From Aromatoleum toluclasticum ATCC 700605 (GTDB lineage Bacteria; Pseudomonadota; Gammaproteobacteria; Burkholderiales; Rhodocyclaceae), in the NCBI RefSeq assembly GCF_000378245.1, contig NZ_KB899505.1:62001-126000 (forward strand): 64,000 nt of DNA, given 5' to 3'. The translations under genes were made by a program, and so were the position numbers. Below, in pieces: positions 1-64,000 of this stretch; the first letter of the stretch is position 1, and each line of letters starts with the position of its first letter. The notes beneath the pieces were generated by a model. It was not told the DNA's origin, searched no databases, and worked only from the letters and a program-made list of their open reading frames with translations.

Positions 1-1212
1 CGCGAACACCGCGGCATCGGCGCGCTGGCCGCCGCGGGCATCCCGACGCCCGCCACGATCGCCGCCCCGGCACTGCCAGGCGGCGGCCACCTCCTGCTGA
101 CGGAATTCCTCGACGACGCGACGACGCTCCTCGACCACTGGCGTCCGCTCGCCGCATGCCCGCCGGGCGAGGCCGCCGCCATCGCCCTGCTCGCCCCCGC
201 GTTCAGCCTGCTGGGGCGCCTGCACCGGGCCGGTCTCGCCCACGACGACCTGCATTTCGGCAATTTCCTGCTGCACGACGGGCAACTGCACCTCATCGAC
301 GGCGACGCCGTCACGTGCGCCGCGGCGCCACTCGCGGCCAAGCCCGCCGCCCGCGACCTCGCGATGCTGATCGCACAGCTGCCGCGTACCTGGGACGGCT
401 CCCTGGCGCCGCTCCTCGACGCCTACCGCGACGGCGGGGCGCAAGCCATCGACGCCACCGTGCTCGCCCGCGCGCTGCGGCACGAGCGCGCGTGGCGCCT
501 GCGCGACTACCTCGACAAGAGCGGGCGCGACTGCACCCTCTTTCGCGTGCGCCGCAGCGTGCACCGCTTCGAGGCCGTCGTGCGCGGCGAGGCCGACACC
601 CTCGCTCCCATCCTCGCCGACCCCGACAGCTGGATCGCCGCCGGCAAGGCGCTGAAGCGCGGCAACACCTGCACCGTAGCGCGCGTGGAACTGGACGGGC
701 GTCCGCTCGTCATCAAACGCTACAACCTCAAGCACCTGGGCCACGCGATCTCGCGCGCATGGCGGCCGACGCGCGCCTGGCACTCGTGGCGCGAAGGACA
801 CCGCCTCAGCCTGTTCGGCATCCCGACGCCGCGGCCGCTGGCGCTGATCGAGGAACGCTGGGGACCGCTGCGCGCGCGCGCCTGGCTCGTCACCGAATAC
901 TGCGGCGGGCCGGACATGCTCGCCCATCTCGCACCGGACACCGAACCCGCGCCCGCCGAGGCCGCCTCGCTGCGCGTGCTGTTCGAGACCCTGTACCGCG
1001 AACGCATCAGCCACGGCGACCTGAAAGCGACCAACCTGCTGTGGGACGGCAGCCAGGCCCTCGTGATCGACCTCGACGCTGCCTGCCAGCACGCCACGCA
1101 AACCGGCTTCCACCGCGCCTGGCGCCGCGACCGCGCGCGCTTCCTGCGCAACTGGCCGGCGGAATCGCCGCTACATCGCTGGCTCGACGCGATGCTGCCG
1201 GGTCGCCCCTGA
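1..1212 (+). CDS. Two-domain lipopolysaccharide-kinase-like protein (5' partial)
   Basis: The frame is open from base 1, so the N-terminus lies outside the window; 403 residues are visible. It carries two protein-kinase-like catalytic loops. The first is HDDLHFGN (visible residues 81-88) followed by LIDGD (about 98-102). The second is HGDLKATN (338-345) followed by VIDLDA (about 356). Each keeps the catalytic Asp, the metal-binding Asn and a DFG-equivalent Asp, so both domains may be active. The family (KdkA/WaaP/InaA type) phosphorylates sugars of the LPS inner core at the cytoplasmic face. The neighbouring msbA and glycosyltransferases fit that role. Substrate specificity cannot be read from the sequence. 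Confidence 0.8.
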   Translation, partial: REHRGIGALAAAGIPTPATIAAPALPGGGHLLLTEFLDDATTLLDHWRPLAACPPGEAAAIALLAPAFSLLGRLHRAGLAHDDLHFGNFLLHDGQLHLIDGDAVTCAAAPLAAKPAARDLAMLIAQLPRTWDGSLAPLLDAYRDGGAQAIDATVLARALRHERAWRLRDYLDKSGRDCTLFRVRRSVHRFEAVVRGEADTLAPILADPDSWIAAGKALKRGNTCTVARVELDGRPLVIKRYNLKHLGHAISRAWRPTRAWHSWREGHRLSLFGIPTPRPLALIEERWGPLRARAWLVTEYCGGPDMLAHLAPDTEPAPAEAASLRVLFETLYRERISHGDLKATNLLWDGSQALVIDLDAACQHATQTGFHRAWRRDRARFLRNWPAESPLHRWLDAMLPGRP

Positions 1213-1241
1213 GCATTCCAAGCGGCAGTCGAATACGACCA

Positions 1242-1297
1242 TTCGCCCTGAGCTTGTCGAAGGGCATCGGCAGGGCTTCGACAGGCTCAGCCCGAAC
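1242..1297. repeat. Inverted repeat between convergent genes (REP-like)
   Basis: Two arms of about 24 bases, one containing CCTGAGCTTGTCGAAGGG and the other GGGCTTCGACAGGCTCAG, form an imperfect stem around a short loop. It lies in the gap between the convergent kinase and msbA genes. Repeats with this core are common between genes of GC-rich proteobacteria. It may also end transcription from both sides, but there is no clear T-tract. Confidence 0.7.
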
Positions 1298-1329
1298 GGC
1301 ACGGGGTTGCCATGCCGGCACGCCGGACC

Positions 1330-3168
1330 TTACTCCCCGGCGGCCGCCCCTTCGCCGTGCTCCGCGAACTGCATCGCGTACAGCCGCGCGTAGTGGCCGT
1401 CGCGCGCGAGCAGTTCGGCATGTGTGCCGCGCTCGACGATGCGCCCTTGCTCCATGACCATGATCACGTCGGCCTTCTCGATCGTCGACAGCCGGTGCGC
1501 GATCACGAGCGTCGTACGCCCGCGCATGACCCGGTCGAGCGCGGCCTGGATGTGGCGCTCCGACTCGGTGTCCAGCGCCGACGTCGCCTCGTCCAGGATC
1601 AGCACCGGCGCATCCTTCAGCAGCGCGCGCGCAATCGCCAGGCGCTGACGCTGTCCACCCGACAGCACGACGCCGTTCTCGCCGATGTCCGTGTCGTAGC
1701 CCTGCGGCAGGCGCTCGATGAACTCGGCCGCAAAGGCCGCCCGCGCGGCGCGCTCGACCGCCTCGCGCGGCGTGCCGGCAAGATCGCCATAGGCGATGTT
1801 GCTCGCCACCGAATCGTTGAACAGCGTCACCTGCTGCGTCACCAGCGCGATATGGCGGCGCAGGTTCTTCAGCGTGTAATCCTCGACATCGACGCCGTCG
1901 ATCAGGATGTGGCCGCTCTCATGATGGTAGAAGCGCGGGATCAGGTTCGCGAGCGTCGACTTGCCGCTGCCGGAGCGCCCGACCAGCGCCACCATCTGCC
2001 CCGGCTCCACGCTGAAGCTGATGCCGTCGAGCACCGGCCGGTCCGTGCCCGGATAGCGGAAACTCAGGTCGCGCACTTCCAGCCGCCCCTCGACCCGGTC
2101 GCGCTCGACCGTGCCGCGGTCCTCCTCGATCGGCTCGTCGAGCTGCTCGAAAATGCTCTCTGCCCCCGCGACGCCGCGCTGGATCGTCGAACTGACCTCC
2201 GACAACTGCCGGATCGGCTTCGGCAGCAAGCCGGCCGCGGTGATGTAGGCCACCAGGTCGCCCGCCGACGCCTCGCCGCGCAACAGCAGCACCAGGAACA
2301 GCAACGCCGCCATCGCCGCGTAGGTCACCAGCTGCAGCGCCGGCGTGTAGATCGCGCCGGTCTTGACCATGCGCAGCTGCTTGTTCGTGTTATCCGCGCT
2401 CGCCGCACGGAAGCGCCGCGACTCGTACTCCTCGCCGCCGAAGCTGCGCACCACCCGGTAGCCCTGGATCGTCTCCGAGGCCACGTGCGTCACGTCGCCC
2501 ATCGCTGCCTGGATCTTCCTGCTCTGCTTGCGGAACTTGCGGCTCGCGTTCGTCACCATGAGCCCGATCACCGGCAGGATGGCCAGCATCACCAGCGTCA
2601 GCTTCCAGTTCATCCACAGGATGTAGCCGAACAGGAAGATCACCGACAGCCCTTCGCGGATGACGATCTTGATCGCATCCGTCGCGGCCCCCGTCACCAT
2701 CGTCACGTTGAAGGTGATGCGCGAGATAAGGTGGCCGGAGTTCGTCTGGTCGAAATAACGGTTCGGCAGTCGCAGAAGGCTGTCGAACAGCCCCATGCGC
2801 AGATCGTGCACCAGGCCCAGCGACACCTTGGCGAGGAAGTAATTGCCCAGATAGGACCCCACCCCCTGCCACATCGCGATCGCCACGATCATCACCGGCA
2901 CGGCCTTCATCAGCGGCAGCGTCGCGAGCAGCGGCACGCCGGGGAACATCACCGCGTCCGGGTTCGTCAGGCCATCCACGAAATACTTGAGAATCCCCGC
3001 GAGCATCGGCTGGGACGAGGCGAAGATCAGGAAGCCCACGATACTGACGGCAAAGGCCGGCACGTAGGGCCGGACGTAGGTCAGCAGGCGAAGATAGATC
3101 CTGAGGCTGGAAGCGGGCTTCGTTTCTGCGGGCTTTGGTTCTTTATGGCGCTTCAAGTCGTGGAGCAT
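1330..3168 (-). CDS. msbA: Lipid A export ABC transporter MsbA (permease-ATPase fusion)
   Basis: Predicted product of 612 residues, close to the usual 580-610. It flips lipid A-core across the inner membrane using ATP. An N-terminal six-helix transmembrane domain is followed by a nucleotide-binding domain with Walker A GRSGSGKS (397-404), signature LSGGQRQR (from 502) and Walker B LILDEATSALD. The frame continues upstream without a stop, but ATG at 3168 gives a conventional MsbA N-terminus and leaves room for the promoter of the divergent kinase gene at 3261. A GTG seven codons upstream is an alternative. It sits in an LPS locus, which supports MsbA over a generic exporter. Confidence 0.93.
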   Translation of the reverse strand: MLHDLKRHKEPKPAETKPASSLRIYLRLLTYVRPYVPAFAVSIVGFLIFASSQPMLAGILKYFVDGLTNPDAVMFPGVPLLATLPLMKAVPVMIVAIAMWQGVGSYLGNYFLAKVSLGLVHDLRMGLFDSLLRLPNRYFDQTNSGHLISRITFNVTMVTGAATDAIKIVIREGLSVIFLFGYILWMNWKLTLVMLAILPVIGLMVTNASRKFRKQSRKIQAAMGDVTHVASETIQGYRVVRSFGGEEYESRRFRAASADNTNKQLRMVKTGAIYTPALQLVTYAAMAALLFLVLLLRGEASAGDLVAYITAAGLLPKPIRQLSEVSSTIQRGVAGAESIFEQLDEPIEEDRGTVERDRVEGRLEVRDLSFRYPGTDRPVLDGISFSVEPGQMVALVGRSGSGKSTLANLIPRFYHHESGHILIDGVDVEDYTLKNLRRHIALVTQQVTLFNDSVASNIAYGDLAGTPREAVERAARAAFAAEFIERLPQGYDTDIGENGVVLSGGQRQRLAIARALLKDAPVLILDEATSALDTESERHIQAALDRVMRGRTTLVIAHRLSTIEKADVIMVMEQGRIVERGTHAELLARDGHYARLYAMQFAEHGEGAAAGE

Positions 3169-3260
3169 CCGGAAAGGGGAATCGTGCACCGCCGCAAAAC
3201 GGGCTTGCAGGGAAGCATGCGGGGTAGAATTGTACCTTTGAAACCCGGCGCCCGAACCCC

Positions 3261-3923
3261 GTGACCAAGCTGACCCGCGAAGCGTTTTCTGCCCTGCGCA
3301 AAGGCGCAACGGTCATCGAGGCAGACCCGAAGGGAGAAAAGGTCCTGCGCCTCGGCGACGGCTCCTTTCTCAAACTGTTCCGCCGCAAGCGCATCCTCTC
3401 GTCGGCGCTGCTCTTCCCGCCCGCAAGACGCTTCCGGAACAACGTCGAATCGCTCGCTGCGCGCGGGATTCCCTGCCCGCAGGTCACGGAACTGTACGAA
3501 TTCGACAGCGAGGGCAAGACCGCCGTACGCTACTGGCCGCTGCCCGGAGACACGGTCCGCGGCCTGCTGCCCGGCCTCCCGGCCGCGGAACGCGGCGCCA
3601 TGCTGCTGCGGCTCGCCGCCTTCATTGCCCGACTGCACGACCTGGGCATCTATTTCCGCTCGCTGCACTTCGGCAACGTGATCCTCACGCCGTCGGGGGA
3701 ATTCGGCCTGATCGACCTGTCCGACATGCGCGCGCAACGCGCACCGATCAGCCGCCCCAAGCGCATCCGCAACTTCCGCCACTTCTTCCGCTACAAGGAC
3801 GATGCCCGTTTCATCACGGAACTCGGCACCGCGCGCTTCCTCGCAGCCTACAACGATGCGTCGCGCGTGCGCATGGAAGCGGCGCACCTGGCGCGCATGC
3901 CCAACCTCAATCCGGCGTCCTGA
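3261..3923 (+). CDS. LPS core heptose/Kdo kinase-like protein
   Basis: 220 residues from a GTG start. It looks like the small kinases annotated as toluene-tolerance or lipopolysaccharide kinase proteins. A conserved LHFGNVIL segment followed by GLIDLSDMR (about residues 140-160) gives the catalytic-loop Asn and metal-binding Asp. The usual catalytic HxD is altered here to SLHFGN, so the first Asp is missing. It may use a different residue or be a weak kinase. It is divergent from msbA and its 3' end overlaps the convergent ligase gene by 17 bases. It is probably another inner-core modification enzyme. Confidence 0.7.
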   Translation: MTKLTREAFSALRKGATVIEADPKGEKVLRLGDGSFLKLFRRKRILSSALLFPPARRFRNNVESLAARGIPCPQVTELYEFDSEGKTAVRYWPLPGDTVRGLLPGLPAAERGAMLLRLAAFIARLHDLGIYFRSLHFGNVILTPSGEFGLIDLSDMRAQRAPISRPKRIRNFRHFFRYKDDARFITELGTARFLAAYNDASRVRMEAAHLARMPNLNPAS

Positions 3924-5076
3924 CCCCGTCCCGGGCGCGGTAATACGCTTCGAGGGCGGGCCGGCCGCTTTCGATCACGGCCATGAAGACCGGGATCCAG
4001 AAGAATACCCACAGCGTGCGCGGGGAGGCGATCACCCCGTTGGTGTCCGTCAACAAGCCCCCCCAACCTACCAGCGCCACCAGGAGCCAGGAAGATCGCG
4101 CACGCCAGGTCAGCACGAAGAAGGCTGCGGCCATCGCGGCGAACGTCAGCAGACTCGACAATCCGCCGAAATAGAACGCTGAGACGTAGGCACTGTGCGG
4201 ATGATAGAACTGCCCCAGGATCAGGTGCTGGTCCTTTCCGCATCCGAAAACCACGCCGCACTCCCCGACCACTCTCCGGATAGCCGCTTCCCAGATATCC
4301 AGTCGGTAGCTCGCTCCGCGCTCCAACAAGATCGAGCCGGCGCCGCTGGCAAGCAGAACCAGCACGACAAGCCCGAGCACGATCAGCACCGCCTTGATAT
4401 ACCGGCGCTGAACCGCGTATCCGACCAGGAAGAATGCCATGCCGAGCAGTGCCGAACGGGCCTGAAAGACGACCGCACATGCGGCGCAAAGCCCGACGAG
4501 CCCCAGCAGGCCAAGCCAGCGGGCGACAGCCGACGATCGTGCCAGACGCGCCTCGACGTGGAACACCCACAGAAAGACCAGACCGGAAATGATCATGAGT
4601 GCCGCGAAAATCGGATTCCCGGTACGTCCCCACAGTGCGATTCGCTGCGCCAGACCGGAGGTCCGAAGGGCCAGGACCCAATCGACCGTCGCCACGACCA
4701 GCAATGCCAGCGCGACCAGCGAATACGCCAGGAACGACCGCCTGACCGCGCCCTCGTTCTTCTCGATCATCACGCAAGTCAGGAACAACACCGCGATATA
4801 GACGGAATCCTTAAGGAAGGAGACATCCCTGAACCCAAGCAGGAGTGCGAACAACCCGAAGCAGGCGAAGAAGACCGGGGCCGCCTTGTACGGTTCAAGT
4901 GCCAATCGCGGCAACGACAGCCACCAGATCACCGCGGGGACAGCCAGACCGGCATAAAAGATGTTGTTCGATGCCTTGGCCGATATCGGCAGGAAAAAGG
5001 ACACCATGAAGACGAACAGGACAGCGGGAAAGAATTCCGCCCGGAATCTGCTCGGGCGCATCGCGGATACTGGCAT
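3907..5076 (-). CDS. O-antigen ligase/polymerase-type membrane protein
   Basis: 389 residues, almost wholly hydrophobic, with about ten predicted membrane helices and one larger polar periplasmic loop in the second half (around residues 250-290, rich in R, E and G). This is the architecture of the WaaL/RfaL O-antigen ligase and Wzy families, which join polysaccharide to lipid A-core in the periplasm. The family has little sequence identity, so the exact role is inferred from topology and location. It is the last gene of a five-gene minus-strand operon, 23 bases after the sulfotransferase. Base composition is visibly less GC-rich than the housekeeping genes, as is common in surface-polysaccharide loci. 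Confidence 0.75.
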   Translation of the reverse strand: MPVSAMRPSRFRAEFFPAVLFVFMVSFFLPISAKASNNIFYAGLAVPAVIWWLSLPRLALEPYKAAPVFFACFGLFALLLGFRDVSFLKDSVYIAVLFLTCVMIEKNEGAVRRSFLAYSLVALALLVVATVDWVLALRTSGLAQRIALWGRTGNPIFAALMIISGLVFLWVFHVEARLARSSAVARWLGLLGLVGLCAACAVVFQARSALLGMAFFLVGYAVQRRYIKAVLIVLGLVVLVLLASGAGSILLERGASYRLDIWEAAIRRVVGECGVVFGCGKDQHLILGQFYHPHSAYVSAFYFGGLSSLLTFAAMAAAFFVLTWRARSSWLLVALVGWGGLLTDTNGVIASPRTLWVFFWIPVFMAVIESGRPALEAYYRARDGVRTPD

Positions 5077-5099
5077 TCGATCTCGTCAGAAAATACGCG

Positions 5100-5882
5100 T
5101 CAATAACCGAACAATTCGTAGTCGCGTTCATAAACGCGCCGAATCCGGTCGATCGTGCGCGTTTCAAAGGTCATTGCCTGCGGCTTCGTCTCGGAGACGT
5201 TGACTGCTTCCAGCGCCGCATCGACACCGAGGCTGGCGCAGACATGGCGAAAGTCCTCGACGATGGTTTCCTGCCGCCCGATGTAATCCATGCGAACCTG
5301 GCCAAGCGAATCGCACAGGAATTCCCACTGCGGAGCGAAGTGAATCTGCCGATGCGCGTTCTCTTCGCACAGCCAGTGCTGCACGAATCGATCGAAGGAA
5401 TCGTAGCCTGTGACCAAATTATGCGCGGCCAGATCGCGCGGACCCCGGTTGCTCGAGCACAGATAGCGATAGGCCGAATATGCGCGGTCTAGCGGGTTGC
5501 GCACGAAGCAGAATTTGTAAGCGCGTTCGAAGAACTCCGGAAAACTGCGCTCGTAGAACCACAGCGGCATGTGTCCCTGCGTCCGCTGCGGAAACAGGGC
5601 CGTCTTTATACTGCTCCCCGCGCATTTGGGCACGTGGATGAAGATGCATGAATGCCGCTGAAAATCCTCCGGAAGAAACACGCTGTCCGACAGGATCTTG
5701 TCGAGCGCAGACCGGTCGACGATCGAGCGGCGACTGAGAACGGTCTCCCGCGTGGCCTTGGGAACCAGCTTCCAGAGATACCTTCTCGTCTGACCGCGCC
5801 ACATTTGCAAGGCGACCGCAGGATCGCGCGCGCTCGCCCACAGGAAGAAGAGAGTTGTATGTGCGTGCTTGAGGATTGACAT
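5100..5882 (-). CDS. Sulfotransferase family protein (PAPS-dependent)
   Basis: 260 residues. The N-terminal part contains the 5'-phosphosulfate loop HVPKCAGSS (residues 83-91), which binds the PAPS donor. FVRNPLDRAYSAYRY (about 126-140) is the 3'-phosphate site with its Arg and Ser. These two motifs define the sulfotransferase family that includes HNK-1/heparan-type enzymes and bacterial polysaccharide sulfotransferases. In this operon it probably sulfates a sugar of the surface polysaccharide. Codon and base composition look less GC-rich than flanking genes, suggesting acquisition by transfer. It lies 27 bases after the upstream glycosyltransferase. Confidence 0.85.
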   Translation of the reverse strand: MSILKHAHTTLFFLWASARDPAVALQMWRGQTRRYLWKLVPKATRETVLSRRSIVDRSALDKILSDSVFLPEDFQRHSCIFIHVPKCAGSSIKTALFPQRTQGHMPLWFYERSFPEFFERAYKFCFVRNPLDRAYSAYRYLCSSNRGPRDLAAHNLVTGYDSFDRFVQHWLCEENAHRQIHFAPQWEFLCDSLGQVRMDYIGRQETIVEDFRHVCASLGVDAALEAVNVSETKPQAMTFETRTIDRIRRVYERDYELFGY

Positions 5883-5909
5883 TCGTATACTTGACCTCGG
5901 CTTCGCGGG

Positions 5910-6884
5910 CTAGATGCCGACCCTCTGACGCAGCCGCTCGACCCAGCCCACAGGCGGATGCTCACGCAGCGGCGGCACGAGGGCGTGCGCAATCTTCTCG
6001 CCCAAACGATCGAAACGATACTCCTGCTCTGCCAGCGCCTGCCCGGCTGCGGCAATTCGGTCGGCAAGAGCGGGATCCGCGCGCAGCGCCGCGAGCTTCG
6101 CGCTCAGTTCCACGGCATCGCGGTATAGCACGACGTTTTCCATGTCGCGAAACCCCAAGGCGGCGTTCTCCCCGGCCCCCTGATCATTGGCGCACAGCAC
6201 GCAGCCGCAGGCCATCGCCTCGAAATTCTTGATCATGTACTCGCCGATGCCCGCATCGGCGCTGACGAAGAAGCGGATGCGGTTGAGCGTCCGCAGGTAT
6301 TCCTCACCCGAGGCCGTGCGCGTGATCAGGATCTGCTCGCGCGCGGCGATCTCGTCGAGCATCCGCCGGCGCCCCGTATAGACCGAACTCTTGGTGCTGC
6401 CGACGAAGGCGAGCTCGATGTCGCGCGCGAGGCCCAGGTTGCGCAGCATCGCCTGATCGTAGCCCTTGGGCACGAACACCGCGTCGAAACCTTCGCCACG
6501 CAGCCGCTGCGAAACCGTGAAACCGGACGAAATCACGCGCGCCCAAGGCAACTGCGCATAGTGGCGGCTGAACTTGCCCTGGTATTTTCCGGGGAAGTAG
6601 TTCTGGCAGGCGTCGTGCTCCAGGATCACCAGATTCGGCACCGTACGGATGAACGAAACCTGCCGGATCTCCTGCTTGAAGCGCAGGAAGAACACGATGC
6701 GGTCGTAGTCCTCGACGCGGACCTTGCGCCGGAAGTAGCGCCGCAGGTTGGCCTGATCCTCGCCCCCGAGCCAGCGCAGGTCGCAGTCGGTATGCGCAAC
6801 GATGCCGTCGTAGAGACGGTCGAGGATGACGCGTTGCTCTTTCTGCACCAGCAGCAGGACGCGCAGGCGCGGCGCGCCGCTCAT
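5910..6884 (-). CDS. Glycosyltransferase, GT4-like (CgeB type)
   Basis: 324 residues from an ATG whose last bases overlap the stop of the preceding gene (ATGA at 6881-6884), indicating translational coupling. A longer in-frame extension upstream is arginine-rich and lies inside the neighbour, so I rejected it. The C-terminal half has the nucleotide-sugar-binding pattern of GT-B enzymes: GEYMIKNFEAMACGCV followed by a conserved region ending the fold. The N-terminal domain is shortened. It probably transfers one sugar during core or O-polysaccharide assembly at the cytoplasmic membrane. Donor and acceptor are unknown. Confidence 0.8.
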   Translation of the reverse strand: MSGAPRLRVLLLVQKEQRVILDRLYDGIVAHTDCDLRWLGGEDQANLRRYFRRKVRVEDYDRIVFFLRFKQEIRQVSFIRTVPNLVILEHDACQNYFPGKYQGKFSRHYAQLPWARVISSGFTVSQRLRGEGFDAVFVPKGYDQAMLRNLGLARDIELAFVGSTKSSVYTGRRRMLDEIAAREQILITRTASGEEYLRTLNRIRFFVSADAGIGEYMIKNFEAMACGCVLCANDQGAGENAALGFRDMENVVLYRDAVELSAKLAALRADPALADRIAAAGQALAEQEYRFDRLGEKIAHALVPPLREHPPVGWVERLRQRVGI

Positions 6885-8014
6885 CGGGTCCATTCCGGCT
6901 CGCCGAGCACCGCCTGCACCATCGGCAACGCAAAGAAGCGCCGGCGCGCGGCCTCGTCCGAGAATCCGGCATACAGGCGCATGAAACCGCGCTCGACGAG
7001 CTCCGCCCGCCCGACTGTCGTCATGCGCGCGTGCTCGACCAGCAGACGCGCCAGCCCCTCCGCGTCGCGCAAGGGAAACAGCGCCCCCGCGTCGCCGACG
7101 ACCTCGGGAGCGCCTCCGCAATCCGTCGCGATCACCGGTACGCCTGCGGCCATCGCCTCAAGCAGCACCATGCCGAAAGGCTCATGGTCGGAACTCAGCG
7201 CGAACAGATCGAAGACCGAGAAGGCGCGGCGCGCGTTCGGCACCTGTCCGAGGAAGCGCACCCGCCCGGCGATGCCCAGCTCTCCGGCAAGCTTCCGCAG
7301 CGAGTCCTCCAGGCGCCCCTTGCCGAGGATCGCCAGCAGCGCGTCGCCGGGGAGCTCCGGCAGGGCACGTGCGAATCCGCGCAGTAGCGTAGTCTGGTCC
7401 TTGTCCGGGTGCAGGCGGCCGACATTGCCGACGACGAAGGCATCGCGCGGCAGCCCGAGCAGGTCGCGCGCAGCCTCGCGCGGCAGCACTTCGGCACGCA
7501 CGGTATCGACGTCGATGCGATTGTGCAGCGTCGCGATGCGCTCGGCCGGCCACGACGGCACGCCGCGGCGGATGTCGTCGCGGATCGCGTCGGACACCCC
7601 CAGCAGCCCGAGGCGCTTGCCGAACCAGCGCGCAAAAAGCTTGTGCGTCAGGCGCTCGTAGTCGCCGAAGGCGTGATGCACGCCGATCACCGGGAGTTTC
7701 GTCCCCCAGCACGAAATGTGGATGGGCTTGAAGCGGTGCGCGAGGATCAGCGCGAAGTCGCGCCCGGCGATGATCTCGCGCACGCGGCGCATCGCGTCGA
7801 GCTTGAGCCCGCGCACGTCGGCGCCGTCGTAGTCGAGGTAGATCACCTCGTCGGACGCCGACAACGCAGTGACTTCGTCGCTGGGCGGGTCGGTCAGGTA
7901 GACCGTCGTGACCTTGTACGGCGAATCCTTGAACAGCACCGCGTACTGCCGCGCGACGTCACCGAACGGACCGTAGTGACAGTGGCAGAACTGCAGGATG
8001 CGGCGCTCAGCCAA
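6881..8014 (-). CDS. Glycosyltransferase family 4 (group 1)
   Basis: 377 residues with a full GT-B fold. The C-terminal domain has VGRLHPDKDQTTLLRGF and the donor-binding motif EPFGMVLLEAMAAGVPVIA, whose first Glu and EAMA segment are typical of retaining GT4 enzymes. The N-terminus begins with a Rossmann-like strand. It overlaps the carbamoyltransferase gene by eight bases and the next glycosyltransferase by four, so the genes are co-translated. Likely role: addition of a hexose or heptose to LPS core or O-unit. Confidence 0.9.
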   Translation of the reverse strand: MAERRILQFCHCHYGPFGDVARQYAVLFKDSPYKVTTVYLTDPPSDEVTALSASDEVIYLDYDGADVRGLKLDAMRRVREIIAGRDFALILAHRFKPIHISCWGTKLPVIGVHHAFGDYERLTHKLFARWFGKRLGLLGVSDAIRDDIRRGVPSWPAERIATLHNRIDVDTVRAEVLPREAARDLLGLPRDAFVVGNVGRLHPDKDQTTLLRGFARALPELPGDALLAILGKGRLEDSLRKLAGELGIAGRVRFLGQVPNARRAFSVFDLFALSSDHEPFGMVLLEAMAAGVPVIATDCGGAPEVVGDAGALFPLRDAEGLARLLVEHARMTTVGRAELVERGFMRLYAGFSDEAARRRFFALPMVQAVLGEPEWTR

Positions 8015-9764
8015 GGGCCGCGCCCTCCTTCACGACCAGCACGTCCTCCATGATCAGATACTGCAGATCGGAGCCGAAGAACATGTTCAGCGCGTCGGTC
8101 GGCGAGCAGATCATCGGCTCGCCGCGGCGGTTGAGCGAGGTGTTGAGCACCACGCCGTTGCCGGTGAGCTTCTCCAGCTCCTTCATCAGGTCGTAGTAGC
8201 GCGGGTTGTACTCGCGCTTGAGCACCTGCGCGCGCGAGGTGCCGTCCTCGTGCACGACTTCGGGCACGCGGCTCTTCCATTCCTCGGCGACCTCGAAGGT
8301 GAAGGTCATGAAGGGCGCGGGGTGGTCGGTCTGCAGCATCTGCGGGCCGACGGTGTCGAGCATGCTGGGGCAGAAGGGGCGCCAGCGCTCGCGGAACTTG
8401 ATCTGCTCGTTGATGCGGTCGGCGACGCCGGCCGCGCTGGGGCAGCCGAGGATGGAACGCCCGCCGAGCGCGCGCGGGCCGAACTCCATGCGTCCCTGAA
8501 ACCACGCGACGGGGTTGCCGTCGGCGAGGATCTGCGCGATGCGGGCGGGCATCTCGGTGTTGCCGTTCGCGATCTTCTCCCACTTCGGCTGCGCCGGGTG
8601 CTTCGCGCACGCGGCGATCACGTCCTCGTTCGTGTAACGCGGGCCGAGATAGACGTGCTCCATCTTCTCGACCGGCACGCCGCGTGCGACCGACACCCAG
8701 GACGCCGCACCCACCGCCGTGCCCGAGTCGCCGGAAGCCGGCTGCACGAAGAGCTCGCGCAGGTCGGGGCGCGCAATGATCTTCTGGTTGAGCTTGACGT
8801 TCAACGCGCCGCCGCCGGCGAACGCCAGCCGCCCGGTCTCGCGCAGGATGTCGCCGAGGTAGTAATCCATCATCTGCAGCGCGAGGTCCTCGAACAGCTT
8901 CTGCATGCTCGCGGCGTAGTGGATGTAGGGTTCGTCGGCGATGTCACCGGCACGCTTGGGCCCCAGCCAGTCGATCAGCTTGGGCGAAAAGTAGAAACCC
9001 TTGCCGTTTTCCTTGTAGCGGCGGAAGCCGATCACGTTCGCGTAATCGGTGTCGATTACGAGTTCGCCGTTCTCGAATTTCGCCAGGCGCGAGAAGTCGT
9101 ACTTGTCCGGATCGCCATAGGGCGCCATGCCCATGACCTTGTACTCGCCGTCGAGCATCTCGAAGCCGAGGTACTCGGTGATCGCGCCGTACAGGCCGCC
9201 GAGCGAATCGGGGTCGTAGAACTCCTTGATCTTGTGGATCCGGCCGTTCTCGCCATAGCCGAAGAAGGTCGTCGCGTACTCGCCCTTACCGTCGATGCCG
9301 AGGATCGCGGTCTTCTCGGTGAAGCCGGAACAGTGGTAGGCGCTCGATGCGTGCGCGAGGTGGTGTTCGACCGGCACGATCTCGGTTTTCTTCAGGTCGA
9401 AACCCAGCTGTGCGAGGCACCACTCGATGCGCTTCTTGTAGCGGTAATAGCGGCGATTGCCCGTCAGGATCGCGTCGAGGCCGCGGTCCGGGGCGTACCA
9501 GTAGCGCTTCGCGTAATGCCAGCGCGCCGGCTCCGTGATGCTGATGGGCGCGAACGGGATCGCCACGGCGTCGACGTCCTTCGGCTGGATGCCGGCGAAC
9601 TCCAGGCAGAACTTCGCCGCCTCGTAAGGCATGCGGTTCTTGGCGTGCTTGTCGCGCACGAAGCGCTCTTCTTCGGCCGCCGCGACGAGCTTGCCGTCGA
9701 TGTACAGGGCGGCGGAGGGGTCGTGCGTCAGGGCGCCGGACAGGCCGAGAATGGTCAGAGCCAA
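8007..9764 (-). CDS. Carbamoyltransferase (NodU/CmcH family)
   Basis: 585 residues, the typical family length. These enzymes transfer the carbamoyl group from carbamoyl phosphate, via carbamoyl-adenylate, to a hydroxyl of a sugar or antibiotic. The N-terminal Kae1-like domain carries VEHHLAHASSAYHCSGF (metal-binding His pair) and GIDGKGEYATT. The C-terminal YrdC-like part has GRMEFGPRALGGRSILG and NTSLNRRGEPM. It is the first gene of the five-gene operon, so the likely product is a carbamoylated sugar in the LPS. The start at 9764 is the first ATG and gives a normal N-terminus (LGLSGALTHDPSAAL). Confidence 0.93.
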   Translation of the reverse strand: MALTILGLSGALTHDPSAALYIDGKLVAAAEEERFVRDKHAKNRMPYEAAKFCLEFAGIQPKDVDAVAIPFAPISITEPARWHYAKRYWYAPDRGLDAILTGNRRYYRYKKRIEWCLAQLGFDLKKTEIVPVEHHLAHASSAYHCSGFTEKTAILGIDGKGEYATTFFGYGENGRIHKIKEFYDPDSLGGLYGAITEYLGFEMLDGEYKVMGMAPYGDPDKYDFSRLAKFENGELVIDTDYANVIGFRRYKENGKGFYFSPKLIDWLGPKRAGDIADEPYIHYAASMQKLFEDLALQMMDYYLGDILRETGRLAFAGGGALNVKLNQKIIARPDLRELFVQPASGDSGTAVGAASWVSVARGVPVEKMEHVYLGPRYTNEDVIAACAKHPAQPKWEKIANGNTEMPARIAQILADGNPVAWFQGRMEFGPRALGGRSILGCPSAAGVADRINEQIKFRERWRPFCPSMLDTVGPQMLQTDHPAPFMTFTFEVAEEWKSRVPEVVHEDGTSRAQVLKREYNPRYYDLMKELEKLTGNGVVLNTSLNRRGEPMICSPTDALNMFFGSDLQYLIMEDVLVVKEGAALG

Positions 9765-9837
9765 GGGTGAAGCCTCAAGAATCGTAGTGCCGGTGCCCCA
9801 TTGAGCCCCGGCATCGGAATGACGAAAAATCTTTGCA

Positions 9838-9843
9838 GTATAC
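9838..9843 (-). promoter_or_regulatory. Possible -10 element of the carbamoyltransferase operon
   Basis: TATACT on the minus strand, 75-80 bases upstream of the carbamoyltransferase start. A weak TTGCCA lies 19 bases further upstream. The rest of the 9765-10022 gap shows no gene. The assignment is tentative because the spacer is long. Confidence 0.35.
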
Positions 9844-9990
9844 CGTCCCGATCACGGTCGCTGGCAACGCACGAGACCTCGCGATGTAACACATGTCGTA
9901 CGATCGACGCTTCGCGATCGGGCTCGGCGCCCACGGGCTCGACATGCGGCACCGCGGCAAGAAGACTGAAGCGCCGCCGACGGTGCCGCT

Positions 9991-10025
9991 CAGGGCGCCC
10001 TCAGGGCGCCCTCAGGGCGCCCTCA
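9991..10025. repeat. Three tandem copies of an 11-bp unit at the polA stop
   Basis: The unit CAGGGCGCCCT occurs three times in a row, and a fourth degenerate copy runs into the polA stop codon. Each unit contains the self-complementary GGGCGCCC, so the transcript downstream of polA can form several alternative short hairpins. No T-tract follows. Confidence 0.85.
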
Positions 10026-12749
10026 GTGCGCCTCATCCCAGTTGTCGCCGACGCCGACCTCGACCAGCAGCGGTACCGCCAGCTCGGCCACGCCACACAT
10101 CTGCGCCGGAAGTTCCGCACGCACGCGCTCCAGCTCGTCGCGCGGCACCTCCAGCACCAGTTCGTCATGCACCTGCAGGACCAGGCGCGACTTCAGCCCC
10201 GAAGACGCGAGCCAGCCGTGCACGGCGATCATCGCCTTCTTGATCAGGTCCGCCGCCGTGCCCTGCATCGGCGCGTTGATCGCCGCGCGCTCGGCCCCCT
10301 GTCTTCGCCCCACCTGCTGCGCACGGATGTCGGGCAGATGGAGACGCCGGCCGAACACCGTCTCGACGTAGCCGCGCTCCTTGGCCTCGGCCTTGACGCG
10401 GTCCATGTAGGCGGCGACCCCCGGGTAGCGAGCGAAGTAGCGATCGATCCAGCCCTGGGCGGCGGCGCGGTCGATGCCGAGGTTCTTCGCCAGGCCGTGC
10501 GCGCTCATGCCGTAGATGAGGCCGAAGTTGATCACCTTCGCATAGCGCCGCTGCTCGCTCGTGACCTCCGCGGGCGTCACGCCGAACACCTCCGCGGCGG
10601 TCGCGCGATGCACGTCCTCGCCTTGCGCGAAGGCTTCGAGCAGGCGCGCGTCGCCCGACAGGTGCGCCATGATGCGCAGCTCGATCTGCGAGTAGTCGGC
10701 CGACACGATCACGTGCTCGCGCGGCGCGATGAAGGCCGCGCGGATGCGCCGCCCTTCGGCGGTGCGGATCGGGATGTTCTGCAGGTTGGGGTCGGAGCTC
10801 GCAAGCCGCCCCGTGACCGCGACGGCCTGCGAGAAGCTCGTGTGCACGCGCCCGGTCTTCGGATTGACCATGCGCGGCAGCTTGTCGGCATAGGTGCTCT
10901 TGAGCTTGGCGAAGCCGCGGTGTTCGAGCAAGAGCTTGGGCAGCGGATAGTCGTCGGCGAGCTGCTGCAACACCTCCTCGTCGGTCGAGGGCTGGCCGGT
11001 CGCGGTCTTCTTCACCACCGGCAGGCCCAGCTTGCCAAAGAGTATCTCGCCCAGTTGCTTCGGCGACGCGAGGTTGAACGGCTGACCGGCCAGGTTGTGC
11101 GCCTCGCGCTCCAGCTCCATCAGGCGGCGCCCCAGCTCCTCGCCCTGTTGTGCGAGGAGGAACGGGTCGATCAGCACGCCGGTGCGCTCCATGTCGAACA
11201 GCACCTGCATCGCCGGCAGCTCGATGTCGCGGTAGAGCGCGGCGAGTGCCGGCACGGCCTCCAGTTGCGGCCACAGCTTCCGGTGCAGGCGCAGCGTGAT
11301 GTCGGCGTCCTCGGCGGCGTACTCGGTCGCGCGGTCGATCGCGACCTCGTCGAAACCGATCTGCTTCGCCCCCTTGCCGCACACGTCCGTGTAGGGAATC
11401 GTCGTCAGGCCGAGGTGGCGCTTCGCCAGCGAATCCATGTCGTGCGACTTGTCGCTCTCGAGCACGTAGGACTGGAGCAGCGTGTCGTGCGCGATGCCGG
11501 CGAGGCGAATGCCGTGGTTGGCCAGCACGTGGGCGTCGTACTTGAGGTTCTGGCCGAGCTTGGCATGCTGCGCGGATTCGAACCACGGCTTGAGGCGCGC
11601 CAGCACCTCGTCGAGCGGCAGCTGCACCGGGACGTCCGGCCCGCGGTGCGCGAGCGGCAGGTAGGCCGCCTCGCCCGCGACGATCGCGAAGGACATGCCG
11701 ACGAGCCGTGCCGCCATCGGATCGAGGCTGGTGGTTTCAGTGTCGAAGGCGACCAGCTCGCCGGCGTTCAGCTTTGCGAGCCAGACATCGAAGGTCGCCC
11801 AGTCGAGAATGACCGAGTACCCGCCGCGGTGCGCTCCCGGCACGCCCGGAGGATCCTCGGCGTCGACGACGCCAGTGCCTGCCTCAGCTGCCACCGCACC
11901 AGTCAGCCCGTCCAGATCCTTCAGCCAGCCGCGGAACTCGAAGCGCTCGTACAGCGCGCGCAGCGCCGCCTTATCGTCCCCGCGCGCCGGCAGATCGTCG
12001 AGTGCGACCGGCAACGCGACGTCGGTCGCCACCGTGACGAGCTTCTTCCCCAGCGGCAGGAAGTCGAGGTGCTTCCTCAGATTCTCGCCCACCTTGCCGC
12101 CGACCTTGTCGGCATTGGCGACGAGCTTGTCGAGCGTGCCGTACTCGGCCAGCCACTTCACCGCGGTCTTCGGGCCGCACTTCTCGACCCCCGGCACGTT
12201 GTCGACGGTGTCGCCGACCAGCGCGAGGTAATCGACGATGAGCTCGGGCGGCACGCCGAACTTTGCGGCAACGCCGACCTCGTCGAGCACTTCCTCGCTC
12301 ATGGTGTTCACCCACTTCACGCCGGGGCGCACGAGTTGGGTCAGATCCTTGTCTCCGGTCGAGATCACGACCTCCCAGCCGCGCTCGAGCGCCAGGCGCG
12401 TCAGCGTGCCGATCACGTCATCGGCCTCGACCCCTTCGACCGCCAGCAGCGGCCAGCCTTCGGCCTGCACCGCCTCGTGCAGCGGCTCGATCTGGGCGCG
12501 CAGGTCGTCGGGCATCGGCGGACGATGCGCCTTGTACTCCGGATACCAGTCGTCACGGAAGGTCTTGCCCTTGGCGTCGAACACACAGGCGCGGAATTCG
12601 GCCTTGTAGTCGCTTTCGAGCCGACGTAGCATCGACAACACACCCCGGATCGCACCTGTCGGCTCGCCCTTCGAATTGCGCAGATCCGGCAGCGCGTGGA
12701 AAGCGCGATACAGATAGCTGGAACCATCGACGAGCAACAGGACGGGCAT
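10023..12749 (-). CDS. polA: DNA polymerase I
   Basis: 908 residues with all three domains. The N-terminal 5'-nuclease begins VLLLVDGSSYLYRAF. The 3'-5' exonuclease carries the intact Exo I motif FDTETTSLDP, so proofreading is predicted active. The polymerase has motif A VSADYSQIELR, motif B RRYAKVINFGLIYGMS and motif C QVHDEL. It fills gaps in repair and removes Okazaki primers. The start at 12749 is divergent from the LOG-type gene. The gene ends inside the 11-bp tandem repeats. Confidence 0.97.
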   Translation of the reverse strand: MPVLLLVDGSSYLYRAFHALPDLRNSKGEPTGAIRGVLSMLRRLESDYKAEFRACVFDAKGKTFRDDWYPEYKAHRPPMPDDLRAQIEPLHEAVQAEGWPLLAVEGVEADDVIGTLTRLALERGWEVVISTGDKDLTQLVRPGVKWVNTMSEEVLDEVGVAAKFGVPPELIVDYLALVGDTVDNVPGVEKCGPKTAVKWLAEYGTLDKLVANADKVGGKVGENLRKHLDFLPLGKKLVTVATDVALPVALDDLPARGDDKAALRALYERFEFRGWLKDLDGLTGAVAAEAGTGVVDAEDPPGVPGAHRGGYSVILDWATFDVWLAKLNAGELVAFDTETTSLDPMAARLVGMSFAIVAGEAAYLPLAHRGPDVPVQLPLDEVLARLKPWFESAQHAKLGQNLKYDAHVLANHGIRLAGIAHDTLLQSYVLESDKSHDMDSLAKRHLGLTTIPYTDVCGKGAKQIGFDEVAIDRATEYAAEDADITLRLHRKLWPQLEAVPALAALYRDIELPAMQVLFDMERTGVLIDPFLLAQQGEELGRRLMELEREAHNLAGQPFNLASPKQLGEILFGKLGLPVVKKTATGQPSTDEEVLQQLADDYPLPKLLLEHRGFAKLKSTYADKLPRMVNPKTGRVHTSFSQAVAVTGRLASSDPNLQNIPIRTAEGRRIRAAFIAPREHVIVSADYSQIELRIMAHLSGDARLLEAFAQGEDVHRATAAEVFGVTPAEVTSEQRRYAKVINFGLIYGMSAHGLAKNLGIDRAAAQGWIDRYFARYPGVAAYMDRVKAEAKERGYVETVFGRRLHLPDIRAQQVGRRQGAERAAINAPMQGTAADLIKKAMIAVHGWLASSGLKSRLVLQVHDELVLEVPRDELERVRAELPAQMCGVAELAVPLLVEVGVGDNWDEAH

Positions 12750-12837
12750 CGGACAAACTTCCTTGCGGGATCCGGGCGAATTCCGGAATCAGATGAAGCC
12801 GGCACACGGACCGGCAGAACGACAAGACGAGAACAAC

Positions 12838-13563
12838 ATGACCGCGAAAGAGAAAGTCCCTCCCAACGCACCGAGCAGCACGACGCAGCGTTTCAACGCC
12901 CGCGAGTCGTGGCGGATCTTCGGAATTATGGCAGAGTTCGTCGAGGCGACCGAACGGCTCAACGCTGTCCGGCCCGCGGTGTCCATCTTCGGCAGCGCGC
13001 GCATCCCGCCCGACCACATGTACTACATCCTCTCGGAAAAGATCAGCCGCCTGCTGTCCGACGCCGGCTTCGCGGTGATCTCCGGCGGAGGCCCCGGCAT
13101 CATGGAGGCGGCGAACAAGGGCGCCTATTTCGGCAAGAGCCCGTCGATCGGCCTCAACATCCAGCTGCCGATGGAACAGAGCTCCAACCCCTACCAGGAC
13201 ATCTCGCAGACCTTCCAGCACTTCTTCGCGCGCAAGTTCATGTTCGTGCGCTTCGCCTCGGCCTACGTCGTGATGCCGGGCGGCTTCGGCACGCTGGACG
13301 AACTGATGGAAGCCCTGACGCTGATCCAGACCGGCAAGAGCCGCAAGATTCCGATCATCCTCGTGCATGGTCCGTTCTGGAAAGGCATGATCGACTGGTT
13401 CCGCGACCGCCTCGTCGCCGAGCGCATGATCAACCCCGAGGACCTCGACCTGATCCAGGTCATCGACACGCCCGAAGAGGTCGTCGAGGCGATCTTCAAG
13501 CACTACGAGAACCGCGGCTTCCTGCCGCTGCCCGAGGAACACGAACTGCTGCTCAACCTGTAG
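12838..13563 (+). CDS. LOG-family protein (TIGR00730, Rossmann fold)
   Basis: 241 residues from ATG 12838. A longer frame begins upstream, but that extension overlaps the polA promoter region and lacks homology-like sequence. Motifs are GGGPGIMEAAN (about residues 82-92) and PGGFGTLDE (about 145), the defining pair of the LOG/lysine-decarboxylase-like family. Some members hydrolyse nucleoside 5'-monophosphates to free base and ribose phosphate, including cytokinin ribotides and AMP. The exact substrate here is unknown. It is divergent from polA, with about 88 bases between the two starts. Confidence 0.88.
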   Translation: MTAKEKVPPNAPSSTTQRFNARESWRIFGIMAEFVEATERLNAVRPAVSIFGSARIPPDHMYYILSEKISRLLSDAGFAVISGGGPGIMEAANKGAYFGKSPSIGLNIQLPMEQSSNPYQDISQTFQHFFARKFMFVRFASAYVVMPGGFGTLDELMEALTLIQTGKSRKIPIILVHGPFWKGMIDWFRDRLVAERMINPEDLDLIQVIDTPEEVVEAIFKHYENRGFLPLPEEHELLLNL

Positions 13564-13650
13564 TGATTGTTCATTCGAATACTCGACGCGGGATGCGCCT
13601 CGTATCGGCGAACCGCCCCCGAATGACGGACGCACAACGCGGGTCCCTGC

Positions 13651-13656
13651 TAGAAT
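13651..13656 (+). promoter_or_regulatory. -10 element for the DUF2782-thrB operon
   Basis: TAGAAT stands about 24 bases before the ATG at 13680, followed by a good Shine-Dalgarno AAGGAG. This leaves a very short leader. No convincing -35 hexamer is visible. Confidence 0.5.
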
Positions 13657-13679
13657 CCGCGCCATCCAAGGAGAGCACC

Positions 13680-14000
13680 ATGCGCCGCAACCTGATCGTG
13701 CTGCTGATGGCCCTCGCAACCCCGGTTGCGGCCCAGCAGCCTCCGAAACTCGAACCGATCCCCGAACCGCCGCCGATGCCCGCGAGCGATCCGTCGCTGG
13801 ATCCCGAAGTCCGCATCGTCAAGCGTGGCGAGGACACCGTGCAGGAGTACCGCATCCGCGGCAAGCTCTACATGGTCAAGGTCACGCCGCCGCACGGCGT
13901 GCCCTACTACCTGATCGACAACGAAGGCAACGGCGTGATGACGCGGCAGGACGTGCTTCCGACGCTCGCCGTGCCGATGTGGGTGATCAAATCCTGGTAA
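13680..14000 (+). CDS. DUF2782 exported protein
   Basis: 106 residues from ATG 13680, preceded by AAGGAG at ideal spacing. Signal peptide at residues 1-18 (RRNLIVLLMALATPVAAQ). A proline-rich linker (20-40) precedes a conserved domain with DPEVRIVKRGEDTVQEYR and YYLIDNEG. This small periplasmic family is found in beta- and gammaproteobacteria beside thrB and polA, as here. Its function is unknown. It is followed 44 bases later by thrB and is probably co-transcribed with it. Confidence 0.85.
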   Translation: MRRNLIVLLMALATPVAAQQPPKLEPIPEPPPMPASDPSLDPEVRIVKRGEDTVQEYRIRGKLYMVKVTPPHGVPYYLIDNEGNGVMTRQDVLPTLAVPMWVIKSW

Positions 14001-14044
14001 TGCAACCCCGGCCTGCGGGCCACTGAGCACCGTCTTACCCAGCC

Positions 14045-14986
14045 ATGTCCGTTTTCACCGCTGTCGCCCCCGAGACGCTGTCGCGCTGGCTCGGCCGTTA
14101 TGCCATTGGCCGCCTCGTCGAGCTGCAGGGCATCTCGGCCGGCGTGCAGAACAGCAACTTCTTCGTCACGACCACGCTCGGCCGCTATGTGCTGACGCTG
14201 TTCGAGGCCATCCCGCGCGCCGAACTGCCCTATTTTCTCCACCTCATGGCCCACCTCGCGCGCCACGGCCTGCCGGTGCCGGCGCCGATCGCGGATCGCG
14301 ACAACGAATATCTCGGCACGCTGTCGGAGCGCCCTGCCGCGCTGGTGATGCGCCTGTCGGGCAAGTCCGAGATGGCCCCCACGTCCACGCACTGCGAGCG
14401 CGTCGGCGCGATGCTCGCAGGCCTGCATCTGGCCGGGCTGTCCTACGGCCGGCGCCAGGACAACCCGCGTGGTGCGGCGTGGCGCACGACCGCCGCCGCG
14501 CGCGTGCGCCCCTTCCTGCCGGCGGACGAACAGGCCCTGCTCGATGCGGAGCTCGCCTTCCAGGCCGCGGTGGACTACGCCAGCCTGCCGCAGGGCGTGA
14601 TCCACGCCGACCTCTTCCGCGACAACGTGTTGTGGGATGGCGACTACATCGGCGGCGTGATCGATTTCTACTTTGCCGGCCACGACGCGCTGCTCTTCGA
14701 CGTCGCCGTGACCGTGAACGACTGGTGCACGACCGCAGGCGGCGAACTCGACCCTCAGCGCACGGCCGCCCTGCTCGCCGCCTACCACGCCGAACGCCGC
14801 TTCACGGATACCGAACGCGCGAACTGGCCGGCGATGCTGCGCGCCGCTGCGCTGCGCTTCTGGCTGTCGCGCGCCGAGGACTTCCACCTGCCCAAGCCGG
14901 GCGAAATGGTGCTCGTGAAGCCGCCCGCCGAATACCGCGACATCCTGCGCCTGCGTATCGCCGCGACGCCTCCGCTACCGATCTGA
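14045..14986 (+). CDS. thrB: Homoserine kinase (aminoglycoside-phosphotransferase fold)
   Basis: 313 residues, the usual size of the ThrB type found in beta-, alpha- and pseudomonad proteobacteria, unlike the GHMP-type ThrB of enterics. It phosphorylates homoserine on the way to threonine. SAGVQNSNFFV near the N-terminus forms the nucleotide loop. The catalytic segment VIHADLFRDNVLWDG (about residues 192-206) and VIDFYFAGHDALLFDVA give the catalytic Asp, Asn and metal-binding Asp. It is followed after three bases by the BPSS1780 gene, so they form one operon. Confidence 0.93.
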   Translation: MSVFTAVAPETLSRWLGRYAIGRLVELQGISAGVQNSNFFVTTTLGRYVLTLFEAIPRAELPYFLHLMAHLARHGLPVPAPIADRDNEYLGTLSERPAALVMRLSGKSEMAPTSTHCERVGAMLAGLHLAGLSYGRRQDNPRGAAWRTTAAARVRPFLPADEQALLDAELAFQAAVDYASLPQGVIHADLFRDNVLWDGDYIGGVIDFYFAGHDALLFDVAVTVNDWCTTAGGELDPQRTAALLAAYHAERRFTDTERANWPAMLRAAALRFWLSRAEDFHLPKPGEMVLVKPPAEYRDILRLRIAATPPLPI

Positions 14987-14989
14987 ACG

Positions 14990-15820
14990 ATGAACGATCC
15001 GCACACGACCGATCACGCCGCATCGCACCGCCGCCATCCGCTGCCGCCGGCGGCCCACGTCACGCCTGGCGACACGCTCGGATGGATCGCCGCGGGCTGG
15101 AAGACCTTTATCGCCAACCCCGGCACCTGGGTCCTCCAGACGCTGGCGCTGATCGCGGTGCTGTTTGTGCTCGCCGCGGCGGTGGGCTTCATCCCGACCA
15201 TCGGCCCGCTGCTCGCCCCGCTGGTTCTCCAGCTGGTGTTCCCGATGCTCGTCGCCGGCATGGTCACCGGCGTCCATGCGCAGCATGAGGGCCAGCCGCT
15301 GCGTGTCGCCCATCTGTTCGAGGGCGCCCGCCGTCACGCGGGCAACCTGTTGATGGTCGGCTTCTTCTTCGTGCTCGGCGGGCTCGCCGCGGCACTGATC
15401 GCGGTTCTCGTCGGCAGCAGCGCCGCCGTGACCGGCATGCTGGTCGGCCTGCTCGGCAGCATCGGCCTCGCCAATGGCGTCGCCCTGCTTTCGGCCGCAC
15501 TGTGGCCCGTCCTGCTGATCCTGCTGCTGATGGCGCTGTGGTTCGCCCCGGCGCTGGTCGTGCTGCAGAACGTCTCGCCGCTCGACGCTATGAAGCTCTC
15601 CCTGCGCGCCTGCATCTCCAATCTCGCCAGCTTCATCGTCCTCGGCTTCGTGCTGTACGTCCTGACCTGGTTCGCCATGCTGCCGTTCGCGCTGGGCGTC
15701 CTCGTGCTCGTTCCGGTGATGGCCGGCGCGCTGTACGCGGCCTGGCAGGACACCTTCGCTCCGCACGCCCCGCAGCCGACACCCGCGCTGCCCGGCCCCA
15801 CCGACGCCCCTGCCGAGTAA
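14990..15820 (+). CDS. BPSS1780-family multi-pass membrane protein
   Basis: 276 residues. A polar N-terminal tail of about 30 residues is followed by six or so hydrophobic segments and a proline-rich C-terminal tail. The opening GDTLGWIAAGWKTFIANPG pattern is typical of the BPSS1780 family, whose function is unknown. It starts three bases after thrB and is followed by a second member of the same family, so the pair looks like an old tandem duplication. Confidence 0.8.
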   Translation: MNDPHTTDHAASHRRHPLPPAAHVTPGDTLGWIAAGWKTFIANPGTWVLQTLALIAVLFVLAAAVGFIPTIGPLLAPLVLQLVFPMLVAGMVTGVHAQHEGQPLRVAHLFEGARRHAGNLLMVGFFFVLGGLAAALIAVLVGSSAAVTGMLVGLLGSIGLANGVALLSAALWPVLLILLLMALWFAPALVVLQNVSPLDAMKLSLRACISNLASFIVLGFVLYVLTWFAMLPFALGVLVLVPVMAGALYAAWQDTFAPHAPQPTPALPGPTDAPAE

Positions 15821-15824
15821 GCGC

Positions 15825-16598
15825 ATGCACGCACGACAACTTCCGGCCCAGCGCGGCTTCGCGTGGCTCGGCGAAGGCCTGCAACTGTGGCGGCGCAACC
15901 CCGCGCTGCTCACCTTCGCGTCCTTCGGCTACCTGCTGCTGCTGATCCTCGTCAGCGTCGTGCCGTTCATCGGGCAGGTCCTCGCTTCGCTGCTGATGCC
16001 CGTCCTGTCGCTGGGCGTGCTCAACACCTGCCAGGCCATAGCCGCCGGCCGCAAGGCGGGGCCGGACGTGCTGTTCTCCGGCTTCCAGCAGAATCTCCCC
16101 GCGCTGGTCGCGATCGGCGGCATCTATCTCGCCGGCAGCCTGCTGGTGCTCGCGCTCACGGCCGTCGCCGACGGCGGCGCCCTGTTCGGAATCATGACGA
16201 GCGGCGGCAAGCTCGATCCGGAAATCGCCACCAGCACCGGTTTCACGATGGCGCTGCTGGTTGCGATCACGCTGTCGACACCGGTGATGATGGCCTACTG
16301 GTTCGCCCCCCTGCTCGCCGGCTGGTGGCAGGTGTCGGCCCCCAAGGCGATGTTCTTCAGCTTCTACGCCTGCCTGCGCAACTGGCGCCCGTTTCTCGCG
16401 TACTCGATCGCGCTGGCGCTGTTCGGCGCGATCCTGCCGGGCATCGTGCTCGGCATCGTCGGCATGGTCTCGCCGACGCTCGCGACCCTGCTGTCGGTGC
16501 CGCTGCCGCTGCTGCTGATCCCCATCGTCTTCGCCAGCTTCTACACCAACGCGCGCGACATCTTCGGCGAGCCCGGCAATGTCCCCGAGCAAACCTGA
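15825..16598 (+). CDS. BPSS1780-family membrane protein, second copy
   Basis: 257 residues with about six membrane helices. It shares with its upstream neighbour the opening pattern (GFAWLGEGLQLWRRNPALL against the partner's GWKTFIANPG), the helix spacing and a central FAPLL/FAPAL segment followed by a helix-breaking loop. ATG 15825 lies four bases after the previous stop, and the 3' end overlaps nadD by 20 bases. Function unknown; the two may form a heteromeric membrane complex (inference). Confidence 0.78.
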   Translation: MHARQLPAQRGFAWLGEGLQLWRRNPALLTFASFGYLLLLILVSVVPFIGQVLASLLMPVLSLGVLNTCQAIAAGRKAGPDVLFSGFQQNLPALVAIGGIYLAGSLLVLALTAVADGGALFGIMTSGGKLDPEIATSTGFTMALLVAITLSTPVMMAYWFAPLLAGWWQVSAPKAMFFSFYACLRNWRPFLAYSIALALFGAILPGIVLGIVGMVSPTLATLLSVPLPLLLIPIVFASFYTNARDIFGEPGNVPEQT

Positions 16599-17262
16599 CG
16601 CCGGCACGTTGGGGCTGCTGGGCGGGACCTTCGACCCGATCCATTTCGGACACCTGCGCCTCGCCGAGGAGGCCCGCGAGGCGCTCGGGCTCGCGCAGGT
16701 CGCGCTGATCCCGGCCGGCCAGCCGCCGCACCGCGATATGCCGCAGACCCCCGCCGCAGACCGCCTGGCGATGGTGCAGCGGGCGAGCGCCGGCAATCCG
16801 GGCCTCGTCGTCGACGCTGGCGAAGTGTACGCACCGGACAAGAGCTACACGGTGCTGACGCTGGAGCGCCTGCGCGCACTCCACGGGCCGCGGCGCCCGC
16901 TGGTGCTGATCCTCGGCGCCGACGCCTTCAACGGCCTGCCGGGCTGGCACCGCTGGCAGGAACTCTTCGGCCTCGCCCACATCGCGGTCGCCAATCGCCC
17001 GGGTTTCGCGCCGCACGGCCGGCGCTGGCCCGGCACGCTGTCGCCGGAACTCGACGCGGCGTGCGCGGGTCGCATCGACACGGACCCTGCAGCCCTGCAC
17101 CGGAGCCCGGCCGGGCGGGTCGTTCCCTTCGACATGACGCCGCTGGCTATTTCCGCGTCGCTGATCCGCGACCTCATCCACGGCGGGCACAGCGCCCGCT
17201 ATTTGCTGCCCGATTCCGTTCTCGACTATATTGGGCTGCACCACCTTTACCGCAGAACCTGA
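16579..17262 (+). CDS. nadD: Nicotinate-nucleotide adenylyltransferase
   Basis: 227 residues. It makes nicotinate adenine dinucleotide from nicotinate mononucleotide and ATP in NAD synthesis. The nucleotidyltransferase signature GLLGGTFDPIHFGHLRLAEEA (residues about 11-31) contains the HxGH-type active site HFGH. The C-terminal ISASLIRDLIHGG gives the second ATP-binding motif (SxxR). It overlaps the upstream membrane-protein gene by 20 bases, and its stop shares one base with the rsfS start. The conserved nadD-rsfS-rlmH order supports the call. Confidence 0.95.
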   Translation: MSPSKPDAGTLGLLGGTFDPIHFGHLRLAEEAREALGLAQVALIPAGQPPHRDMPQTPAADRLAMVQRASAGNPGLVVDAGEVYAPDKSYTVLTLERLRALHGPRRPLVLILGADAFNGLPGWHRWQELFGLAHIAVANRPGFAPHGRRWPGTLSPELDAACAGRIDTDPAALHRSPAGRVVPFDMTPLAISASLIRDLIHGGHSARYLLPDSVLDYIGLHHLYRRT

Positions 17263-17630
17263 TGGACACCCGCACACTCGAAAAAACCGTCGTCGCCGCC
17301 CTCGAAGACATCAAGGCCAAGGACATCGAAGTCCTCGACACCACCCGTCTGACTTCGCTGTTCGACCGCATCGTCATCGCCACGGGCGACTCGAACCGCC
17401 AGACGCGGGCGCTGGCGCGCAACGTGCAGGAAAAGGTCCGTGAAGCCGGCGCGCCGGTCATCAGCGTGGAAGGCGAGGAAACCGGCGAATGGGTGCTCGT
17501 CGACCTCGGCGACATCGTCGTGCACATCATGCAGCCGGCGATCCGCGTCTACTACAACCTCGAGGAACTGTGGGCCGCCCCCTCGACCCTGCGGCGCGGC
17601 CGCAGTGCGGCGGGCGTCGCGGCGCAGTGA
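17262..17630 (+). CDS. rsfS: Ribosomal silencing factor RsfS
   Basis: 122 residues from ATG 17262, which overlaps the nadD stop (TGATG). It binds ribosomal protein uL14 and blocks subunit joining under nutrient limitation. The Iojap-family core is clear: [29 protein letters not shown] and [17 protein letters not shown] short basic tail follows. An in-frame extension upstream lies within nadD and was rejected. Confidence 0.95.
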
Positions 17631-17682
17631 CGCCTCGCCTGCAACCGGCCCGGGGCCGGTCGCAGCGCTCGCACACTCATCC

Positions 17683-18153
17683 ATGAAACTGCTGATCGTC
17701 GCCGTCGGCACGCGCATGCCCGCATGGGTCGAGGCCGGCTTCGACGAATTCGCGCGCCGCATGCCGCGCGAGTTGCCGCTGCAGCTCGTCGAAGTGAAGG
17801 CCGAACCACGCACCACCGGCAAGACCGTCGAAGGGATGATGGCGGCCGAAGCGACCCGCATCGAGGCGGCCCTGCCGCCGCGCTGCCGCCGCGTGATCCT
17901 CGACGAGCGCGGCAGCGACCTCACCACCGTCGCGCTCGCCGGCCGGCTTGAAGCCTGGCAGGCCGACGGTGCCGACGTCGCGCTGATCGTCGGCGGCCCC
18001 GACGGCCTGTCACCGGCCCTGAAGTCGAGCGCGCACGAGCGCATCCGCCTGTCCAGCCTCACGTTGCCGCACGCGCTGGTGCGCCCGCTGCTCGCCGAAG
18101 CCCTGTACCGCGCCTGGACGGTGCAGAAGAACCACCCTTACCACCGGGAATGA
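17683..18153 (+). CDS. rlmH: 23S rRNA pseudouridine-1915 N3-methyltransferase RlmH
   Basis: 156 residues, matching the family length of about 155. It is a SPOUT-class enzyme that methylates pseudouridine 1915 in helix 69 of 23S rRNA. The knotted SAM-binding region is visible as [15 protein letters not shown], and [23 protein letters not shown] ends with the conserved NHPYHRE tail. The start at 17683 gives the standard N-terminus [13 protein letters not shown]. The gap after rsfS contains a GC-rich inverted repeat (17644-17661). Confidence 0.96.
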
Positions 18154-18238
18154 GCGGTGCAGCGGGGGACGTTGCCGACGGGCGCCTCGTCCTCGGTCGC
18201 GACGCCCCGGAAGGCGCCGGCACTCGCATACCTCGCCC

Positions 18239-19126
18239 CTATTTCACGGCGCCGAAATCGAACACCAGCGGCTCGGACACGCTCTTGTGTTCGGCATTGG
18301 CCTTGTTGAACACGGCGACCTGCCCGGTGAGCCGGGATCCCGGCTTGAACACGACATCGTCGGCGTTGCCGGTATCGAGGGCGCGGGCGAATTCCAGATT
18401 CCAGTACCCGGCCTTCCACACGCCCTTGGCTGCGACGTCCGCGGCACTGCCCGAGGCGTTCGCTGCCGCGAACGAAGGCAGGCGCTCGCCCTTGTTTTCC
18501 TTCGGGCGCGGCAGCATCTCGTAGGGTGCGGTGCCCTCGTCGCGCCGCTTCGAGATGTAGATCACCGGACCGTCCTTCACCTGATACTCGGCGGCCGATT
18601 CCTGCATCTTCGTCGTCACGTGGTGCGTCATGTCCTCCGCGATGCCGCCGGGGTTGGTGCGCGCGGCCGACCACAGCCACACGTCGACCGTGTAGTCCCG
18701 GGTCGACAGCATCGTGCGGTCGAAATCACCGGCAAGGTGGAAGCGCACCGCGAACATGTCCTCGAGCTGGTTCTCGCGCTGGTACTTGTCGCCGCGCCAG
18801 CTCCATTCCTTGTGCACGGTGTCCGCGGCATCGTCGGGATAACGCACGGCGAGATAGAGGCGCCCCGCCGCGACGCCTGCCTTCAGTTCCACCGCAAGGC
18901 TGCCGGCTTTGTTGCGCTCGCCGGCCGGATCGAGACCGTACTTCGCGCGGTCCTCGCGCTCCAGCGCGGGCTTCACGGGGACCTTGACCCAGCCGCTGCT
19001 GCCCCACTCGCCCAGTTCGCCGTCGACCTTCGGAGCGGCGGCGAGGTTCGCCACCGGAATCACCTGCGGGGCCTGGGCCTGCGCGGCCAACGGCAGCAGC
19101 AACAGGAGCGTGGCAAGTAGTTTCAT
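18239..19126 (-). CDS. Exported ethylbenzene-dehydrogenase-type haem-domain protein
   Basis: 295 residues with a signal peptide (residues 1-18, ending AQA). The mature part resembles the haem-binding domain of ethylbenzene dehydrogenase gamma subunit and related c-552/DMSO-reductase-type cytochromes (EB_dh family, which binds b haem). Visible features are VDGELGEWGSSGWVKVP, LYLAVRYPDDAADT and WSAARTNPGGIAEDM. No CxxCH is present, so any haem would be non-covalent. It lies 30 bases after the cupredoxin gene on the same strand. No catalytic molybdenum or iron-sulfur subunits are nearby, so a stand-alone electron carrier or haem sensor is more likely than a dehydrogenase subunit. Confidence 0.75.
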   Translation of the reverse strand: MKLLATLLLLLPLAAQAQAPQVIPVANLAAAPKVDGELGEWGSSGWVKVPVKPALEREDRAKYGLDPAGERNKAGSLAVELKAGVAAGRLYLAVRYPDDAADTVHKEWSWRGDKYQRENQLEDMFAVRFHLAGDFDRTMLSTRDYTVDVWLWSAARTNPGGIAEDMTHHVTTKMQESAAEYQVKDGPVIYISKRRDEGTAPYEMLPRPKENKGERLPSFAAANASGSAADVAAKGVWKAGYWNLEFARALDTGNADDVVFKPGSRLTGQVAVFNKANAEHKSVSEPLVFDFGAVK

Positions 19127-19156
19127 GGGCGGCTCGGTCGGGTGTCGGGATCGCGC

Positions 19157-19621
19157 TTATTCAACGACGATCTTGCCGAACATGCCCTGATCCTTGTGAT
19201 CCTCGATCGTGCAGATGACGTCGAACTCGCCCTTGTTCACGGTGACGAAGAAGAGCTCGACCGAACCGCCGTTCTTGTAGGCCTCGACAGCCGTGAAGTA
19301 CGGCGCCTTGATCTCTCCGCCATTCGGCTTGGGCGTCTGCACCTTGCGCCACGCGACCGACTTGAAGAACTCCGTCGCGGTGTAATAGTGGTCCTTCTGG
19401 CCCACGTTCCTGATCACCAGGCGGTAGGGCTGGCCGGCCTTGAGCTTGAGATCCTGCGGCGTGAAGCTGTACTCGGCGAGCTCGACCGTGATCGTCTCCA
19501 TCGCGTCCCAGTTGGCGGCCTTCACGATCGCAGCGGCATCGGCGACCGGATCGGCCGCGCCGGCCAGGAACGGAACGGAAAGAACTGCCGCGGCGACAAG
19601 AGAGATGAGGGACGTGCGCAT
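19157..19621 (-). CDS. Periplasmic cupredoxin
   Basis: 154 residues from ATG 19621, with a signal peptide (residues 1-22, ending AGA). The type-1 copper site is complete: His78 (in GQKDHYYT), Cys137, His142 and Met147 (in ICTIEDHKDQGM). The AEYSFTPQDLKLKAGQPYRL strand pattern is that of plastocyanin/nitrosocyanin-like carriers. Upstream in-frame sequence lacks an acceptable start. The adjacent haem-domain gene suggests an electron-transfer pair in the periplasm (inference from proximity). Confidence 0.85.
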   Translation of the reverse strand: MRTSLISLVAAAVLSVPFLAGAADPVADAAAIVKAANWDAMETITVELAEYSFTPQDLKLKAGQPYRLVIRNVGQKDHYYTATEFFKSVAWRKVQTPKPNGGEIKAPYFTAVEAYKNGGSVELFFVTVNKGEFDVICTIEDHKDQGMFGKIVVE

Positions 19622-19741
19622 ACGGGCTTGCTCCAGGGTAAGCGGGCGGCTCTTTGGCGCCGGCCGGGTTTGACGATGCCGGATCGACTTGCGTGCATCG
19701 ACGGCGCGGGCCGCAAGCACACGGGCATTTGATGACCCTGA

Positions 19742-19754
19742 AATTGTATCAATT
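19742..19754. promoter_or_regulatory. AATTG-TAT-CAATT palindrome between cupredoxin and maf
   Basis: A perfect 5-bp inverted repeat with a 3-bp spacer lies in an AT-rich patch, about 121 bases upstream of the cupredoxin start and 147 upstream of maf. It could be an operator or part of a divergent promoter. The spacing differs from the FNR/CRP consensus, so the regulator is unknown. A TAGAAT -10 for maf lies at 19849-19854. Confidence 0.35.
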
Positions 19755-19900
19755 AAATGCGATGACAACGTCGACTGACGGGCTGCCCCGCCGCGTACAT
19801 TCAGTGGCGCCGCGCGCGGACGCGCGGGTCGCCACGCAGCAAGGAGCGTAGAATCCGCCCCTACAACCGCCGGCCTCCCGCATTTGACCGTCAGACCGCC

Positions 19901-20521
19901 ATGAGCAACCTTCAAGCCCGAATCTACCTCGCCTCGCGCAGCCCTCGCCGGCGCGAACTCCTGCGCCAGATCGGCGTGCATTTCGACCTGCTGGTATTCC
20001 GCGGCACGGAGCGTGGCGCGGACGCCGACGTCGACGAAACGCCGCTGCCTGACGAGAACGTGGAACACTACGTCGAGCGGGTCGCGCTCACCAAGGCCCA
20101 GGCCGGCTGCAGACGCCTGCAATGGCGCACGCTGCCGCAGCACCCGGTCTTGTCCGCGGACACCACGCTGGAGCTCGACGGCGAGATCATCGGCAAGCCG
20201 GCCGACGCCGCCGATGCCGCGGCCATCCTGCGCCGCCTTTCGGGACGCACGCATCGCGTGCTGACCGCGGTGGCGATCAGCGACGGTGCGCGCACGCGCA
20301 GCTCCATCAGCACCAGCGAAGTGCGTTTCCGCGCCCTGACCGACGCGGAGATCCGCCACTACGTCGCCTCTGGCGAACCGATGGACAAGGCCGGCGCATA
20401 CGGCATCCAGGGGCGCGCCGCGATCTTCATCGAGGAGATCCGCGGCAGCTACACCGGAATCATGGGCCTGCCGCTGTACGAGACCGCGCAGCTCCTCGAC
20501 GCCTTCGGCCATCCCCTGTAA
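19901..20521 (+). CDS. maf: Maf-family nucleotide pyrophosphatase
   Basis: 206 residues. It hydrolyses nucleoside triphosphates to monophosphates, for example dTTP/UTP or modified bases in the YhdE and YceF subgroups. The signature YLASRSPRRRELLRQIG (residues 9-25) forms the phosphate loop; SADTTLELDGEIIGKP and GAYGIQGRA complete the active site. Start ATG 19901. It is followed by rng, the common maf-rng arrangement, with a gap of about 100 bases. Confidence 0.93.
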   Translation: MSNLQARIYLASRSPRRRELLRQIGVHFDLLVFRGTERGADADVDETPLPDENVEHYVERVALTKAQAGCRRLQWRTLPQHPVLSADTTLELDGEIIGKPADAADAAAILRRLSGRTHRVLTAVAISDGARTRSSISTSEVRFRALTDAEIRHYVASGEPMDKAGAYGIQGRAAIFIEEIRGSYTGIMGLPLYETAQLLDAFGHPL

Positions 20522-20627
20522 GCTCGGCAGGTTCCCGCCCGGCGTTTGCCGGGCCGCACCCTCGATGGGCAATGCGCAATCGGTGCCTCACGTCTGCGCT
20601 TGCGCATTTCCCATTGGCAGCCATTTC

Positions 20628-22082
<1,455 letters not shown>

Positions 22083-22105
22083 CAGCCCCGGCGACACCCC
22101 AAGGC

Positions 22106-23041
22106 ATGGAGCCGACGCCGCACAGCTTCGGCAACGCGCCGCTACGCTACTTCGCCGCCACGCGCCCCGCCTTTCTCACCGTAACGCTGGTCGGCTGCCT
22201 GATCGGGCTGGCCGCGGCGCGGGCCGACGGCGTCGCGCTCGATGCGCTGCGTGCGCTCGTGACGGTGCTTTTCGCCTTGCTCGCGCATGCCGGCGCGAAC
22301 GTCCTCAACGACTACCATGACGCACTCAGTGGCGCCGACGACGCAAACGCCGAGCGGCTCTACCCCTTCACCGGCGGCAGCCGCTTCATCCAGAACGGCG
22401 TGCTGACGACGGACCAGACCGCACGCTTCGCCTACGCGCTACTCGGGCTGGTCGTGCCCGCGGGGCTGTGGCTCGCCTACGGTTCAGGGGGCGGCCTGAT
22501 TGCGATCGGGCTCGCGGGACTCGTCCTTGGCTGGGCCTATTCCGCGCCACCGCTCAGGCTCGCGAGCCGCGGACTGGGCGAATTCGCGATCGCCGGCGCG
22601 TGGCTGCTGGTCGTCGTCGGCGCGGACTTCGCACAGCGCGGGGCCTTCGCATGGACGCCCGTCGCGGCGGGACTCTCGTTCGCGCTGCTGGTCGCGAACC
22701 TCCTCTTCATCAACCAGTTCCCCGACCGCGCCGGCGACGCAGCCGCCGGCAAGCGCACGCTGGTCGTGCGGCTCGGCGCCGACACCGCGAAATGGGGCTA
22801 CTTCGCGCTCGCACTCGTGGCCTACGGCTGGCTCGTGCTGCAGGTCGGACGCTACAACCTGCCCCAGGCCTGCGCGGCGGCGGCGCTGACGCTGGTGCTG
22901 TCGTTCCATGCGGCGCGCCAGTTGCGCGACCATGCCGACGAGCCGGCCGAACTGCGCCCCGCGATCAAGCTCACGATCGCGGCAGCGAACCTGCACGGCC
23001 TGGTGCTCGCCGCAACGCTCGCCTTCGCGCGCCACACCTGA
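22106..23041 (+). CDS. UbiA-family prenyltransferase, MenA-like
   Basis: 311 residues from ATG 22106; a GTG at 22079 overlapping the rng stop is an alternative. About eight membrane helices. The first Asp-rich motif NDYHDALSGADDAN (about residues 70-83) and the second INQFPDRAGDAAAGK (about 205) bind the prenyl diphosphate via Mg. Spacing and sequence resemble 1,4-dihydroxy-2-naphthoate polyprenyltransferase, which would indicate menaquinone synthesis. That would suit the low-potential fumarate reductase elsewhere in the window. No other men genes are visible, so the acceptor is not certain. Confidence 0.8.
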   Translation: MEPTPHSFGNAPLRYFAATRPAFLTVTLVGCLIGLAAARADGVALDALRALVTVLFALLAHAGANVLNDYHDALSGADDANAERLYPFTGGSRFIQNGVLTTDQTARFAYALLGLVVPAGLWLAYGSGGGLIAIGLAGLVLGWAYSAPPLRLASRGLGEFAIAGAWLLVVVGADFAQRGAFAWTPVAAGLSFALLVANLLFINQFPDRAGDAAAGKRTLVVRLGADTAKWGYFALALVAYGWLVLQVGRYNLPQACAAAALTLVLSFHAARQLRDHADEPAELRPAIKLTIAAANLHGLVLAATLAFARHT

Positions 23042-23062
23042 TCCCATCTTCGGACCGAATAC

Positions 23063-23662
23063 ATGATCGGACGCATCGCCGGCATCCTGCTGGAAAAGAA
23101 CCCGCCCCAGATCGTCGTCGACGTGCATGGCGTCGGCTACGAAGTCGACGTGCCGATGAGCACCTTCTACGGCCTGCCCGCGACGGGCCAGCCCGTCGCG
23201 CTGTTCACCCATCTCGCGGTACGCGAGGACGGCCATTTCCTCTATGGCTTCGCCAGCGCCGACGAGCGCGCGGCCTTCCGCCAGCTGCTGAAGGTCTCGG
23301 GCATCGGTGCGCGTACGGCGCTCGCGGTGCTCTCTGGCCTGTCGGTGATGGACCTCGCGCAGGCCGTCGCGCTGCAGGAGGCGGGACGCCTGGTGAAGAT
23401 CCCCGGCATCGGCAAGAAGACCGCCGAACGCCTGCTGCTGGAGCTGCGCGACAAACTCGGCAAGGCGCTGCCAACGCTGGGGGCGACGGTCTCGGCGGGC
23501 GTCGTCGCGGCGGCACCGGATGCGCGCAGCGACATCCTCAACGCGCTGCTCGCGCTCGGCTACAACGAGAAGGAAGCGCTCGGAGCGATGAAGGCGGTAC
23601 CCGAGGACAGCGGCGTGTCGGACGGCATCCGACTGGCACTCAAGAGCCTGTCGAAGGCCTGA
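23063..23662 (+). CDS. ruvA: Holliday junction DNA helicase subunit RuvA
   Basis: 199 residues. RuvA tetramers bind four-way junctions and load RuvB. The N-terminal OB domain begins [20 protein letters not shown]. Two helix-hairpin-helix motifs follow ([17 protein letters not shown] and [17 protein letters not shown], residues about 73-125). The C-terminal RuvB-binding domain ends with [18 protein letters not shown]. It is followed 32 bases later by ruvB. Confidence 0.97.
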
Positions 23663-23694
23663 AGCGCCGGCTCGCGCTGCGCTAAACTGCCGCC

Positions 23695-24744
23695 ATGATC
23701 GAAACCGACAAGCTGCAGGCTCCGCGCATCATCTCCGCACAAGCCACCGACCGCCAGGAAGACGTGGTCGAGCGCGCGCTGCGCCCAAAGCGCCTGGCCG
23801 AATACGTCGGCCAGGCGAAGATCCGCGAACAGCTCGAAATCTTCATCGCCGCAGCCCGCCAGCGCGGCGACGCACTCGACCACGTGCTGCTGTTCGGCCC
23901 GCCGGGCCTGGGCAAGACCACGCTCGCGCACATCGTCGCGGCCGAGATGGGCGTGAACCTGCGTTCGACCTCCGGCCCGGTGCTGGAACGGGCCGGCGAC
24001 CTCGCAGCGCTGCTCACGAACCTCGAACCGCACGACGTCCTCTTCATCGACGAGATCCACCGCCTGTCGCCGGTCGTCGAGGAGATCCTGTACCCCGCGC
24101 TGGAAGACTTCCAGATCGACATCATGATCGGCGAAGGCCCGGCCGCGCGCTCGGTGAAGCTGGACCTGCCGCCCTTCACGCTGGTCGGCGCGACGACGCG
24201 CGCGGGCATGCTGACAAACCCCCTGCGCGACCGCTTCGGCATCGTGTCGCGGCTGGAGTTCTACACGCCGGAGGAGCTCGCCTACATCGTGAGCCGTTCG
24301 GCGCGCCTGCTCGAGGTGACGATCGACGACAGCGGCGCCTTCGAGATCGCGCGCCGCTCGCGCGGCACCCCGCGTATCGCCAACCGCCTGCTGCGCCGCG
24401 TGCGCGACTACGCGCAGGTCAAGGCCGACGGCGACATCACCGCGGCCGTCGCCGACGCGGCGCTGCGCATGCTCGATGTCGACCACCTCGGACTCGACCT
24501 GATGGACCGCAAGCTGCTGGGGGCCATGCTGGAGAAATTCGCCGGCGGGCCGGTCGGCCTCGACAACCTCGCCGCGGCGATCGGCGAATCGTCCGATACG
24601 ATCGAGGACGTGCTCGAACCCTACCTGATCCAGCAGGGCTACCTGCAACGCACGCCGCGTGGCCGCATCGCCACCGCGGCGATCTGGGAGCACTTCGGAC
24701 TTGCACGACCGGGGCGCGGCGACGGAGACCTGTTCGGCGCCTGA
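23695..24744 (+). CDS. ruvB: Holliday junction DNA helicase ATPase RuvB
   Basis: 349 residues, AAA+ motor of branch migration. Walker [11 protein letters not shown], Walker [11 protein letters not shown], sensor 1 LVGATTRAG, the arginine-finger region and a C-terminal winged helix ending [12 protein letters not shown] are all intact. ATG 23695 is preceded by a short gap after ruvA, so the two are probably one transcript. ruvC is not in this operon; it lies at 63342. Confidence 0.97.
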
Positions 24745-24753
24745 GCCCACGCG

Positions 24754-25104
24754 ATGCGCACTTTCATCGCCTTCACGATGACGCTGTGCCTGCTCGGCGG
24801 CGCTTGGCTGCTGCAGGGGCCGGCCTTCTTCTGGCCGGACCGCCTCGACCCCTCGCAGGGCGTGTTCCTCAGCGGCCTGTCGGCGCAGCTGCTGGGCGCC
24901 GGCCTGCTGGCGATCGCCGGCCTCGGCACAATGGTGATCGCGCGCGCGGCGCGCGGCGTCCGCGGCGCTGCGACACGCGGCTGGCAGCTCCGCTACTTCC
25001 TGCTGATCCTGCTTGCGCTAGGCCTCGTCAGCGCGGCCTTCAGTCTCGGCGAGCGCGGGCCGAACCCGGACTGGCGTGCGCCGGGGAGCATTGCTCCCTC
25101 TTAG
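24754..25104 (+). CDS. Small hypothetical membrane protein
   Basis: 116 residues starting nine bases after ruvB. Three hydrophobic segments are predicted (about residues 4-20, 41-64 and 81-97), separated by an aromatic loop and a basic RAARGVRGAATRGW loop. No recognisable domain. The frame keeps normal GC-rich codon use and tight spacing to ruvB, which supports it being real. Function unknown. Confidence 0.6.
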   Translation: MRTFIAFTMTLCLLGGAWLLQGPAFFWPDRLDPSQGVFLSGLSAQLLGAGLLAIAGLGTMVIARAARGVRGAATRGWQLRYFLLILLALGLVSAAFSLGERGPNPDWRAPGSIAPS

Positions 25105-25112
25105 GAATGGAC

Positions 25113-25170
25113 TGTGGGAGCGGCTTCAGCCGCGAATGTGCGCCGATTCGCGGCTGAAGCCGCTCCCACA
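25113..25170. repeat. REP-like element with perfect 24-bp inverted repeat, copy 1
   Basis: Arms TGTGGGAGCGGCTTCAGCCG(CGAA) at 25113-25136 and 25147-25170 are exact complements around a 10-base loop. A second copy is at 29813-29868 and a half-copy at about 29930-29942. The same family is widespread between genes in pseudomonads and relatives, where it is linked to RAYT transposases. Here it separates convergent genes and may act as a transcription barrier. Confidence 0.9.
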
Positions 25171-25197
25171 AGGTCGGGCGAAGGCCCACCGTCCGTC

Positions 25198-26388
25198 TCA
25201 GCCGACCTGAACGGCCAACCCCTTCAGGTATTCCCCCTCCGGCACCGCCAGCCCGATCGGGTGATCCGCTGCGGCCGACAGCCGATGCACGATGCGCGCA
25301 TCGACACCGGCGTCGCTCGCCGCGCCGGCGACAATCTTCTGGAAGAGCTCCAGGCCGATACCGCCCGAGCACGAGTAGGTCATCAGGATGCCGCCCGGGT
25401 TGAGCAGGCGGAAGCCGAAGAGGTTGATGTCCTTGTAGGCACGCGCGGCGCGGTCCGCATGCGCGGCCGAGGGTGCGAACTTCGGCGGATCGAGGACGAT
25501 GAGGTCGAAAGTCCGCCCCTCGGCCTTCAGCGCGCGGAGCGCCGCGAACACGTCGGCTTCCATCCACTCCGCGCGGTCCGCGTCGAGCTGCGGATTGAGC
25601 TCGACATTACGCCGCGCGACTTCCAGCGCCGGCCCCGATGAATCGATTGACAGCACCGACGTCGCGCCGCCCGCGAGCGCCTGCAGCGAGAAGCCGCCCG
25701 TGTAGCAGAAGCAGTTCAACACGCTGCGCCCGGCCGCGAGGAGTCCGGTGAGGCGGCGATTGTCGCGCTGGTCGAGGTAGAAGCCGGTCTTGTGGCCGGC
25801 GACGACATCAACCTCCATCCGCACGCCGTTCTCGACGATGGTCAGCGCCTCCGCCGGCAACTCGCCATGCACGCAGCCGGTCTTCGGCTCCAGCCCTTCG
25901 AGCTTGCGCACATCGGAGTCGGAACGCTCGTACACCGCCTTGCAGCCGGTCGCCTGCGCCAGGCCGGCGACGATCGCGTCGCGCCATTTCTCAGCGCCAG
26001 CGCTGGTGAGCTGCACGACGACCACATCGCCGAAACGGTCTGCGATCACGCCCGGCAGGCCGTCCGATTCGCCGTGGATCAGGCGCACGCCGCTCTCGCT
26101 CGCGAGCAGGGGATGGGTCGCGCGACGGGCGACCGACTCGGCGACGCGACGCTTGAAGAAGACATGATCGATCGAGACGTCGGGCGCAAAGGTCCACATG
26201 CGCGCGCGGATCTGCGACTCGGGCGACCACGCGGCGCGGCCGAGCGGACGGCCATCATCCGCGACGACCTCGACCGTGTCGCCGGGCCGCGCGCGGCCTT
26301 CCAGGCGGGCCACGGAGCCCGCGAACACCCACGGGTGGCGGCGCAGGAGCGAGCGCTCCTTGCCGGGATTCAGAACGAGCTTGGACAT
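25198..26388 (-). CDS. rlmI: 23S rRNA (cytosine-5)-methyltransferase RlmI-like
   Basis: 396 residues. An N-terminal PUA domain (LNPGKERSLLRRHPWVFAGSV onwards), a central EEHE-like linker (KTGFYLDQRDNR) and a Rossmann methyltransferase domain with VLNCFCYTGGFSLQALAGGA and catalytic-region DPPKFAPS make the RlmI architecture. RlmI methylates C1962 of 23S rRNA. The final SCSGG is the second conserved cysteine segment. Family members close to RlmI may have other rRNA targets. Confidence 0.9.
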   Translation of the reverse strand: MSKLVLNPGKERSLLRRHPWVFAGSVARLEGRARPGDTVEVVADDGRPLGRAAWSPESQIRARMWTFAPDVSIDHVFFKRRVAESVARRATHPLLASESGVRLIHGESDGLPGVIADRFGDVVVVQLTSAGAEKWRDAIVAGLAQATGCKAVYERSDSDVRKLEGLEPKTGCVHGELPAEALTIVENGVRMEVDVVAGHKTGFYLDQRDNRRLTGLLAAGRSVLNCFCYTGGFSLQALAGGATSVLSIDSSGPALEVARRNVELNPQLDADRAEWMEADVFAALRALKAEGRTFDLIVLDPPKFAPSAAHADRAARAYKDINLFGFRLLNPGGILMTYSCSGGIGLELFQKIVAGAASDAGVDARIVHRLSAAADHPIGLAVPEGEYLKGLAVQVG

Positions 26389-26482
26389 GGCGAAAACCGC
26401 AGAAGGATCAGGCGCGTGAGTTTAAAGCCACACGCGGCCCCCCGCCAGCGAAGCATCCGCAAGGCTGCAGCCCGAACCGCAG

Positions 26483-26989
26483 TCAGTCCTGCATGCGCTT
26501 GCGGATACGATCGGCGGTATCGAGCAGCTCCGGCAGGTCGCGCGAGCCCAGCAAGGCGCCGAAATGCTCGATCGCACGCTGCGTCAGGAACAGGTGTCCG
26601 TTGCCGCGGCGCGTGATCCAGCCGAGCTCGACGAGGCGCACGATCTTGCGCCGCACCGTCTCGCGCGGCAGGCCGGTCGCCGCAGCGATCGAATAGGCGT
26701 TGCACGGGCGCATGACAGTGGCAAACTTGTCACCATCGACGCCCACGTGCACCTCGCCGCTGTTCTCGAGCGAGCCGATGTTATGCAGCGCGATTTCGCC
26801 GAGCAGAAGCGGCAACAGGATGTCGCGCTCGAACTCTTCGAACAGGCGCCTCAGGCTCCGGATCTGGTAACGGGCTAGCAGGATCGCCGCAGTACGCAAG
26901 GGCGAGGGGCAGGGGCCCTCCACGACCGCATAGCCCCCCTCTCCGGCATTGAGGCTGTTGGCTTCTGGATTCTTTACAGTACGGCTCAT
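26483..26989 (-). CDS. Winged-helix HTH protein, function unknown
   Basis: 168 residues from ATG 26989, preceded by a GAGAAAGG ribosome site; an upstream in-frame ATG lacks one. The N-terminal half is helical and hydrophobic (LFEEFERDILLPLLLGEIALHN). The C-terminal half contains an HTH: AYSIAAATGLPRETVRRKIV as recognition unit and RRGNGHLFLT as wing. This resembles MarR/Crp C-terminal domains without a cyclic-nucleotide pocket. It is probably a DNA-binding regulator, with target unknown. The 26990-27182 gap upstream holds its promoter; a short GGCTC-N5-GAGCC palindrome is at 27053-27067. Confidence 0.65.
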   Translation of the reverse strand: MSRTVKNPEANSLNAGEGGYAVVEGPCPSPLRTAAILLARYQIRSLRRLFEEFERDILLPLLLGEIALHNIGSLENSGEVHVGVDGDKFATVMRPCNAYSIAAATGLPRETVRRKIVRLVELGWITRRGNGHLFLTQRAIEHFGALLGSRDLPELLDTADRIRKRMQD

Positions 26990-27182
26990 GGCTGCCTTTC
27001 TCCCGACGCCCGCAATAGGGCGTAAGGCAGACGTGTCGGGGTGAAACAACGTGGCTCTGTTGGAGCCTTCTTGTTTTGAGCATAGCGCAGACCCGCCCCG
27101 CGGCCGGGAATTTCTCTACCCGATTTGGGCAGGATTTCACAACCCGGAATTTATAACCAAATATTTCCGGACGAGTTGCGCC

Positions 27183-28106
27183 TCAGCGGCGACGCGCGCG
27201 CGGATGCGCGGCATCGTAGACTTTTGCAAGGTGCTGGAAATCGAGATGGGTATAGACCTGGGTGCTGCGGATGCTCGCATGGCCGAGCAGTTCCTGCACC
27301 GCCCTGAGATCGCCGCTCGATTGCAGCACATGGCTTGCAAAGCTGTGGCGCAGCATGTGTGGATGCACATGCACGCCGAGGCCGCGCATCTGCGCCCAAC
27401 GCGCCAGGCGCGAGCGGATCGCTCCGGAACTCATGCGCGTGCCGCTGCGCGTGACGAAGAGCGCAGGCTCGTCGTTCCGCGCCAGGGTGCCGCGCTGCGC
27501 GAGCCAGGCCGCAAGGGCGGCGACGGCCTGCGTGCCGACCGGCACGGAGCGCATCTTGTTACGCTTTCCGTGCACGGTGACCATGCGTTCGGCGAGATCG
27601 AGCGCGGGGCCGACATCGAGCGCCGCGAGCTCCGCAAGACGCAGCCCGGACGAATACAGCAGTTCGAACATCGCGTGGTCGCGCAGCTCCAGGCCATCCC
27701 CGGCCTCGGCGTCGAGCAGTGCCTGCGCCTGGTCGGGCGAAAGCGCCTTCGGCAAGGGCTGCGGCGATTTGGGCGGACGCACGCCTTCGGCGGGATTCAC
27801 GTCCATCTCCCCGCGCTGGCGTATGAACCAGCGGAACAGCCCGCGCCAGGCCGACAACGCGCGCGCGATCGAACGTCCGCCCAGGCCTTCGCCGTGCATG
27901 CGCGCGACGAAGCGGCGGATATCGTGGGAGGACAGGGACTGCGGAGCGCGCCCGTCGGCAAGCCGATGCAGACGCTCGAGATCGCGACGGTAGTTCTCCA
28001 GCGTCAGCGCGGCAGCGCGCCGCTGGGTCGCGAGATAGCCGAGATAGGCCGCCAGCCACTCTGGCGGCGGTTCCGCGACAACGGCCGGGGCGTCGCGGCC
28101 GGCCAT
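27183..28106 (-). CDS. xerC: Tyrosine recombinase XerC
   Basis: 307 residues from ATG 28106. With XerD it resolves chromosome dimers at dif. The N-terminal SAM-like domain spans residues 15-100. Catalytic residues are visible: Arg in SSGLRLAELAAL, Lys in GKRNKMR, HMLRHSFASH (His and Arg), LGH and the nucleophile Tyr in STQVYTHLD. It starts two bases after the DUF484 stop within the conserved dapF-DUF484-xerC operon, which distinguishes it from a phage integrase. Confidence 0.94.
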   Translation of the reverse strand: MAGRDAPAVVAEPPPEWLAAYLGYLATQRRAAALTLENYRRDLERLHRLADGRAPQSLSSHDIRRFVARMHGEGLGGRSIARALSAWRGLFRWFIRQRGEMDVNPAEGVRPPKSPQPLPKALSPDQAQALLDAEAGDGLELRDHAMFELLYSSGLRLAELAALDVGPALDLAERMVTVHGKRNKMRSVPVGTQAVAALAAWLAQRGTLARNDEPALFVTRSGTRMSSGAIRSRLARWAQMRGLGVHVHPHMLRHSFASHVLQSSGDLRAVQELLGHASIRSTQVYTHLDFQHLAKVYDAAHPRARRR

Positions 28107-28108
28107 GC

Positions 28109-28759
28109 TCAGCCCAACTGCCGGCTCAGCGCCGCAGCGACGATGTCGCCGATGCGCGAGACGTAGAGGGTGCCCATCTCGGGGTAGAAGCGCTCGCTCT
28201 CCTGGCTGCCGAGGGCGAGCAGGCCGAAAGTCTGCGCGTCGCGGCGCAGCGGGATCAGCGCGACCGAGCGCACGTGCGCCGAGGCGTCGCCGAACCATTC
28301 GAGCACTTCGAGGTTGAGCGGCGCACCGCAGTGGGGATGGCGCATGTCGCCGGCGAAGAAGCGCACCGCCTCGCTGACCGGCGCGAAATCCTCGCCGTCG
28401 CCCGTGAGCACCGAGTTCCAGATGCGCAGCACGACGCTAGGCACCGCGAAATCGTCACGCAGGTTCTCGAACAGCGCGTGGCGCAGGCTTTCGTAGTCCT
28501 CCGCCTCAAGCAGCGCGAGCGTCAGGCGATGCACCTTCTCGCCGATCTCGTCGTTTTCCTCGCCAAAGCGGATGAGTTCGGAGAGCTTGCCTTCGAGCAG
28601 CCGGATCTTGTCGCGCAGCGCATGCAACTGGCGCTCGGCGAGCGAGATCGCCTGCCCGCCGTGCGGATGGGGCACGGTCAGCTGGGTAAAGAGATCGCCG
28701 TGCTCGGCGAGGAAATCCGGATGTTCCTTGAGATATCGTGCGACGTCGGCTGCATTCAT
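28109..28759 (-). CDS. DUF484 family protein (GAF-like)
   Basis: 216 residues from ATG 28759, with a GGAG ribosome site. The N-terminal segment (DVARYLKEHPDFLAEHGDLF) is the DUF484 hallmark. A coiled-coil stretch (residues about 35-70) precedes a GAF-like domain. The function is unestablished; the gene is conserved between dapF and xerC across proteobacteria, as here. The family is sometimes proposed to sense or signal in chromosome or cell-wall control, but that is speculative. Confidence 0.85.
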   Translation of the reverse strand: MNAADVARYLKEHPDFLAEHGDLFTQLTVPHPHGGQAISLAERQLHALRDKIRLLEGKLSELIRFGEENDEIGEKVHRLTLALLEAEDYESLRHALFENLRDDFAVPSVVLRIWNSVLTGDGEDFAPVSEAVRFFAGDMRHPHCGAPLNLEVLEWFGDASAHVRSVALIPLRRDAQTFGLLALGSQESERFYPEMGTLYVSRIGDIVAAALSRQLG

Positions 28760-28850
28760 GGAAAGACCGCTCCCTGCGGACGGTTCGCGTCCGCGCGTGT
28801 TCATTGGCAACCGGGCCGGCGCGTGGATTGCACGGCGCCGCCCGGCCAGA

Positions 28851-29684
28851 TCATGCGAGTTCGATCTCGCCTGCAAATACCGTCACAGCCGGCCCGGTCA
28901 TCAGCACCGGTTCGCCGACACCCGCCCACGCGATCTCCAGTTCGCCGCCGCGCGTCTCCACGCGCACCGGCGAGGCCAGCAGCTCGCGCCGAATGCCCGC
29001 GACCACCGCCGCGCACGCGCCCGTGCCGCAGGCGAGCGTCTCGCCGGCACCGCGCTCATATACGCGCAGGCGGATGCGCTGCTCATCCACCACCTGCATG
29101 AAGCCGGCATTGACGCGGGCGGGGAAGCGCGCGTGCTTCTCGATCAGCGGCCCCTGCACGGCCACCGGCGCGGCGTCGACGTCGGCAACGACCTGTACCG
29201 CGTGCGGGTTGCCCATCGACACGGCGGTGATCGCGACCGGCACGCCGGCGACGTCGAGCGGCTGCACGACGGCGTCCGAATCCGAGACGAAGGGCACGCG
29301 CGCCGGCTCGAACACCGGCACGCCCATGTCGACCGTGACAAGCCCGCTGTCCTCGAGGCGCGGCGCGATCACGCCGGACTTCGTCTCGACGCGGATCTCG
29401 CGCTTCGCCGTGAGCCCCTGCTCATGCACGAAGCGCACGAAGCAGCGCGCGCCGTTGCCGCACTGCTCGACCTCGCCGCCGTCGGCGTTGAAGATGCGAT
29501 AGCGGAAGTCCACGCCCGCCTGCCCGGCCGGCTCGACGACCAGCAGCTGGTCGCAGCCGACGCCGAAATGGCGGTCGGCGAGGAAGCGGACACGCTCGGG
29601 CGTGAGTTCGACGTGCTGGCGCACGGCGTCGATGACGACGAAGTCGTTGCCGAGGCCGTGCATTTTGGCGAAGCGCAGGTGCAT
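28851..29684 (-). CDS. dapF: Diaminopimelate epimerase
   Basis: 277 residues from ATG 29684 (family usually about 275). It converts LL- to meso-diaminopimelate for lysine and peptidoglycan synthesis. The two catalytic cysteines lie in [18 protein letters not shown] and [11 protein letters not shown]. The N-terminus [19 protein letters not shown] is standard. The frame extends upstream but runs into REP-like sequence. The small lipoprotein gene often found before dapF (lptM/yifL) is not seen here. Confidence 0.96.
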
Positions 29685-29812
29685 GGAAGGTGTTCCGCTC
29701 AGAAGGTTCGAATCGGCGCGAGCCGAACTTTGGGATTCTCGCGCAGCATCCGGGGGGAGTCCAGCGACGCACGGCAATGCCTTGCCTCCTGCCCCAAAAC
29801 ACGCGCGATTGC

Positions 29813-29868
29813 GTGGGAGCGGCTTCAGCCGCGAATGGGCGCCGATTCGCGGCTGAAGCCGCTCCCAC
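29813..29868. repeat. REP-like element, copy 2
   Basis: Exact 23-bp inverted repeat with the same arms as the element at 25113, plus a half-copy (GCCGCTCCCACAG) at 29930-29942. It fills most of the 295-base gap between dapF and the acyltransferase gene. No gene is seen in that gap. Confidence 0.9.
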
Positions 29869-29979
29869 AGGGCAAGACATCACGGGCGCGCCTGTTCATG
29901 ACGATGACCATGATTGTTCGGTGGCCGACGCCGCTCCCACAGTGCAATTCCGCGTCGGTGCTGCGTCGCTTGCCCCTGC

Positions 29980-30867
29980 TCAGTACGGCCGCTTCTCCCC
30001 CGGCGGGCGCGTCTTGAAGCGCCGATGCACCCAGTAATACTGCTCCGGCATCGTGCGCACGACCGACTCGATCCACTGGTTCATGCGCAGCGTGTCGGCC
30101 TCGACATCCTCGGTCGGGAAATCCGCCCAGGGCTCGCCCAGCCGCGTCACGTAGCCCTTGCCGCCCGGCAGCATCTCGGTCACGACCGGCACGACCGCCG
30201 CGCGCGCGAGGCGCGACAGGCGCGACAGGCCGGTGATCGTCGCCGCCGGCACGCCGAAGAAGGGCACGAAGATCGAGTCCTCGCGCCCGTAATCCATGTC
30301 CGGCAAATAGTAGAACGGCCGCCCCGCCTTCATCGCCTTCACGGTGCCGCGCACGCCGTCCTGGCGCGACAGCAGCAGCTGGTCGCCGAAGCGGCTGCGG
30401 CCGTGGAACAGCCAGCGGTCGAACACCGGGTTGTTCTGGCGCGCATAGACGCTCACGCTGTTGAACTCCATCGCGAAGCGCGCGCCGCCGATGTCGAGGC
30501 CGAGGAAGTGCGGCGCCAGCAGCAGCACCGGACGCCCCGCGGCGATCAGGGCATCGACGTGCTCGCGCCCTTCGAGCCGGATCAAGCCCTTCAGGCGCTC
30601 CTCGCTCGCCCACCACAGCAGCCCGCGCTCGAGCATGCTACGGCCCAGCGCGTGGAAGTGCGCCCGGGCGATACGCGCGCGCTCCGCCTCCGTCATCGCC
30701 GGAAAACACAGGCGCAGGTTCACGTTCACGATGTGGCGGCGCCGGCCCGCGAAGCGATAGAGCAGCTCGCCGACCGCGCCCCCGATGCGCGCCTGCACGC
30801 CCAGCGGCAGCCAGTGCAGCAGCCAGAACACCGCCACGGCGATCGAGCTCGCCATGCGCGCCATCAT
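29980..30867 (-). CDS. Lipid A acyltransferase (LpxL/LpxM family), copy 2
   Basis: 295 residues. The ATG at 30867 overlaps the upstream gene's stop (ATGA), so the two are translationally coupled. One N-terminal membrane anchor (residues 5-22). The acyltransferase motif is APHFLGLD, the HX4D dyad, followed by the substrate segment RQNNPVFDRWL and the C-terminal EQYYWVHRRFKTRPPGE typical of the HtrB/MsbB family. It adds a secondary acyl chain to Kdo2-lipid A at the cytoplasmic face. Which position is acylated cannot be told. Confidence 0.9.
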   Translation of the reverse strand: MMARMASSIAVAVFWLLHWLPLGVQARIGGAVGELLYRFAGRRRHIVNVNLRLCFPAMTEAERARIARAHFHALGRSMLERGLLWWASEERLKGLIRLEGREHVDALIAAGRPVLLLAPHFLGLDIGGARFAMEFNSVSVYARQNNPVFDRWLFHGRSRFGDQLLLSRQDGVRGTVKAMKAGRPFYYLPDMDYGREDSIFVPFFGVPAATITGLSRLSRLARAAVVPVVTEMLPGGKGYVTRLGEPWADFPTEDVEADTLRMNQWIESVVRTMPEQYYWVHRRFKTRPPGEKRPY

Positions 30868-31724
30868 CGTTCGCCCTCCGGCGCCGGCACGCCCGACGGG
30901 CGCTTGTAGCGGTTGTAGCCCCACAGGTACTGCGCCGGACCCGCCAGGATCAGGCGCTCGATCTCGCGGTTGATCACGACGCAGCGCTCCTCCAGCGAAC
31001 CGGCGATCGGCTCGACCGGCTCGGAAATGCGCACCACGTAGCCCTCGCCGCGCGGCAGGCGCTCGGTCCAGATCATCAGCACCTTCACGCCCTTGACCTC
31101 GGACAGGCGCGCCGCGAGCGTCATCGTCCACGCCTGCTTGCCGAAGAAGGGCGCCCACACGCCCTCGCCCTGTCCCGGCGCCTGGTCGGGCAGCATGCCG
31201 ACCATCTCGCCGCTCCTGAGCGCCTTCACGAGACGGCGCACGCCCGACACATCGGCCGGCGCAACGCGGATCTCGCCGCGTGCGCGCCCCGCCTCCATCA
31301 GCGGCCCCAGCGCGCCCTTGCGCGGCGGGCGGAACAGCACGGTGATCGGTCCGTGCGTCGAACAGTACTGCGCGCACATCTCGAAGCAGCCGAGATGCGG
31401 CGTCAGGAACAGGACGCTGGCGCCCTCGGCGCGCGCGCGCTCGATCAGCTCGCGCCCTTCGACGCGCACGACGCGCGACAGCACCTCGTCCTGCGGGCGC
31501 AGCCACACGTAAGGCAGCTCCAGCGCCTGCCGGCCGGCCTCGGCGATGGCAGCCTGCAGCAGCGCCGGATCGGTACGGCCGACCGCGTTCGCGAGATTGG
31601 CCTCGAGCCTGCGCGCGTAGGACGGCGAGAAGCGCCACGTCAGCCAGCCGGCCCAGCCGCCGAGGCGGTGCAGCCAGGCGAGCGGCAGTCGCGCGAGAAT
31701 CCGGAAGAGTAGATTGACGATCAC
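30864..31724 (-). CDS. Lipid A acyltransferase (LpxL/HtrB family), copy 1
   Basis: 286 residues from GTG 31724, chosen because it yields the usual opening (VNLLFRILARLPLAWL); a GTG at 31760 is possible. The motif is TPHLGCFE, i.e. HX4E, the variant also known in functional LpxL enzymes. DQAPGQGEGVWAPFFG and LWGYNRYKRP complete the family pattern. It lies divergent from metK. Two acyltransferases in tandem suggest a hexa-acylated lipid A (inference). Confidence 0.87.
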   Translation of the reverse strand: MIVNLLFRILARLPLAWLHRLGGWAGWLTWRFSPSYARRLEANLANAVGRTDPALLQAAIAEAGRQALELPYVWLRPQDEVLSRVVRVEGRELIERARAEGASVLFLTPHLGCFEMCAQYCSTHGPITVLFRPPRKGALGPLMEAGRARGEIRVAPADVSGVRRLVKALRSGEMVGMLPDQAPGQGEGVWAPFFGKQAWTMTLAARLSEVKGVKVLMIWTERLPRGEGYVVRISEPVEPIAGSLEERCVVINREIERLILAGPAQYLWGYNRYKRPSGVPAPEGER

Positions 31725-31762
31725 GGGCGAAGGGCCGGATCGCGGGCAGGAAGTCCGCACGA

Positions 31763-31790
31763 TTGACCGGCCGGGTCCAAAGACTATAAT
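31763..31790 (+). promoter_or_regulatory. Strong sigma-70 promoter for metK
   Basis: TTGACC (31763-31768), a 16-bp spacer and a perfect TATAAT (31785-31790). Transcription would begin near 31797, giving a leader of about 160 nt before the metK ATG. This promoter lies upstream of the start of the divergent acyltransferase. Confidence 0.75.
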
Positions 31791-31796
31791 TATCGC

Positions 31797-31957
31797 CTAG
31801 CCGCCGAGTTAATACGACAACTTGCAGGGCGGCGCCCGAACGTACCTGAGCGGTCGAGGCAAACAAATACTGCTAAAGCGTCGCCTGCTCGACGAAATCC
31901 CCCGAGCCGGCCACGACGCCGGAACACTCTGGGGATTTTTGTTTTCAGGAGCAGTGC
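31797..31957 (+). promoter_or_regulatory. metK leader RNA, candidate attenuator
   Basis: The untranslated leader can fold into competing structures. GTCGAG (31853-31858) can pair with CTCGAC (31888-31893). GCTCG (31887-31891) can pair with CGAGC (31903-31907), placing the 5' arm of the downstream terminator hairpin in a loop. The terminator hairpin is listed separately. Because MetK makes SAM, a SAM- or methionine-responsive attenuator is a natural hypothesis. I do not recognise a known SAM riboswitch class here. Confidence 0.45.
31895..31945 (+). terminator. Intrinsic-terminator-like hairpin in the metK leader
   Basis: AAATCCCC (31895-31902) pairs with GGGGATTT (31931-31938), and an inner CCGGC/GCCGG stem (31907-31911 with 31918-31922) extends it. 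The hairpin is followed by TTTTTGTTTT. It ends about 13 bases before the ATG and just before the AGGAG ribosome site (31947-31951), so it would terminate before metK unless another fold prevents it. Confidence 0.6.
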
Positions 31958-33124
31958 ATGAGCAGGGAATTCCTCTTCACCTCGGAATCGGTTTCCGAAG
32001 GCCATCCCGACAAGGTCGCCGACCAGGTTTCCGACGGCGTCCTCGACGCGATCCTCGCCGAAGACCCGAAGGCGCGCGTCGCCTGCGAGACGCTGGTGTC
32101 GACCGGCCTCGTCGTGATCTCGGGCGAGATCACGACCACCGCCCACCCGAACTACCGCGAGATCGCGCAGGAAGTCATCCGCCGCATCGGCTACGACAAC
32201 TCCGACATCGGCTTCGACTACAAGAGCTGCGCGGTGCTGGCCGCGATCAACCGCCAGTCCGCGGATATCGCGCAGGGCGTCAATGAAGGCGAAGGCCTGG
32301 ACCTCGACCAGGGCGCCGGCGACCAGGGCCTGATGTTCGGCTACGCGTGCAGCGAGACCCCGTCGCTGATGCCGCTGCCCATTTATTATGCGCACCGCAT
32401 CATGCAGCGCCAGGCCGAACTGCGCAAGGACGGTCGCCTGCCCTGGCTGCGCCCGGACGCGAAGAGCCAGCTCACCGTGAAGTACGTCGACGGCAAGCCG
32501 GTCGCGATCGACACCGTGGTCGTGTCGACGCAGCACAGCCCGGAAGTCTCGCACGCGCAGATCGCCGAGGCCGTCATCGAGGAGATCATCAAGCCGGTGC
32601 TGCCAAAGGAACTGATGAAGGGCGAGGTGCGCTACCTGATCAACCCGACCGGCCGCTTCGTCATCGGCGGCCCGCACGGCGACTGCGGCCTGACCGGCCG
32701 CAAGATCATCGTCGACACCTACGGCGGCGCGGCCCACCACGGCGGCGGCGCCTTCTCGGGCAAGGATCCGTCGAAGGTCGACCGCTCGGCCGCCTATGCC
32801 GGCCGCTGGGTCGCCAAGAACATCGTCGCGGCCGGCCTCGCCGAGCGCTGCGAAGTGCAGGTCGCCTACGCGATCGGCGTCGCCAAGCCGGTGTCGATGA
32901 TGGTCGAAACCTTCGGCACCGGCAAGATCGCCGACGAGAAGATCGCCGAGCTGGTGCAGCGTCACTTCGACCTGCGCCCGAAGGCGATCATCCAGGGCCT
33001 CGACCTGCTGCGCCCGATTTATGGCAAGACGGCCGCCTACGGCCACTTCGGCCGCGACGAGCCGGAATTCACCTGGGAAAACACCGACAAGGCCGCCGCG
33101 CTGCGCGCCGACGCCGGGCTGTAA
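31958..33124 (+). CDS. metK: S-adenosylmethionine synthetase
   Basis: 388 residues. It makes SAM from methionine and ATP. Motifs: [20 protein letters not shown] at the N-terminus (ATP/Mg site), the family hexapeptide GAGDQG, and [16 protein letters not shown], with the P-loop-like lysines. AGGAG lies six bases before the ATG. It sits upstream in the methyl cycle of ahcY and metF found at 40.1 kb. Confidence 0.98.
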
Positions 33125-33374
33125 GCCCGCAGGCCGGGACGGCCACCAGGCCATCCCGGCGTTCCACCGCGGCCGAGTGACACACTCCTCACCCGACCCA
33201 CGATGCCAGGACACGGCGCAGCGGTTCGGTTTATCCTCGCATTTGCCCGGCATTCCCGCGACGGCGACAAGGCCGGCCGCGAACCACCCGACGAGAGAAG
33301 CTCGCGTCACGGCCCCACAGACGGCAACAAGCCGCGCCCGGACGTTCGATCAAGACACCGGACAGACGAAGTCT

Positions 33375-35009
33375 TTGGAGCGTTCGTTGCCACCACAACC
33401 CTTTCTCGGGTCATTGCGCCTGCGTATCGTCCGCACGGCACCCGAGCCGCTCTGCCGCCTCCTGATGGCCGCGAGCGGCCTCCTCGCGCTGGAACTCGAT
33501 CCGCCGGACTTCACGATCGCACCGTCCGCGATCGCCCCCCTGCTCCTCGGCTATCTGCTCTTCGCCGCATGGCTGCTCGCGCGGGAGCTCCGGGGACTGC
33601 GGGCACTCGCGCATGCCGCATGGGCGGACCTCGCATGGTGCCTCGCACTTACCGCGGTAAGCGGCGGCACCAGCAGCGTGCTGTTCTTCTTCCTGCTGTT
33701 GCCGATCATGTCCCACGCCTTCCGGGACGGCTATTCGGCCGGCTGGACGATGACGTGGGTGACGACCGCCGGCTTTCTCGCGGTGGGGCTGCCGACCTCG
33801 CCGGGAGGCATCCTGTTCGAGGTCAACCGCGCCATGATCCGGCCCCTCACGCTGCTGATCCTGGGCTACATGATCGCGCGCGAGGGCGGCGTGCAGATCG
33901 GCGCGCGCAAGCGGCTGTCGCTGCTCGCCCGCATCGACACCGTGGCGAACCCCCGTTTCGGCGTCGACCGTACCCTGCTCAACGCCGCCGAACAGCTGCG
34001 GACAGCCTACGGCGTGCGCGAATGCCTGATCGTACTGCAGCACACGGACTCCGGCGGATGCATCCTCGCCCGTGCCACCGCGGACCACCCCGCAACGGAA
34101 ACGCTACCGCCCCTTGTGGCCGCCCCGCTCCTGACGCTGCCGCAGGAAGCACTCATCGTGTATTCGCCTCGGGGCCAGCACTGCCTCGGCGCTTCCACCG
34201 AAGCAGTGCTCCCGCACTGTCAGGGGCTCGGCGATCTCCTCGAAACACAGGCATTCGCATCGGTACCGATGAGCCATGGCGGTCGATCCGAAGGCCGGAT
34301 ATTCCTCGTGGGCGACGTGCTCCCACCCTTCGACGACGCGGAGCTGAAATTCCTCGCCGAGGCCGGCATGCACCTGGCTCACATCGTCGAAAAAGTCGCC
34401 CTCCTCGACCGCCTGGCCTCGCTCGCCGCCGAGCGCGAACGGCGACGCATGGCGCACGATCTCCACGACCGCGCGATCCAGCCCTACCTCGGCCTGCAGC
34501 TGGGCCTCGAGGCCGCCCTGCGGCGGCCGGAATGCCCGCCGGCCCTCGTCGATGAACTGCGCGGATTGCAGCGGCTCGCCCACCAGAGCGCCGGCGAACT
34601 GCGCACCATGCTCGACGGCCGACGCGTGGAATCGCCGGACGAGGACCTCCTGCGCGACTCGATCGCCCGGCTCACGCAGGAGTACCGCGACCGCTTCAGC
34701 ATCGAGCTTGCCTGCGACTGCCCGTCGGGATTCAAGGTCAACGACCGGCTTGCCGTCGACCTCGTCGGCCTGATCAGCGAAGGCCTGAGCAACGTCCGTC
34801 GCCACACCGCCTCGCGCTGGGCAAGGCTTTCCCTGCAGGACGATGGCGGGACGTTGCGCCTCGCCCTGACCAACGAACGCCCCCCGTGGGGCGGCACCGA
34901 TTTCGTGCCGAAATCGATCCGGAACCGCGCACGCGAGCTCGGCGGCGACGCCCGGGTGGACCAGGGCACGGCCACCGAGACCACCGTTCGCGTCCATATT
35001 CCCTTGTGA
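33375..35009 (+). CDS. NarX/DegS-type sensor histidine kinase
   Basis: About 544 residues if translation starts at TTG 33375. TTG 33387 and ATG 33465 are alternatives; the long frame further upstream overlaps metK and looks non-coding. Six or so membrane helices occupy residues 30-175. A GAF-like region (about 200-345) and a HisKA_3 domain with MAHDLHDRAIQPYLG (phospho-acceptor His near residue 364) follow. The HATPase has an N-box (EGLSNVRRHT) but a degenerate G-box (FVPKSIRNRARELGG lacks the usual GxGLxGxxER). The stop is seven bases before the response regulator, so they form one pair. Signal unknown. Confidence 0.85.
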   Translation: MERSLPPQPFLGSLRLRIVRTAPEPLCRLLMAASGLLALELDPPDFTIAPSAIAPLLLGYLLFAAWLLARELRGLRALAHAAWADLAWCLALTAVSGGTSSVLFFFLLLPIMSHAFRDGYSAGWTMTWVTTAGFLAVGLPTSPGGILFEVNRAMIRPLTLLILGYMIAREGGVQIGARKRLSLLARIDTVANPRFGVDRTLLNAAEQLRTAYGVRECLIVLQHTDSGGCILARATADHPATETLPPLVAAPLLTLPQEALIVYSPRGQHCLGASTEAVLPHCQGLGDLLETQAFASVPMSHGGRSEGRIFLVGDVLPPFDDAELKFLAEAGMHLAHIVEKVALLDRLASLAAERERRRMAHDLHDRAIQPYLGLQLGLEAALRRPECPPALVDELRGLQRLAHQSAGELRTMLDGRRVESPDEDLLRDSIARLTQEYRDRFSIELACDCPSGFKVNDRLAVDLVGLISEGLSNVRRHTASRWARLSLQDDGGTLRLALTNERPPWGGTDFVPKSIRNRARELGGDARVDQGTATETTVRVHIPL

Positions 35010-35016
35010 GACTTCC

Positions 35017-35661
35017 GTGACGATCCGGGTAGCCATTATCGACGATCACCCCAGCATCACCTGGGGATTCGAGCGCCTCATCGCAACCGAAATGCCGCGC
35101 ATGTCGCCCGTCGGCACCGCGCACGACCTCGCGGGCGCGCGCCGGCTGTTGCGCGATGCGCGCCCGGACGTGGCGCTCCTCGACCTCGATCTCGACGGCG
35201 AGAGCGGCATCGAACTGATTGCGGAGTTCGCGGATGATGCGATCCGGTTCCTTGTACTGACCGGGATGCGGAACGAAAGCGCCCGCCAGAACGCGATACG
35301 TGCCGGCGCTCGCGGAGTGCTCGGCAAGAGCGAGCAACCGGCGATGATCATCCGCGCCATCGGCCGCGTGCATGCCGGCGAACTGTGGCTCGACCGCGCC
35401 CGCACCGGCGAACTCGTGGACAGCCTGCGCCGCCAGGCTCGCTCGGCTGCCGACCCGTTCGCGACACTCACGCCGCGCGAAAAGCAGATCGTCGCCGTCG
35501 CGCTGGAACACAACGGCGCACCCAATAAGCGCATCGCCGAGCATCTGGGCATCGGCGAAAACACGCTGCGCAACGCCTTGTCGACGATCTATTCGAAGGC
35601 CGGCGTGTCGAACCGGCTGCAACTCTACGCACTCGCCCTGAAACATCCTCCCAAGGGTTGA
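35017..35661 (+). CDS. NarL/FixJ-family response regulator
   Basis: 214 residues from a GTG start. The receiver domain has Asp9/Asp10, the phosphorylatable Asp56 in VALLDLDLDG, Thr82 and Lys104. The LuxR-type HTH spans about residues 147-207 (TPREKQIVAVALEHNG, GENTLRNALSTIYSKAGVSNR). Partner of the upstream kinase. A damaged paralogue lies at 37.3-37.6 kb and a CATGAC-N9-GTCATG palindrome follows the gene, so autoregulation or local targets are plausible. Confidence 0.9.
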   Translation: MTIRVAIIDDHPSITWGFERLIATEMPRMSPVGTAHDLAGARRLLRDARPDVALLDLDLDGESGIELIAEFADDAIRFLVLTGMRNESARQNAIRAGARGVLGKSEQPAMIIRAIGRVHAGELWLDRARTGELVDSLRRQARSAADPFATLTPREKQIVAVALEHNGAPNKRIAEHLGIGENTLRNALSTIYSKAGVSNRLQLYALALKHPPKG

Positions 35662-35691
35662 TTTCCGTGCCTTGCGTCACGACGAACAGAC

Positions 35692-35712
35692 ATGACATTA
35701 CGAACGTCATGC
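35692..35712. promoter_or_regulatory. CATGAC-N9-GTCATG palindrome downstream of the response regulator
   Basis: Perfect 6-bp arms with a 9-bp spacer, 31 bases after the response-regulator stop. A related sequence (GTCAC, then GACATGACAT, then an AACGT) occurs at about 37269-37304, upstream of the secreted-protein gene. The similarity suggests a shared binding site. No direct evidence for the binder. Confidence 0.35.
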
Positions 35713-35798
35713 TGACACACACCCATCAGGGAGGAAATAAACACGGCAATCAACGCCATCTCGTGTACAAGACGGCGCGGGCGCGCCATGAACCCCCC

Positions 35799-35822
35799 AA
35801 AAAAACCGGGGCAATGCCCCGG
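35799..35822 (-). terminator. Intrinsic terminator of the secreted PxKF-like gene
   Basis: On the minus strand a CCGGGGC-ATT-GCCCCGG hairpin is followed immediately by seven T residues. It lies about 30 bases after the stop at 35855. On the plus strand the same stem is followed by only a weak T-rich stretch. Confidence 0.85.
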
Positions 35823-35854
35823 CTTCTTATCCGTTCCGGGACGCGGCGTTTTTT

Positions 35855-37144
35855 TTACTTGCCGCCCTTGGTCGATGCAATGAAAGACACCTCCCCCTGC
35901 TTCGCGGGATTGCCATCCACGTCATCGACAGAGACCTCCACCAAATAGGTGCCGACCACCGGGATGGGGTAGTTGGCGATGTACTGGATGGCATTGCCGG
36001 CGGCGTCGAGCTCCCAGCGAATGTTGGAAGAACCCTCGCCGGCGACGTATTCGGATTGACCATCCGGCGCCTTGACCAGGATGCGCACCGATTCGTACGG
36101 CGGCAGGGGCTTGCCCTCGCAATCCGTGAAGACCCATTTGATCGGGAGAGTGGAACCGACCTTGAACTGCCGGCCGGCGACGCTCATCGGCGGCAGGGGA
36201 TTGACGTTCAGCGCCACCGTATAGCTCGATGCCGCTTCGCCGGTATGGGAGGCGTCATCGTCCGCTTCTGCGGTCAGCGTAAAGGCTCCGACCCCATCGA
36301 CCGTGAAAGTGCCGGTCGCGGTGACATCGATGCCCGCATCAACCGGCAGCGCTGGGCTGATGGAGAGGCCGTCGGTGAGAACGGTCTCCACGGCCCCGCC
36401 GACACTCGCAACGATAGCCCGCATCGCGGTGATGCCCGTCCCCGCACCGCCTTCCACCGGATCGTTGGCGGTGAAGCTCACGGCCAGATTGCCATGCACG
36501 CACAGCTTGCTCGCGGCGCTCGGGCTGCCGATGGTCACCCCGGGTGGCTGGGTATCGACGGCAACCGGCGCGGTCACGATCACGGTGAAGGTCCTCTGGG
36601 CTTCACCCACGCCGACGCCGGTTTCCGGCTTGACGTCCAGGGTCACGTCGTACGTGCCGACCGGCACGATGGGCGTATTGGTGAAGGTGAAGCCCACCGC
36701 TTGACTGCCCGAGCCGGGGTTGGTCAGGGTGAAGCCGGAGGGCGCGAAGGAGAACCCGCCTTTCAGTGCGTCGACTTGGGCGGTAGTAAGCGTGCCTCCG
36801 ACAGGCTCAACGACCGTCACATTGCCGGTGGAAATGGTGACCTCGAGGCTTCCGCTGCTGCCTTGACCGTAAACGGGCGGCAGTGCGCTGTCACACGAGC
36901 CAGTGTTTTGGACGGGCGGGGAAGTCACGGTAAACGAGGCCAGGCTGCTGGAACCAGCGCTCGAGGTGACATAGCTATAGGAATTGGGGGTCGGAGTGGT
37001 GACTTGAAGAGGACCGGTGGTGCCGCAGGCGGGCTTGGGCGGCTGGGCGGCAAAACCCTGCGCACTTGCGCACAGCAGGCCGAGCATGACGGCGCAGATC
37101 ATGCTCCGCGGCATGATAGTGCGAGACAACTTCGTGTGTTCCAT
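35855..37144 (-). CDS. Secreted protein with Ig-like and PxKF-like domains
   Basis: 429 residues. Signal peptide about residues 1-33 (ending GFAAQ). The mature part is Ser/Thr/Gly/Val-rich with beta-sandwich repeats (FTVTSPPVQNTGS, GFTFTNTPIVPVGTYDVTL, SFTANDPVEGG). The C-terminal segment FKVGSTLPIKWVFTDCEGKP matches the PxKF-type module common in bacterial surface proteins. No anchor or catalytic motif is visible, so it is probably a secreted or surface structural protein. It has its own terminator. It lies between an intact and a broken LuxR-type regulator, suggesting an acquired or duplicated segment. Confidence 0.7.
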   Translation of the reverse strand: MEHTKLSRTIMPRSMICAVMLGLLCASAQGFAAQPPKPACGTTGPLQVTTPTPNSYSYVTSSAGSSSLASFTVTSPPVQNTGSCDSALPPVYGQGSSGSLEVTISTGNVTVVEPVGGTLTTAQVDALKGGFSFAPSGFTLTNPGSGSQAVGFTFTNTPIVPVGTYDVTLDVKPETGVGVGEAQRTFTVIVTAPVAVDTQPPGVTIGSPSAASKLCVHGNLAVSFTANDPVEGGAGTGITAMRAIVASVGGAVETVLTDGLSISPALPVDAGIDVTATGTFTVDGVGAFTLTAEADDDASHTGEAASSYTVALNVNPLPPMSVAGRQFKVGSTLPIKWVFTDCEGKPLPPYESVRILVKAPDGQSEYVAGEGSSNIRWELDAAGNAIQYIANYPIPVVGTYLVEVSVDDVDGNPAKQGEVSFIASTKGGK

Positions 37145-37273
37145 GACGATCTTCCCCCCATTCCGGCTTCATTGATGATCAACGGCCATCGCAGCGCCGC
37201 AAAGGACAGGCCCGCGATGGTGGCAGATTCATGCTATTGCCTTGAAGCGAGGGACGGCAGGTCGTACTGTCAC

Positions 37274-37640
37274 TTATCGGACATGACATCCGTAACGTTT
37301 TGAAGCTGTCCCGTGACATACGACACGGTGCTTACCGCCTGCGCGGATGGCGACTCGTGTCTTGGCGAAGATGGCGGCAAGCGCTTTGCGCAGGGAGTTC
37401 TCGCTGACGCCGAACGACTCGGTAAGGCATTTATCGAGGGCGCCGTTCCGTTCGATGGTGACCGCGACGATCTGGCGTTCGCACGGCGTGAGATTCGCGG
37501 AGGGATCGGCGGGCGGTTGGGTGTAGTAGCCGTGCAGGCTGTCGATCAGACTGCCGGGCGGGAGCGGTCCAGCCACAGCTCGCCGCATGGACATGCTCTA
37601 TGGCGCGCAGCGACGGCGGGCCAAGTCGCGACTCCCGCCG
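37274..37640 (-). pseudogene. Frameshifted remnant of a LuxR-type response regulator
   Basis: Three consecutive reading frames on the minus strand match the response regulator at 35017: RAIEHVHA (cf. RAIGRVHA), then GELWLDRSR (cf. GELWLDRAR), then GSLIDSLHGY and NLTPCERQIVAVTIERNGALDK (cf. TLTPREKQIVAVALEHNGAPNK). Two single-base deletions, near 37585 and 37555, explain the frame changes. After FAKTRVAIR the match fades. Only the receiver end and the HTH remain; the phospho-acceptor half is missing. It is therefore a decayed paralogue, not a functional small protein. Confidence 0.8.
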
Positions 37641-37692
37641 CATCTGCAGCAATCGAGAGCCGTCGCACATGCGGCTCAACGCAGCACCCGCC

Positions 37693-38187
37693 TTACGGCA
37701 ACTCCGCCGGATGCGTGAACACGTAGTCCCTGTCCTTCACCGGCTGGTGGCAGCCGAAGCACTCCTGCACGAAGTTCGCATCGGCCCCGTAAGGCTTCTG
37801 CGCCTTGCCGAGCCAGCGCGCGAAACCCCAGCCGCCCGTCGCGGCATACTTGGCGCTGTCCTTGACCATGAACTCGGCGTGAACGAAGTCGCCCGGCGCG
37901 AGCGCCGTGTCCCAGCGATCGTGCTTGACCGCCTTCCACACGAGCTTGCCGAGAATCGCGCCGTCGGGCCACGGATTGGTCCGCCCCTCACGCGCCGCCT
38001 TCGCGGCTGCCTCGTTGCCGAGTACCGCGCGCAGCGTGTTGTTGTCGGAGCGGTGATGGACCGCGATCACCTGCCACTGGCGGTAGCCCTCGGGCAGGAT
38101 GATGCCGTTGGGTGCGGGTTCGACCGCGGATGCGGATGCGGCAGCGCAAAGCAGGGCGCCAGCCAGCAAAGGGAATCGTCTGCTCAT
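37693..38187 (-). CDS. Cytochrome P460-family protein
   Basis: 164 residues from ATG 38187 with a GAGGA ribosome site. Signal peptide residues 1-22. The P460 fold is suggested by GIILPEGYRQWQVIAVHHR and by the single haem motif CFGCH (143-147) near the C-terminus. In true P460 enzymes a lysine crosslinks to the haem for hydroxylamine oxidation; many family members lack it and act as electron carriers or NO/peroxide-related proteins. Substrate cannot be assigned. It is monocistronic as far as can be seen. Confidence 0.82.
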   Translation of the reverse strand: MSRRFPLLAGALLCAAASASAVEPAPNGIILPEGYRQWQVIAVHHRSDNNTLRAVLGNEAAAKAAREGRTNPWPDGAILGKLVWKAVKHDRWDTALAPGDFVHAEFMVKDSAKYAATGGWGFARWLGKAQKPYGADANFVQECFGCHQPVKDRDYVFTHPAELP

Positions 38188-38286
38188 GGAAAATCCTCGT
38201 TGTCGGGGAAAACCGTGGTCGCAAAAGCGGCCCACGCCTCAGTCAACAACCGACGGACGCGAATTGTTCCAGGCAGCGGAAAAAAA

Positions 38287-38547
38287 TCAGCGGCGGCGCC
38301 GCTGCTGCGGATTCACCGGACCACGTCCTTCGATGTGGCGGAAGGTGATGCGCCCCTTGCTCAGGTCGTAGGGCGACAGTTCCAGCGAAACCTTGTCTCC
38401 GCACAGGATGCGGATGTGATGCTTGCGCATCTTGCCTGCGGAATACGCAACGAGATTGTGACCATTGTCCAGCGTCACACGGAATCGGGCATCAGGCAGC
38501 ACTTCGACCACCACTCCACCCATTTCGATCAGTTCTTCCTTGGCGAT
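38287..38547 (-). CDS. infA2: Translation initiation factor IF-1, second copy (InfA2), ATC start
   Basis: 86 residues. The conserved IF-1 N-terminus [10 protein letters not shown] is preceded by an ATC codon at 38547-38545. AGGAG lies eight bases upstream of that ATC, ideal spacing, and no ATG, GTG or TTG is available at this point. The first in-frame ATG is eight codons later and would remove the conserved start. I therefore call an ATC initiation codon, as known for infC in some bacteria. OB-fold motifs [25 protein letters not shown] follow, then an arginine tail longer than the 72-residue E. coli protein. It follows a cold-shock gene. Confidence 0.85.
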
Positions 38548-38570
38548 GACGTTTTCTCCTGGGAAAGGCG

Positions 38571-38604
38571 AAAAAAGAAAAGGCCGGGCTTGTGCCAGGC
38601 CTTT
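38571..38604 (-). terminator. Intrinsic terminator between the cold-shock gene and infA2
   Basis: Minus-strand hairpin with AAAGGCC/GGCCTTT arms around a short loop, followed by TTTTCTTTTTT. It ends just before the infA2 ribosome site, so infA2 expression requires read-through or its own promoter. It may act as an attenuator. Confidence 0.7.
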
Positions 38605-38686
38605 CGGGATGCGTTCCGGAACGGATTCCGGTTTCCGGTCCCGCCAGGGGCCGGAGGCGCGGCACAGGTGCCGCGCCGGCGCAGGC

Positions 38687-38893
38687 TTAGTCAGCCGCGC
38701 GGATGTTCGATGCCTGTTGCCCCTTGGGGCCGGTGGTAACGTCGAAAGTGACGCGCTGGCCTTCGGCCAGGGTCTTGAAACCGCTGCCCTGGATCGCGGA
38801 GAAGTGGGCGAACAGATCATCGCCGCCGTTTTCCGGGGTAATGAAACCGAAGCCCTTGGAGTCGTTGAACCACTTCACGGTACCGTTTGCCAT
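38687..38893 (-). CDS. Cold-shock protein (CspA family)
   Basis: 68 residues from ATG 38893. The cold-shock domain is complete, with RNP1 KGFGFITP and RNP2 DLFAHFSAI. It binds single-stranded nucleic acid as an RNA chaperone. The upstream minus-strand region is AT-richer than the surroundings and could supply a long 5' leader like that of cspA. It is followed by a terminator and infA2, both linked to cold adaptation. Confidence 0.95.
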
Positions 38894-39264
38894 ATCTTGA
38901 ATTTCCTGAAAAATAAGGGACTTGCCCCAGAGGTGAGGGCGAAGGTCAAGACGGCAGGGTGAAGAGGCAAGGAACGCCGCAGAAACAGCAGAAACCGGAC
39001 CAGACAACAACTGTGCTACTTGAAGATCGCTGCCGCGCACTATGGACTGATTTGCCCTGCTCTGCAAACGAAATATCTTTTGTTACATTTTAGAAGATAC
39101 CCGGAGATGCCCGGCCCCACCGACCCCGGCACCGGCCGCGGGCGCGCACCACCGGCGGGTTCAAGCACGGGCGGGAGGGGGATCGCCACTCTCCCCGCGC
39201 CGAAGCGCAACGGGCCGGGATGCTCTAAAATCTGCTTTCGCAACCCCACTCCGGATTGACCTCC
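38894..39264. other. Non-coding gap upstream of the cold-shock gene and the lipoprotein gene
   Basis: No gene is seen. The minus strand carries an AT-rich tract (39066-39106) that probably holds the cold-shock promoter and long leader. The plus strand has a -10-like TAAAAT (39236-39241) about 24 bases before the lipoprotein ATG. Confidence 0.6.
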
Positions 39265-39780
39265 ATGTTGCATCTCGCGCGTCGCGCCCATGCGCCGTTG
39301 TTGTCCGGGCTGCTGCTCGCCGGCTGCGCCTCCGCGCCGCCTCCCGTTTATCGCAGCGAAACCTTCGCCGCCGAATCGCCCTTCGTCACCTGGAGCACGC
39401 GCGAACCCGACGCAGCCTGCGAGATCGGCAAGCGTGCGCTGCTGAGCCAGGGCTACCAGGTCGACGCGTCGAACGCGACGCGCATCCGCGGCGAGAAGTT
39501 CTTCCTGCCGAAGACCGACTACGGCATGACGCTCAACATCACGCTGGTGTGCCTGCCGAGCAACGTCGGCACCGCGATCTATGCGAACGCACTGCAAACG
39601 CGCTACGAGTTGAAGTCCGCCGCGACGAGCGCCGGCGTCGGCGTCGCGGGCCTCGGCTCGATTTCGTTGCCGTGGACCGCCGACAAGGAGGCTCTGGTCA
39701 AGGTCGGCGAGGAAACGATCTCCGACCCGGACTTCTACAAGCGGCTCTTCGGCCTGATCGACTCACTGCAGGGCAGCTGA
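39265..39780 (+). CDS. DUF2242-type outer-membrane lipoprotein
   Basis: 171 residues from ATG 39265; a TTG nine bases upstream is an alternative. The signal peptide ends in a lipobox LLLAGC (Cys at about residue 25). The mature part matches the DUF2242 pattern (FVTWSTREPDAACEIGKRALLSQGY, LNITLVCLP). Function unknown; the lack of an Asp at +2 fits outer-membrane sorting. A REP-type repeat follows it. Confidence 0.78.
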   Translation: MLHLARRAHAPLLSGLLLAGCASAPPPVYRSETFAAESPFVTWSTREPDAACEIGKRALLSQGYQVDASNATRIRGEKFFLPKTDYGMTLNITLVCLPSNVGTAIYANALQTRYELKSAATSAGVGVAGLGSISLPWTADKEALVKVGEETISDPDFYKRLFGLIDSLQGS

Positions 39781-39810
39781 GCGCATCGCACGCGCGTGCA
39801 GCGCGGAAGC

Positions 39811-39843
39811 GTAGGGCGGGAGGAGCCGAAGGCGTATCCCGCC
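39811..39843. repeat. REP-type inverted repeat
   Basis: GTAGGGCGGGA (39811-39821) and TATCCCGCC (39835-39843) form the arms of a common betaproteobacterial intergenic repeat. The rest of 39781-39950 shows no gene. Confidence 0.6.
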
Positions 39844-39950
39844 ATGCGGCCGCGGGATGCCCTCTGCCGGTGGATTGGCGGGATGCGCCGCGCTGCTCCG
39901 GCCCTGCGGGCCTTCAAGCCTGCCCTTGTCGCGGCGGCCGGCGCGTAGGT

Positions 39951-39956
39951 TATAAT
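39951..39956 (+). promoter_or_regulatory. -10 element of the ahcY-metF operon
   Basis: Perfect TATAAT. Transcription would start near 39963, directly at the SAH riboswitch. A weak TTGTCG lies 19 bases upstream. Confidence 0.6.
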
Positions 39957-39961
39957 CCGCC

Positions 39962-40022
39962 TTCGCCGAGGAGCGCTGCGAGACTCCCGTCCCAGGCTCG
40001 GCCATCCGTAACTGCGCTCACC
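39962..40022 (+). promoter_or_regulatory. SAH riboswitch
   Basis: P1 arms GCCGAG (39965-39970) and CTCGGC (39997-40002) enclose the SAH core, and GAGCGC (39971-39976) forms the pseudoknot with GCGCTC (40014-40019). This is the consensus architecture of the S-adenosylhomocysteine riboswitch. The downstream part (40027-40062) has CCCGTG/CACGGG and GGTGAGCTCACC hairpins that could form the expression platform. SAH binding is expected to turn on the SAH hydrolase gene. Confidence 0.9.
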
Positions 40023-40100
40023 TTAACCCGTGCCGGGCACGGGGTGACGAGGTGAGCTCACCCGCAGCACCCCTTCCCGGCCACACGTTCAGGAGTTCAC

Positions 40101-41543
<1,443 letters not shown>

Positions 41544-41555
41544 CGGGGGCACGCC

Positions 41556-42389
41556 ATGGCCAAACCTGAAATTTCGATCGAATTCTTCCCGCCGCAGACA
41601 CCCGACGGCGACGAGAAGCTGCGCGCGACGCGCGACAAGCTCGCGCGCCTCAAGCCCGCCTTCTTCTCGGTGACCTATGGCGCCGGCGGTTCGACGCGCG
41701 AGCGCACCTTCGCGACGGTCAAGGAGATCGCCGCGCAGGGCTTCGAGGCCGCACCGCACCTGTCCTGCATCGGCTCGACGCGCGCCGGCATCCGCGAGAT
41801 CCTCTCCGACTATAGCGCCGCCGGCATCCGCCGCATCGTCGCGCTGCGCGGCGATCTGCCTTCGGGCGTCGGAGATCCGGGCGAGTTCCGCTATGCGAAC
41901 GAGCTGGTGGAATTCATCCGTGCCGAGACCGGCGACCGTTTCCGCATCGAGGTCGCCGCCTATCCGGAATGGCATCCGCAGGCAAGAAGCCCGCAGGACG
42001 ACCTGCAGGCCTTCAAGCGCAAGGTCGAGGCCGGCGCGGACTCCGCGATCACGCAGTACTTCTACAACGCGGAAGCCTACCTGCACTACGTCGACCAGGT
42101 GCGCGCAATGGGTCTGGACACCCCCATCGTGCCCGGGATCATGCCGATCGTGAGCTTCTACAAGCTCGCACGCTTTTCGGATGCGTGCGGCGCGGAGATT
42201 CCGCGCTGGATGCGCAGGAAATTCGAGTCCTACGGCGACGATACGGCATCGATCCGCGCCTTCGGTCTCGACGTGGTCACCGCGCTGTGCGAGCGCATGC
42301 TCGCCAACGGCGCCCCCGGCCTGCACTTCTACAGCATGAACCAAGCCAGCCTCACGATGGCCATCTGCGAGCGCCTCAAGCTCGTCTGA
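41556..42389 (+). CDS. metF: 5,10-Methylenetetrahydrofolate reductase
   Basis: 277 residues (E. coli 296). It reduces methylene-THF to methyl-THF, the methyl donor for methionine synthase. The FAD-binding TIM-barrel begins ISIEFFPPQTPDGDEKL, with SVTYGAGGSTRERT and IRRIVALRGDLPSG giving conserved substrate and flavin contacts. It is the last gene of the riboswitch operon and has a strong terminator 5 bases later. Confidence 0.96.
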   Translation: MAKPEISIEFFPPQTPDGDEKLRATRDKLARLKPAFFSVTYGAGGSTRERTFATVKEIAAQGFEAAPHLSCIGSTRAGIREILSDYSAAGIRRIVALRGDLPSGVGDPGEFRYANELVEFIRAETGDRFRIEVAAYPEWHPQARSPQDDLQAFKRKVEAGADSAITQYFYNAEAYLHYVDQVRAMGLDTPIVPGIMPIVSFYKLARFSDACGAEIPRWMRRKFESYGDDTASIRAFGLDVVTALCERMLANGAPGLHFYSMNQASLTMAICERLKLV

Positions 42390-42393
42390 CGAA

Positions 42394-42431
42394 AAGGGCA
42401 CCCCGCCACAACGCGGCGGTGCCCTTGTTTT
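42394..42431 (+). terminator. Intrinsic terminator after metF
   Basis: AAGGGCACC...GCC and GGC...GGTGCCCTT arms pair across a short loop and are followed by GTTTT. It also separates metF from the convergent chemoreceptor gene. Confidence 0.85.
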
Positions 42432-42446
42432 CACGCGCGGCGAGTC

Positions 42447-43550
42447 TCAGCTGGACTGGGCCGCTACCCCGTTTGAAATGTCCTGCAGGCAGCCCAGCAC
42501 TTCCATGCTCGCTGCCTCCATCGCTGCGATGTCCTGGAGGCCGGACTGGTTGTCGCCCGACAGCAGGCGCTCGAGGCCACGCCGGCCGCTCTCATGCACG
42601 CGCGCATGCGGCGCCTCCAGCCGGCGGTAGGCGGGCAAGGACGCAAAGCGCTTGCCCGGCCCCTCGTAATACCAGTGCCCGAGCCGGCACTTGTGGTGGC
42701 TGGAAAATTCGTCGGGACGTTTGGCGGAATTGCCCGACGCGGCCTTGTAGACCTCCATCTTGAAGATCAGGTGGTCGAGCTTGGCCAACTCGACGAAGCT
42801 GCGCACCGCGGCGCCCTCCATCATGTTCCCCATCTCGCGCGACAGGCCGAACAGTTCGCTCATGCTCCCGCGCGCGCTGCGCCCCTCGCCGGCCGCGTCC
42901 GAGGCCTTGCCGGCGAGCGTCTGGATCATCGCCTGCGTCTGCCCGGTCTCGCCCTGGATCGCGCCGACCAACTCGGAGATCTCGTTCGTCGCCGCCGCGG
43001 TGCGTTCCGCGAGTTTGCGCACCTCGTCGGCGACCACGGCGAAGCCGCGCCCCTGCTCGCCTGCGCGCGCGGCCTCGATGGCCGCGTTCAGCGCGAGCAG
43101 GTTGGTCTGGTCCGCGATCTCGCGGATCAGACGCACGATCCCGTCGATCTGGCCCGCACGCTGATTGAGCTGATGCACGGAAGCAACCGTGCCGCGCGTT
43201 TCCTCCGCCAGGCCGTCCAGGCTTGCCGAGATGCGCTCGATGGCCGATGCGCTGTCGCCCGCCGACTGCGTCGAACGCTGGGCGACGTCATGCTGCTGCT
43301 TGAGCCCATCGGCCAGCAGGCTGAACGTTCCCTGCACCGAAACGAGCGACTCGCCATAGGTCTTGAGATTCCCGAACAGCGCGTCGAGCATTTCGGTGCG
43401 CCGTGCCGCCACCTCCACCTCGCTGCGCTGCCGTGCAAGCTGCTCCTCGAGCCCGGCCGAGCGCAGTCGCTCGCGTTCCAGAGCTTCCTTGCTCGCAGCG
43501 AGTTCCTGCCTCAGGGCCGCGAGCTCCGCACCGCCTGCAAACCATCCCAT
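42447..43550 (-). CDS. Soluble methyl-accepting chemoreceptor with CZB zinc domain
   Basis: 367 residues from ATG 43550, which has a GGGAG ribosome site; an ATG at 43577 lacks one. No signal peptide or membrane helix. A coiled coil (about residues 5-55) leads into the signalling hairpin [43 protein letters not shown]. The C-terminal chemoreceptor zinc-binding domain has [24 protein letters not shown] and a distal HARVHE, supplying His, Cys and His ligands. CZB proteins are reported to sense zinc or oxidants such as hypochlorous acid. Coupling to the flagellar CheA complex is expected but no che genes are here. Confidence 0.85.
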
Positions 43551-43745
43551 TTCTTCATCTCCCTGAGCTACGTTCATCAGCAACCCGGCGCCGCGCCGGC
43601 ACCGGGGGATTCCCTTCAGTCGAAATATCGGCAAAAGACGTATGACATTTAGTCTAATCGGATCTTCTTATACACATTCCGGCATTCACTCACATGCCCT
43701 TGCCGCTTAGTGCGCATAAGCCCTCGGCCTAGGCCCTCGATCGCA

Positions 43746-43773
43746 TTGACGAGGCTCCGGCTACGACTATATA
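43746..43773 (+). promoter_or_regulatory. Promoter of the DUF1326-DUF2182 operon
   Basis: TTGACG (43746-43751), a 16-bp spacer and TATATA (43768-43773). The expected start (near 43780) coincides with the left arm of the palindrome, which therefore covers +1. Confidence 0.65.
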
Positions 43774-43779
43774 TGTAGA

Positions 43780-43796
43780 GTGAGACGCAATCTCAC
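43780..43796. promoter_or_regulatory. GTGAGA-N5-TCTCAC operator-like palindrome
   Basis: Perfect 6-bp inverted repeat with a CGCAA spacer, immediately downstream of the -10 element. The position is typical of a repressor site. The binding protein is not identifiable from this window. Confidence 0.55.
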
Positions 43797-43903
43797 CTAC
43801 CCCGACAGGGCGGCACCCGCTGCCTCCGTGGGCCGGCTTTCCGGTCGCCGCGGTCGCTTGCATCCGACCGCCCCCTGGCCAACCAGCAACAAGGAGAACA
43901 GCC

Positions 43904-44506
43904 ATGGCCTACCGGATCGAAGGGCGACTGCTGGAAGTCTGTACCTGCAAAGCGATCTGTCCGTGCTGGATCGGAGACGATCCCGACGGAGGCACCTGTG
44001 ACGGGACGCTCGCGTGGCATATCGACAAGGGCGAGATCGGCGGCACCGATGTGTCGGGGCTCACCTTCGGCATGCTGGCGCACATTCCCGGCAACGTCCT
44101 GAAAGGCAACTGGCGAGCCCTCGCCTTCGTCGACGATCGCGCCAGCAAGGCGCAGGAAGAGGCGCTGCTGTCGGTCTTCACCGGCCAGCTCGGCGGCCCG
44201 ATCGCGGACCTGGCGCAACTGGTCGGCGAGGTCGTCGGGGTGGAGCGCGTCGGGATCGAGTTCGACGTCCAGGAAGGCTCGGGGCGGCTGCGCATCGGCA
44301 ACACGGTCGAAGCCGACCTCGAAGGCGCGCGCGGACCCGACGGCCGGGCGACCGCGATGAACGACACGATCTTCTCGTCGATTCCCGGCTCGCCGGCCTA
44401 CATCGGCCGCGCGCCGCGCTACCGCGCCCAGTCTGAGCAGCTGGGCATCAACGTCAACCTGAGCGGCTACAACTCGGTGCAAGGCTTGTTCTGCTTCGAG
44501 GCCTAG
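43904..44506 (+). CDS. DUF1326 protein
   Basis: 200 residues from ATG 43904 after a good AAGGAG. The N-terminal cluster CTCKAICPCW contributes four cysteines (residues 13, 15, 19 and 21) and CDGTLAWHI a fifth, consistent with a metal- or thiol-based site. The function of the family is unknown. It is commonly found beside DUF2182, as here (29-base gap), which argues for a joint role in metal handling. Expression is probably controlled by the palindrome at 43780. Confidence 0.8.
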   Translation: MAYRIEGRLLEVCTCKAICPCWIGDDPDGGTCDGTLAWHIDKGEIGGTDVSGLTFGMLAHIPGNVLKGNWRALAFVDDRASKAQEEALLSVFTGQLGGPIADLAQLVGEVVGVERVGIEFDVQEGSGRLRIGNTVEADLEGARGPDGRATAMNDTIFSSIPGSPAYIGRAPRYRAQSEQLGINVNLSGYNSVQGLFCFEA

Positions 44507-44535
44507 CACGCGGCAACCGCCTCCTGACAGAGTCC

Positions 44536-45333
44536 ATGCCCGCGGCGCAAGCTCCGCTGCGCGCGATCTCCCGGCGCGACACCTTCACCGTCGCGCTGGT
44601 AGCCCTCGTGCTCGCCGCATGGGTCGCCCTGTGGCTGTGGGAGCGCTCGCCCTACGGCCGCTACCTCAACCACGCCGAACTCGGCGGCCTTGCGCACGCC
44701 CCGACGGCCGATGCGGTACTGGTGCAGTCGGCCTTGTACATCGGCGGCTGGCTGCTGATGACGATCGCGATGATGCTGCCGACGACGCTGCCGCTGCTGG
44801 ACGCCTTCCGGCGCATGACGGCGCTGCGCGACGACCGCCGCGGGCTGCTGGCACTCGTGATTGTCAGCTACCTCGGGGTGTGGCTGATCGCCGGCGCGGC
44901 AATGCATCTGTTCGATTTCGGCTTGCACGAGGCCTTCGAGCAGCTCGCCTGGCTGCAGGCCAACCCATGGCTATTCGGCGCCGCGCCGCTGCTGCTGGCC
45001 GGAGCCTTCCAGTTCTCGGACCTCAAGCACCGCTGCCTCGAACGTTGTCGTGCGCCGGTCGGCTTCGTCATCCAGCACTGGCGCGGCGGCAGCCCCGCGC
45101 TCCAGTCGCTCGCGATCGGCGCACACCACGGCCTGTTCTGCGTCGGTTGCTGCTGGGCGCTGATGTTGCTGATGTTCGCCGTCGGCACCGGCAGCATCGG
45201 CTGGATGCTCACGCTCGGCGCCGTGATGGCGATCGAGAAGAACCTGAGCTGGGGCCGTCACCTCAGCGCCCCGGCGGGTGTCGCGCTGCTGCTGTGGGGT
45301 GGCGCGATTACCCTCTCGCACCTCGCCGCCTGA
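44536..45333 (+). CDS. DUF2182 integral membrane protein
   Basis: 265 residues with about seven membrane helices. The family signature is clear: LMTIAMMLPTTLPLL in the second helix and GLFCVGCCWALM in a later helix, a Cys-rich motif predicted to bind metal. HHGLF contributes His residues. It probably works with the upstream DUF1326 protein as a membrane metal-binding or transport pair (inference from co-occurrence and shared cysteine motifs). Confidence 0.8.
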   Translation: MPAAQAPLRAISRRDTFTVALVALVLAAWVALWLWERSPYGRYLNHAELGGLAHAPTADAVLVQSALYIGGWLLMTIAMMLPTTLPLLDAFRRMTALRDDRRGLLALVIVSYLGVWLIAGAAMHLFDFGLHEAFEQLAWLQANPWLFGAAPLLLAGAFQFSDLKHRCLERCRAPVGFVIQHWRGGSPALQSLAIGAHHGLFCVGCCWALMLLMFAVGTGSIGWMLTLGAVMAIEKNLSWGRHLSAPAGVALLLWGGAITLSHLAA

Positions 45334-45348
45334 ACGCCAAACGGCTGC

Positions 45349-45645
45349 TCACCCCATGCCGTGGCGGCGCATCCAGGTGCGGAAATCCGCCTTCGCCGCG
45401 GCGCCACGCAGATGCCCCAGGTGCAGTACGAGGTTCTCGACCATCGCGTGCGCCGCGATCGCAGCCATGACTTCGAGCCGGTCCTCCGCGCACATGCCGT
45501 GCTCGGCGAGCCGGTGGTCGATGTCGCAGAAATGGCGCGCCATCAGGCTGCGCGCCTCCTGCTCGCCGATGGAAAGGTCGCCGAAGTCGATGTGATCCTC
45601 GGCTTCGATCTCGGCGATCAGCGATTCGACTGATTCGGGCGTCAT
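45349..45645 (-). CDS. Small hypothetical protein
   Basis: 98 residues from ATG 45645, which has a GAGGA ribosome site. Entirely helical by composition, acidic in the N-terminal half, with CDIDHRLAEHG and HAMVENLVLHLGHLRG segments. No domain recognised. It is convergent with the DUF2182 gene and 73 bases ahead of the next minus-strand gene stop, and codon use is normal, so it is probably real. Function unknown. Confidence 0.55.
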   Translation of the reverse strand: MTPESVESLIAEIEAEDHIDFGDLSIGEQEARSLMARHFCDIDHRLAEHGMCAEDRLEVMAAIAAHAMVENLVLHLGHLRGAAAKADFRTWMRRHGMG

Positions 45646-45718
45646 GGCAAGTCCTCGCGCGAATGGTGACATCCGCTTGGACAGCCCCTGTTCGCCGCGA
45701 GTTGCCTTGAACCTGCGG

Positions 45719-46609
45719 TCAGCGCCGCGCGATGACCAGCACGCCCGCGATCACCAGCGACGCCCCGGCGAGTTGCGAGATGCCGAGCGCCTCGTCGAGC
45801 AGCAACCAGCCGAGCAGGATCGTGACGACCGGGCCCAGCGTGCCCATCAGCGACACCGGCCCGGCGCCAAGGCGGCGGATCGCCTCCGACACGAGCCACA
45901 CCGGGGCGACCGTCGACAGCAGCGCCATGGCCGCACCGAGCGCATACACCTGCCACGGCAGATCGAGCGCGGATATCGGCCGCAGCACGAAGAACTGGGC
46001 GATGCACAGCACTGATGCGACGCTCGTCGCAAAGGCCGTCACACGCATCGAACCGAGGCGGCCGACAACCTGCCCGTTACCCATCAGGTACAGGGCGTAG
46101 GACAGGGAGCTCGCGAACACCAGCGCGCCGCCCAGTGCCACGTCGCGCGCTTCGCCGGCGATGTGCAGGTCGTGCCCCACCGCGAGGCCGATGCCGCAGT
46201 AGCACAGCGCCAGCGCCGCTAGCGTGCGCCGGCCGATCGGTTTCGCGAGGAAGAGCGCCGACAGGAGGATCACGAGCGTCGGGTACAGGAACAGGATCAG
46301 GCGCTCGAGCGCGGCGGTGATGTAGCGCAGGCCGAGGAAATCGAGATAGCTCGACAGGTAGTAGCCGGAAAAGCCCAGCGCGACCATCCACAGCCAGTCG
46401 CGCCCGTCCATGCGCTGCGCCGCGCGCGCATCGGCGACCAGCCCCATCACGATGAAGAACGGCAGCGACAGGCCCATGCGCAGCGCGAGCAGCGTCTCCG
46501 CGTCTACGCCATAACGGTACGCGAGCTTGACGAAGATCGCCTTGAACGAGAATCCGATCGCACCGAGCGTCGCAAACAGCAGCGCGGTACGATGCGAGGC
46601 ACGGCTCAT
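45719..46609 (-). CDS. EamA/DMT-family transporter, copy 1
   Basis: 296 residues, ten predicted membrane helices in two internal repeats. The repeats contain FSGYYLSSYLDFLGLRYITAALE and SLMGTLGPVVTILLGWLLLDE, the EamA hallmark with a conserved glutamate. These drug/metabolite transporters export amino acids or metabolites; the substrate here is unknown. It is followed on the same strand by the HerA-like ATPase gene upstream, 18 bases away. Confidence 0.87.
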   Translation of the reverse strand: MSRASHRTALLFATLGAIGFSFKAIFVKLAYRYGVDAETLLALRMGLSLPFFIVMGLVADARAAQRMDGRDWLWMVALGFSGYYLSSYLDFLGLRYITAALERLILFLYPTLVILLSALFLAKPIGRRTLAALALCYCGIGLAVGHDLHIAGEARDVALGGALVFASSLSYALYLMGNGQVVGRLGSMRVTAFATSVASVLCIAQFFVLRPISALDLPWQVYALGAAMALLSTVAPVWLVSEAIRRLGAGPVSLMGTLGPVVTILLGWLLLDEALGISQLAGASLVIAGVLVIARR

Positions 46610-46627
46610 CCGGTCAGTGTCGACACC

Positions 46628-48145
46628 TCATCGGCGGCGTCCGCCCAGCAGCGAACCGAGCAGCCCGCGCACGATCTCGCGCCCGACAGAACTGCCTATC
46701 GTGCGCACGACGGTTTTCGCGGCGATCTCGACCAGCCCCTCGCGCTTGCCGCCGCGCGGTCCGGTCGAACCGAACAGGATGTCGCCCATGCCCCCCATAC
46801 CGCCCAGGGCGCCGCCCTCCTGCCCTCCGGCAGGCGCCTGCCCCGCGGGCGCGCCAGCGGAAGCGCCCCCGGCCTGCCCGCGCAGCACCTCGTAGGCCGA
46901 CTCCCGATCGAGGAGCTTCTCGTAGTGGCCGTACAGCACAGAGCCCTGGATCGCGGCGCGGCGCTCGTCAGGCGTCATCGGGCCGAGACGCGACGCAGGC
47001 GCGATCACGAAGGCGCGCTCGACGACCTCGGGACGGCCCTTGTCGTCGAGGAAGGACACCAGCGCCTCGCCCACGCCCAGTTCGGTGATCGCGGCGGCCG
47101 CGTCGAAGGCCGGGTTCGCGCGCATCGTTTCGGCGGCGGTCTTCACCGCTTTCTGATCGCGCGGCGTGAAGGCGCGCAGCGCGTGCTGCACGCGGTTGCC
47201 GAGCTGGCCGAGCACCGTTTCGGGCACGTCGAGCGGGTTCTGCGTCACGAAATACACGCCGACACCCTTGGAACGGATCAGGCGCACGACCTGTTCGACC
47301 TTGTCGACCAGGGCCTTGGGCGCCTCGCCGAACAGCAGATGCGCCTCGTCGAAGAAGAAGACCAGCTTGGGCTTGTCCAGGTCGCCGACTTCGGGCAGTT
47401 GCTCGAAGAGCTCCGCCAGCATCCACAACAGGAAGGTCGAATACAGCTTGGGCGAGTGGTAGAGCTTTTCGGCGGCGAGGATGTTGATGACGCCGCGTCC
47501 CGCGCTATCGGTCTGGATCAGGTCGGAGAGATCCAGCATCGGCTCGCCGAAGAAGCTGTCGCCGCCTTCCTGCTCGAGCGCGAGCAGGCCGCGCTGGATC
47601 GCGCCGATCGAGGCCGCCGACACGTTGCCGTATTCCGTCGTGAAGGACTTCGCGTTGTCGCCGACGTGCTGGATCATCGCACGCAGGTCCTTCAGGTCGA
47701 GGAGCAGCAGGCCGTTGTCGTCGGCGATCTTGAACACCAGCTGCAGCACGCCGGCCTGCGTCTCGTTGAGGTTCAGCAGGCGCGCGATGAGGAGCGGCCC
47801 CATGTCCGAGATCGTCGCGCGCACGGGGTGGCCGAGTTCGCCGAAGACGTCCCAGAACACCGCCGGATTCGCGCGCGGCGCGTATTCGGTGATGCCCAGC
47901 GCGGCGAGGCGCTGCATGAGCTTGTCGGATGCGACGCCGGCCGCGCCGGCCCCCGAGAGGTCGCCCTTCACGTCGGCCATGAACACCGGCACGCCGATCG
48001 ACGAGAAGGCCTCGGCCATCTTCTGCAGCGTCACGGTCTTGCCGGTGCCGGTCGCGCCGGTGATGAGTCCGTGGCGGTTGGCGAGCCGGGGCAGCAGGGT
48101 GATTTCCTTCTGGGCGTTCTTTGCGATCAGCAGCGGTTCGGCCAT
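46628..48145 (-). CDS. HerA-like ATPase (DUF853, YjgR type)
   Basis: 505 residues. Walker [10 protein letters not shown] (residues 30-38), Walker [13 protein letters not shown], and [25 protein letters not shown] make a RecA-fold ATPase of the HerA/FtsK superfamily. The C-terminal end has a glycine-rich linker ([20 protein letters not shown]) and a conserved [22 protein letters not shown]-like tail. The cellular role of DUF853 is unknown; no NurA-type nuclease is adjacent, so a DNA-end-resection role is not supported. Confidence 0.87.
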
Positions 48146-48209
48146 TTCGGGATGCCTCTCTTGTTCGTTTGTGGCGGACTCAGTGTAGCAGCGGCGCGGG
48201 GGGCGTCCG

Positions 48210-48845
48210 TCATGGCGGCGAGCGGAAATCGCACAGGCTCACGCAGCGGTCGTAGGCGTCCTCGCACGCGACGTTGTGTGGAGCGCAGGCCCATAGCCGC
48301 GCCCCACAACCGCGGACGCAGGCATTCCATTCGGGCTTGGCCCGCGCCGGTCGCGTGAGCAGGTGCTCCACCGCGCTCTGCGCCGCACAGGTGCGTAGCG
48401 CGAACGTCCGCGGCGGCCCCGGCACGCGCTCCCACTCCTCGGCAGAGAACTGCAGCTCGCGTTCGAGCGCGTCGATGCGTGCCTCCTCGAGCAACCCCGA
48501 GCGCAGCAGCGACTCGAGACCGTGGCAGTCTGCGCGCCGCGCGTCGCCCTCGGTGCGTTTGCCGTCGAGCGGCAGACCGAGGTTGTGGCGGGCACACTCG
48601 TGCGCAAACAGGAACAGGCGCGACTCGGGCGTCAGGCGCGGCAGGAGCGCCTCGTTGTAGCGGATCGCTGGCGCGGCGCCGGAAAGACTCGCGACCACCT
48701 GATCGAGCGCGGGATCGCTCACGGCGGCCACTGCGCGGCCGGCGGCATCGGTGCAGCCGTGGTAGCTCGTGTGTTCCTGGGCAAACGCCCCTCCCCCCGC
48801 GCACAGCTGCGCGATTACCGCGCCCAGCATGAGCTTCCGCCGCAT
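48210..48845 (-). CDS. Exported protein with an HExxH motif
   Basis: 211 residues from ATG 48845, preceded by GGGAGGGAC. Signal peptide residues 1-22 (ending AFA). The mature part contains [13 protein letters not shown], i.e. an HExxH zinc-protease-like motif, and at least ten cysteines, several clustered near the C-terminus ([20 protein letters not shown]), suggesting disulfides. No other metzincin-like signature is obvious. It may be a small periplasmic peptidase or a non-catalytic relative. Confidence 0.6.
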
Positions 48846-48970
48846 CGTCCCTCCCGTTCCCGCCAAGCCGGCCTTCCGGCAAGGAATGTCGAAAAATAAT
48901 GACAGGAATCTACCAGAGCCGGACGGCTTCGGCACGGATCGCTGCCGTGAAGATGGGTGCGGCACGCGGG

Positions 48971-48976
48971 TATAAT
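48971..48976 (+). promoter_or_regulatory. -10 element of yebC
   Basis: TATAAT, 51 bases before the yebC ATG. No good -35 hexamer is seen. Confidence 0.55.
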
Positions 48977-49026
48977 GCGCGCGGTTCAGTTCATTCAACG
49001 CCACCCGGCAGGATTCGAGGTTTTTT

Positions 49027-49755
49027 ATGGCTGGTCATTCCAAATGGGCCAACATCCAGCACCGCAAGGGCCGTCAGGACGCGAAGCGGGGCAAGGTCTT
49101 CACCAAGCTGATCAAGGAAATCACCGTCGCCGCGCGCATGGGCGGGGGCGACCCGAACTTCAACCCGCGCCTGCGCCTCGCCGTCGATAACGCGAAGACG
49201 CAGAACATGCCGGGCGAGAACATCGATCGCGCGATCAAGCGCGGCACCGGCGAACTCGACGGCGTGAGCTACGAGGAGTCGCGCTACGAGGGCTACGGCA
49301 TCGCCGGCGCCGCGGTGATGGTCGACTGCCTCACCGACAACAAGACCCGCACCGTCGCCGACGTGCGCCACGCCTTCTCGAAGTACGGCGGCAACATGGG
49401 CACCGACGGCTGCGTCGCGTTCCAGTTCAAGCACTGCGGCCAGCTGATGTTCGCCCCCGGCACGAACGAGGACGCACTGATGGAAGCCGCGCTCGAGGCC
49501 GGTGCCGAGGACGTCATCCCCAACGACGACGGCTCGATCGAAGTCGTCACGGCCCCGTACGAGTTCTCCTCCGTGAAGGAAGCGCTCGAGAAGGCCGGTT
49601 TCAAGGCCGAGTTCGGCGAAGTGACGATGAAGCCGCTGAACGAGACGGAACTCGAAGGCGACGAGGCAGCGCGCATGCAGAAGCTGCTCGACGCGCTCGA
49701 TTCGCTCGACGACGTGCAGAACGTGTATACCTCGGCGGTGCTCGACGAGGAATAA
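49027..49755 (+). CDS. yebC: YebC/PmpR-family transcriptional regulator or translation factor
   Basis: 242 residues. The highly conserved N-terminus [21 protein letters not shown] and the segment [16 protein letters not shown] identify the family. Members bind DNA as regulators in some species; others are reported to help ribosomes translate difficult sequences. It is monocistronic and ends at a bidirectional terminator. In many genomes it precedes ruvC, but here ruvC is 14 kb away. Confidence 0.95.
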
Positions 49756-49803
49756 GCCCCGGGGCTTGCAGCAACGCTTCCCGCGCCGCTACGGCGGCGC
49801 ACG

Positions 49804-49840
49804 ACAAAAACAGGGCCGGACATCCGGCCCTGTTTCCTTT
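49804..49840. terminator. Bidirectional intrinsic terminator
   Basis: AAACAGGGCCGGA/TCCGGCCCTGTTT stem with a CA-rich loop. It has an A-tract on one side and a T-rich side on the other, so it can stop both yebC and the convergent cytochrome gene. Confidence 0.85.
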
Positions 49841-49857
49841 CCGGCTCCCGACCGCCG

Positions 49858-51870
49858 TCAGTGCGAGCCGAAGAAGCCGATCGCGACCAGCGCCAGCAGC
49901 GTCAGGCCCGCGGCAATCAGCGTGAAGCCGAGGATCTTCGAGCCCAGCGCCATCGGCCGCGAGGGCGCATCCACGATGAACTTCTCCAGCTCCCCGCTCT
50001 TCTGCAGGCGCTCGTATTCCAGCGCATGTTCGCGGCGGTACTCCTCGACCGGCATCGAGCCCGTGAACATCACGACCTCCAGCGGGAATTTGTCCGGGCG
50101 GAAGTGGTTGTTGAAGAAATGCACGGTGAACAGGAAGACCACCGCCAGGAAGGCTTCCTCGCTGTGGAAGATCGCCGCGACGTTGAACACCCAGCCGGGC
50201 AGGAAGGTCGCCGTGATCGTCGAGGCCCACATCATCAGCCCGCTCACGCCGATGATGGTCACCCCCCAGAACGGCGCCCAGTAGTCGAACTTCTCCCAGT
50301 AGGTCCAGCGGTCGAACACGGGGCGCTCGCCCTTGCCGAAGAACCACTTCAGCATCGCGAGGAAATCCTTGCCGTCCTGCAAGCCTGGCACGAGCGAGGT
50401 CGGGCCGAAGATGCGGAACTCCTTCCAGTCGCGCGCGAGCCGCACGGCGACGTAGGCGAGGTGCCAGAGGAACACGCCGGCGAAGATCACCGCATTGACG
50501 CGGTGGATGGTTCCCGCGACCTGCGGGCCACCCAGCGCCTTCATCAGCGGCACGGCCCAGGGCGCGTCCGGATAGAAGAGCGGGATGCCCGTGAGCGTCA
50601 GGATCATCAGGCTGAGCGCGAAGACGAGATGCGCAGCGCGCCAGGTCGTCGTGAAGCGGCGGAAGTGCTTGCCCGCGTGCCCGCCGCCGGCCAGGCCCGG
50701 CGCGTCGGCGCGCACGTGCGGCCGCGTCCTGCCCTGCTGGCGGTCGCGCAGTTCGCGCCAGAACCACAGCAGCGTGTGCAGCCAGAAGAAGCCGAAGGTG
50801 CCGACCAGCAGCTGGATCATCAGCTGGTTCGCGAGCCACATCTGCGGATAGCGCTCGAAATCGCCGGTGTGGCCGTGGGGCTGGAAGCTGGAGAATCCCG
50901 CAGGCGCCTCGGGCAGATCCTTCTTGCCGTTGTGGCACTCCTTGCAGGTCTTCATCCGGTTATCCGGATGCACCCTGGAGTCCGGATTCTTCACCGCCAG
51001 CACGTCATGGCTGCCGTGGCAGTCGAAACACTTGGCGGTGTAAGCGTAGCCCAGGGTATTGATCTGGCCGTGGTAGGTGGCCTTGTAGGACTTGAAGTTT
51101 TCCTCGTGGCAGCTGCCGCACTCGGCCGTCACGGCGAGCTTGAACGGCGCGAGCGAGGTATTGCCGACGGCGTGGGCGCTGTGGCAGTCGCTGCACACGG
51201 CGGCCTTGGCGTCCTTCTTCCGGAAGATCGCCTCGCCGTGAATCGATTCCGTGAAGGTTTCGAGCGATTCCTCGTGACAGCTCTTGCCGCAGGTCTCGGG
51301 CACCCTCAGGCGCCACTCGGCATACTGCGGCGAGTCCTTGGGCGGGACATTGAAACTATGACTGCTGTGACATTCGTCACAGCTCGCGTTCGGCCGATTC
51401 GGGTCGTCGGCGTTCTTGCGCGCGTGGAAGGACTCCTTGTACGCGGCGATGTTGTCGGCGACCACGCCGAGGCGCGGTTTGTCCCTGGCGCTGCCTTGCT
51501 GCTTCGCGCGCTCCCACAACGCTTCGTGACAGGACGCACAGTCCCTGGCCTTCAGCGCCGGATCCTTCTTGTGCGCGTTTCCCGATTCGGCGTTATCGGT
51601 GATTTCCGTATGGCACTCGACGCAGTCCATCTTTGCATGGACACCCTTCGCGAACGCATCGGGCGGCACGGCATGCAGCGCGCGCGATTCACCGTCGGCC
51701 CCCGGCACCGCGATCGCATTCTTGCTGCCGTCATGGCAACTCAGGCACTTCGCGTTCTCCAGTCCGGGAGGGGCTGCCGCGGCCGGCACGGCGGCGGCGA
51801 CACACAGGGATGCCAAGAGGGCGGCGGCGGCCGTGCGCAAGTCTACGCTCTTCAGGCTCATGCTCTTCAT
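49858..51870 (-). CDS. Nonahaem cytochrome c fused to a cytochrome b membrane domain (CbcL-like)
   Basis: 670 residues from ATG 51870; an in-frame ATG at 51921 would add 17 residues. Signal peptide about residues 1-33. The periplasmic part carries eight CxxCH motifs (42-46, 83-87, 111-115, 164-168, 226-230, 251-255, 281-285, 309-313) and one CxxxCH (194-199). From about residue 345 a hydrophobic di-haem cytochrome b domain of the HydC/FdnI type follows, with His-bearing helices (FFWLHTLLWF, AAHLVFALSL, VFLWHLAYVA, LFTVHFFNNHFRPD). The same order, with nine c haems then a b domain, is known for Geobacter CbcL, a low-potential quinol oxidase. Role here: passing electrons from the quinol pool to periplasmic carriers (inference). 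Confidence 0.88.
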   Translation of the reverse strand: MKSMSLKSVDLRTAAAALLASLCVAAAVPAAAAPPGLENAKCLSCHDGSKNAIAVPGADGESRALHAVPPDAFAKGVHAKMDCVECHTEITDNAESGNAHKKDPALKARDCASCHEALWERAKQQGSARDKPRLGVVADNIAAYKESFHARKNADDPNRPNASCDECHSSHSFNVPPKDSPQYAEWRLRVPETCGKSCHEESLETFTESIHGEAIFRKKDAKAAVCSDCHSAHAVGNTSLAPFKLAVTAECGSCHEENFKSYKATYHGQINTLGYAYTAKCFDCHGSHDVLAVKNPDSRVHPDNRMKTCKECHNGKKDLPEAPAGFSSFQPHGHTGDFERYPQMWLANQLMIQLLVGTFGFFWLHTLLWFWRELRDRQQGRTRPHVRADAPGLAGGGHAGKHFRRFTTTWRAAHLVFALSLMILTLTGIPLFYPDAPWAVPLMKALGGPQVAGTIHRVNAVIFAGVFLWHLAYVAVRLARDWKEFRIFGPTSLVPGLQDGKDFLAMLKWFFGKGERPVFDRWTYWEKFDYWAPFWGVTIIGVSGLMMWASTITATFLPGWVFNVAAIFHSEEAFLAVVFLFTVHFFNNHFRPDKFPLEVVMFTGSMPVEEYRREHALEYERLQKSGELEKFIVDAPSRPMALGSKILGFTLIAAGLTLLALVAIGFFGSH

Positions 51871-51967
51871 CGGCAGGTGTCCATGAAAACGCCGCGGCGA
51901 GCGCGGCGCGATCCATTGCAATCGGCCGACGCGCCTGTACGACGGAGCATCGGCCCTCGGTGCCGCA

Positions 51968-53269
51968 TTACGGCAACTTCACCGCCTTGATGTCGGCCTT
52001 GGCCCCGAATCCGATCGTCCTCACGAACGAGACCTGGTGGCCGCGCGTGGTGATGTTGTCATCATGCACAGCGAAACCGACATTGTATACGCCTCCGGCT
52101 TTCAGGCTCTTGTCGTCGTCGTTCGCAAGTCCGAGCGGACGGATCATGACCACCGTCCACACCCCGTCCTTCCAGCTCGCAATCGCCTTGTTGTCGGCGG
52201 CCGACCCCTTGGCGTCCTCGCGGCTGACGACGTAGTCGGGAATCATGTCGCCTTCCTTCCAGCCGGCGGCGGGATCGAAGGGCACCGCGTTCTTCTCGCG
52301 GATCAGGTAGTGCTCGCCTTGGCGCAACTGATCCACGGTGATCGACTTGTAGCCGACCTTGCTCGCGTCCCACATGAACTTGGGCTGGTGCGTCTTGGCG
52401 TCGGCGTTGCCGCTGAACATATCCTTGCCGGCATCGCCGTTGCGGAATTCGAGCACGTAGCCGTCGTCGGTCATCCCTACCGCATTGCTGCGATGTGCGC
52501 GCCACTGGATCAGGTCGACGAAACCGCCTGCCGCCTTGATCTTGGCGATGTCCTCGACGCTCTTGCCGGTTTTCCAATCGGACGGATCGGTCCGCGTGTC
52601 GGGCAGGTATTTGCGCACGTCGCTCTTCTTGAGCGCCTTCAGTAGTGCGTTGTTGGCAACCTCATCCTTGGTGAATTGTTTGGGCATGTCGCGCTCACCG
52701 TCGTGGCAGGTGAGCCAACAGCCCTGGTTCACGAAGCCCGGCACCTTGCCATCGTCGATCATGACCGACATGCGGTCCTCATAGATGCCCATCTCGGTGC
52801 CATCCTGAACGGGCTTGTCGAGTTTGGGATAGCCGAAGACCTTCCATTCCTTGCCGTCGAAGCGCAGGTACTGGTGCTCGCTGCCCGGATATGCGTTGTC
52901 GGTCTGCCACTGGAAGCGCAGGTAGGCGTTCTTGCTGTCATAGGCCGCCTGCACCTTGAGCGCCTTGAAGCCGGACTTGCCTTTGACCGGGCGCGGTTCG
53001 AGCCTGCCGCCCTTGACCAGCTTCTCGCCGATGTCCTTCTCGGCGTCCTCCTCGTCGTGACAGGAGGTGCAGGAGTCGCCGCGCTTGACCTCCTTCGCTG
53101 CCCCCTTGTGCTCGTTGCTGCGCAACCATTCGTAGGACGACTGCCCCGGGAAGAACAGCGGTACCGTCACCGCAGGGACCTTGCCCCAGTTGATCTTTGC
53201 CGGATCCGCGGCCTGCGCCGCACCGATGCCGAGAGCCGCCAGGCTGACAAGCAATGCCGTTTTTTTCAT
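51968..53269 (-). CDS. Dihaem cytochrome with ethylbenzene-dehydrogenase-type haem domain
   Basis: 433 residues, signal peptide 1-21. The covalent haem sites are C67-TS-C70-H71 and C184-WLT-C188-H189, the latter a CxxxCH. The rest fits the EB_dh/c-552-type haem-binding domain (AYLRFQWQTDNAYPGSEHQY, AGGFVDLIQWRAHRSNAVGMT), which normally holds a further b haem with Met/Lys ligands. It sits immediately upstream of the CbcL-like gene on the same strand (97-base gap) and downstream of frdD. It is a candidate electron acceptor for the CbcL-like protein or a carrier to an unknown terminal reductase. Confidence 0.82.
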   Translation of the reverse strand: MKKTALLVSLAALGIGAAQAADPAKINWGKVPAVTVPLFFPGQSSYEWLRSNEHKGAAKEVKRGDSCTSCHDEEDAEKDIGEKLVKGGRLEPRPVKGKSGFKALKVQAAYDSKNAYLRFQWQTDNAYPGSEHQYLRFDGKEWKVFGYPKLDKPVQDGTEMGIYEDRMSVMIDDGKVPGFVNQGCWLTCHDGERDMPKQFTKDEVANNALLKALKKSDVRKYLPDTRTDPSDWKTGKSVEDIAKIKAAGGFVDLIQWRAHRSNAVGMTDDGYVLEFRNGDAGKDMFSGNADAKTHQPKFMWDASKVGYKSITVDQLRQGEHYLIREKNAVPFDPAAGWKEGDMIPDYVVSREDAKGSAADNKAIASWKDGVWTVVMIRPLGLANDDDKSLKAGGVYNVGFAVHDDNITTRGHQVSFVRTIGFGAKADIKAVKLP

Positions 53270-53383
53270 TTGAGTTTCCCTATTTTCCTTGATGTATCGC
53301 GAACACCCGACGAATCGGGCCCCATGCTGCCGCGGGTCGACGCCCGCTCCATGCGAAGGACGACTCCTGCACCAACCTTTCCT

Positions 53384-53752
53384 TCAGAATCCGACCGCCC
53401 ACAGCGCCCCGGCGGCGAGCAGGGTGCCCAGCGCCGCCGATCCGTAGCACGCCAGACGCGTCGCGGCTCCGGCATGCACGCCGAGGTCGTGCAGGCTGTG
53501 GCAGATGCGGTGCGCGGCATGCCAGAGAAACAGGGCGATGATGGCGAAGAGGAAGCCCTTGCCCGCCCAGTGCTGCGCGAAGGCCTGCATGCGCGGCCAA
53601 CTCATCGCATCCGCGGGAAGGATCAGCCCCAGCGGCACGGCGATGCCGGTAATGAACACGAGCACCGGACCGAAGAGTGCCGCGAGCATGCCGCCCGCGC
53701 CGAAAAGTCCCCAGAAGATGGGGGCATTGGAACGTTTCATCGCCGCTTTCAT
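53384..53752 (-). CDS. frdD: Fumarate reductase membrane anchor subunit D
   Basis: 122 residues from ATG 53752, whose bases overlap the frdC stop (ATGA). Three membrane helices. The FrdD pattern is visible: RSNAPIFWGLFGAGGMLAAL, ALFGPVLVFITGIAVPLGL and WHAAHRICHSLHDLGVH, the last containing histidines near the quinone site. With FrdC it anchors FrdAB and provides the menaquinol-oxidising site. No haem b is expected in this four-subunit type. Confidence 0.93.
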   Translation of the reverse strand: MKAAMKRSNAPIFWGLFGAGGMLAALFGPVLVFITGIAVPLGLILPADAMSWPRMQAFAQHWAGKGFLFAIIALFLWHAAHRICHSLHDLGVHAGAATRLACYGSAALGTLLAAGALWAVGF

Positions 53753-54162
53753 CGCGTCAGCCCCCCTGCCAGCACCAGGACCAGCGCCAGCACGGCCAGG
53801 CTGCACACGCCCGCCGCCGCCAGCCCGCAAGCGGTGATCGTCGCCGGCGCCACGCGCTTTCCTCCGACCACAAGCGGCGGCATGGTCTTGGGCATGATGC
53901 GGAACCAGGTCCAGGCGTGGTAGGCGATCGCCGTCAGCAGCACGACGTGGAAGACAACCGACAAGGGGCTGCGCAGCGCCTCCAGCCATCCGCTCCATGC
54001 CGCTTCGCCCTGCGCCAGCCGCAGCAGGCCGACCAACAGCACCAGCGCATAGGCGGCGACGAACAGCGCGGTCGCCTCATGCACCATGTATTCGACGAAG
54101 AAGGGATTGCGGCGCCACCAGCCCGCCATCGGACGCACGTAGGGGCGGCGCGGATCGGACAT
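53749..54162 (-). CDS. frdC: Fumarate reductase membrane anchor subunit C
   Basis: 137 residues from ATG 54162. Three membrane helices after a short cytoplasmic lead (RRPYVRPMAGWWRRNPFFVEYMVHE), a hallmark of FrdC with the conserved Glu. It lies two bases after frdB and overlaps frdD by four, so all four subunits are made from one transcript. Confidence 0.93.
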   Translation of the reverse strand: MSDPRRPYVRPMAGWWRRNPFFVEYMVHEATALFVAAYALVLLVGLLRLAQGEAAWSGWLEALRSPLSVVFHVVLLTAIAYHAWTWFRIMPKTMPPLVVGGKRVAPATITACGLAAAGVCSLAVLALVLVLAGGLTR

Positions 54163-54164
54163 AT

Positions 54165-54929
54165 TCACTTGGCACCTCCCTTCGGGCGGACGAGCCGCAG
54201 GAAGTAGTCGCCCGCCGCGCGCGTCTTGTTCTGGTTGACCGCGTTGGCTGGATCGACGTGCTTCGGGCACACCTCGGAGCAGTAGCCGACCGCGGTGCAG
54301 TTGAAGGCGCCCGCTTCCGATCCGGCGACCTCCATACGTTCCGCGGCGGCGCCGTCGCGCGAATCAGCGTTGTAACGGTGCAGCAGGGCCATGATGCCCG
54401 GCCCGACGAAGTCGGGATTGAGCCCGTACTGCGGGCACGCGGCGTAGCACAGCAGGCAGTTGATGCAGGAGCTGAACTGCTCATACACGTCAAGTTGTGC
54501 GGGCGTCTGCAGGTACTCACCCTGCGCGAGGGTCCGTTCTTCCTTCGGGACGATCCAGGGCTTGATGCTTTCGAGCTTGGCGAGAAAGTCGTCCATGCGG
54601 ATCACGAGGTCGCGCTCGATCGGGAAATGCGCCAATGCTTCGACGCGCACGGCTCCGGCAGGGAAGTCGCGCAGGAAGGTCTTGCACGCGAGGCACGGCT
54701 CGCCGTCTATCATCATCCCGCAGCTGCCGCAGATCGCCATGCGGCACGACCAGCGGAAGCTCAGCGTGCCGTCGAGCCGGTCCTTGATGTACTGCAGGCC
54801 CTGCAGCACCGACATGTCGTCGGTGAAGGGGACGTCGTAGCTCTGCAGGAAAGGCTCCCGGTCCTGCTCGGGACGGTAGCGCAGGACCTCGATGCGGATC
54901 ACCTTGCCGTTCTTGCCCGTTTCAGACAC
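54165..54929 (-). CDS. frdB: Fumarate reductase iron-sulfur subunit
   Basis: 254 residues. The [2Fe-2S] site uses C62, C67, C70 and C82 (CRMAICGSCG...CLAC). The C-terminal half has CINCLLCYAACP and CTAVGYCSEVCPKHVDP for the [4Fe-4S] and [3Fe-4S] clusters. It carries electrons from menaquinol to FrdA. The 5' end overlaps frdA by eight bases. Confidence 0.96.
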   Translation of the reverse strand: MSETGKNGKVIRIEVLRYRPEQDREPFLQSYDVPFTDDMSVLQGLQYIKDRLDGTLSFRWSCRMAICGSCGMMIDGEPCLACKTFLRDFPAGAVRVEALAHFPIERDLVIRMDDFLAKLESIKPWIVPKEERTLAQGEYLQTPAQLDVYEQFSSCINCLLCYAACPQYGLNPDFVGPGIMALLHRYNADSRDGAAAERMEVAGSEAGAFNCTAVGYCSEVCPKHVDPANAVNQNKTRAAGDYFLRLVRPKGGAK

Positions 54930-56724
54930 GGTTCGGCCCTCCCTGCTGTACGGCCCGCTCCTGTTCGGCTTTCTCGCCAGCGGCGCCGTAGGCGCGGGTA
55001 CCCGGCTGCGAGCGGGTGATCTTCACGTCGCCGTAGTCGATGCGCGGCGCGTCGGCGCCCGCGTAATGCGCGAGCGAGTGCCTGAGGAAGTTCGCGTCGT
55101 CGCGCTCGCCGAAGCCGTCGAGACGCTGGTGCGCACCGCGCGATTCGCGCCGCTCGAGGGCCGACCACGCCATCGCCTGCGCAACCTCGAGCTGGTAGCC
55201 GAGCTCGATCGCGAGCAGCCAGTCGGTATTCCACACGCAGGAGCTGTCCTCGACCTTCACCCTGCGATAGCGCTCGCGCAGTTCGGCGAGCTTGTCGCAG
55301 GTCGCCTGCATGCTGTCGGCCTGACGGTAGATGCCGCAGCCGTCTTCCATGCTCTGCGCCATGTCCTTGCGCAGCGTGGCGATGCGCTCGGTGCCGGCGG
55401 CGTTCGTCACGAGCCCGAGCGCGCGCTGCTGCGACGCCTCCGCCTGCTTCAGCAACACCTCCGTCGATCCGGGCGCGACCGATTTCGCGAAGGCTGCGGC
55501 CTCGACGCCGGCGGTCTTGCCGAACACGCACAGCTCCGCGAGCGAATTCGAGCCGAGGCGGTTGGCGCCGTGGATGCCGACGCTGGAGCATTCGCCCGCC
55601 GCATACAGGCCCGGCAGCGGCGCGGCGCAGCGCCCATCGACGAGGATGCCGCCCATCGTGTAATGCACCGCCGGGCGCACGGGGATCGGGGTCTTGGCCG
55701 GATCGACGCCGAGGAATTCCTCGGCCAGCTCGTAGATCTGCGGCAGGCGCTCGCGCAGCCTGGCTTCGCCGAGATGGCGCAGGTCAAGGTGCACGACCGG
55801 GCCGTGCGGGCCGTCGATGGTGCGCCCCTTCTGCTGCTCGTACCAGAAGGCCTGGCTCAGGCGGTCGCGCGGGCCGAGCTCCATCGCCTTGTTGCGCGGC
55901 GTCGGCTCGGCGGGCCCGAGGCCGTAGTCCTGCAGGTAACGGTAGCCGTCCCGGTTCAGCAGGAAGCCCCCTTCGCCACGGCAGGCCTCGGTGAACAGCA
56001 GGCCGGTGCCGGGCATGCAGGTCGGGTGGTACTGGACGAATTCCATGTCGCGCAGCGGCACGCCGTGGCGGTAGGCGAGCGCCATGCCGTCGCCGGTGAC
56101 GATGCCGCCGTTGGTGTTCTCGCGGAAGACGCGCCCGGCGCCGCCAGTGGCGATGATCACGGCGTTGGCCTGGATCAGCGTGAAGCGGCGCGACGCGATG
56201 TCGACGACGACCACGCCCTGCACGCGCCCGTCCTCGACGACCAGGTCGAGGCAGAAGTTCTCGTCGAAGCGCCGGATGGACGGGTACTTGAGCGAGGTCT
56301 GGAACAGCGTGTGCAGCATGTGGAAGCCGGTTTTGTCGGCAGCGAACCACGTGCGCTCGATCTTCATGCCGCCGAAGGCACGCACGTTGATGTGGCCGTC
56401 CGTCTTGCGGCTCCAGGGACAGCCCCAGTGCTCGAGCTGGACCATTTCCTCCGTGCAGCGCGCGACGAAGTCCTCGACCACATCCTGCTCGCACAGCCAG
56501 TCGCCGCCGGCGACGGTGTCGTGAAAGTGGTGTTCGAGGCTGTCGTGGGCCTGCACGACGCCGGCGGCCCCGCCCTCGGCCGCCACGGTGTGGCTGCGCA
56601 TCGGGTAGACCTTGGAAACCAGCGCGATCCTCAGCGAGGGGTCGGACTCGGCGGCCGCGATCGCGGCACGCAGGCCCGCTCCGCCCGCACCGACTATTGC
56701 GACGTCTGCCTTCCAGGCATCCAT
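54922..56724 (-). CDS. frdA: Fumarate reductase flavoprotein subunit
   Basis: 600 residues (E. coli FrdA 602). The FAD-binding GAGGAG (residues 12-17) is followed by RSHTVAAEGG, where the His carries covalent 8-alpha-histidyl FAD. Active-site segments HPTCMPGTGLLFTEACRGEGG and HYTMGGILVDGRCA are intact. First gene of frdABCD; the presence of E. coli-type FrdC and FrdD separates it from succinate dehydrogenase. It reduces fumarate to succinate under anoxia. Confidence 0.96.
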   Translation of the reverse strand: MDAWKADVAIVGAGGAGLRAAIAAAESDPSLRIALVSKVYPMRSHTVAAEGGAAGVVQAHDSLEHHFHDTVAGGDWLCEQDVVEDFVARCTEEMVQLEHWGCPWSRKTDGHINVRAFGGMKIERTWFAADKTGFHMLHTLFQTSLKYPSIRRFDENFCLDLVVEDGRVQGVVVVDIASRRFTLIQANAVIIATGGAGRVFRENTNGGIVTGDGMALAYRHGVPLRDMEFVQYHPTCMPGTGLLFTEACRGEGGFLLNRDGYRYLQDYGLGPAEPTPRNKAMELGPRDRLSQAFWYEQQKGRTIDGPHGPVVHLDLRHLGEARLRERLPQIYELAEEFLGVDPAKTPIPVRPAVHYTMGGILVDGRCAAPLPGLYAAGECSSVGIHGANRLGSNSLAELCVFGKTAGVEAAAFAKSVAPGSTEVLLKQAEASQQRALGLVTNAAGTERIATLRKDMAQSMEDGCGIYRQADSMQATCDKLAELRERYRRVKVEDSSCVWNTDWLLAIELGYQLEVAQAMAWSALERRESRGAHQRLDGFGERDDANFLRHSLAHYAGADAPRIDYGDVKITRSQPGTRAYGAAGEKAEQERAVQQGGPNRV

Positions 56725-57049
56725 GACGCTTTTCCCCTTTCGGCAGGCCCGGCAATGCCGCGCCCCTGGAAGATCTGCTCGTGCGACGGACAGGAATCGA
56801 CCCGCCTTCCGGATACGGAAACGAGCACGCTCTCCTTATATACCAACGTCACGAACAGCACTATGACGTTGTTGCAATCCAGTGTAACTCCCGAGCCGAA
56901 TACCCACAACGAGGACAGGATTATACAAGCCCGAACATGCGGGAAAATTCATCAGCCGCGAGCGCACTTATGACACACACGCATCAACGTGCATGTAAGA
57001 TGAACTTCCTCCGCCCTGCCGGGCCCGCACGACACGTTCCCGACACGCC
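56725..57049. other. Divergent control region of frdABCD and the EamA gene
   Basis: 325 bases without a gene. It contains an inverted repeat AACGTC-N14-GACGTT (56845-56870) in a TATATA-rich patch, about 120-145 bases from the frdA start. A TGACACACACGCATCA stretch (56970-56985) lies about 65 bases before the EamA ATG, with a TAAGAT -10-like hexamer at 56996-57001. No FNR-type TTGAT-N4-ATCAA site was found. Confidence 0.6.
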
Positions 57050-57931
57050 ATGGCCACTCTCCATCCCCGTCTGACTGCCGTAGCCCCCCTCCTCTTCGTC
57101 CTGCTGTGGAGCACCGGCTTCATCGGCGCGAAATTCGGCCTGCCCTTTGCGGAACCGCTTACCTTCCTGAGCACCCGCTACGTGCTGGTCATCACGCTGA
57201 TGGGCGCACTGGCGCTCGCGATGCGCGCGCCCTGGCCGCGCGACTGGCGCATGGTCGTCCACATCGGGGTGGCTGGCCTGCTGGTGCAGGCGACCTACCT
57301 CGGCGGGGTGTTCATGTCGATCCACCGCGGTCTGCCTGCGGGCGTCTCCTCCCTGGTGGTCGGCATGCAGCCGCTGCTGACCGCCCTCGGCGCCGGCTGG
57401 TTGCTGGGCGAACGGGTCACGCCGCGCCAATGGACGGGGCTCGTGCTGGGTTTTCTCGGCGTGACGCTGGTTGTCAGCAACAAGGTCGCGGTCGGCGTCT
57501 CGGCCGCGGAGCTGGGCTGGAAGCTCGCACCGGCCCTTGCGGCATTGGCCGGAATCACTGTCGGCACGCTGTACCAGAAGCGTTTCTGCCCGAGCTTCGA
57601 CCTGCGCACCGGTTCGGTCCTGCAGTTCATCCCCAGCCTGATCGTCACCGGCTTCATCGCCAGCCGCACCGAAACCCTGCACGTCGACTGGAGCGGGCAG
57701 TTCACCTTCGCATTGCTGTGGCTCGTACTCGTGCTCTCGCTCGGCGCGATCAGCCTGCTCAACCTGCTGATCCGCAGCGGCAGCGCCGTGAACGTGGCCA
57801 GCCTGTTCTATCTGACGCCGCCGACGACGGCGCTGATGGCCTGGCTGCTGTTCGGCGAGACGCTCACCGGCCTCGCGCTCGCCGGCATGGCCGTCGCCGT
57901 GCTGGGCGTGTGGCTCGCGCGCAAGGCCTGA
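57050..57931 (+). CDS. EamA/DMT-family transporter, copy 2
   Basis: 293 residues, ten predicted membrane helices. The opening LLFVLLWSTGFIGAKFGLPFAEPLTFLSTRY and the second repeat ASLFYLTPPTTALMAWLLFGETLTGLALAG are typical EamA. Substrate unknown. Only distantly similar to the copy at 45719. It is divergent from frdA. Confidence 0.88.
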   Translation: MATLHPRLTAVAPLLFVLLWSTGFIGAKFGLPFAEPLTFLSTRYVLVITLMGALALAMRAPWPRDWRMVVHIGVAGLLVQATYLGGVFMSIHRGLPAGVSSLVVGMQPLLTALGAGWLLGERVTPRQWTGLVLGFLGVTLVVSNKVAVGVSAAELGWKLAPALAALAGITVGTLYQKRFCPSFDLRTGSVLQFIPSLIVTGFIASRTETLHVDWSGQFTFALLWLVLVLSLGAISLLNLLIRSGSAVNVASLFYLTPPTTALMAWLLFGETLTGLALAGMAVAVLGVWLARKA

Positions 57932-58093
57932 CGCCTCCGTCCGGCGGGCCCGGCCCGCGCCGACTCACCCGGAATCCGCCTTCGGCGGCATACCCTTGCT
58001 CCGCATAGGTGATAACCACAATGCGGAAGTTCACACTGCCCATGATTCTCCCCGGTCGAAATAATCGCGGCCACGCAGTCAATAACCGAGGAG

Positions 58094-59485
58094 ATGGATT
58101 TGGTAAAGAAACCGTTTTACACGTCGCTGTATTTCCAGGTCATCGTCGCGATCGTGATTGGCGTGCTGCTGGGGCATTTCTACCCGCAGACCGGCGCTGC
58201 GATGAAACCGCTGGGTGACGGCTTCATCAAGCTGATCAAGATGATCATCGCCCCGATCATCTTCTGTACCGTCGTCGTCGGCATCGCCGGCATGGAGGAC
58301 ATGAAGAAGGTCGGCAAGACGGGTGGCCTGGCGCTGCTGTATTTCGAGGTCGTCAGCACGATCGCGCTGATGGTGGGACTGGTCATCGTCAATACCGTCA
58401 AGCCGGGCGCCGGCATGAACATCGACGTGACGACGCTGGATACGAAAGCGATCGCCGCCTATACCGACCCGTCGAAGATGCAGAGCACGACGGAGTTCCT
58501 GCTGCACGTGATCCCGACAACCGTCGTCGACGCCTTCGCGAAGGGCGAGATCCTGCAGGTGCTGCTGTTCTCGGTGCTGTTCGGCTTCGCGCTGCACAAG
58601 TTCGGCGGCCGTGGCACGCCGGTGTTCGACTTCATCGAGAAGTTCTCGCACGTGCTGTTCGGCATCGTCGGCTACATCATGAAGGTCGCGCCGATCGGCG
58701 CGTTCGGCGCGATGGCCTTCACGATCGGCAAGCACGGCGTCGGCGCCCTCGCCCAGCTCGGCATGCTGATGGGCACCTTCTACGCGACCTGCCTCGTGTT
58801 CATCTTCGGCGTGCTGGGCCTGATCGCACGCATCCACGGCTTCTCGGTCGTGAAGCTGATCGCCTACATCAAGGAAGAGCTGCTGATCGTGCTGGGCACC
58901 TCGTCGTCCGAGTCGGCGCTACCGCGCATCATGGCCAAGATGGAGAACCTGGGCTGCAAGAAGTCGACCGTCGGCCTCGTGATCCCGACCGGCTACTCGT
59001 TCAACCTCGACGGCACCTCGATCTACCTGACGATGGCGGCCGTGTTCATCGCGCAGGCGACCAACACCCCGCTGGACCTGACGCAACAGCTGACCCTGCT
59101 TGCGGTGTTGCTCCTGACCTCGAAGGGCGCGGCGGGCGTCACCGGCAGCGGCTTCATCGTACTCGCCGCGACGCTGTCGGCCGTCGGCGGCGTGCCGGTG
59201 GCGGGCCTTGCGCTGATCCTTGGCATCGACCGCTTCATGTCGGAAGCTCGTGCGCTGACCAACCTGATCGGCAACAGCGTCGCGACCGTGGTCGTCGCGA
59301 AATGGTGCAAGGACGTCGACATGAAGGTGCTCAACAGCCACCTCAACAACGAGACGATCGAGGAAGCCAACGATCCCGAGGCCGTGCTCGACCAGCAGGA
59401 CGCGCACATGGACGTGCGCCAGGCCGTGGCGAAGGTGACAGAAGCGGCCGAAATGCCGCAGCTCGCAGTGCCTGCCCGCGCGTAA
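58094..59485 (+). CDS. dctA: C4-dicarboxylate transporter DctA
   Basis: 463 residues (family about 430-460). It takes up succinate, fumarate and malate with protons or sodium. SDF-family features: [14 protein letters not shown] (the serine-rich re-entrant loop), [15 protein letters not shown] and [21 protein letters not shown] touches the ATG at 58094 directly; a TTG at 58100, in the same frame, has better spacing (six bases) and may be the true start. Its position near frdABCD suggests fumarate import for respiration. Confidence 0.95.
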
Positions 59486-59513
59486 GCGCGCCGCTTGCGG
59501 CAGCGAAAAGCAC

Positions 59514-59553
59514 ATCGGCCCGCCAGCATCCGCTGGCGGGCCGATTTCTTTGC
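59514..59553 (+). terminator. Intrinsic terminator after dctA
   Basis: A 14-bp perfect stem, ATCGGCCCGCCAGC with GCTGGCGGGCCGAT, and a four-base loop, followed by TTCTTT. Confidence 0.9.
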
Positions 59554-59589
59554 TGCGCGAGGCCGGAACTCCCCGGCCCCGGGTCTGCG

Positions 59590-60510
59590 TCAGCCGGGCA
59601 GCAACACACCCGCGTTGCGGATCGCCTTCTGGTACTCCGCCGTCGATTCGTCGATCGTCTTCAGCGCGTTGTCGAGTTCGTTGCGCTTGGTCTGGGCGTC
59701 GGCATCTGCGCGGAGCTTGACCGCGCGGTCGAGCGTTCCCTTGAGCTGCGCCTCGCGAGCGCTGCCGTTGGGCACCAGCATCGGGATCAGCATGCGGTAG
59801 GTCTCGTTGCGGTCCTGCTCGTAGCGGTACTCGTCGCCCTTGCTGTCGAACTGCAGCGTGCGCACGAGCGTCTCGCCGCCGCGCAGGCGCTCGATCTGGA
59901 CCTTGGTGCGCAGGTAAGCGTGATCGAGGATCGCGCGGCCGCGACGCGCATCGGCCGCGCGCTCGGCGTCGGCGTCGCCCATCAGCTTGTCCACGATCTT
60001 CACCTCGGCCCGACCCTTGTCGTCGCTCTTTTCCTCGGCGATGCGCGCCAGCGCGTCGCGCAGGGACTTGGTCGATTCCTTGCGCGCCGTGTACTCCTTC
60101 TGCTCGCGCGGGTCCGCGGCGGAGGCCGGCGCTGCCGCCTTGGCTCCGTTCGCCGCGGGCTTCACGAGCTCGGCAATCGAGAGCTTGGCGCCGAGGTAGG
60201 CATCTTCGAGCAACAGGCGTGCATCGAGGATTCTGCCGTCGGCCGCCGCAGCCTCGGCCTGCTTGATCTTCGCTTCGTTGTCCTGCACGACACGCGAATT
60301 GTCCACCTTGCGCTGCTCTCCGACACGCTTGAGCGCCTTGTTGAGCTCCCTGGTGCTGTCGAGCACGCGCGCAAAGTCGCTTTTCATCCGCGCTTCCTCG
60401 GCGGCCACCACGCGGGCCGACTGCACGTCGGCAAACACGTCGGCCGTTCCGAGAAAGCCCGCGCCCGCAACCAGCGCGGCCCCGAGGGCGAATTTCGATC
60501 CGTTCTTCAT
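59590..60510 (-). CDS. Exported helical/coiled-coil protein, function unknown
   Basis: 306 residues from ATG 60510, with an AAGGGGA ribosome site; an in-frame extension upstream has no acceptable start. Signal peptide about 1-27. The mature part is strongly charged and helical: VVAAEEARMKSDFARVLDSTRELN, EAKIKQAEAAAADGRILDARLLLEDAY and a similar block around residue 185. The two blocks suggest internal duplication of a helical hairpin. No known domain. It may be a periplasmic structural or chaperone-like protein (inference). Confidence 0.6.
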   Translation of the reverse strand: MKNGSKFALGAALVAGAGFLGTADVFADVQSARVVAAEEARMKSDFARVLDSTRELNKALKRVGEQRKVDNSRVVQDNEAKIKQAEAAAADGRILDARLLLEDAYLGAKLSIAELVKPAANGAKAAAPASAADPREQKEYTARKESTKSLRDALARIAEEKSDDKGRAEVKIVDKLMGDADAERAADARRGRAILDHAYLRTKVQIERLRGGETLVRTLQFDSKGDEYRYEQDRNETYRMLIPMLVPNGSAREAQLKGTLDRAVKLRADADAQTKRNELDNALKTIDESTAEYQKAIRNAGVLLPG

Positions 60511-60836
60511 GCTATTCCCCTTGTTTTGCATGTTCCGGTGCATAGCCTTCCCCGCTTCCGGCCTCCCGTGGCTTCGATATGGACACGGGACGGGACGGCA
60601 GTGCCGTCCATGACCAAAGTCTAGCTCATTAGCCACGTCACGATCATGGGTTTGGTCAAATCGGCCACAGATTCGCAGGCCCCGTGCCGCGGCCGGATCG
60701 ACGCCCGGGGGTATGCGAAAGACATTGCACCGGGACTTTTCGGGCGAATAGGGAATATTGCGCCGCCAGCCGGCGTTTACCCGTTGTCGGCGCCGGAAGG
60801 CGCGGCGACTGGAAAGACCCCGACAAGGAGATGAAG
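60511..60836. other. Divergent intergenic region between two exported-protein genes
   Basis: 326 bases; I see no gene and no clear promoter hexamers. A TTGACC is present on the minus strand near 60650 without a matching -10. Confidence 0.5.
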
Positions 60837-61343
60837 ATGAATCGACTGATATGGACGGGCATCTGCGCATTGGCCGCAGGCTGCATCGCGAGTACCGCAA
60901 CGGCCGCAGGACGGGACGACAAGATCCTCGAGTTCGACACGATGGTCGGAGTGCCCTTGCCCTATACGGGCCCGACCAACGCGATCCGGGGCGTGAACGG
61001 TGGCGGCCTGCCTTGGACCATCGCGGGAGCGGAAGGAGATCTCACGGCGTCCGGCAAGCTCGAGATCCGCGTCACGGGCCTGGTCTTTGCCGACGACTCC
61101 ATCGTCCCGGAAAACATTCGCGGCAAGAACACCGTCCCGAATTTCCGAGCGATCGTGAGTTGCCTGAGCAGGAGCTCGCCGACGAGCGCATCGACCGTAA
61201 ATGTGGTGACGGCCCCCTTCCCGGCCAGCGCAACGGGCGACGCCTATATCGAGGCCCAGCTGGAGCTGCCCCAGCCGTGCATCGCGCCGATCATCTTCGT
61301 GACGAGTCCGACCGGCGCGTGGTTTGCGGCGACGGGCATGTGA
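60837..61343 (+). CDS. Small exported protein, function unknown
   Basis: 168 residues from ATG 60837; an ATG six bases upstream directly follows AAGGAG and is less likely. Signal peptide 1-23. The mature part contains LEFDTMVGVPLPYTGPTNAIRGVNGGGLPW, ASGKLEIRVTGLVFADDS and a C-terminal CIAPIIFVTSPTGAWFAATG. It has two cysteines likely to form a disulfide. The pattern of short beta segments suggests a secreted beta-sandwich. It is convergent with the esterase. Confidence 0.65.
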   Translation: MNRLIWTGICALAAGCIASTATAAGRDDKILEFDTMVGVPLPYTGPTNAIRGVNGGGLPWTIAGAEGDLTASGKLEIRVTGLVFADDSIVPENIRGKNTVPNFRAIVSCLSRSSPTSASTVNVVTAPFPASATGDAYIEAQLELPQPCIAPIIFVTSPTGAWFAATGM

Positions 61344-61364
61344 GCTTCGCCCGCCGCGCGACCG

Positions 61365-63182
61365 TCAGAAGCCGAGGCTGAGCCCGCCCTGCAGCGCGTA
61401 GGCACGCACGTCGTCCTGCGCGATGCGGGTCGACAGCGCGAGGTTGCCGCTCAGGGTCGGCGAGAACTTCGCGCCGACGCCGACGACCGCCGTGCCCCAG
61501 GTGCGCTCGGGCGCAAAGGCCGGCAGGGCGAAGCCGTTGGCGGGCAGGCTGGCGAGGCTCGCATGCACCTTGCGGTCGTCGTCCTCGAAATCGCGGTTGA
61601 GGGCGACGCGCGCGTACGGCAGGTAGCGGCCCAGATCCCAGCTCGCCTGGTAGCCGATGCTGCCGAGCAGGGAATTGCGGTCCTGGCTGCGGAAGGCCAT
61701 CGTGGTCGAGGACTGCCCCTTCTCGGTGAAGCCGTCGACCTCGACCTGCTGCAAGTGCATGCCTAGCGTCGGCCCGTGGCGCAGCGCGCCCGCACTGAAG
61801 TCGTAGCCGGCCAGCACGCCCAGGGAGAGGTTGGTGCCCGAGGTCGAGCCCTTCATGGTGCGCTGCGCCGCGCCCAGCGTGACGTCGCGGCGGGTGTCGT
61901 AGTCGATGCTGCCGAATGCTCCGACCGCCGTCGCGTGCAGGGGACCGCTGCGGTAGCCGGCATACAGCGCGAGGGTCTGCTCGCGCTGTTCGTAGTCGCC
62001 GGCATCGGCGGAGAAATCGGCGTCGAACATGGCCAGGCCAACCGCTGCGCCGACGCTGAGCGAAGGCGAGATCCAGGTGTCGACGCCCACGGCGAGGTCA
62101 TAGGGGTTGCCGCTGGCGCCGGGCACCGCTTCGCTCGACGAATATTTGAGGCGCCCGCCGCCGAGACTTGCCCACAGGTTGCGCCCGCTCTGCCCGCGCG
62201 CCCAGGCGCCGAGGGCGAGCTGGTCCTGCACGGTGGAGAACAGCGCCTCGCGGGTGTAGAGCGGCGACTCGGCAAGCAGCGACACCGCACCCGGTGCACG
62301 CAGTACGCCCAGCGCGTAATCGGCGATCACGCGATGGCCGGCGGTCGTCGGATGCACACCGTCGGCGAAGAGGAAGGTCTGGTCGGCACCCGGGGCGACA
62401 AGGTCGGCGGCCGTACACACCAGCGAGGGCGTAAGTCCGCAGGCGGGAACGGTCACGTTGGCGAAGCCATAGGGTGCGGGATCGGCACCGACTTCGCGCA
62501 GCAAGGAAAAGGTGTCGAGCGGGATGACCTGGATGCGGGCGGTAGCCAGGCCGCCGTACAGCACCTGGTTATAGGCACTCGAGAGTGCCGTGACGGCGGC
62601 AGCATTGGCGGGGCCGAGGGAGGCGCCGAAGGGCGTGGCACCGACGTCGGGGAGCGTCGAGACGAGGATGTAGCGCGCGCCGGCGGCCTTCAGCGTCCCG
62701 ACTGCCGCGACCTGACCGGTTGCCGCCGTGACGATGTCGCCAAGCGGGTTTGACGATGTCTCGAGTGCCAGGAAGAGGTCGTTGGCGCCACCCCACACCG
62801 AGTACAGCGCTCCCGGGTCGGCCCGGCCGCCGGTGGACGCGAGGTAGGCGGCAATCTGGCTCTGGATCGGCGTCGCGAAGCGGGTCGGATCGGCGTCGGG
62901 GTAGCCCGGCCGGGCAGTCACGCGCGCGCCTCCCATCGCGTAGTTGCTGCCACCGGCCACGGCGGGCGTGGCATCCGTCCCGAGCGCTGCGGCGAGGTTC
63001 TCGCTCCACACCGGGCCCGGATTGGTCGTGAAGCGCCCGGTTCCCGGGGGCAGGAAGGCGGAAAAGCTGCCGGCATCGCTGAGGCTGTCGCCGAAGAAGT
63101 AGGTGTTGCTGAAGTCGGCCGCAGCCGCACTCGCGCTGAATGCCGCCGCGACGGCCATGCCGAGCAGGGACGGTCTGATCAT
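61365..63182 (-). CDS. GDSL-type autotransporter esterase (EstA-like)
   Basis: 605 residues. Signal peptide 1-22. The SGNH-hydrolase domain has the nucleophile in FFGDSLSDAG (Ser33), block III GGANDLF and the catalytic Asp/His in FADGVHPTTAGH. From about residue 330 a twelve-strand autotransporter barrel follows (ending LSLGF with a C-terminal Phe). Such proteins expose a lipase/esterase on the cell surface. The likely role is hydrolysis of short-chain esters or lipids. It is monocistronic. Confidence 0.92.
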   Translation of the reverse strand: MIRPSLLGMAVAAAFSASAAAADFSNTYFFGDSLSDAGSFSAFLPPGTGRFTTNPGPVWSENLAAALGTDATPAVAGGSNYAMGGARVTARPGYPDADPTRFATPIQSQIAAYLASTGGRADPGALYSVWGGANDLFLALETSSNPLGDIVTAATGQVAAVGTLKAAGARYILVSTLPDVGATPFGASLGPANAAAVTALSSAYNQVLYGGLATARIQVIPLDTFSLLREVGADPAPYGFANVTVPACGLTPSLVCTAADLVAPGADQTFLFADGVHPTTAGHRVIADYALGVLRAPGAVSLLAESPLYTREALFSTVQDQLALGAWARGQSGRNLWASLGGGRLKYSSSEAVPGASGNPYDLAVGVDTWISPSLSVGAAVGLAMFDADFSADAGDYEQREQTLALYAGYRSGPLHATAVGAFGSIDYDTRRDVTLGAAQRTMKGSTSGTNLSLGVLAGYDFSAGALRHGPTLGMHLQQVEVDGFTEKGQSSTTMAFRSQDRNSLLGSIGYQASWDLGRYLPYARVALNRDFEDDDRKVHASLASLPANGFALPAFAPERTWGTAVVGVGAKFSPTLSGNLALSTRIAQDDVRAYALQGGLSLGF

Positions 63183-63341
63183 CGGAAATCTCCGGTTGGT
63201 TCATGCCGCGAGCCGGCTCGCGGCGGGGGGGAGGGCGAGTATCGTACCGGCATTATCCAGCGTCAATCCGGCTGTCATGCAAGGCACGGCATGTAACAGC
63301 GTGTGCGGTAAGGATAGGCTGCCTTCCTTTAGAATGCGCGG

Positions 63342-63899
63342 ATGAAGGTCACATCCGCATCGCGCATCGTCGCGACCCGCATCCTGGGCCTGGATCCCGG
63401 ACTGCGCATCACGGGATTCGGCGTCATCGACAAGCTCGGCAGCCAGCTGCGCTACGTCGCGAGCGGCTGCATCCGGACACGCGACGGGGAACTCCCCGGA
63501 CGCCTGAAGACGCTGCTCGACGGCGTGCGCGAGGTCATTGCGACCTATACGCCGGATCAGGCCGCGGTCGAGAAGGTGTTCGTGAATGTGAACCCGCAAT
63601 CCACGCTGTTGCTCGGGCAGGCACGCGGCGCGGTGATCTGCGGCGCGGTGGCCTGCGACCTGCCGGTGCATGAATACACGGCCCTGCAGGTCAAGCAGGC
63701 AGTGGTCGGCTACGGCAAGGCGAACAAGGAGCAGGTGCAGCACATGGTGCAGCGCCTGCTCGCGCTCGACGGCAGCCCCGGTCCGGACGCGGCCGACGCG
63801 CTCGCGTGCGCGATCTGCCACGCACATGGCGGCGAGGGCCTCGGCGGCGTGACGGGCGGGCGCCGGCGCGCCGGCCGCATCCTCGTCCTCCCGCAGTAA
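63342..63899 (+). CDS. ruvC: Holliday junction endonuclease RuvC
   Basis: 185 residues. The four catalytic acidic residues are visible in [26 protein letters not shown], and [16 protein letters not shown]. It nicks four-way junctions symmetrically. A TAGAAT at 63330-63335 lies only seven bases before the ATG, so transcription may start close to or at the A of the start codon. It is separated from ruvAB in this genome segment. Confidence 0.96.
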
Positions 63900-63941
63900 G
63901 CCGATGCCCGACGAGCACCGTTCGGGCTGGCCGGTTGGCCG

Positions 63942-64000
63942 TCAGCCCTTGGGCAGGCGCCCCATCAGGTAGAACTCTTCGTTCGGGCGCATGCTGGAGA
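63942..64000 (-). CDS. C-terminal end of an unidentified protein (partial)
   Basis: A minus-strand frame ends with a TGA at 63942-63944; the last visible residues are MRPNEEFYLMGRLPKG. The gene continues beyond the right edge. The tail is not diagnostic of a family. It is convergent with ruvC. Confidence 0.45.
   Translation of the reverse strand, partial: SSMRPNEEFYLMGRLPKG

Follow-up and report, generated by a model that had tools for sequence, protein, structure and literature searches.

Introduction

Cytochromes of the CbcL/MtrH/MtoC family, with 3-23 c-haem motifs in their N-terminal domain (PMC6295460, PMC9129911), are among the closest described systems to the locus reported here, and homologues in betaproteobacteria are already in print (PMC6295460). 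CbcL of Geobacter works with the triheme PpcA, and its c domain has an apparent midpoint of -194 mV (PMC9129911). According to PMC6295460, no feature tells the oxidising members of this family from the reducing ones. For CbcL/MtoC members of betaproteobacteria, the literature searched gave no established partner in the periplasm. Another quinol dehydrogenase, of the NapC/NirT type, occurs together with a dihaem EB_dh cytochrome in nirS operons, as do NirT and the cytochrome c-552 NirB in the nirSTBM cluster of Pseudomonas stutzeri. EbdC and NxrC bind haem b via Met/Lys ligands (PMC8387239, PMC8840923), EbdC holding a single b haem (PMC8387239), and PdsA is a periplasmic dihaem shuttle encoded beside cymA and mtrCAB (PMC8805035).

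Results

The window, that is the whole stretch of 64,000 nucleotides of Aromatoleum toluclasticum ATCC 700605 that was analysed, carries the gene order frdA-B-C-D-P2-P1, all on the reverse strand and followed by a convergent yebC, P1 and P2 being the two cytochromes under study (Table 1). The original prediction, which placed both cytochrome genes directly after frdABCD in the same orientation in a probable betaproteobacterium, was right on each count; P2 is 91-93% identical to its counterparts in A. tolulyticum, A. evansii and A. toluolicum and 86% to that of A. diolicum, and the genes stand in the same order in A. tolulyticum and A. evansii. frdABCD is genuine, all four subunits scoring over curated cut-offs (for FrdA 1046.6 vs 854 bits and for FrdB 401.4 vs 333 bits, both NCBIfam equivalog cut-offs). 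The gaps frdD-P2 (114 bp) and P2-P1 (97 bp) hold no terminator-like site, and FrdABCD probably shares an operon with P2-P1, but not an electron path. In a promoter scan of the window, the best sigma-54-like sites had 2 mismatches upstream of P2 and 3 upstream of frdA, and no FNR-like match was found.

Table 1. Positions of the genes, domains and haem motifs within the window.
Feature	Positions	Strand	Evidence
P1, nonahaem c/cytochrome b fusion, CbcL/MtrH/MtoC type by architecture	49858..51870	-	translation, haem motifs, Pfam/NCBIfam, alignment, model/fold, paralogue
Membrane-embedded cytochrome b domain of P1 (residues 342-668), with six long helices in the model	49867..50847	-	alignment, model, fold
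c-haem domain of P1 (residues 42-313), carrying all nine motifs	50932..51747	-	motifs kept in 24-sequence alignment
P2 (433 aa), dihaem cytochrome of EB_dh type with a Sec-like leader	51968..53269	-	PF09459 (E 2e-63), model, EbdC/NxrC folds
P2 haem motif 2, CWLTCH (CX3CH), residues 184-189	52703..52720	-	invariant in 27 relatives
P2 haem motif 1, CTSCH, residues 67-71	53057..53071	-	invariant in all 27 forms compared (long, short or fused to NapC)
frdD	53384..53746	-	PF02313 (2.2e-43, 148 bits)
frdC	53749..54165	-	PF02300 (3e-47, 160 bits)
frdB	54165..54929	-	NF009051 over cut-off
frdA	54922..56724	-	NF006686 and TIGR01176 over cut-off

P1 comprises 670 residues from an ATG at 51870, with a Sec-like leader as judged by eye (the mechanical open reading frame, opening at a TTG, has 687). 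It contains eight CXXCH motifs (residues 42, 83, 111, 164, 226, 251, 281 and 309), whereas 2000 shuffled versions held at most 1 (mean 0.02), and one CX3CH (residue 194), all conserved in a 24-sequence alignment. Its C-terminal b domain matches formate dehydrogenase gamma (TIGR01583, E 3.7e-8, below the curated cut-off), and the predicted model, which is of moderate confidence (pLDDT 70), places helices at residues 342-378, 408-432, 449-480, 524-548, 559-589 and 638-668 and has FdnI (1kqf_C; E 2.6e-4, TM by target 0.69) as its only PDB match with E ≤ 0.001. Six histidines of this domain (H365, H414, H456, H569, H584 and H589) are invariant among the 24 sequences, and some of them are candidate haem b ligands. 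Sequence search gave no solved relative of P1, its profile drew six weak matches from the solved structures, four of them cytochromes c, no P1 was found on plasmids and a search of PHROGs gave no match. The predicted layout of nine c-haem motifs followed by a HydC/FdnI-like b domain is thus borne out, and P1 fits the CbcL/MtrH/MtoC family by architecture. The same prediction had called the route undescribed, which for P1 is not supported, given the betaproteobacterial homologues in PMC6295460; the family of P1 is known, and its partner P2 is what is new.

P2 was expected to be a dihaem cytochrome with the haem domain of ethylbenzene dehydrogenase. The domain is evident from the PF09459 match, and the protein is dihaem only if its CX3CH is counted, because it has one CXXCH and one CX3CH. 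The two cysteines and the histidine of the CX3CH are invariant in a 53-sequence alignment of long P2 forms, in which H54 is only nearly so, and across all 27 of the long, short and fused forms compared, H54, both motifs, H402 and H411 are invariant. These histidines would allow His/His-ligated transfer haems. The predicted model (pLDDT 83, pTM 0.85) is closest among solved folds to EbdC (2ivf_C, E 1.6e-8) and then to NxrC (7b04_C), and sequence search with P2 or its profile found no solved relative. H411 lies two residues off the position aligned (with a probability of only 59) to a lysine of the EbdC-like protein of the same genome, a lysine that may be a haem ligand.

The pairing of the two cytochromes recurs beyond Aromatoleum. 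With neighbouring genes called by a GC-based ORF picker and labelled by BLAST/tblastn matches to seeds rather than by curated names, 29 of 80 named P2 loci have a P1-type gene no more than 3 kb from P2, a lower bound since L212 has a P1 that is not among the matches over the 250-bit limit. The count is 25 among the 57 loci flanked on either side by 3 kb or more, and 20/51 when Aromatoleum/Azoarcus loci are excluded. In 23 of the 29 paired loci the P1-type gene is downstream of P2 on the same strand at a distance of up to 1.2 kb, in many cases after an intervening monohaem gene, and in L167, L190, L199 and L206 P2 is about 5 kb or less from both MtrA and MtrB. A NapC-type gene is found within 3 kb in five of the 80 loci (5/57 of the well-flanked ones), and 28 of the 57 have neither P1 nor NapC at that distance; no single known reductase is a constant partner. 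With this, and with the conserved histidines of the b domain, neither of the outcomes that the original prediction named as fatal to a CbcL-like reading was seen. In a sample of 150 genomes of the family, strong P1 matches occur in 12 of the 21 genomes with a long P2, leaving nine without, vs 23 of the 129 others (Fisher p 3e-4, relatedness uncorrected), where P1 stands for 35 of 44 matching genomes (E of at most 4.7e-129; G092 breaks off at a contig end) and long P2 for 21 of 78, short forms being dropped. P1s of several branches pair with P2 in a quick tree of 66 of 71 sequences (five sharing an identical 500-residue end were dropped; 29 of the 71 came from the P2 scan), which requires 9 changes in the P2 label, at least 7 of them forced by starred branches, or 8 when rows labelled P2+Mtr are merged into P2. 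This recurrent CbcL/MtoC-type and dihaem EB_dh pairing appears undescribed: no such pair was named in the literature searched, which consisted mostly of titles and abstract starts, and Figure 5 of PMC6295460 may hold unnamed neighbours.

Short and NapC-fused relatives share both haem motifs and the extra histidines with the long P2 forms. The 16 loci inspected for them were picked by hand, mostly by open-frame length, and are not a random sample. The NapC gene immediately precedes seven of nine short dihaem relatives, six of the nine being beside both NapC and nirS-type genes. In Azospirillum brasilense Sp7 the P2-type domain is fused to NapC in a single protein (PF03264 6.6e-74 and PF09459 2.1e-35), a NapC-EB_dh protein also occurs in Ruegeria, and each of these two fusions is flanked by a cytochrome D1-domain gene on one side and by an azurin-type gene on the other. 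Six further NapC-EB_dh fusions were found among relatives.

No MtrAB genes adjoin P1 and P2 in the window, and the genome encodes four MtrB_PioB barrels. A P1 paralogue, 55% identical to the P1 of the window, sits in an MtrAB-type conduit locus of the order c1-MtrA-MtrB-P1. One of the four barrels (C7) stands beside c1 and MtrA, and the 17 kb read there hold neither a P1- nor a NapC-type gene. Some 2 to 3 kb away from this C7 conduit is a gene that resembles cytochrome b561 (by eye) and might serve the conduit as a partner of its own. MenD did not exceed the cut-off in any of 17 Aromatoleum genus genomes, and MqnA/D had no match in this genome; the predicted route from menaquinol is thus unsupported. 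Two genomes without this frd (G002 and G003) exceed the PF02621 cut-off by less than 1 bit.

Discussion

We consider it likely that P1 and P2 work together as a single module that moves electrons between quinone pool and periplasm, with P2 as a soluble two-haem relay docking on P1. P1 would reside in the inner membrane, where its b domain would exchange electrons with quinol or quinone while the nine c haems would carry them into the periplasm. There P2 would dock and either deliver electrons to further periplasmic proteins or receive electrons from them, the most plausible of these partners being the outer-membrane conduits of MtrAB type in the same genome. The design would be that of the NapC/NirT and dihaem EB_dh pair of nirS operons, with the NapC part swapped for a CbcL/MtoC-type protein. 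For P2 the most likely role is that of dihaem relay in the periplasm to a quinone-linked dehydrogenase, which here is of the CbcL/MtoC type instead of NapC. In favour are the recurrent gene pairing, the P2-type domains fused to NapC, the invariant motifs and histidines, the four loci with P2 near MtrA and MtrB, and the four MtrB-type barrels of the genome. Counting against a relay module are the 28 well-flanked loci with neither dehydrogenase near P2, the nine long-P2 genomes without a strong P1 match, the absence of MtrAB beside P1 and P2 in the window, the incomplete invariance of H54 among long forms, the b561-like gene near the C7 conduit and the moderate confidence of the P1 model. The regulators and sigma-54 sites in the vicinity of P2 would also suit a substrate-specific reductase.

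Electrons may also run inward through the same module, entering at P2 from the outside or the periplasm and reaching ubiquinone through P1. This direction has been proposed for MtoC in iron oxidisers, and we regard it as possible, on a tentative basis. The low-potential quinol expected for outward flow of the CbcL type seems absent because MenD stayed below the cut-off in all 17 genus genomes and MqnA/D gave no match in this one, the apparent midpoint of the CbcL c domain (PMC9129911) is in its favour, and the paralogue locus (L012) resembles the mto cluster of PMC6295460; yet, according to that paper, no feature sets oxidising members apart from reducing ones.

Could P2 itself, supplied with electrons by P1 or NapC, act as terminal reductase for a soluble acceptor in the periplasm, with a nearby cache-domain kinase and NtrC-type regulator sensing the substrate? 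Within 3 kb of P2 there is an NtrC-type regulator in 23 of the 57 loci and a sensor kinase in 20, the kinase of one such pair (L081) carrying a dCache_3 domain, and an exact sigma-54 -24/-12 site precedes P2 in 13 of 79 loci vs 0.1% of shuffles, 12 of these 13 adjoining a regulator; in L147, L152 and L153 a porin-like gene (by eye) stands between regulator and P2. However, the spare invariant histidines could ligate both haems and so leave no open catalytic haem, relatives beside or fused to NapC adjoin a separate gene for a cd1-type terminal enzyme, and in the Aromatoleum locus no regulator of this kind adjoins P2. We therefore regard a reductase role as unlikely, though not negligible.

The original prediction also tied the cytochromes to fumarate reduction. 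Frd faces the cytoplasm, whereas the P1 haem domain and P2 carry leaders, and outside Aromatoleum P2 adjoins frd only rarely, which speaks against that tie. The P2-frd link is mainly an Aromatoleum trait. FrdA is a neighbour of P2 in 8 of the 80 loci, one of them (L165) doubtful, being on the opposite strand and only 60%. It is quite improbable that outside electrons pass through MtrAB, P2, P1 and the quinone pool to FrdABCD, which would then reduce fumarate without any menaquinone pathway found; if true, a single operon would wire an extracellular donor to fumarate respiration. That the FrdABCD complex includes P1 and P2 as accessory subunits is, judged by distribution, very unlikely. The shared strand and short gaps fit such subunits, the genus genomes that carry frdC are exactly the 9 of 17 with this P2 (≥86%), and L154 and L174 likewise have frdAB-type genes close to P2, but frdC exceeds its cut-off in 30 of 150 family genomes with a long P2 beside it only in G000, G009 and G030, G008 keeps frd-P2 with its P1-type genes elsewhere, and the set of four Frd subunits is complete without P1/P2. 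The role of a gamma subunit like EbdC, DdhC or SerC in a DMSO-reductase type II molybdoenzyme, suggested by the EB_dh fold and the EbdC and NxrC matches, is hardly credible for P2 and was rejected, given scores far below curated cut-offs (TIGR03477 45.3 vs 169.85 bits, NF042980 24 vs 400), two c-haem motifs against the single b haem of EbdC (PMC8387239), neighbours that are frd and P1 with no type II alpha/beta gene recognised by eye among the nearby ORFs, and a molybdoenzyme type near P2 in only 3 of 57 loci, of which one scanned representative was closest to PhsA and under every cut-off listed.

Returning to the relay module, a recurrent dihaem partner that gene fusions tie to the NirT-type design offers a concrete test in cultivated aromatic degraders, and the frd pairing, found in a genus where no menaquinone genes were recognised, makes the choice of quinone and the direction of flow worth asking about.

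Compared with known systems, P1 shares with CbcL of Geobacter, MtrH of Rhodoferax and MtoC of Dechloromonas and Gallionella the N-terminal multihaem c domain (nine haems in CbcL), the six HydC/FdnI-type membrane helices and the conserved membrane histidines (PMC6295460, PMC9129911). It differs, in this comparison by architecture, in the one CX3CH among its nine motifs and in its EB_dh dihaem partner, and unlike some members of the family it is not beside mtrAB/mtoAB (PMC6295460). EbdC and NxrC, gamma subunits of type II molybdoenzymes, have the EB_dh fold in common with P2, which differs in its two c-haem motifs and the invariant H411. The likeness of PdsA (PMC8805035) concerns the role proposed for P2 only, a dihaem shuttle between a quinol dehydrogenase and MtrAB. 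The dihaem cytochrome of nirS operons (c-552 type) shares the EB_dh domain, the CXXCH and CX3CH motifs and the extra histidines with P2, and there too a quinol dehydrogenase gene adjoins or is fused to the P2-type protein. P2 is longer (433 residues vs 286-379 in the short relatives, as given by the ORF picker) and lies between frdD and P1, with neither nirS nor NapC/NirT beside it and a CbcL/MtoC-type partner in their place.

Organization of the locus

The original prediction had placed two cytochromes directly after frdABCD in Aromatoleum toluclasticum ATCC 700605 (G000, a 5.9 Mb genome): a nonahaem c/cytochrome b fusion, P1, and a dihaem EB_dh protein, P2. Haem motifs, the EB_dh domain and the Frd cut-offs bear this out (see table). 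P1 has a Sec-like leader (judged by eye), eight CXXCH motifs and one CX3CH, and a C-terminal membrane part with six long helices in the predicted structure (pLDDT 70); the b domain is similar to formate dehydrogenase gamma by family and fold matches, with histidines invariant across 24 aligned sequences. In P2 an EB_dh domain (2e-63) goes with a leader, again judged by eye, and with two haem motifs, a CXXCH and a CX3CH. The symporter near frdA fits C4-dicarboxylate use.

Features of the locus and other EB_dh genes of the genome
Feature	Position	Strand	Remark
frdABCD	56724-53384	-	All four Frd subunits above curated cut-offs
P2	53269-51968	-	Begins 114 bp past frdABCD
P1	51870-49858	-	Begins 97 bp past P2
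yebC			Convergent, on far side of P1
Sodium:dicarboxylate symporter	58094-59485		Near frdA
Second EB_dh gene of the window (L245)	18239-19126	-	295 aa; PF09459, 1.1e-18; c-haem motifs absent
Ethylbenzene-dehydrogenase-like cluster (L014, contig C27)	6475-11841		977 aa, 356 aa, EB_dh 212 aa, 284 aa; family match for the EB_dh member alone, the rest by look

Within the genus, the 9 of 17 genomes with frdC are precisely those with P2 (at least 86% identity); the two genes adjoin on the same contig and strand in all nine, and P1 follows P2 in eight (the exception being G008). In the family sample, frdC exceeded its cut-off in 30 of 150 genomes and stood beside long P2 only in G000, G009 and G030. 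Because the match in the genus is exact and adjacency in the family sample is confined to three genomes, frd, P2 and P1 are co-inherited within one lineage, and frd is not a general partner. In two Aromatoleum genomes, G001 and G003, the gene calls of the P2 copies (L082 and L086) lack the N-terminal haem part, and these copies are perhaps degraded.

Probable partners of the dihaem cytochrome

A scan of named genomes with the P2 alignment gave 167 relatives, and among the best 80 a P1-type gene lay within 3 kb of P2 in 29 loci (25 of the 57 with sufficient flank); in 23 of the 29 it followed P2 on the same strand at a distance of no more than 1.2 kb, frequently in the order P2-c1-P1, where c1 is a monohaem gene. 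NapC genes lay within 3 kb in 5 of the 57 well-flanked loci, and 28 had neither type of quinol dehydrogenase near P2. MtrA and MtrB were found about 5 kb or less from P2 in Herbaspirillum (L167) and in MAGs of Sulfuricaulis (L190), Burkholderiales (L199) and Acidobacteria (L206). In four other loci (L173, L175, L177, L181), mostly of Rhodoferax-type MAGs, P2 is followed by an FeS protein and then, from a look at the sequence, an aldehyde:ferredoxin oxidoreductase-like gene.

The link to quinol dehydrogenases extends to relatives of P2. In a tblastn search of plasmids, all five matching records carried P2-like regions within proteins annotated "NapC/NirT family cytochrome c". In the two examined, from Azospirillum brasilense Sp7 and Ruegeria sp. 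THAF33, a single polypeptide combines NapC at the N-terminus (6.6e-74 and 4.2e-69) with EB_dh at the C-terminus (2.1e-35 and 6.7e-34), and its gene is flanked by a cytochrome D1-domain gene and an azurin-type gene. Among 16 hand-picked loci with EB_dh relatives from the window's bacterial family, six (L230-L235) hold NapC-EB_dh fusions beside flavocytochrome-type and dihaem cytochrome genes, with no nir genes among the neighbours, and nine hold short dihaem forms; the sixteenth is L245. A NapC-type gene directly precedes the short form in 7 of 9 loci, nirS- or D1-type genes are present in 8, and both in 6. NirB, cytochrome c-552 of the Pseudomonas stutzeri nirSTBM cluster, is presumably a P2-type dihaem EB_dh protein as well. 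Across 53 aligned long forms, CXXCH, CX3CH, H402 and H411 are invariant and H54 reaches at least 90% conservation; all five are invariant over 27 long, short and fused forms. Given these fusions and neighbours, the conserved motifs and histidines, and a predicted model whose structural matches are EbdC and NxrC, P2-type proteins seem to be c-type cytochromes with two haems, built on an EB_dh scaffold, that partner quinol dehydrogenases.

The rival explanation is that P2 acts on a specific substrate, as a terminal reductase. In its favour, 13 of the 79 loci have an exact sigma-54 -24/-12 site upstream of P2, as against 0.1% of shuffles, and 12 of the 13 fall among the 29 loci with an adjacent NtrC-type regulator; such regulators lie near P2 in 23 of 57 loci and sensor kinases in 20. 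The window locus has neither an exact site upstream of P2 nor an adjacent NtrC-type regulator.

Proposed electron route

We favour P2 as a relay: P1 would exchange electrons with the quinone pool and P2 would carry them through the periplasm, with MtrAB conduits as likely partners. G000 has four MtrB_PioB barrels, and its four MtrA-MtrB-type conduits (L012, L225, L226, L227) have differing or absent inner-membrane companions: a P1 paralogue on contig C1 (L012) and a NapC gene on C31. The barrel on C6 goes with a distant MtrA-MtrB pair. The C7 conduit (c1-MtrA-MtrB) has a b561-like gene (by eye) 2 to 3 kb away, and the part of the contig that was read holds neither a P1-type nor a NapC-type gene; by inference only, it is the best candidate partner of P1 and P2.

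Menaquinol had been proposed as the electron source. MenD exceeded its cut-off in none of 17 Aromatoleum genomes (7 of 14 control genomes passed) and MqnA/D had no match in G000, marginally exceeding the cut-off in two other species; this part of the proposal is therefore unsupported. If ubiquinone is the only quinone, inward electron flow would be easier, given the -194 mV that PMC9129911 gives for the CbcL c domain. Nine of the 17 genomes carry E. coli-type FrdABCD, yet none of them yielded a convincing gene of a menaquinone pathway.

Comparison with known systems

P1 matches occur in 44 of 150 sampled genomes of the window's bacterial family, 35 of them strong. In a tree built by a quick method, in which P2-linked rows are favoured, the P2 scan having supplied 29 of the 71 sequences, the window P1 falls inside an 11-row clade, every row P2-linked (97, starred), with MtrAB-linked rows adjoining; the P2 label changes nine times, at least seven of these required by starred branches. 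As far as our searches show, the recurring pair of a CbcL/MtoC-type protein and a dihaem EB_dh cytochrome has no description in the literature searched.

PMC6295460 reports the CbcL/MtrH/MtoC family from 15 phyla, with Dechloromonas, Rhodoferax and Gallionella among the genera that have it, and P1 is, judged by its architecture, a new member of it. The second P1 copy of G000 (55% identical; contig C1, c1-MtrA-MtrB-P1, with 10 haem motifs in MtrA) lies in a cluster resembling the mto clusters of that paper. P2 matches EbdC and NxrC in fold; these bind haem b, ligated by Met and Lys according to PMC8387239 and PMC8840923, whereas P2 carries c-haem motifs. The findings are real and mostly concern known parts in a new arrangement, in which P1 belongs by architecture to a known family and P2 is the new element.
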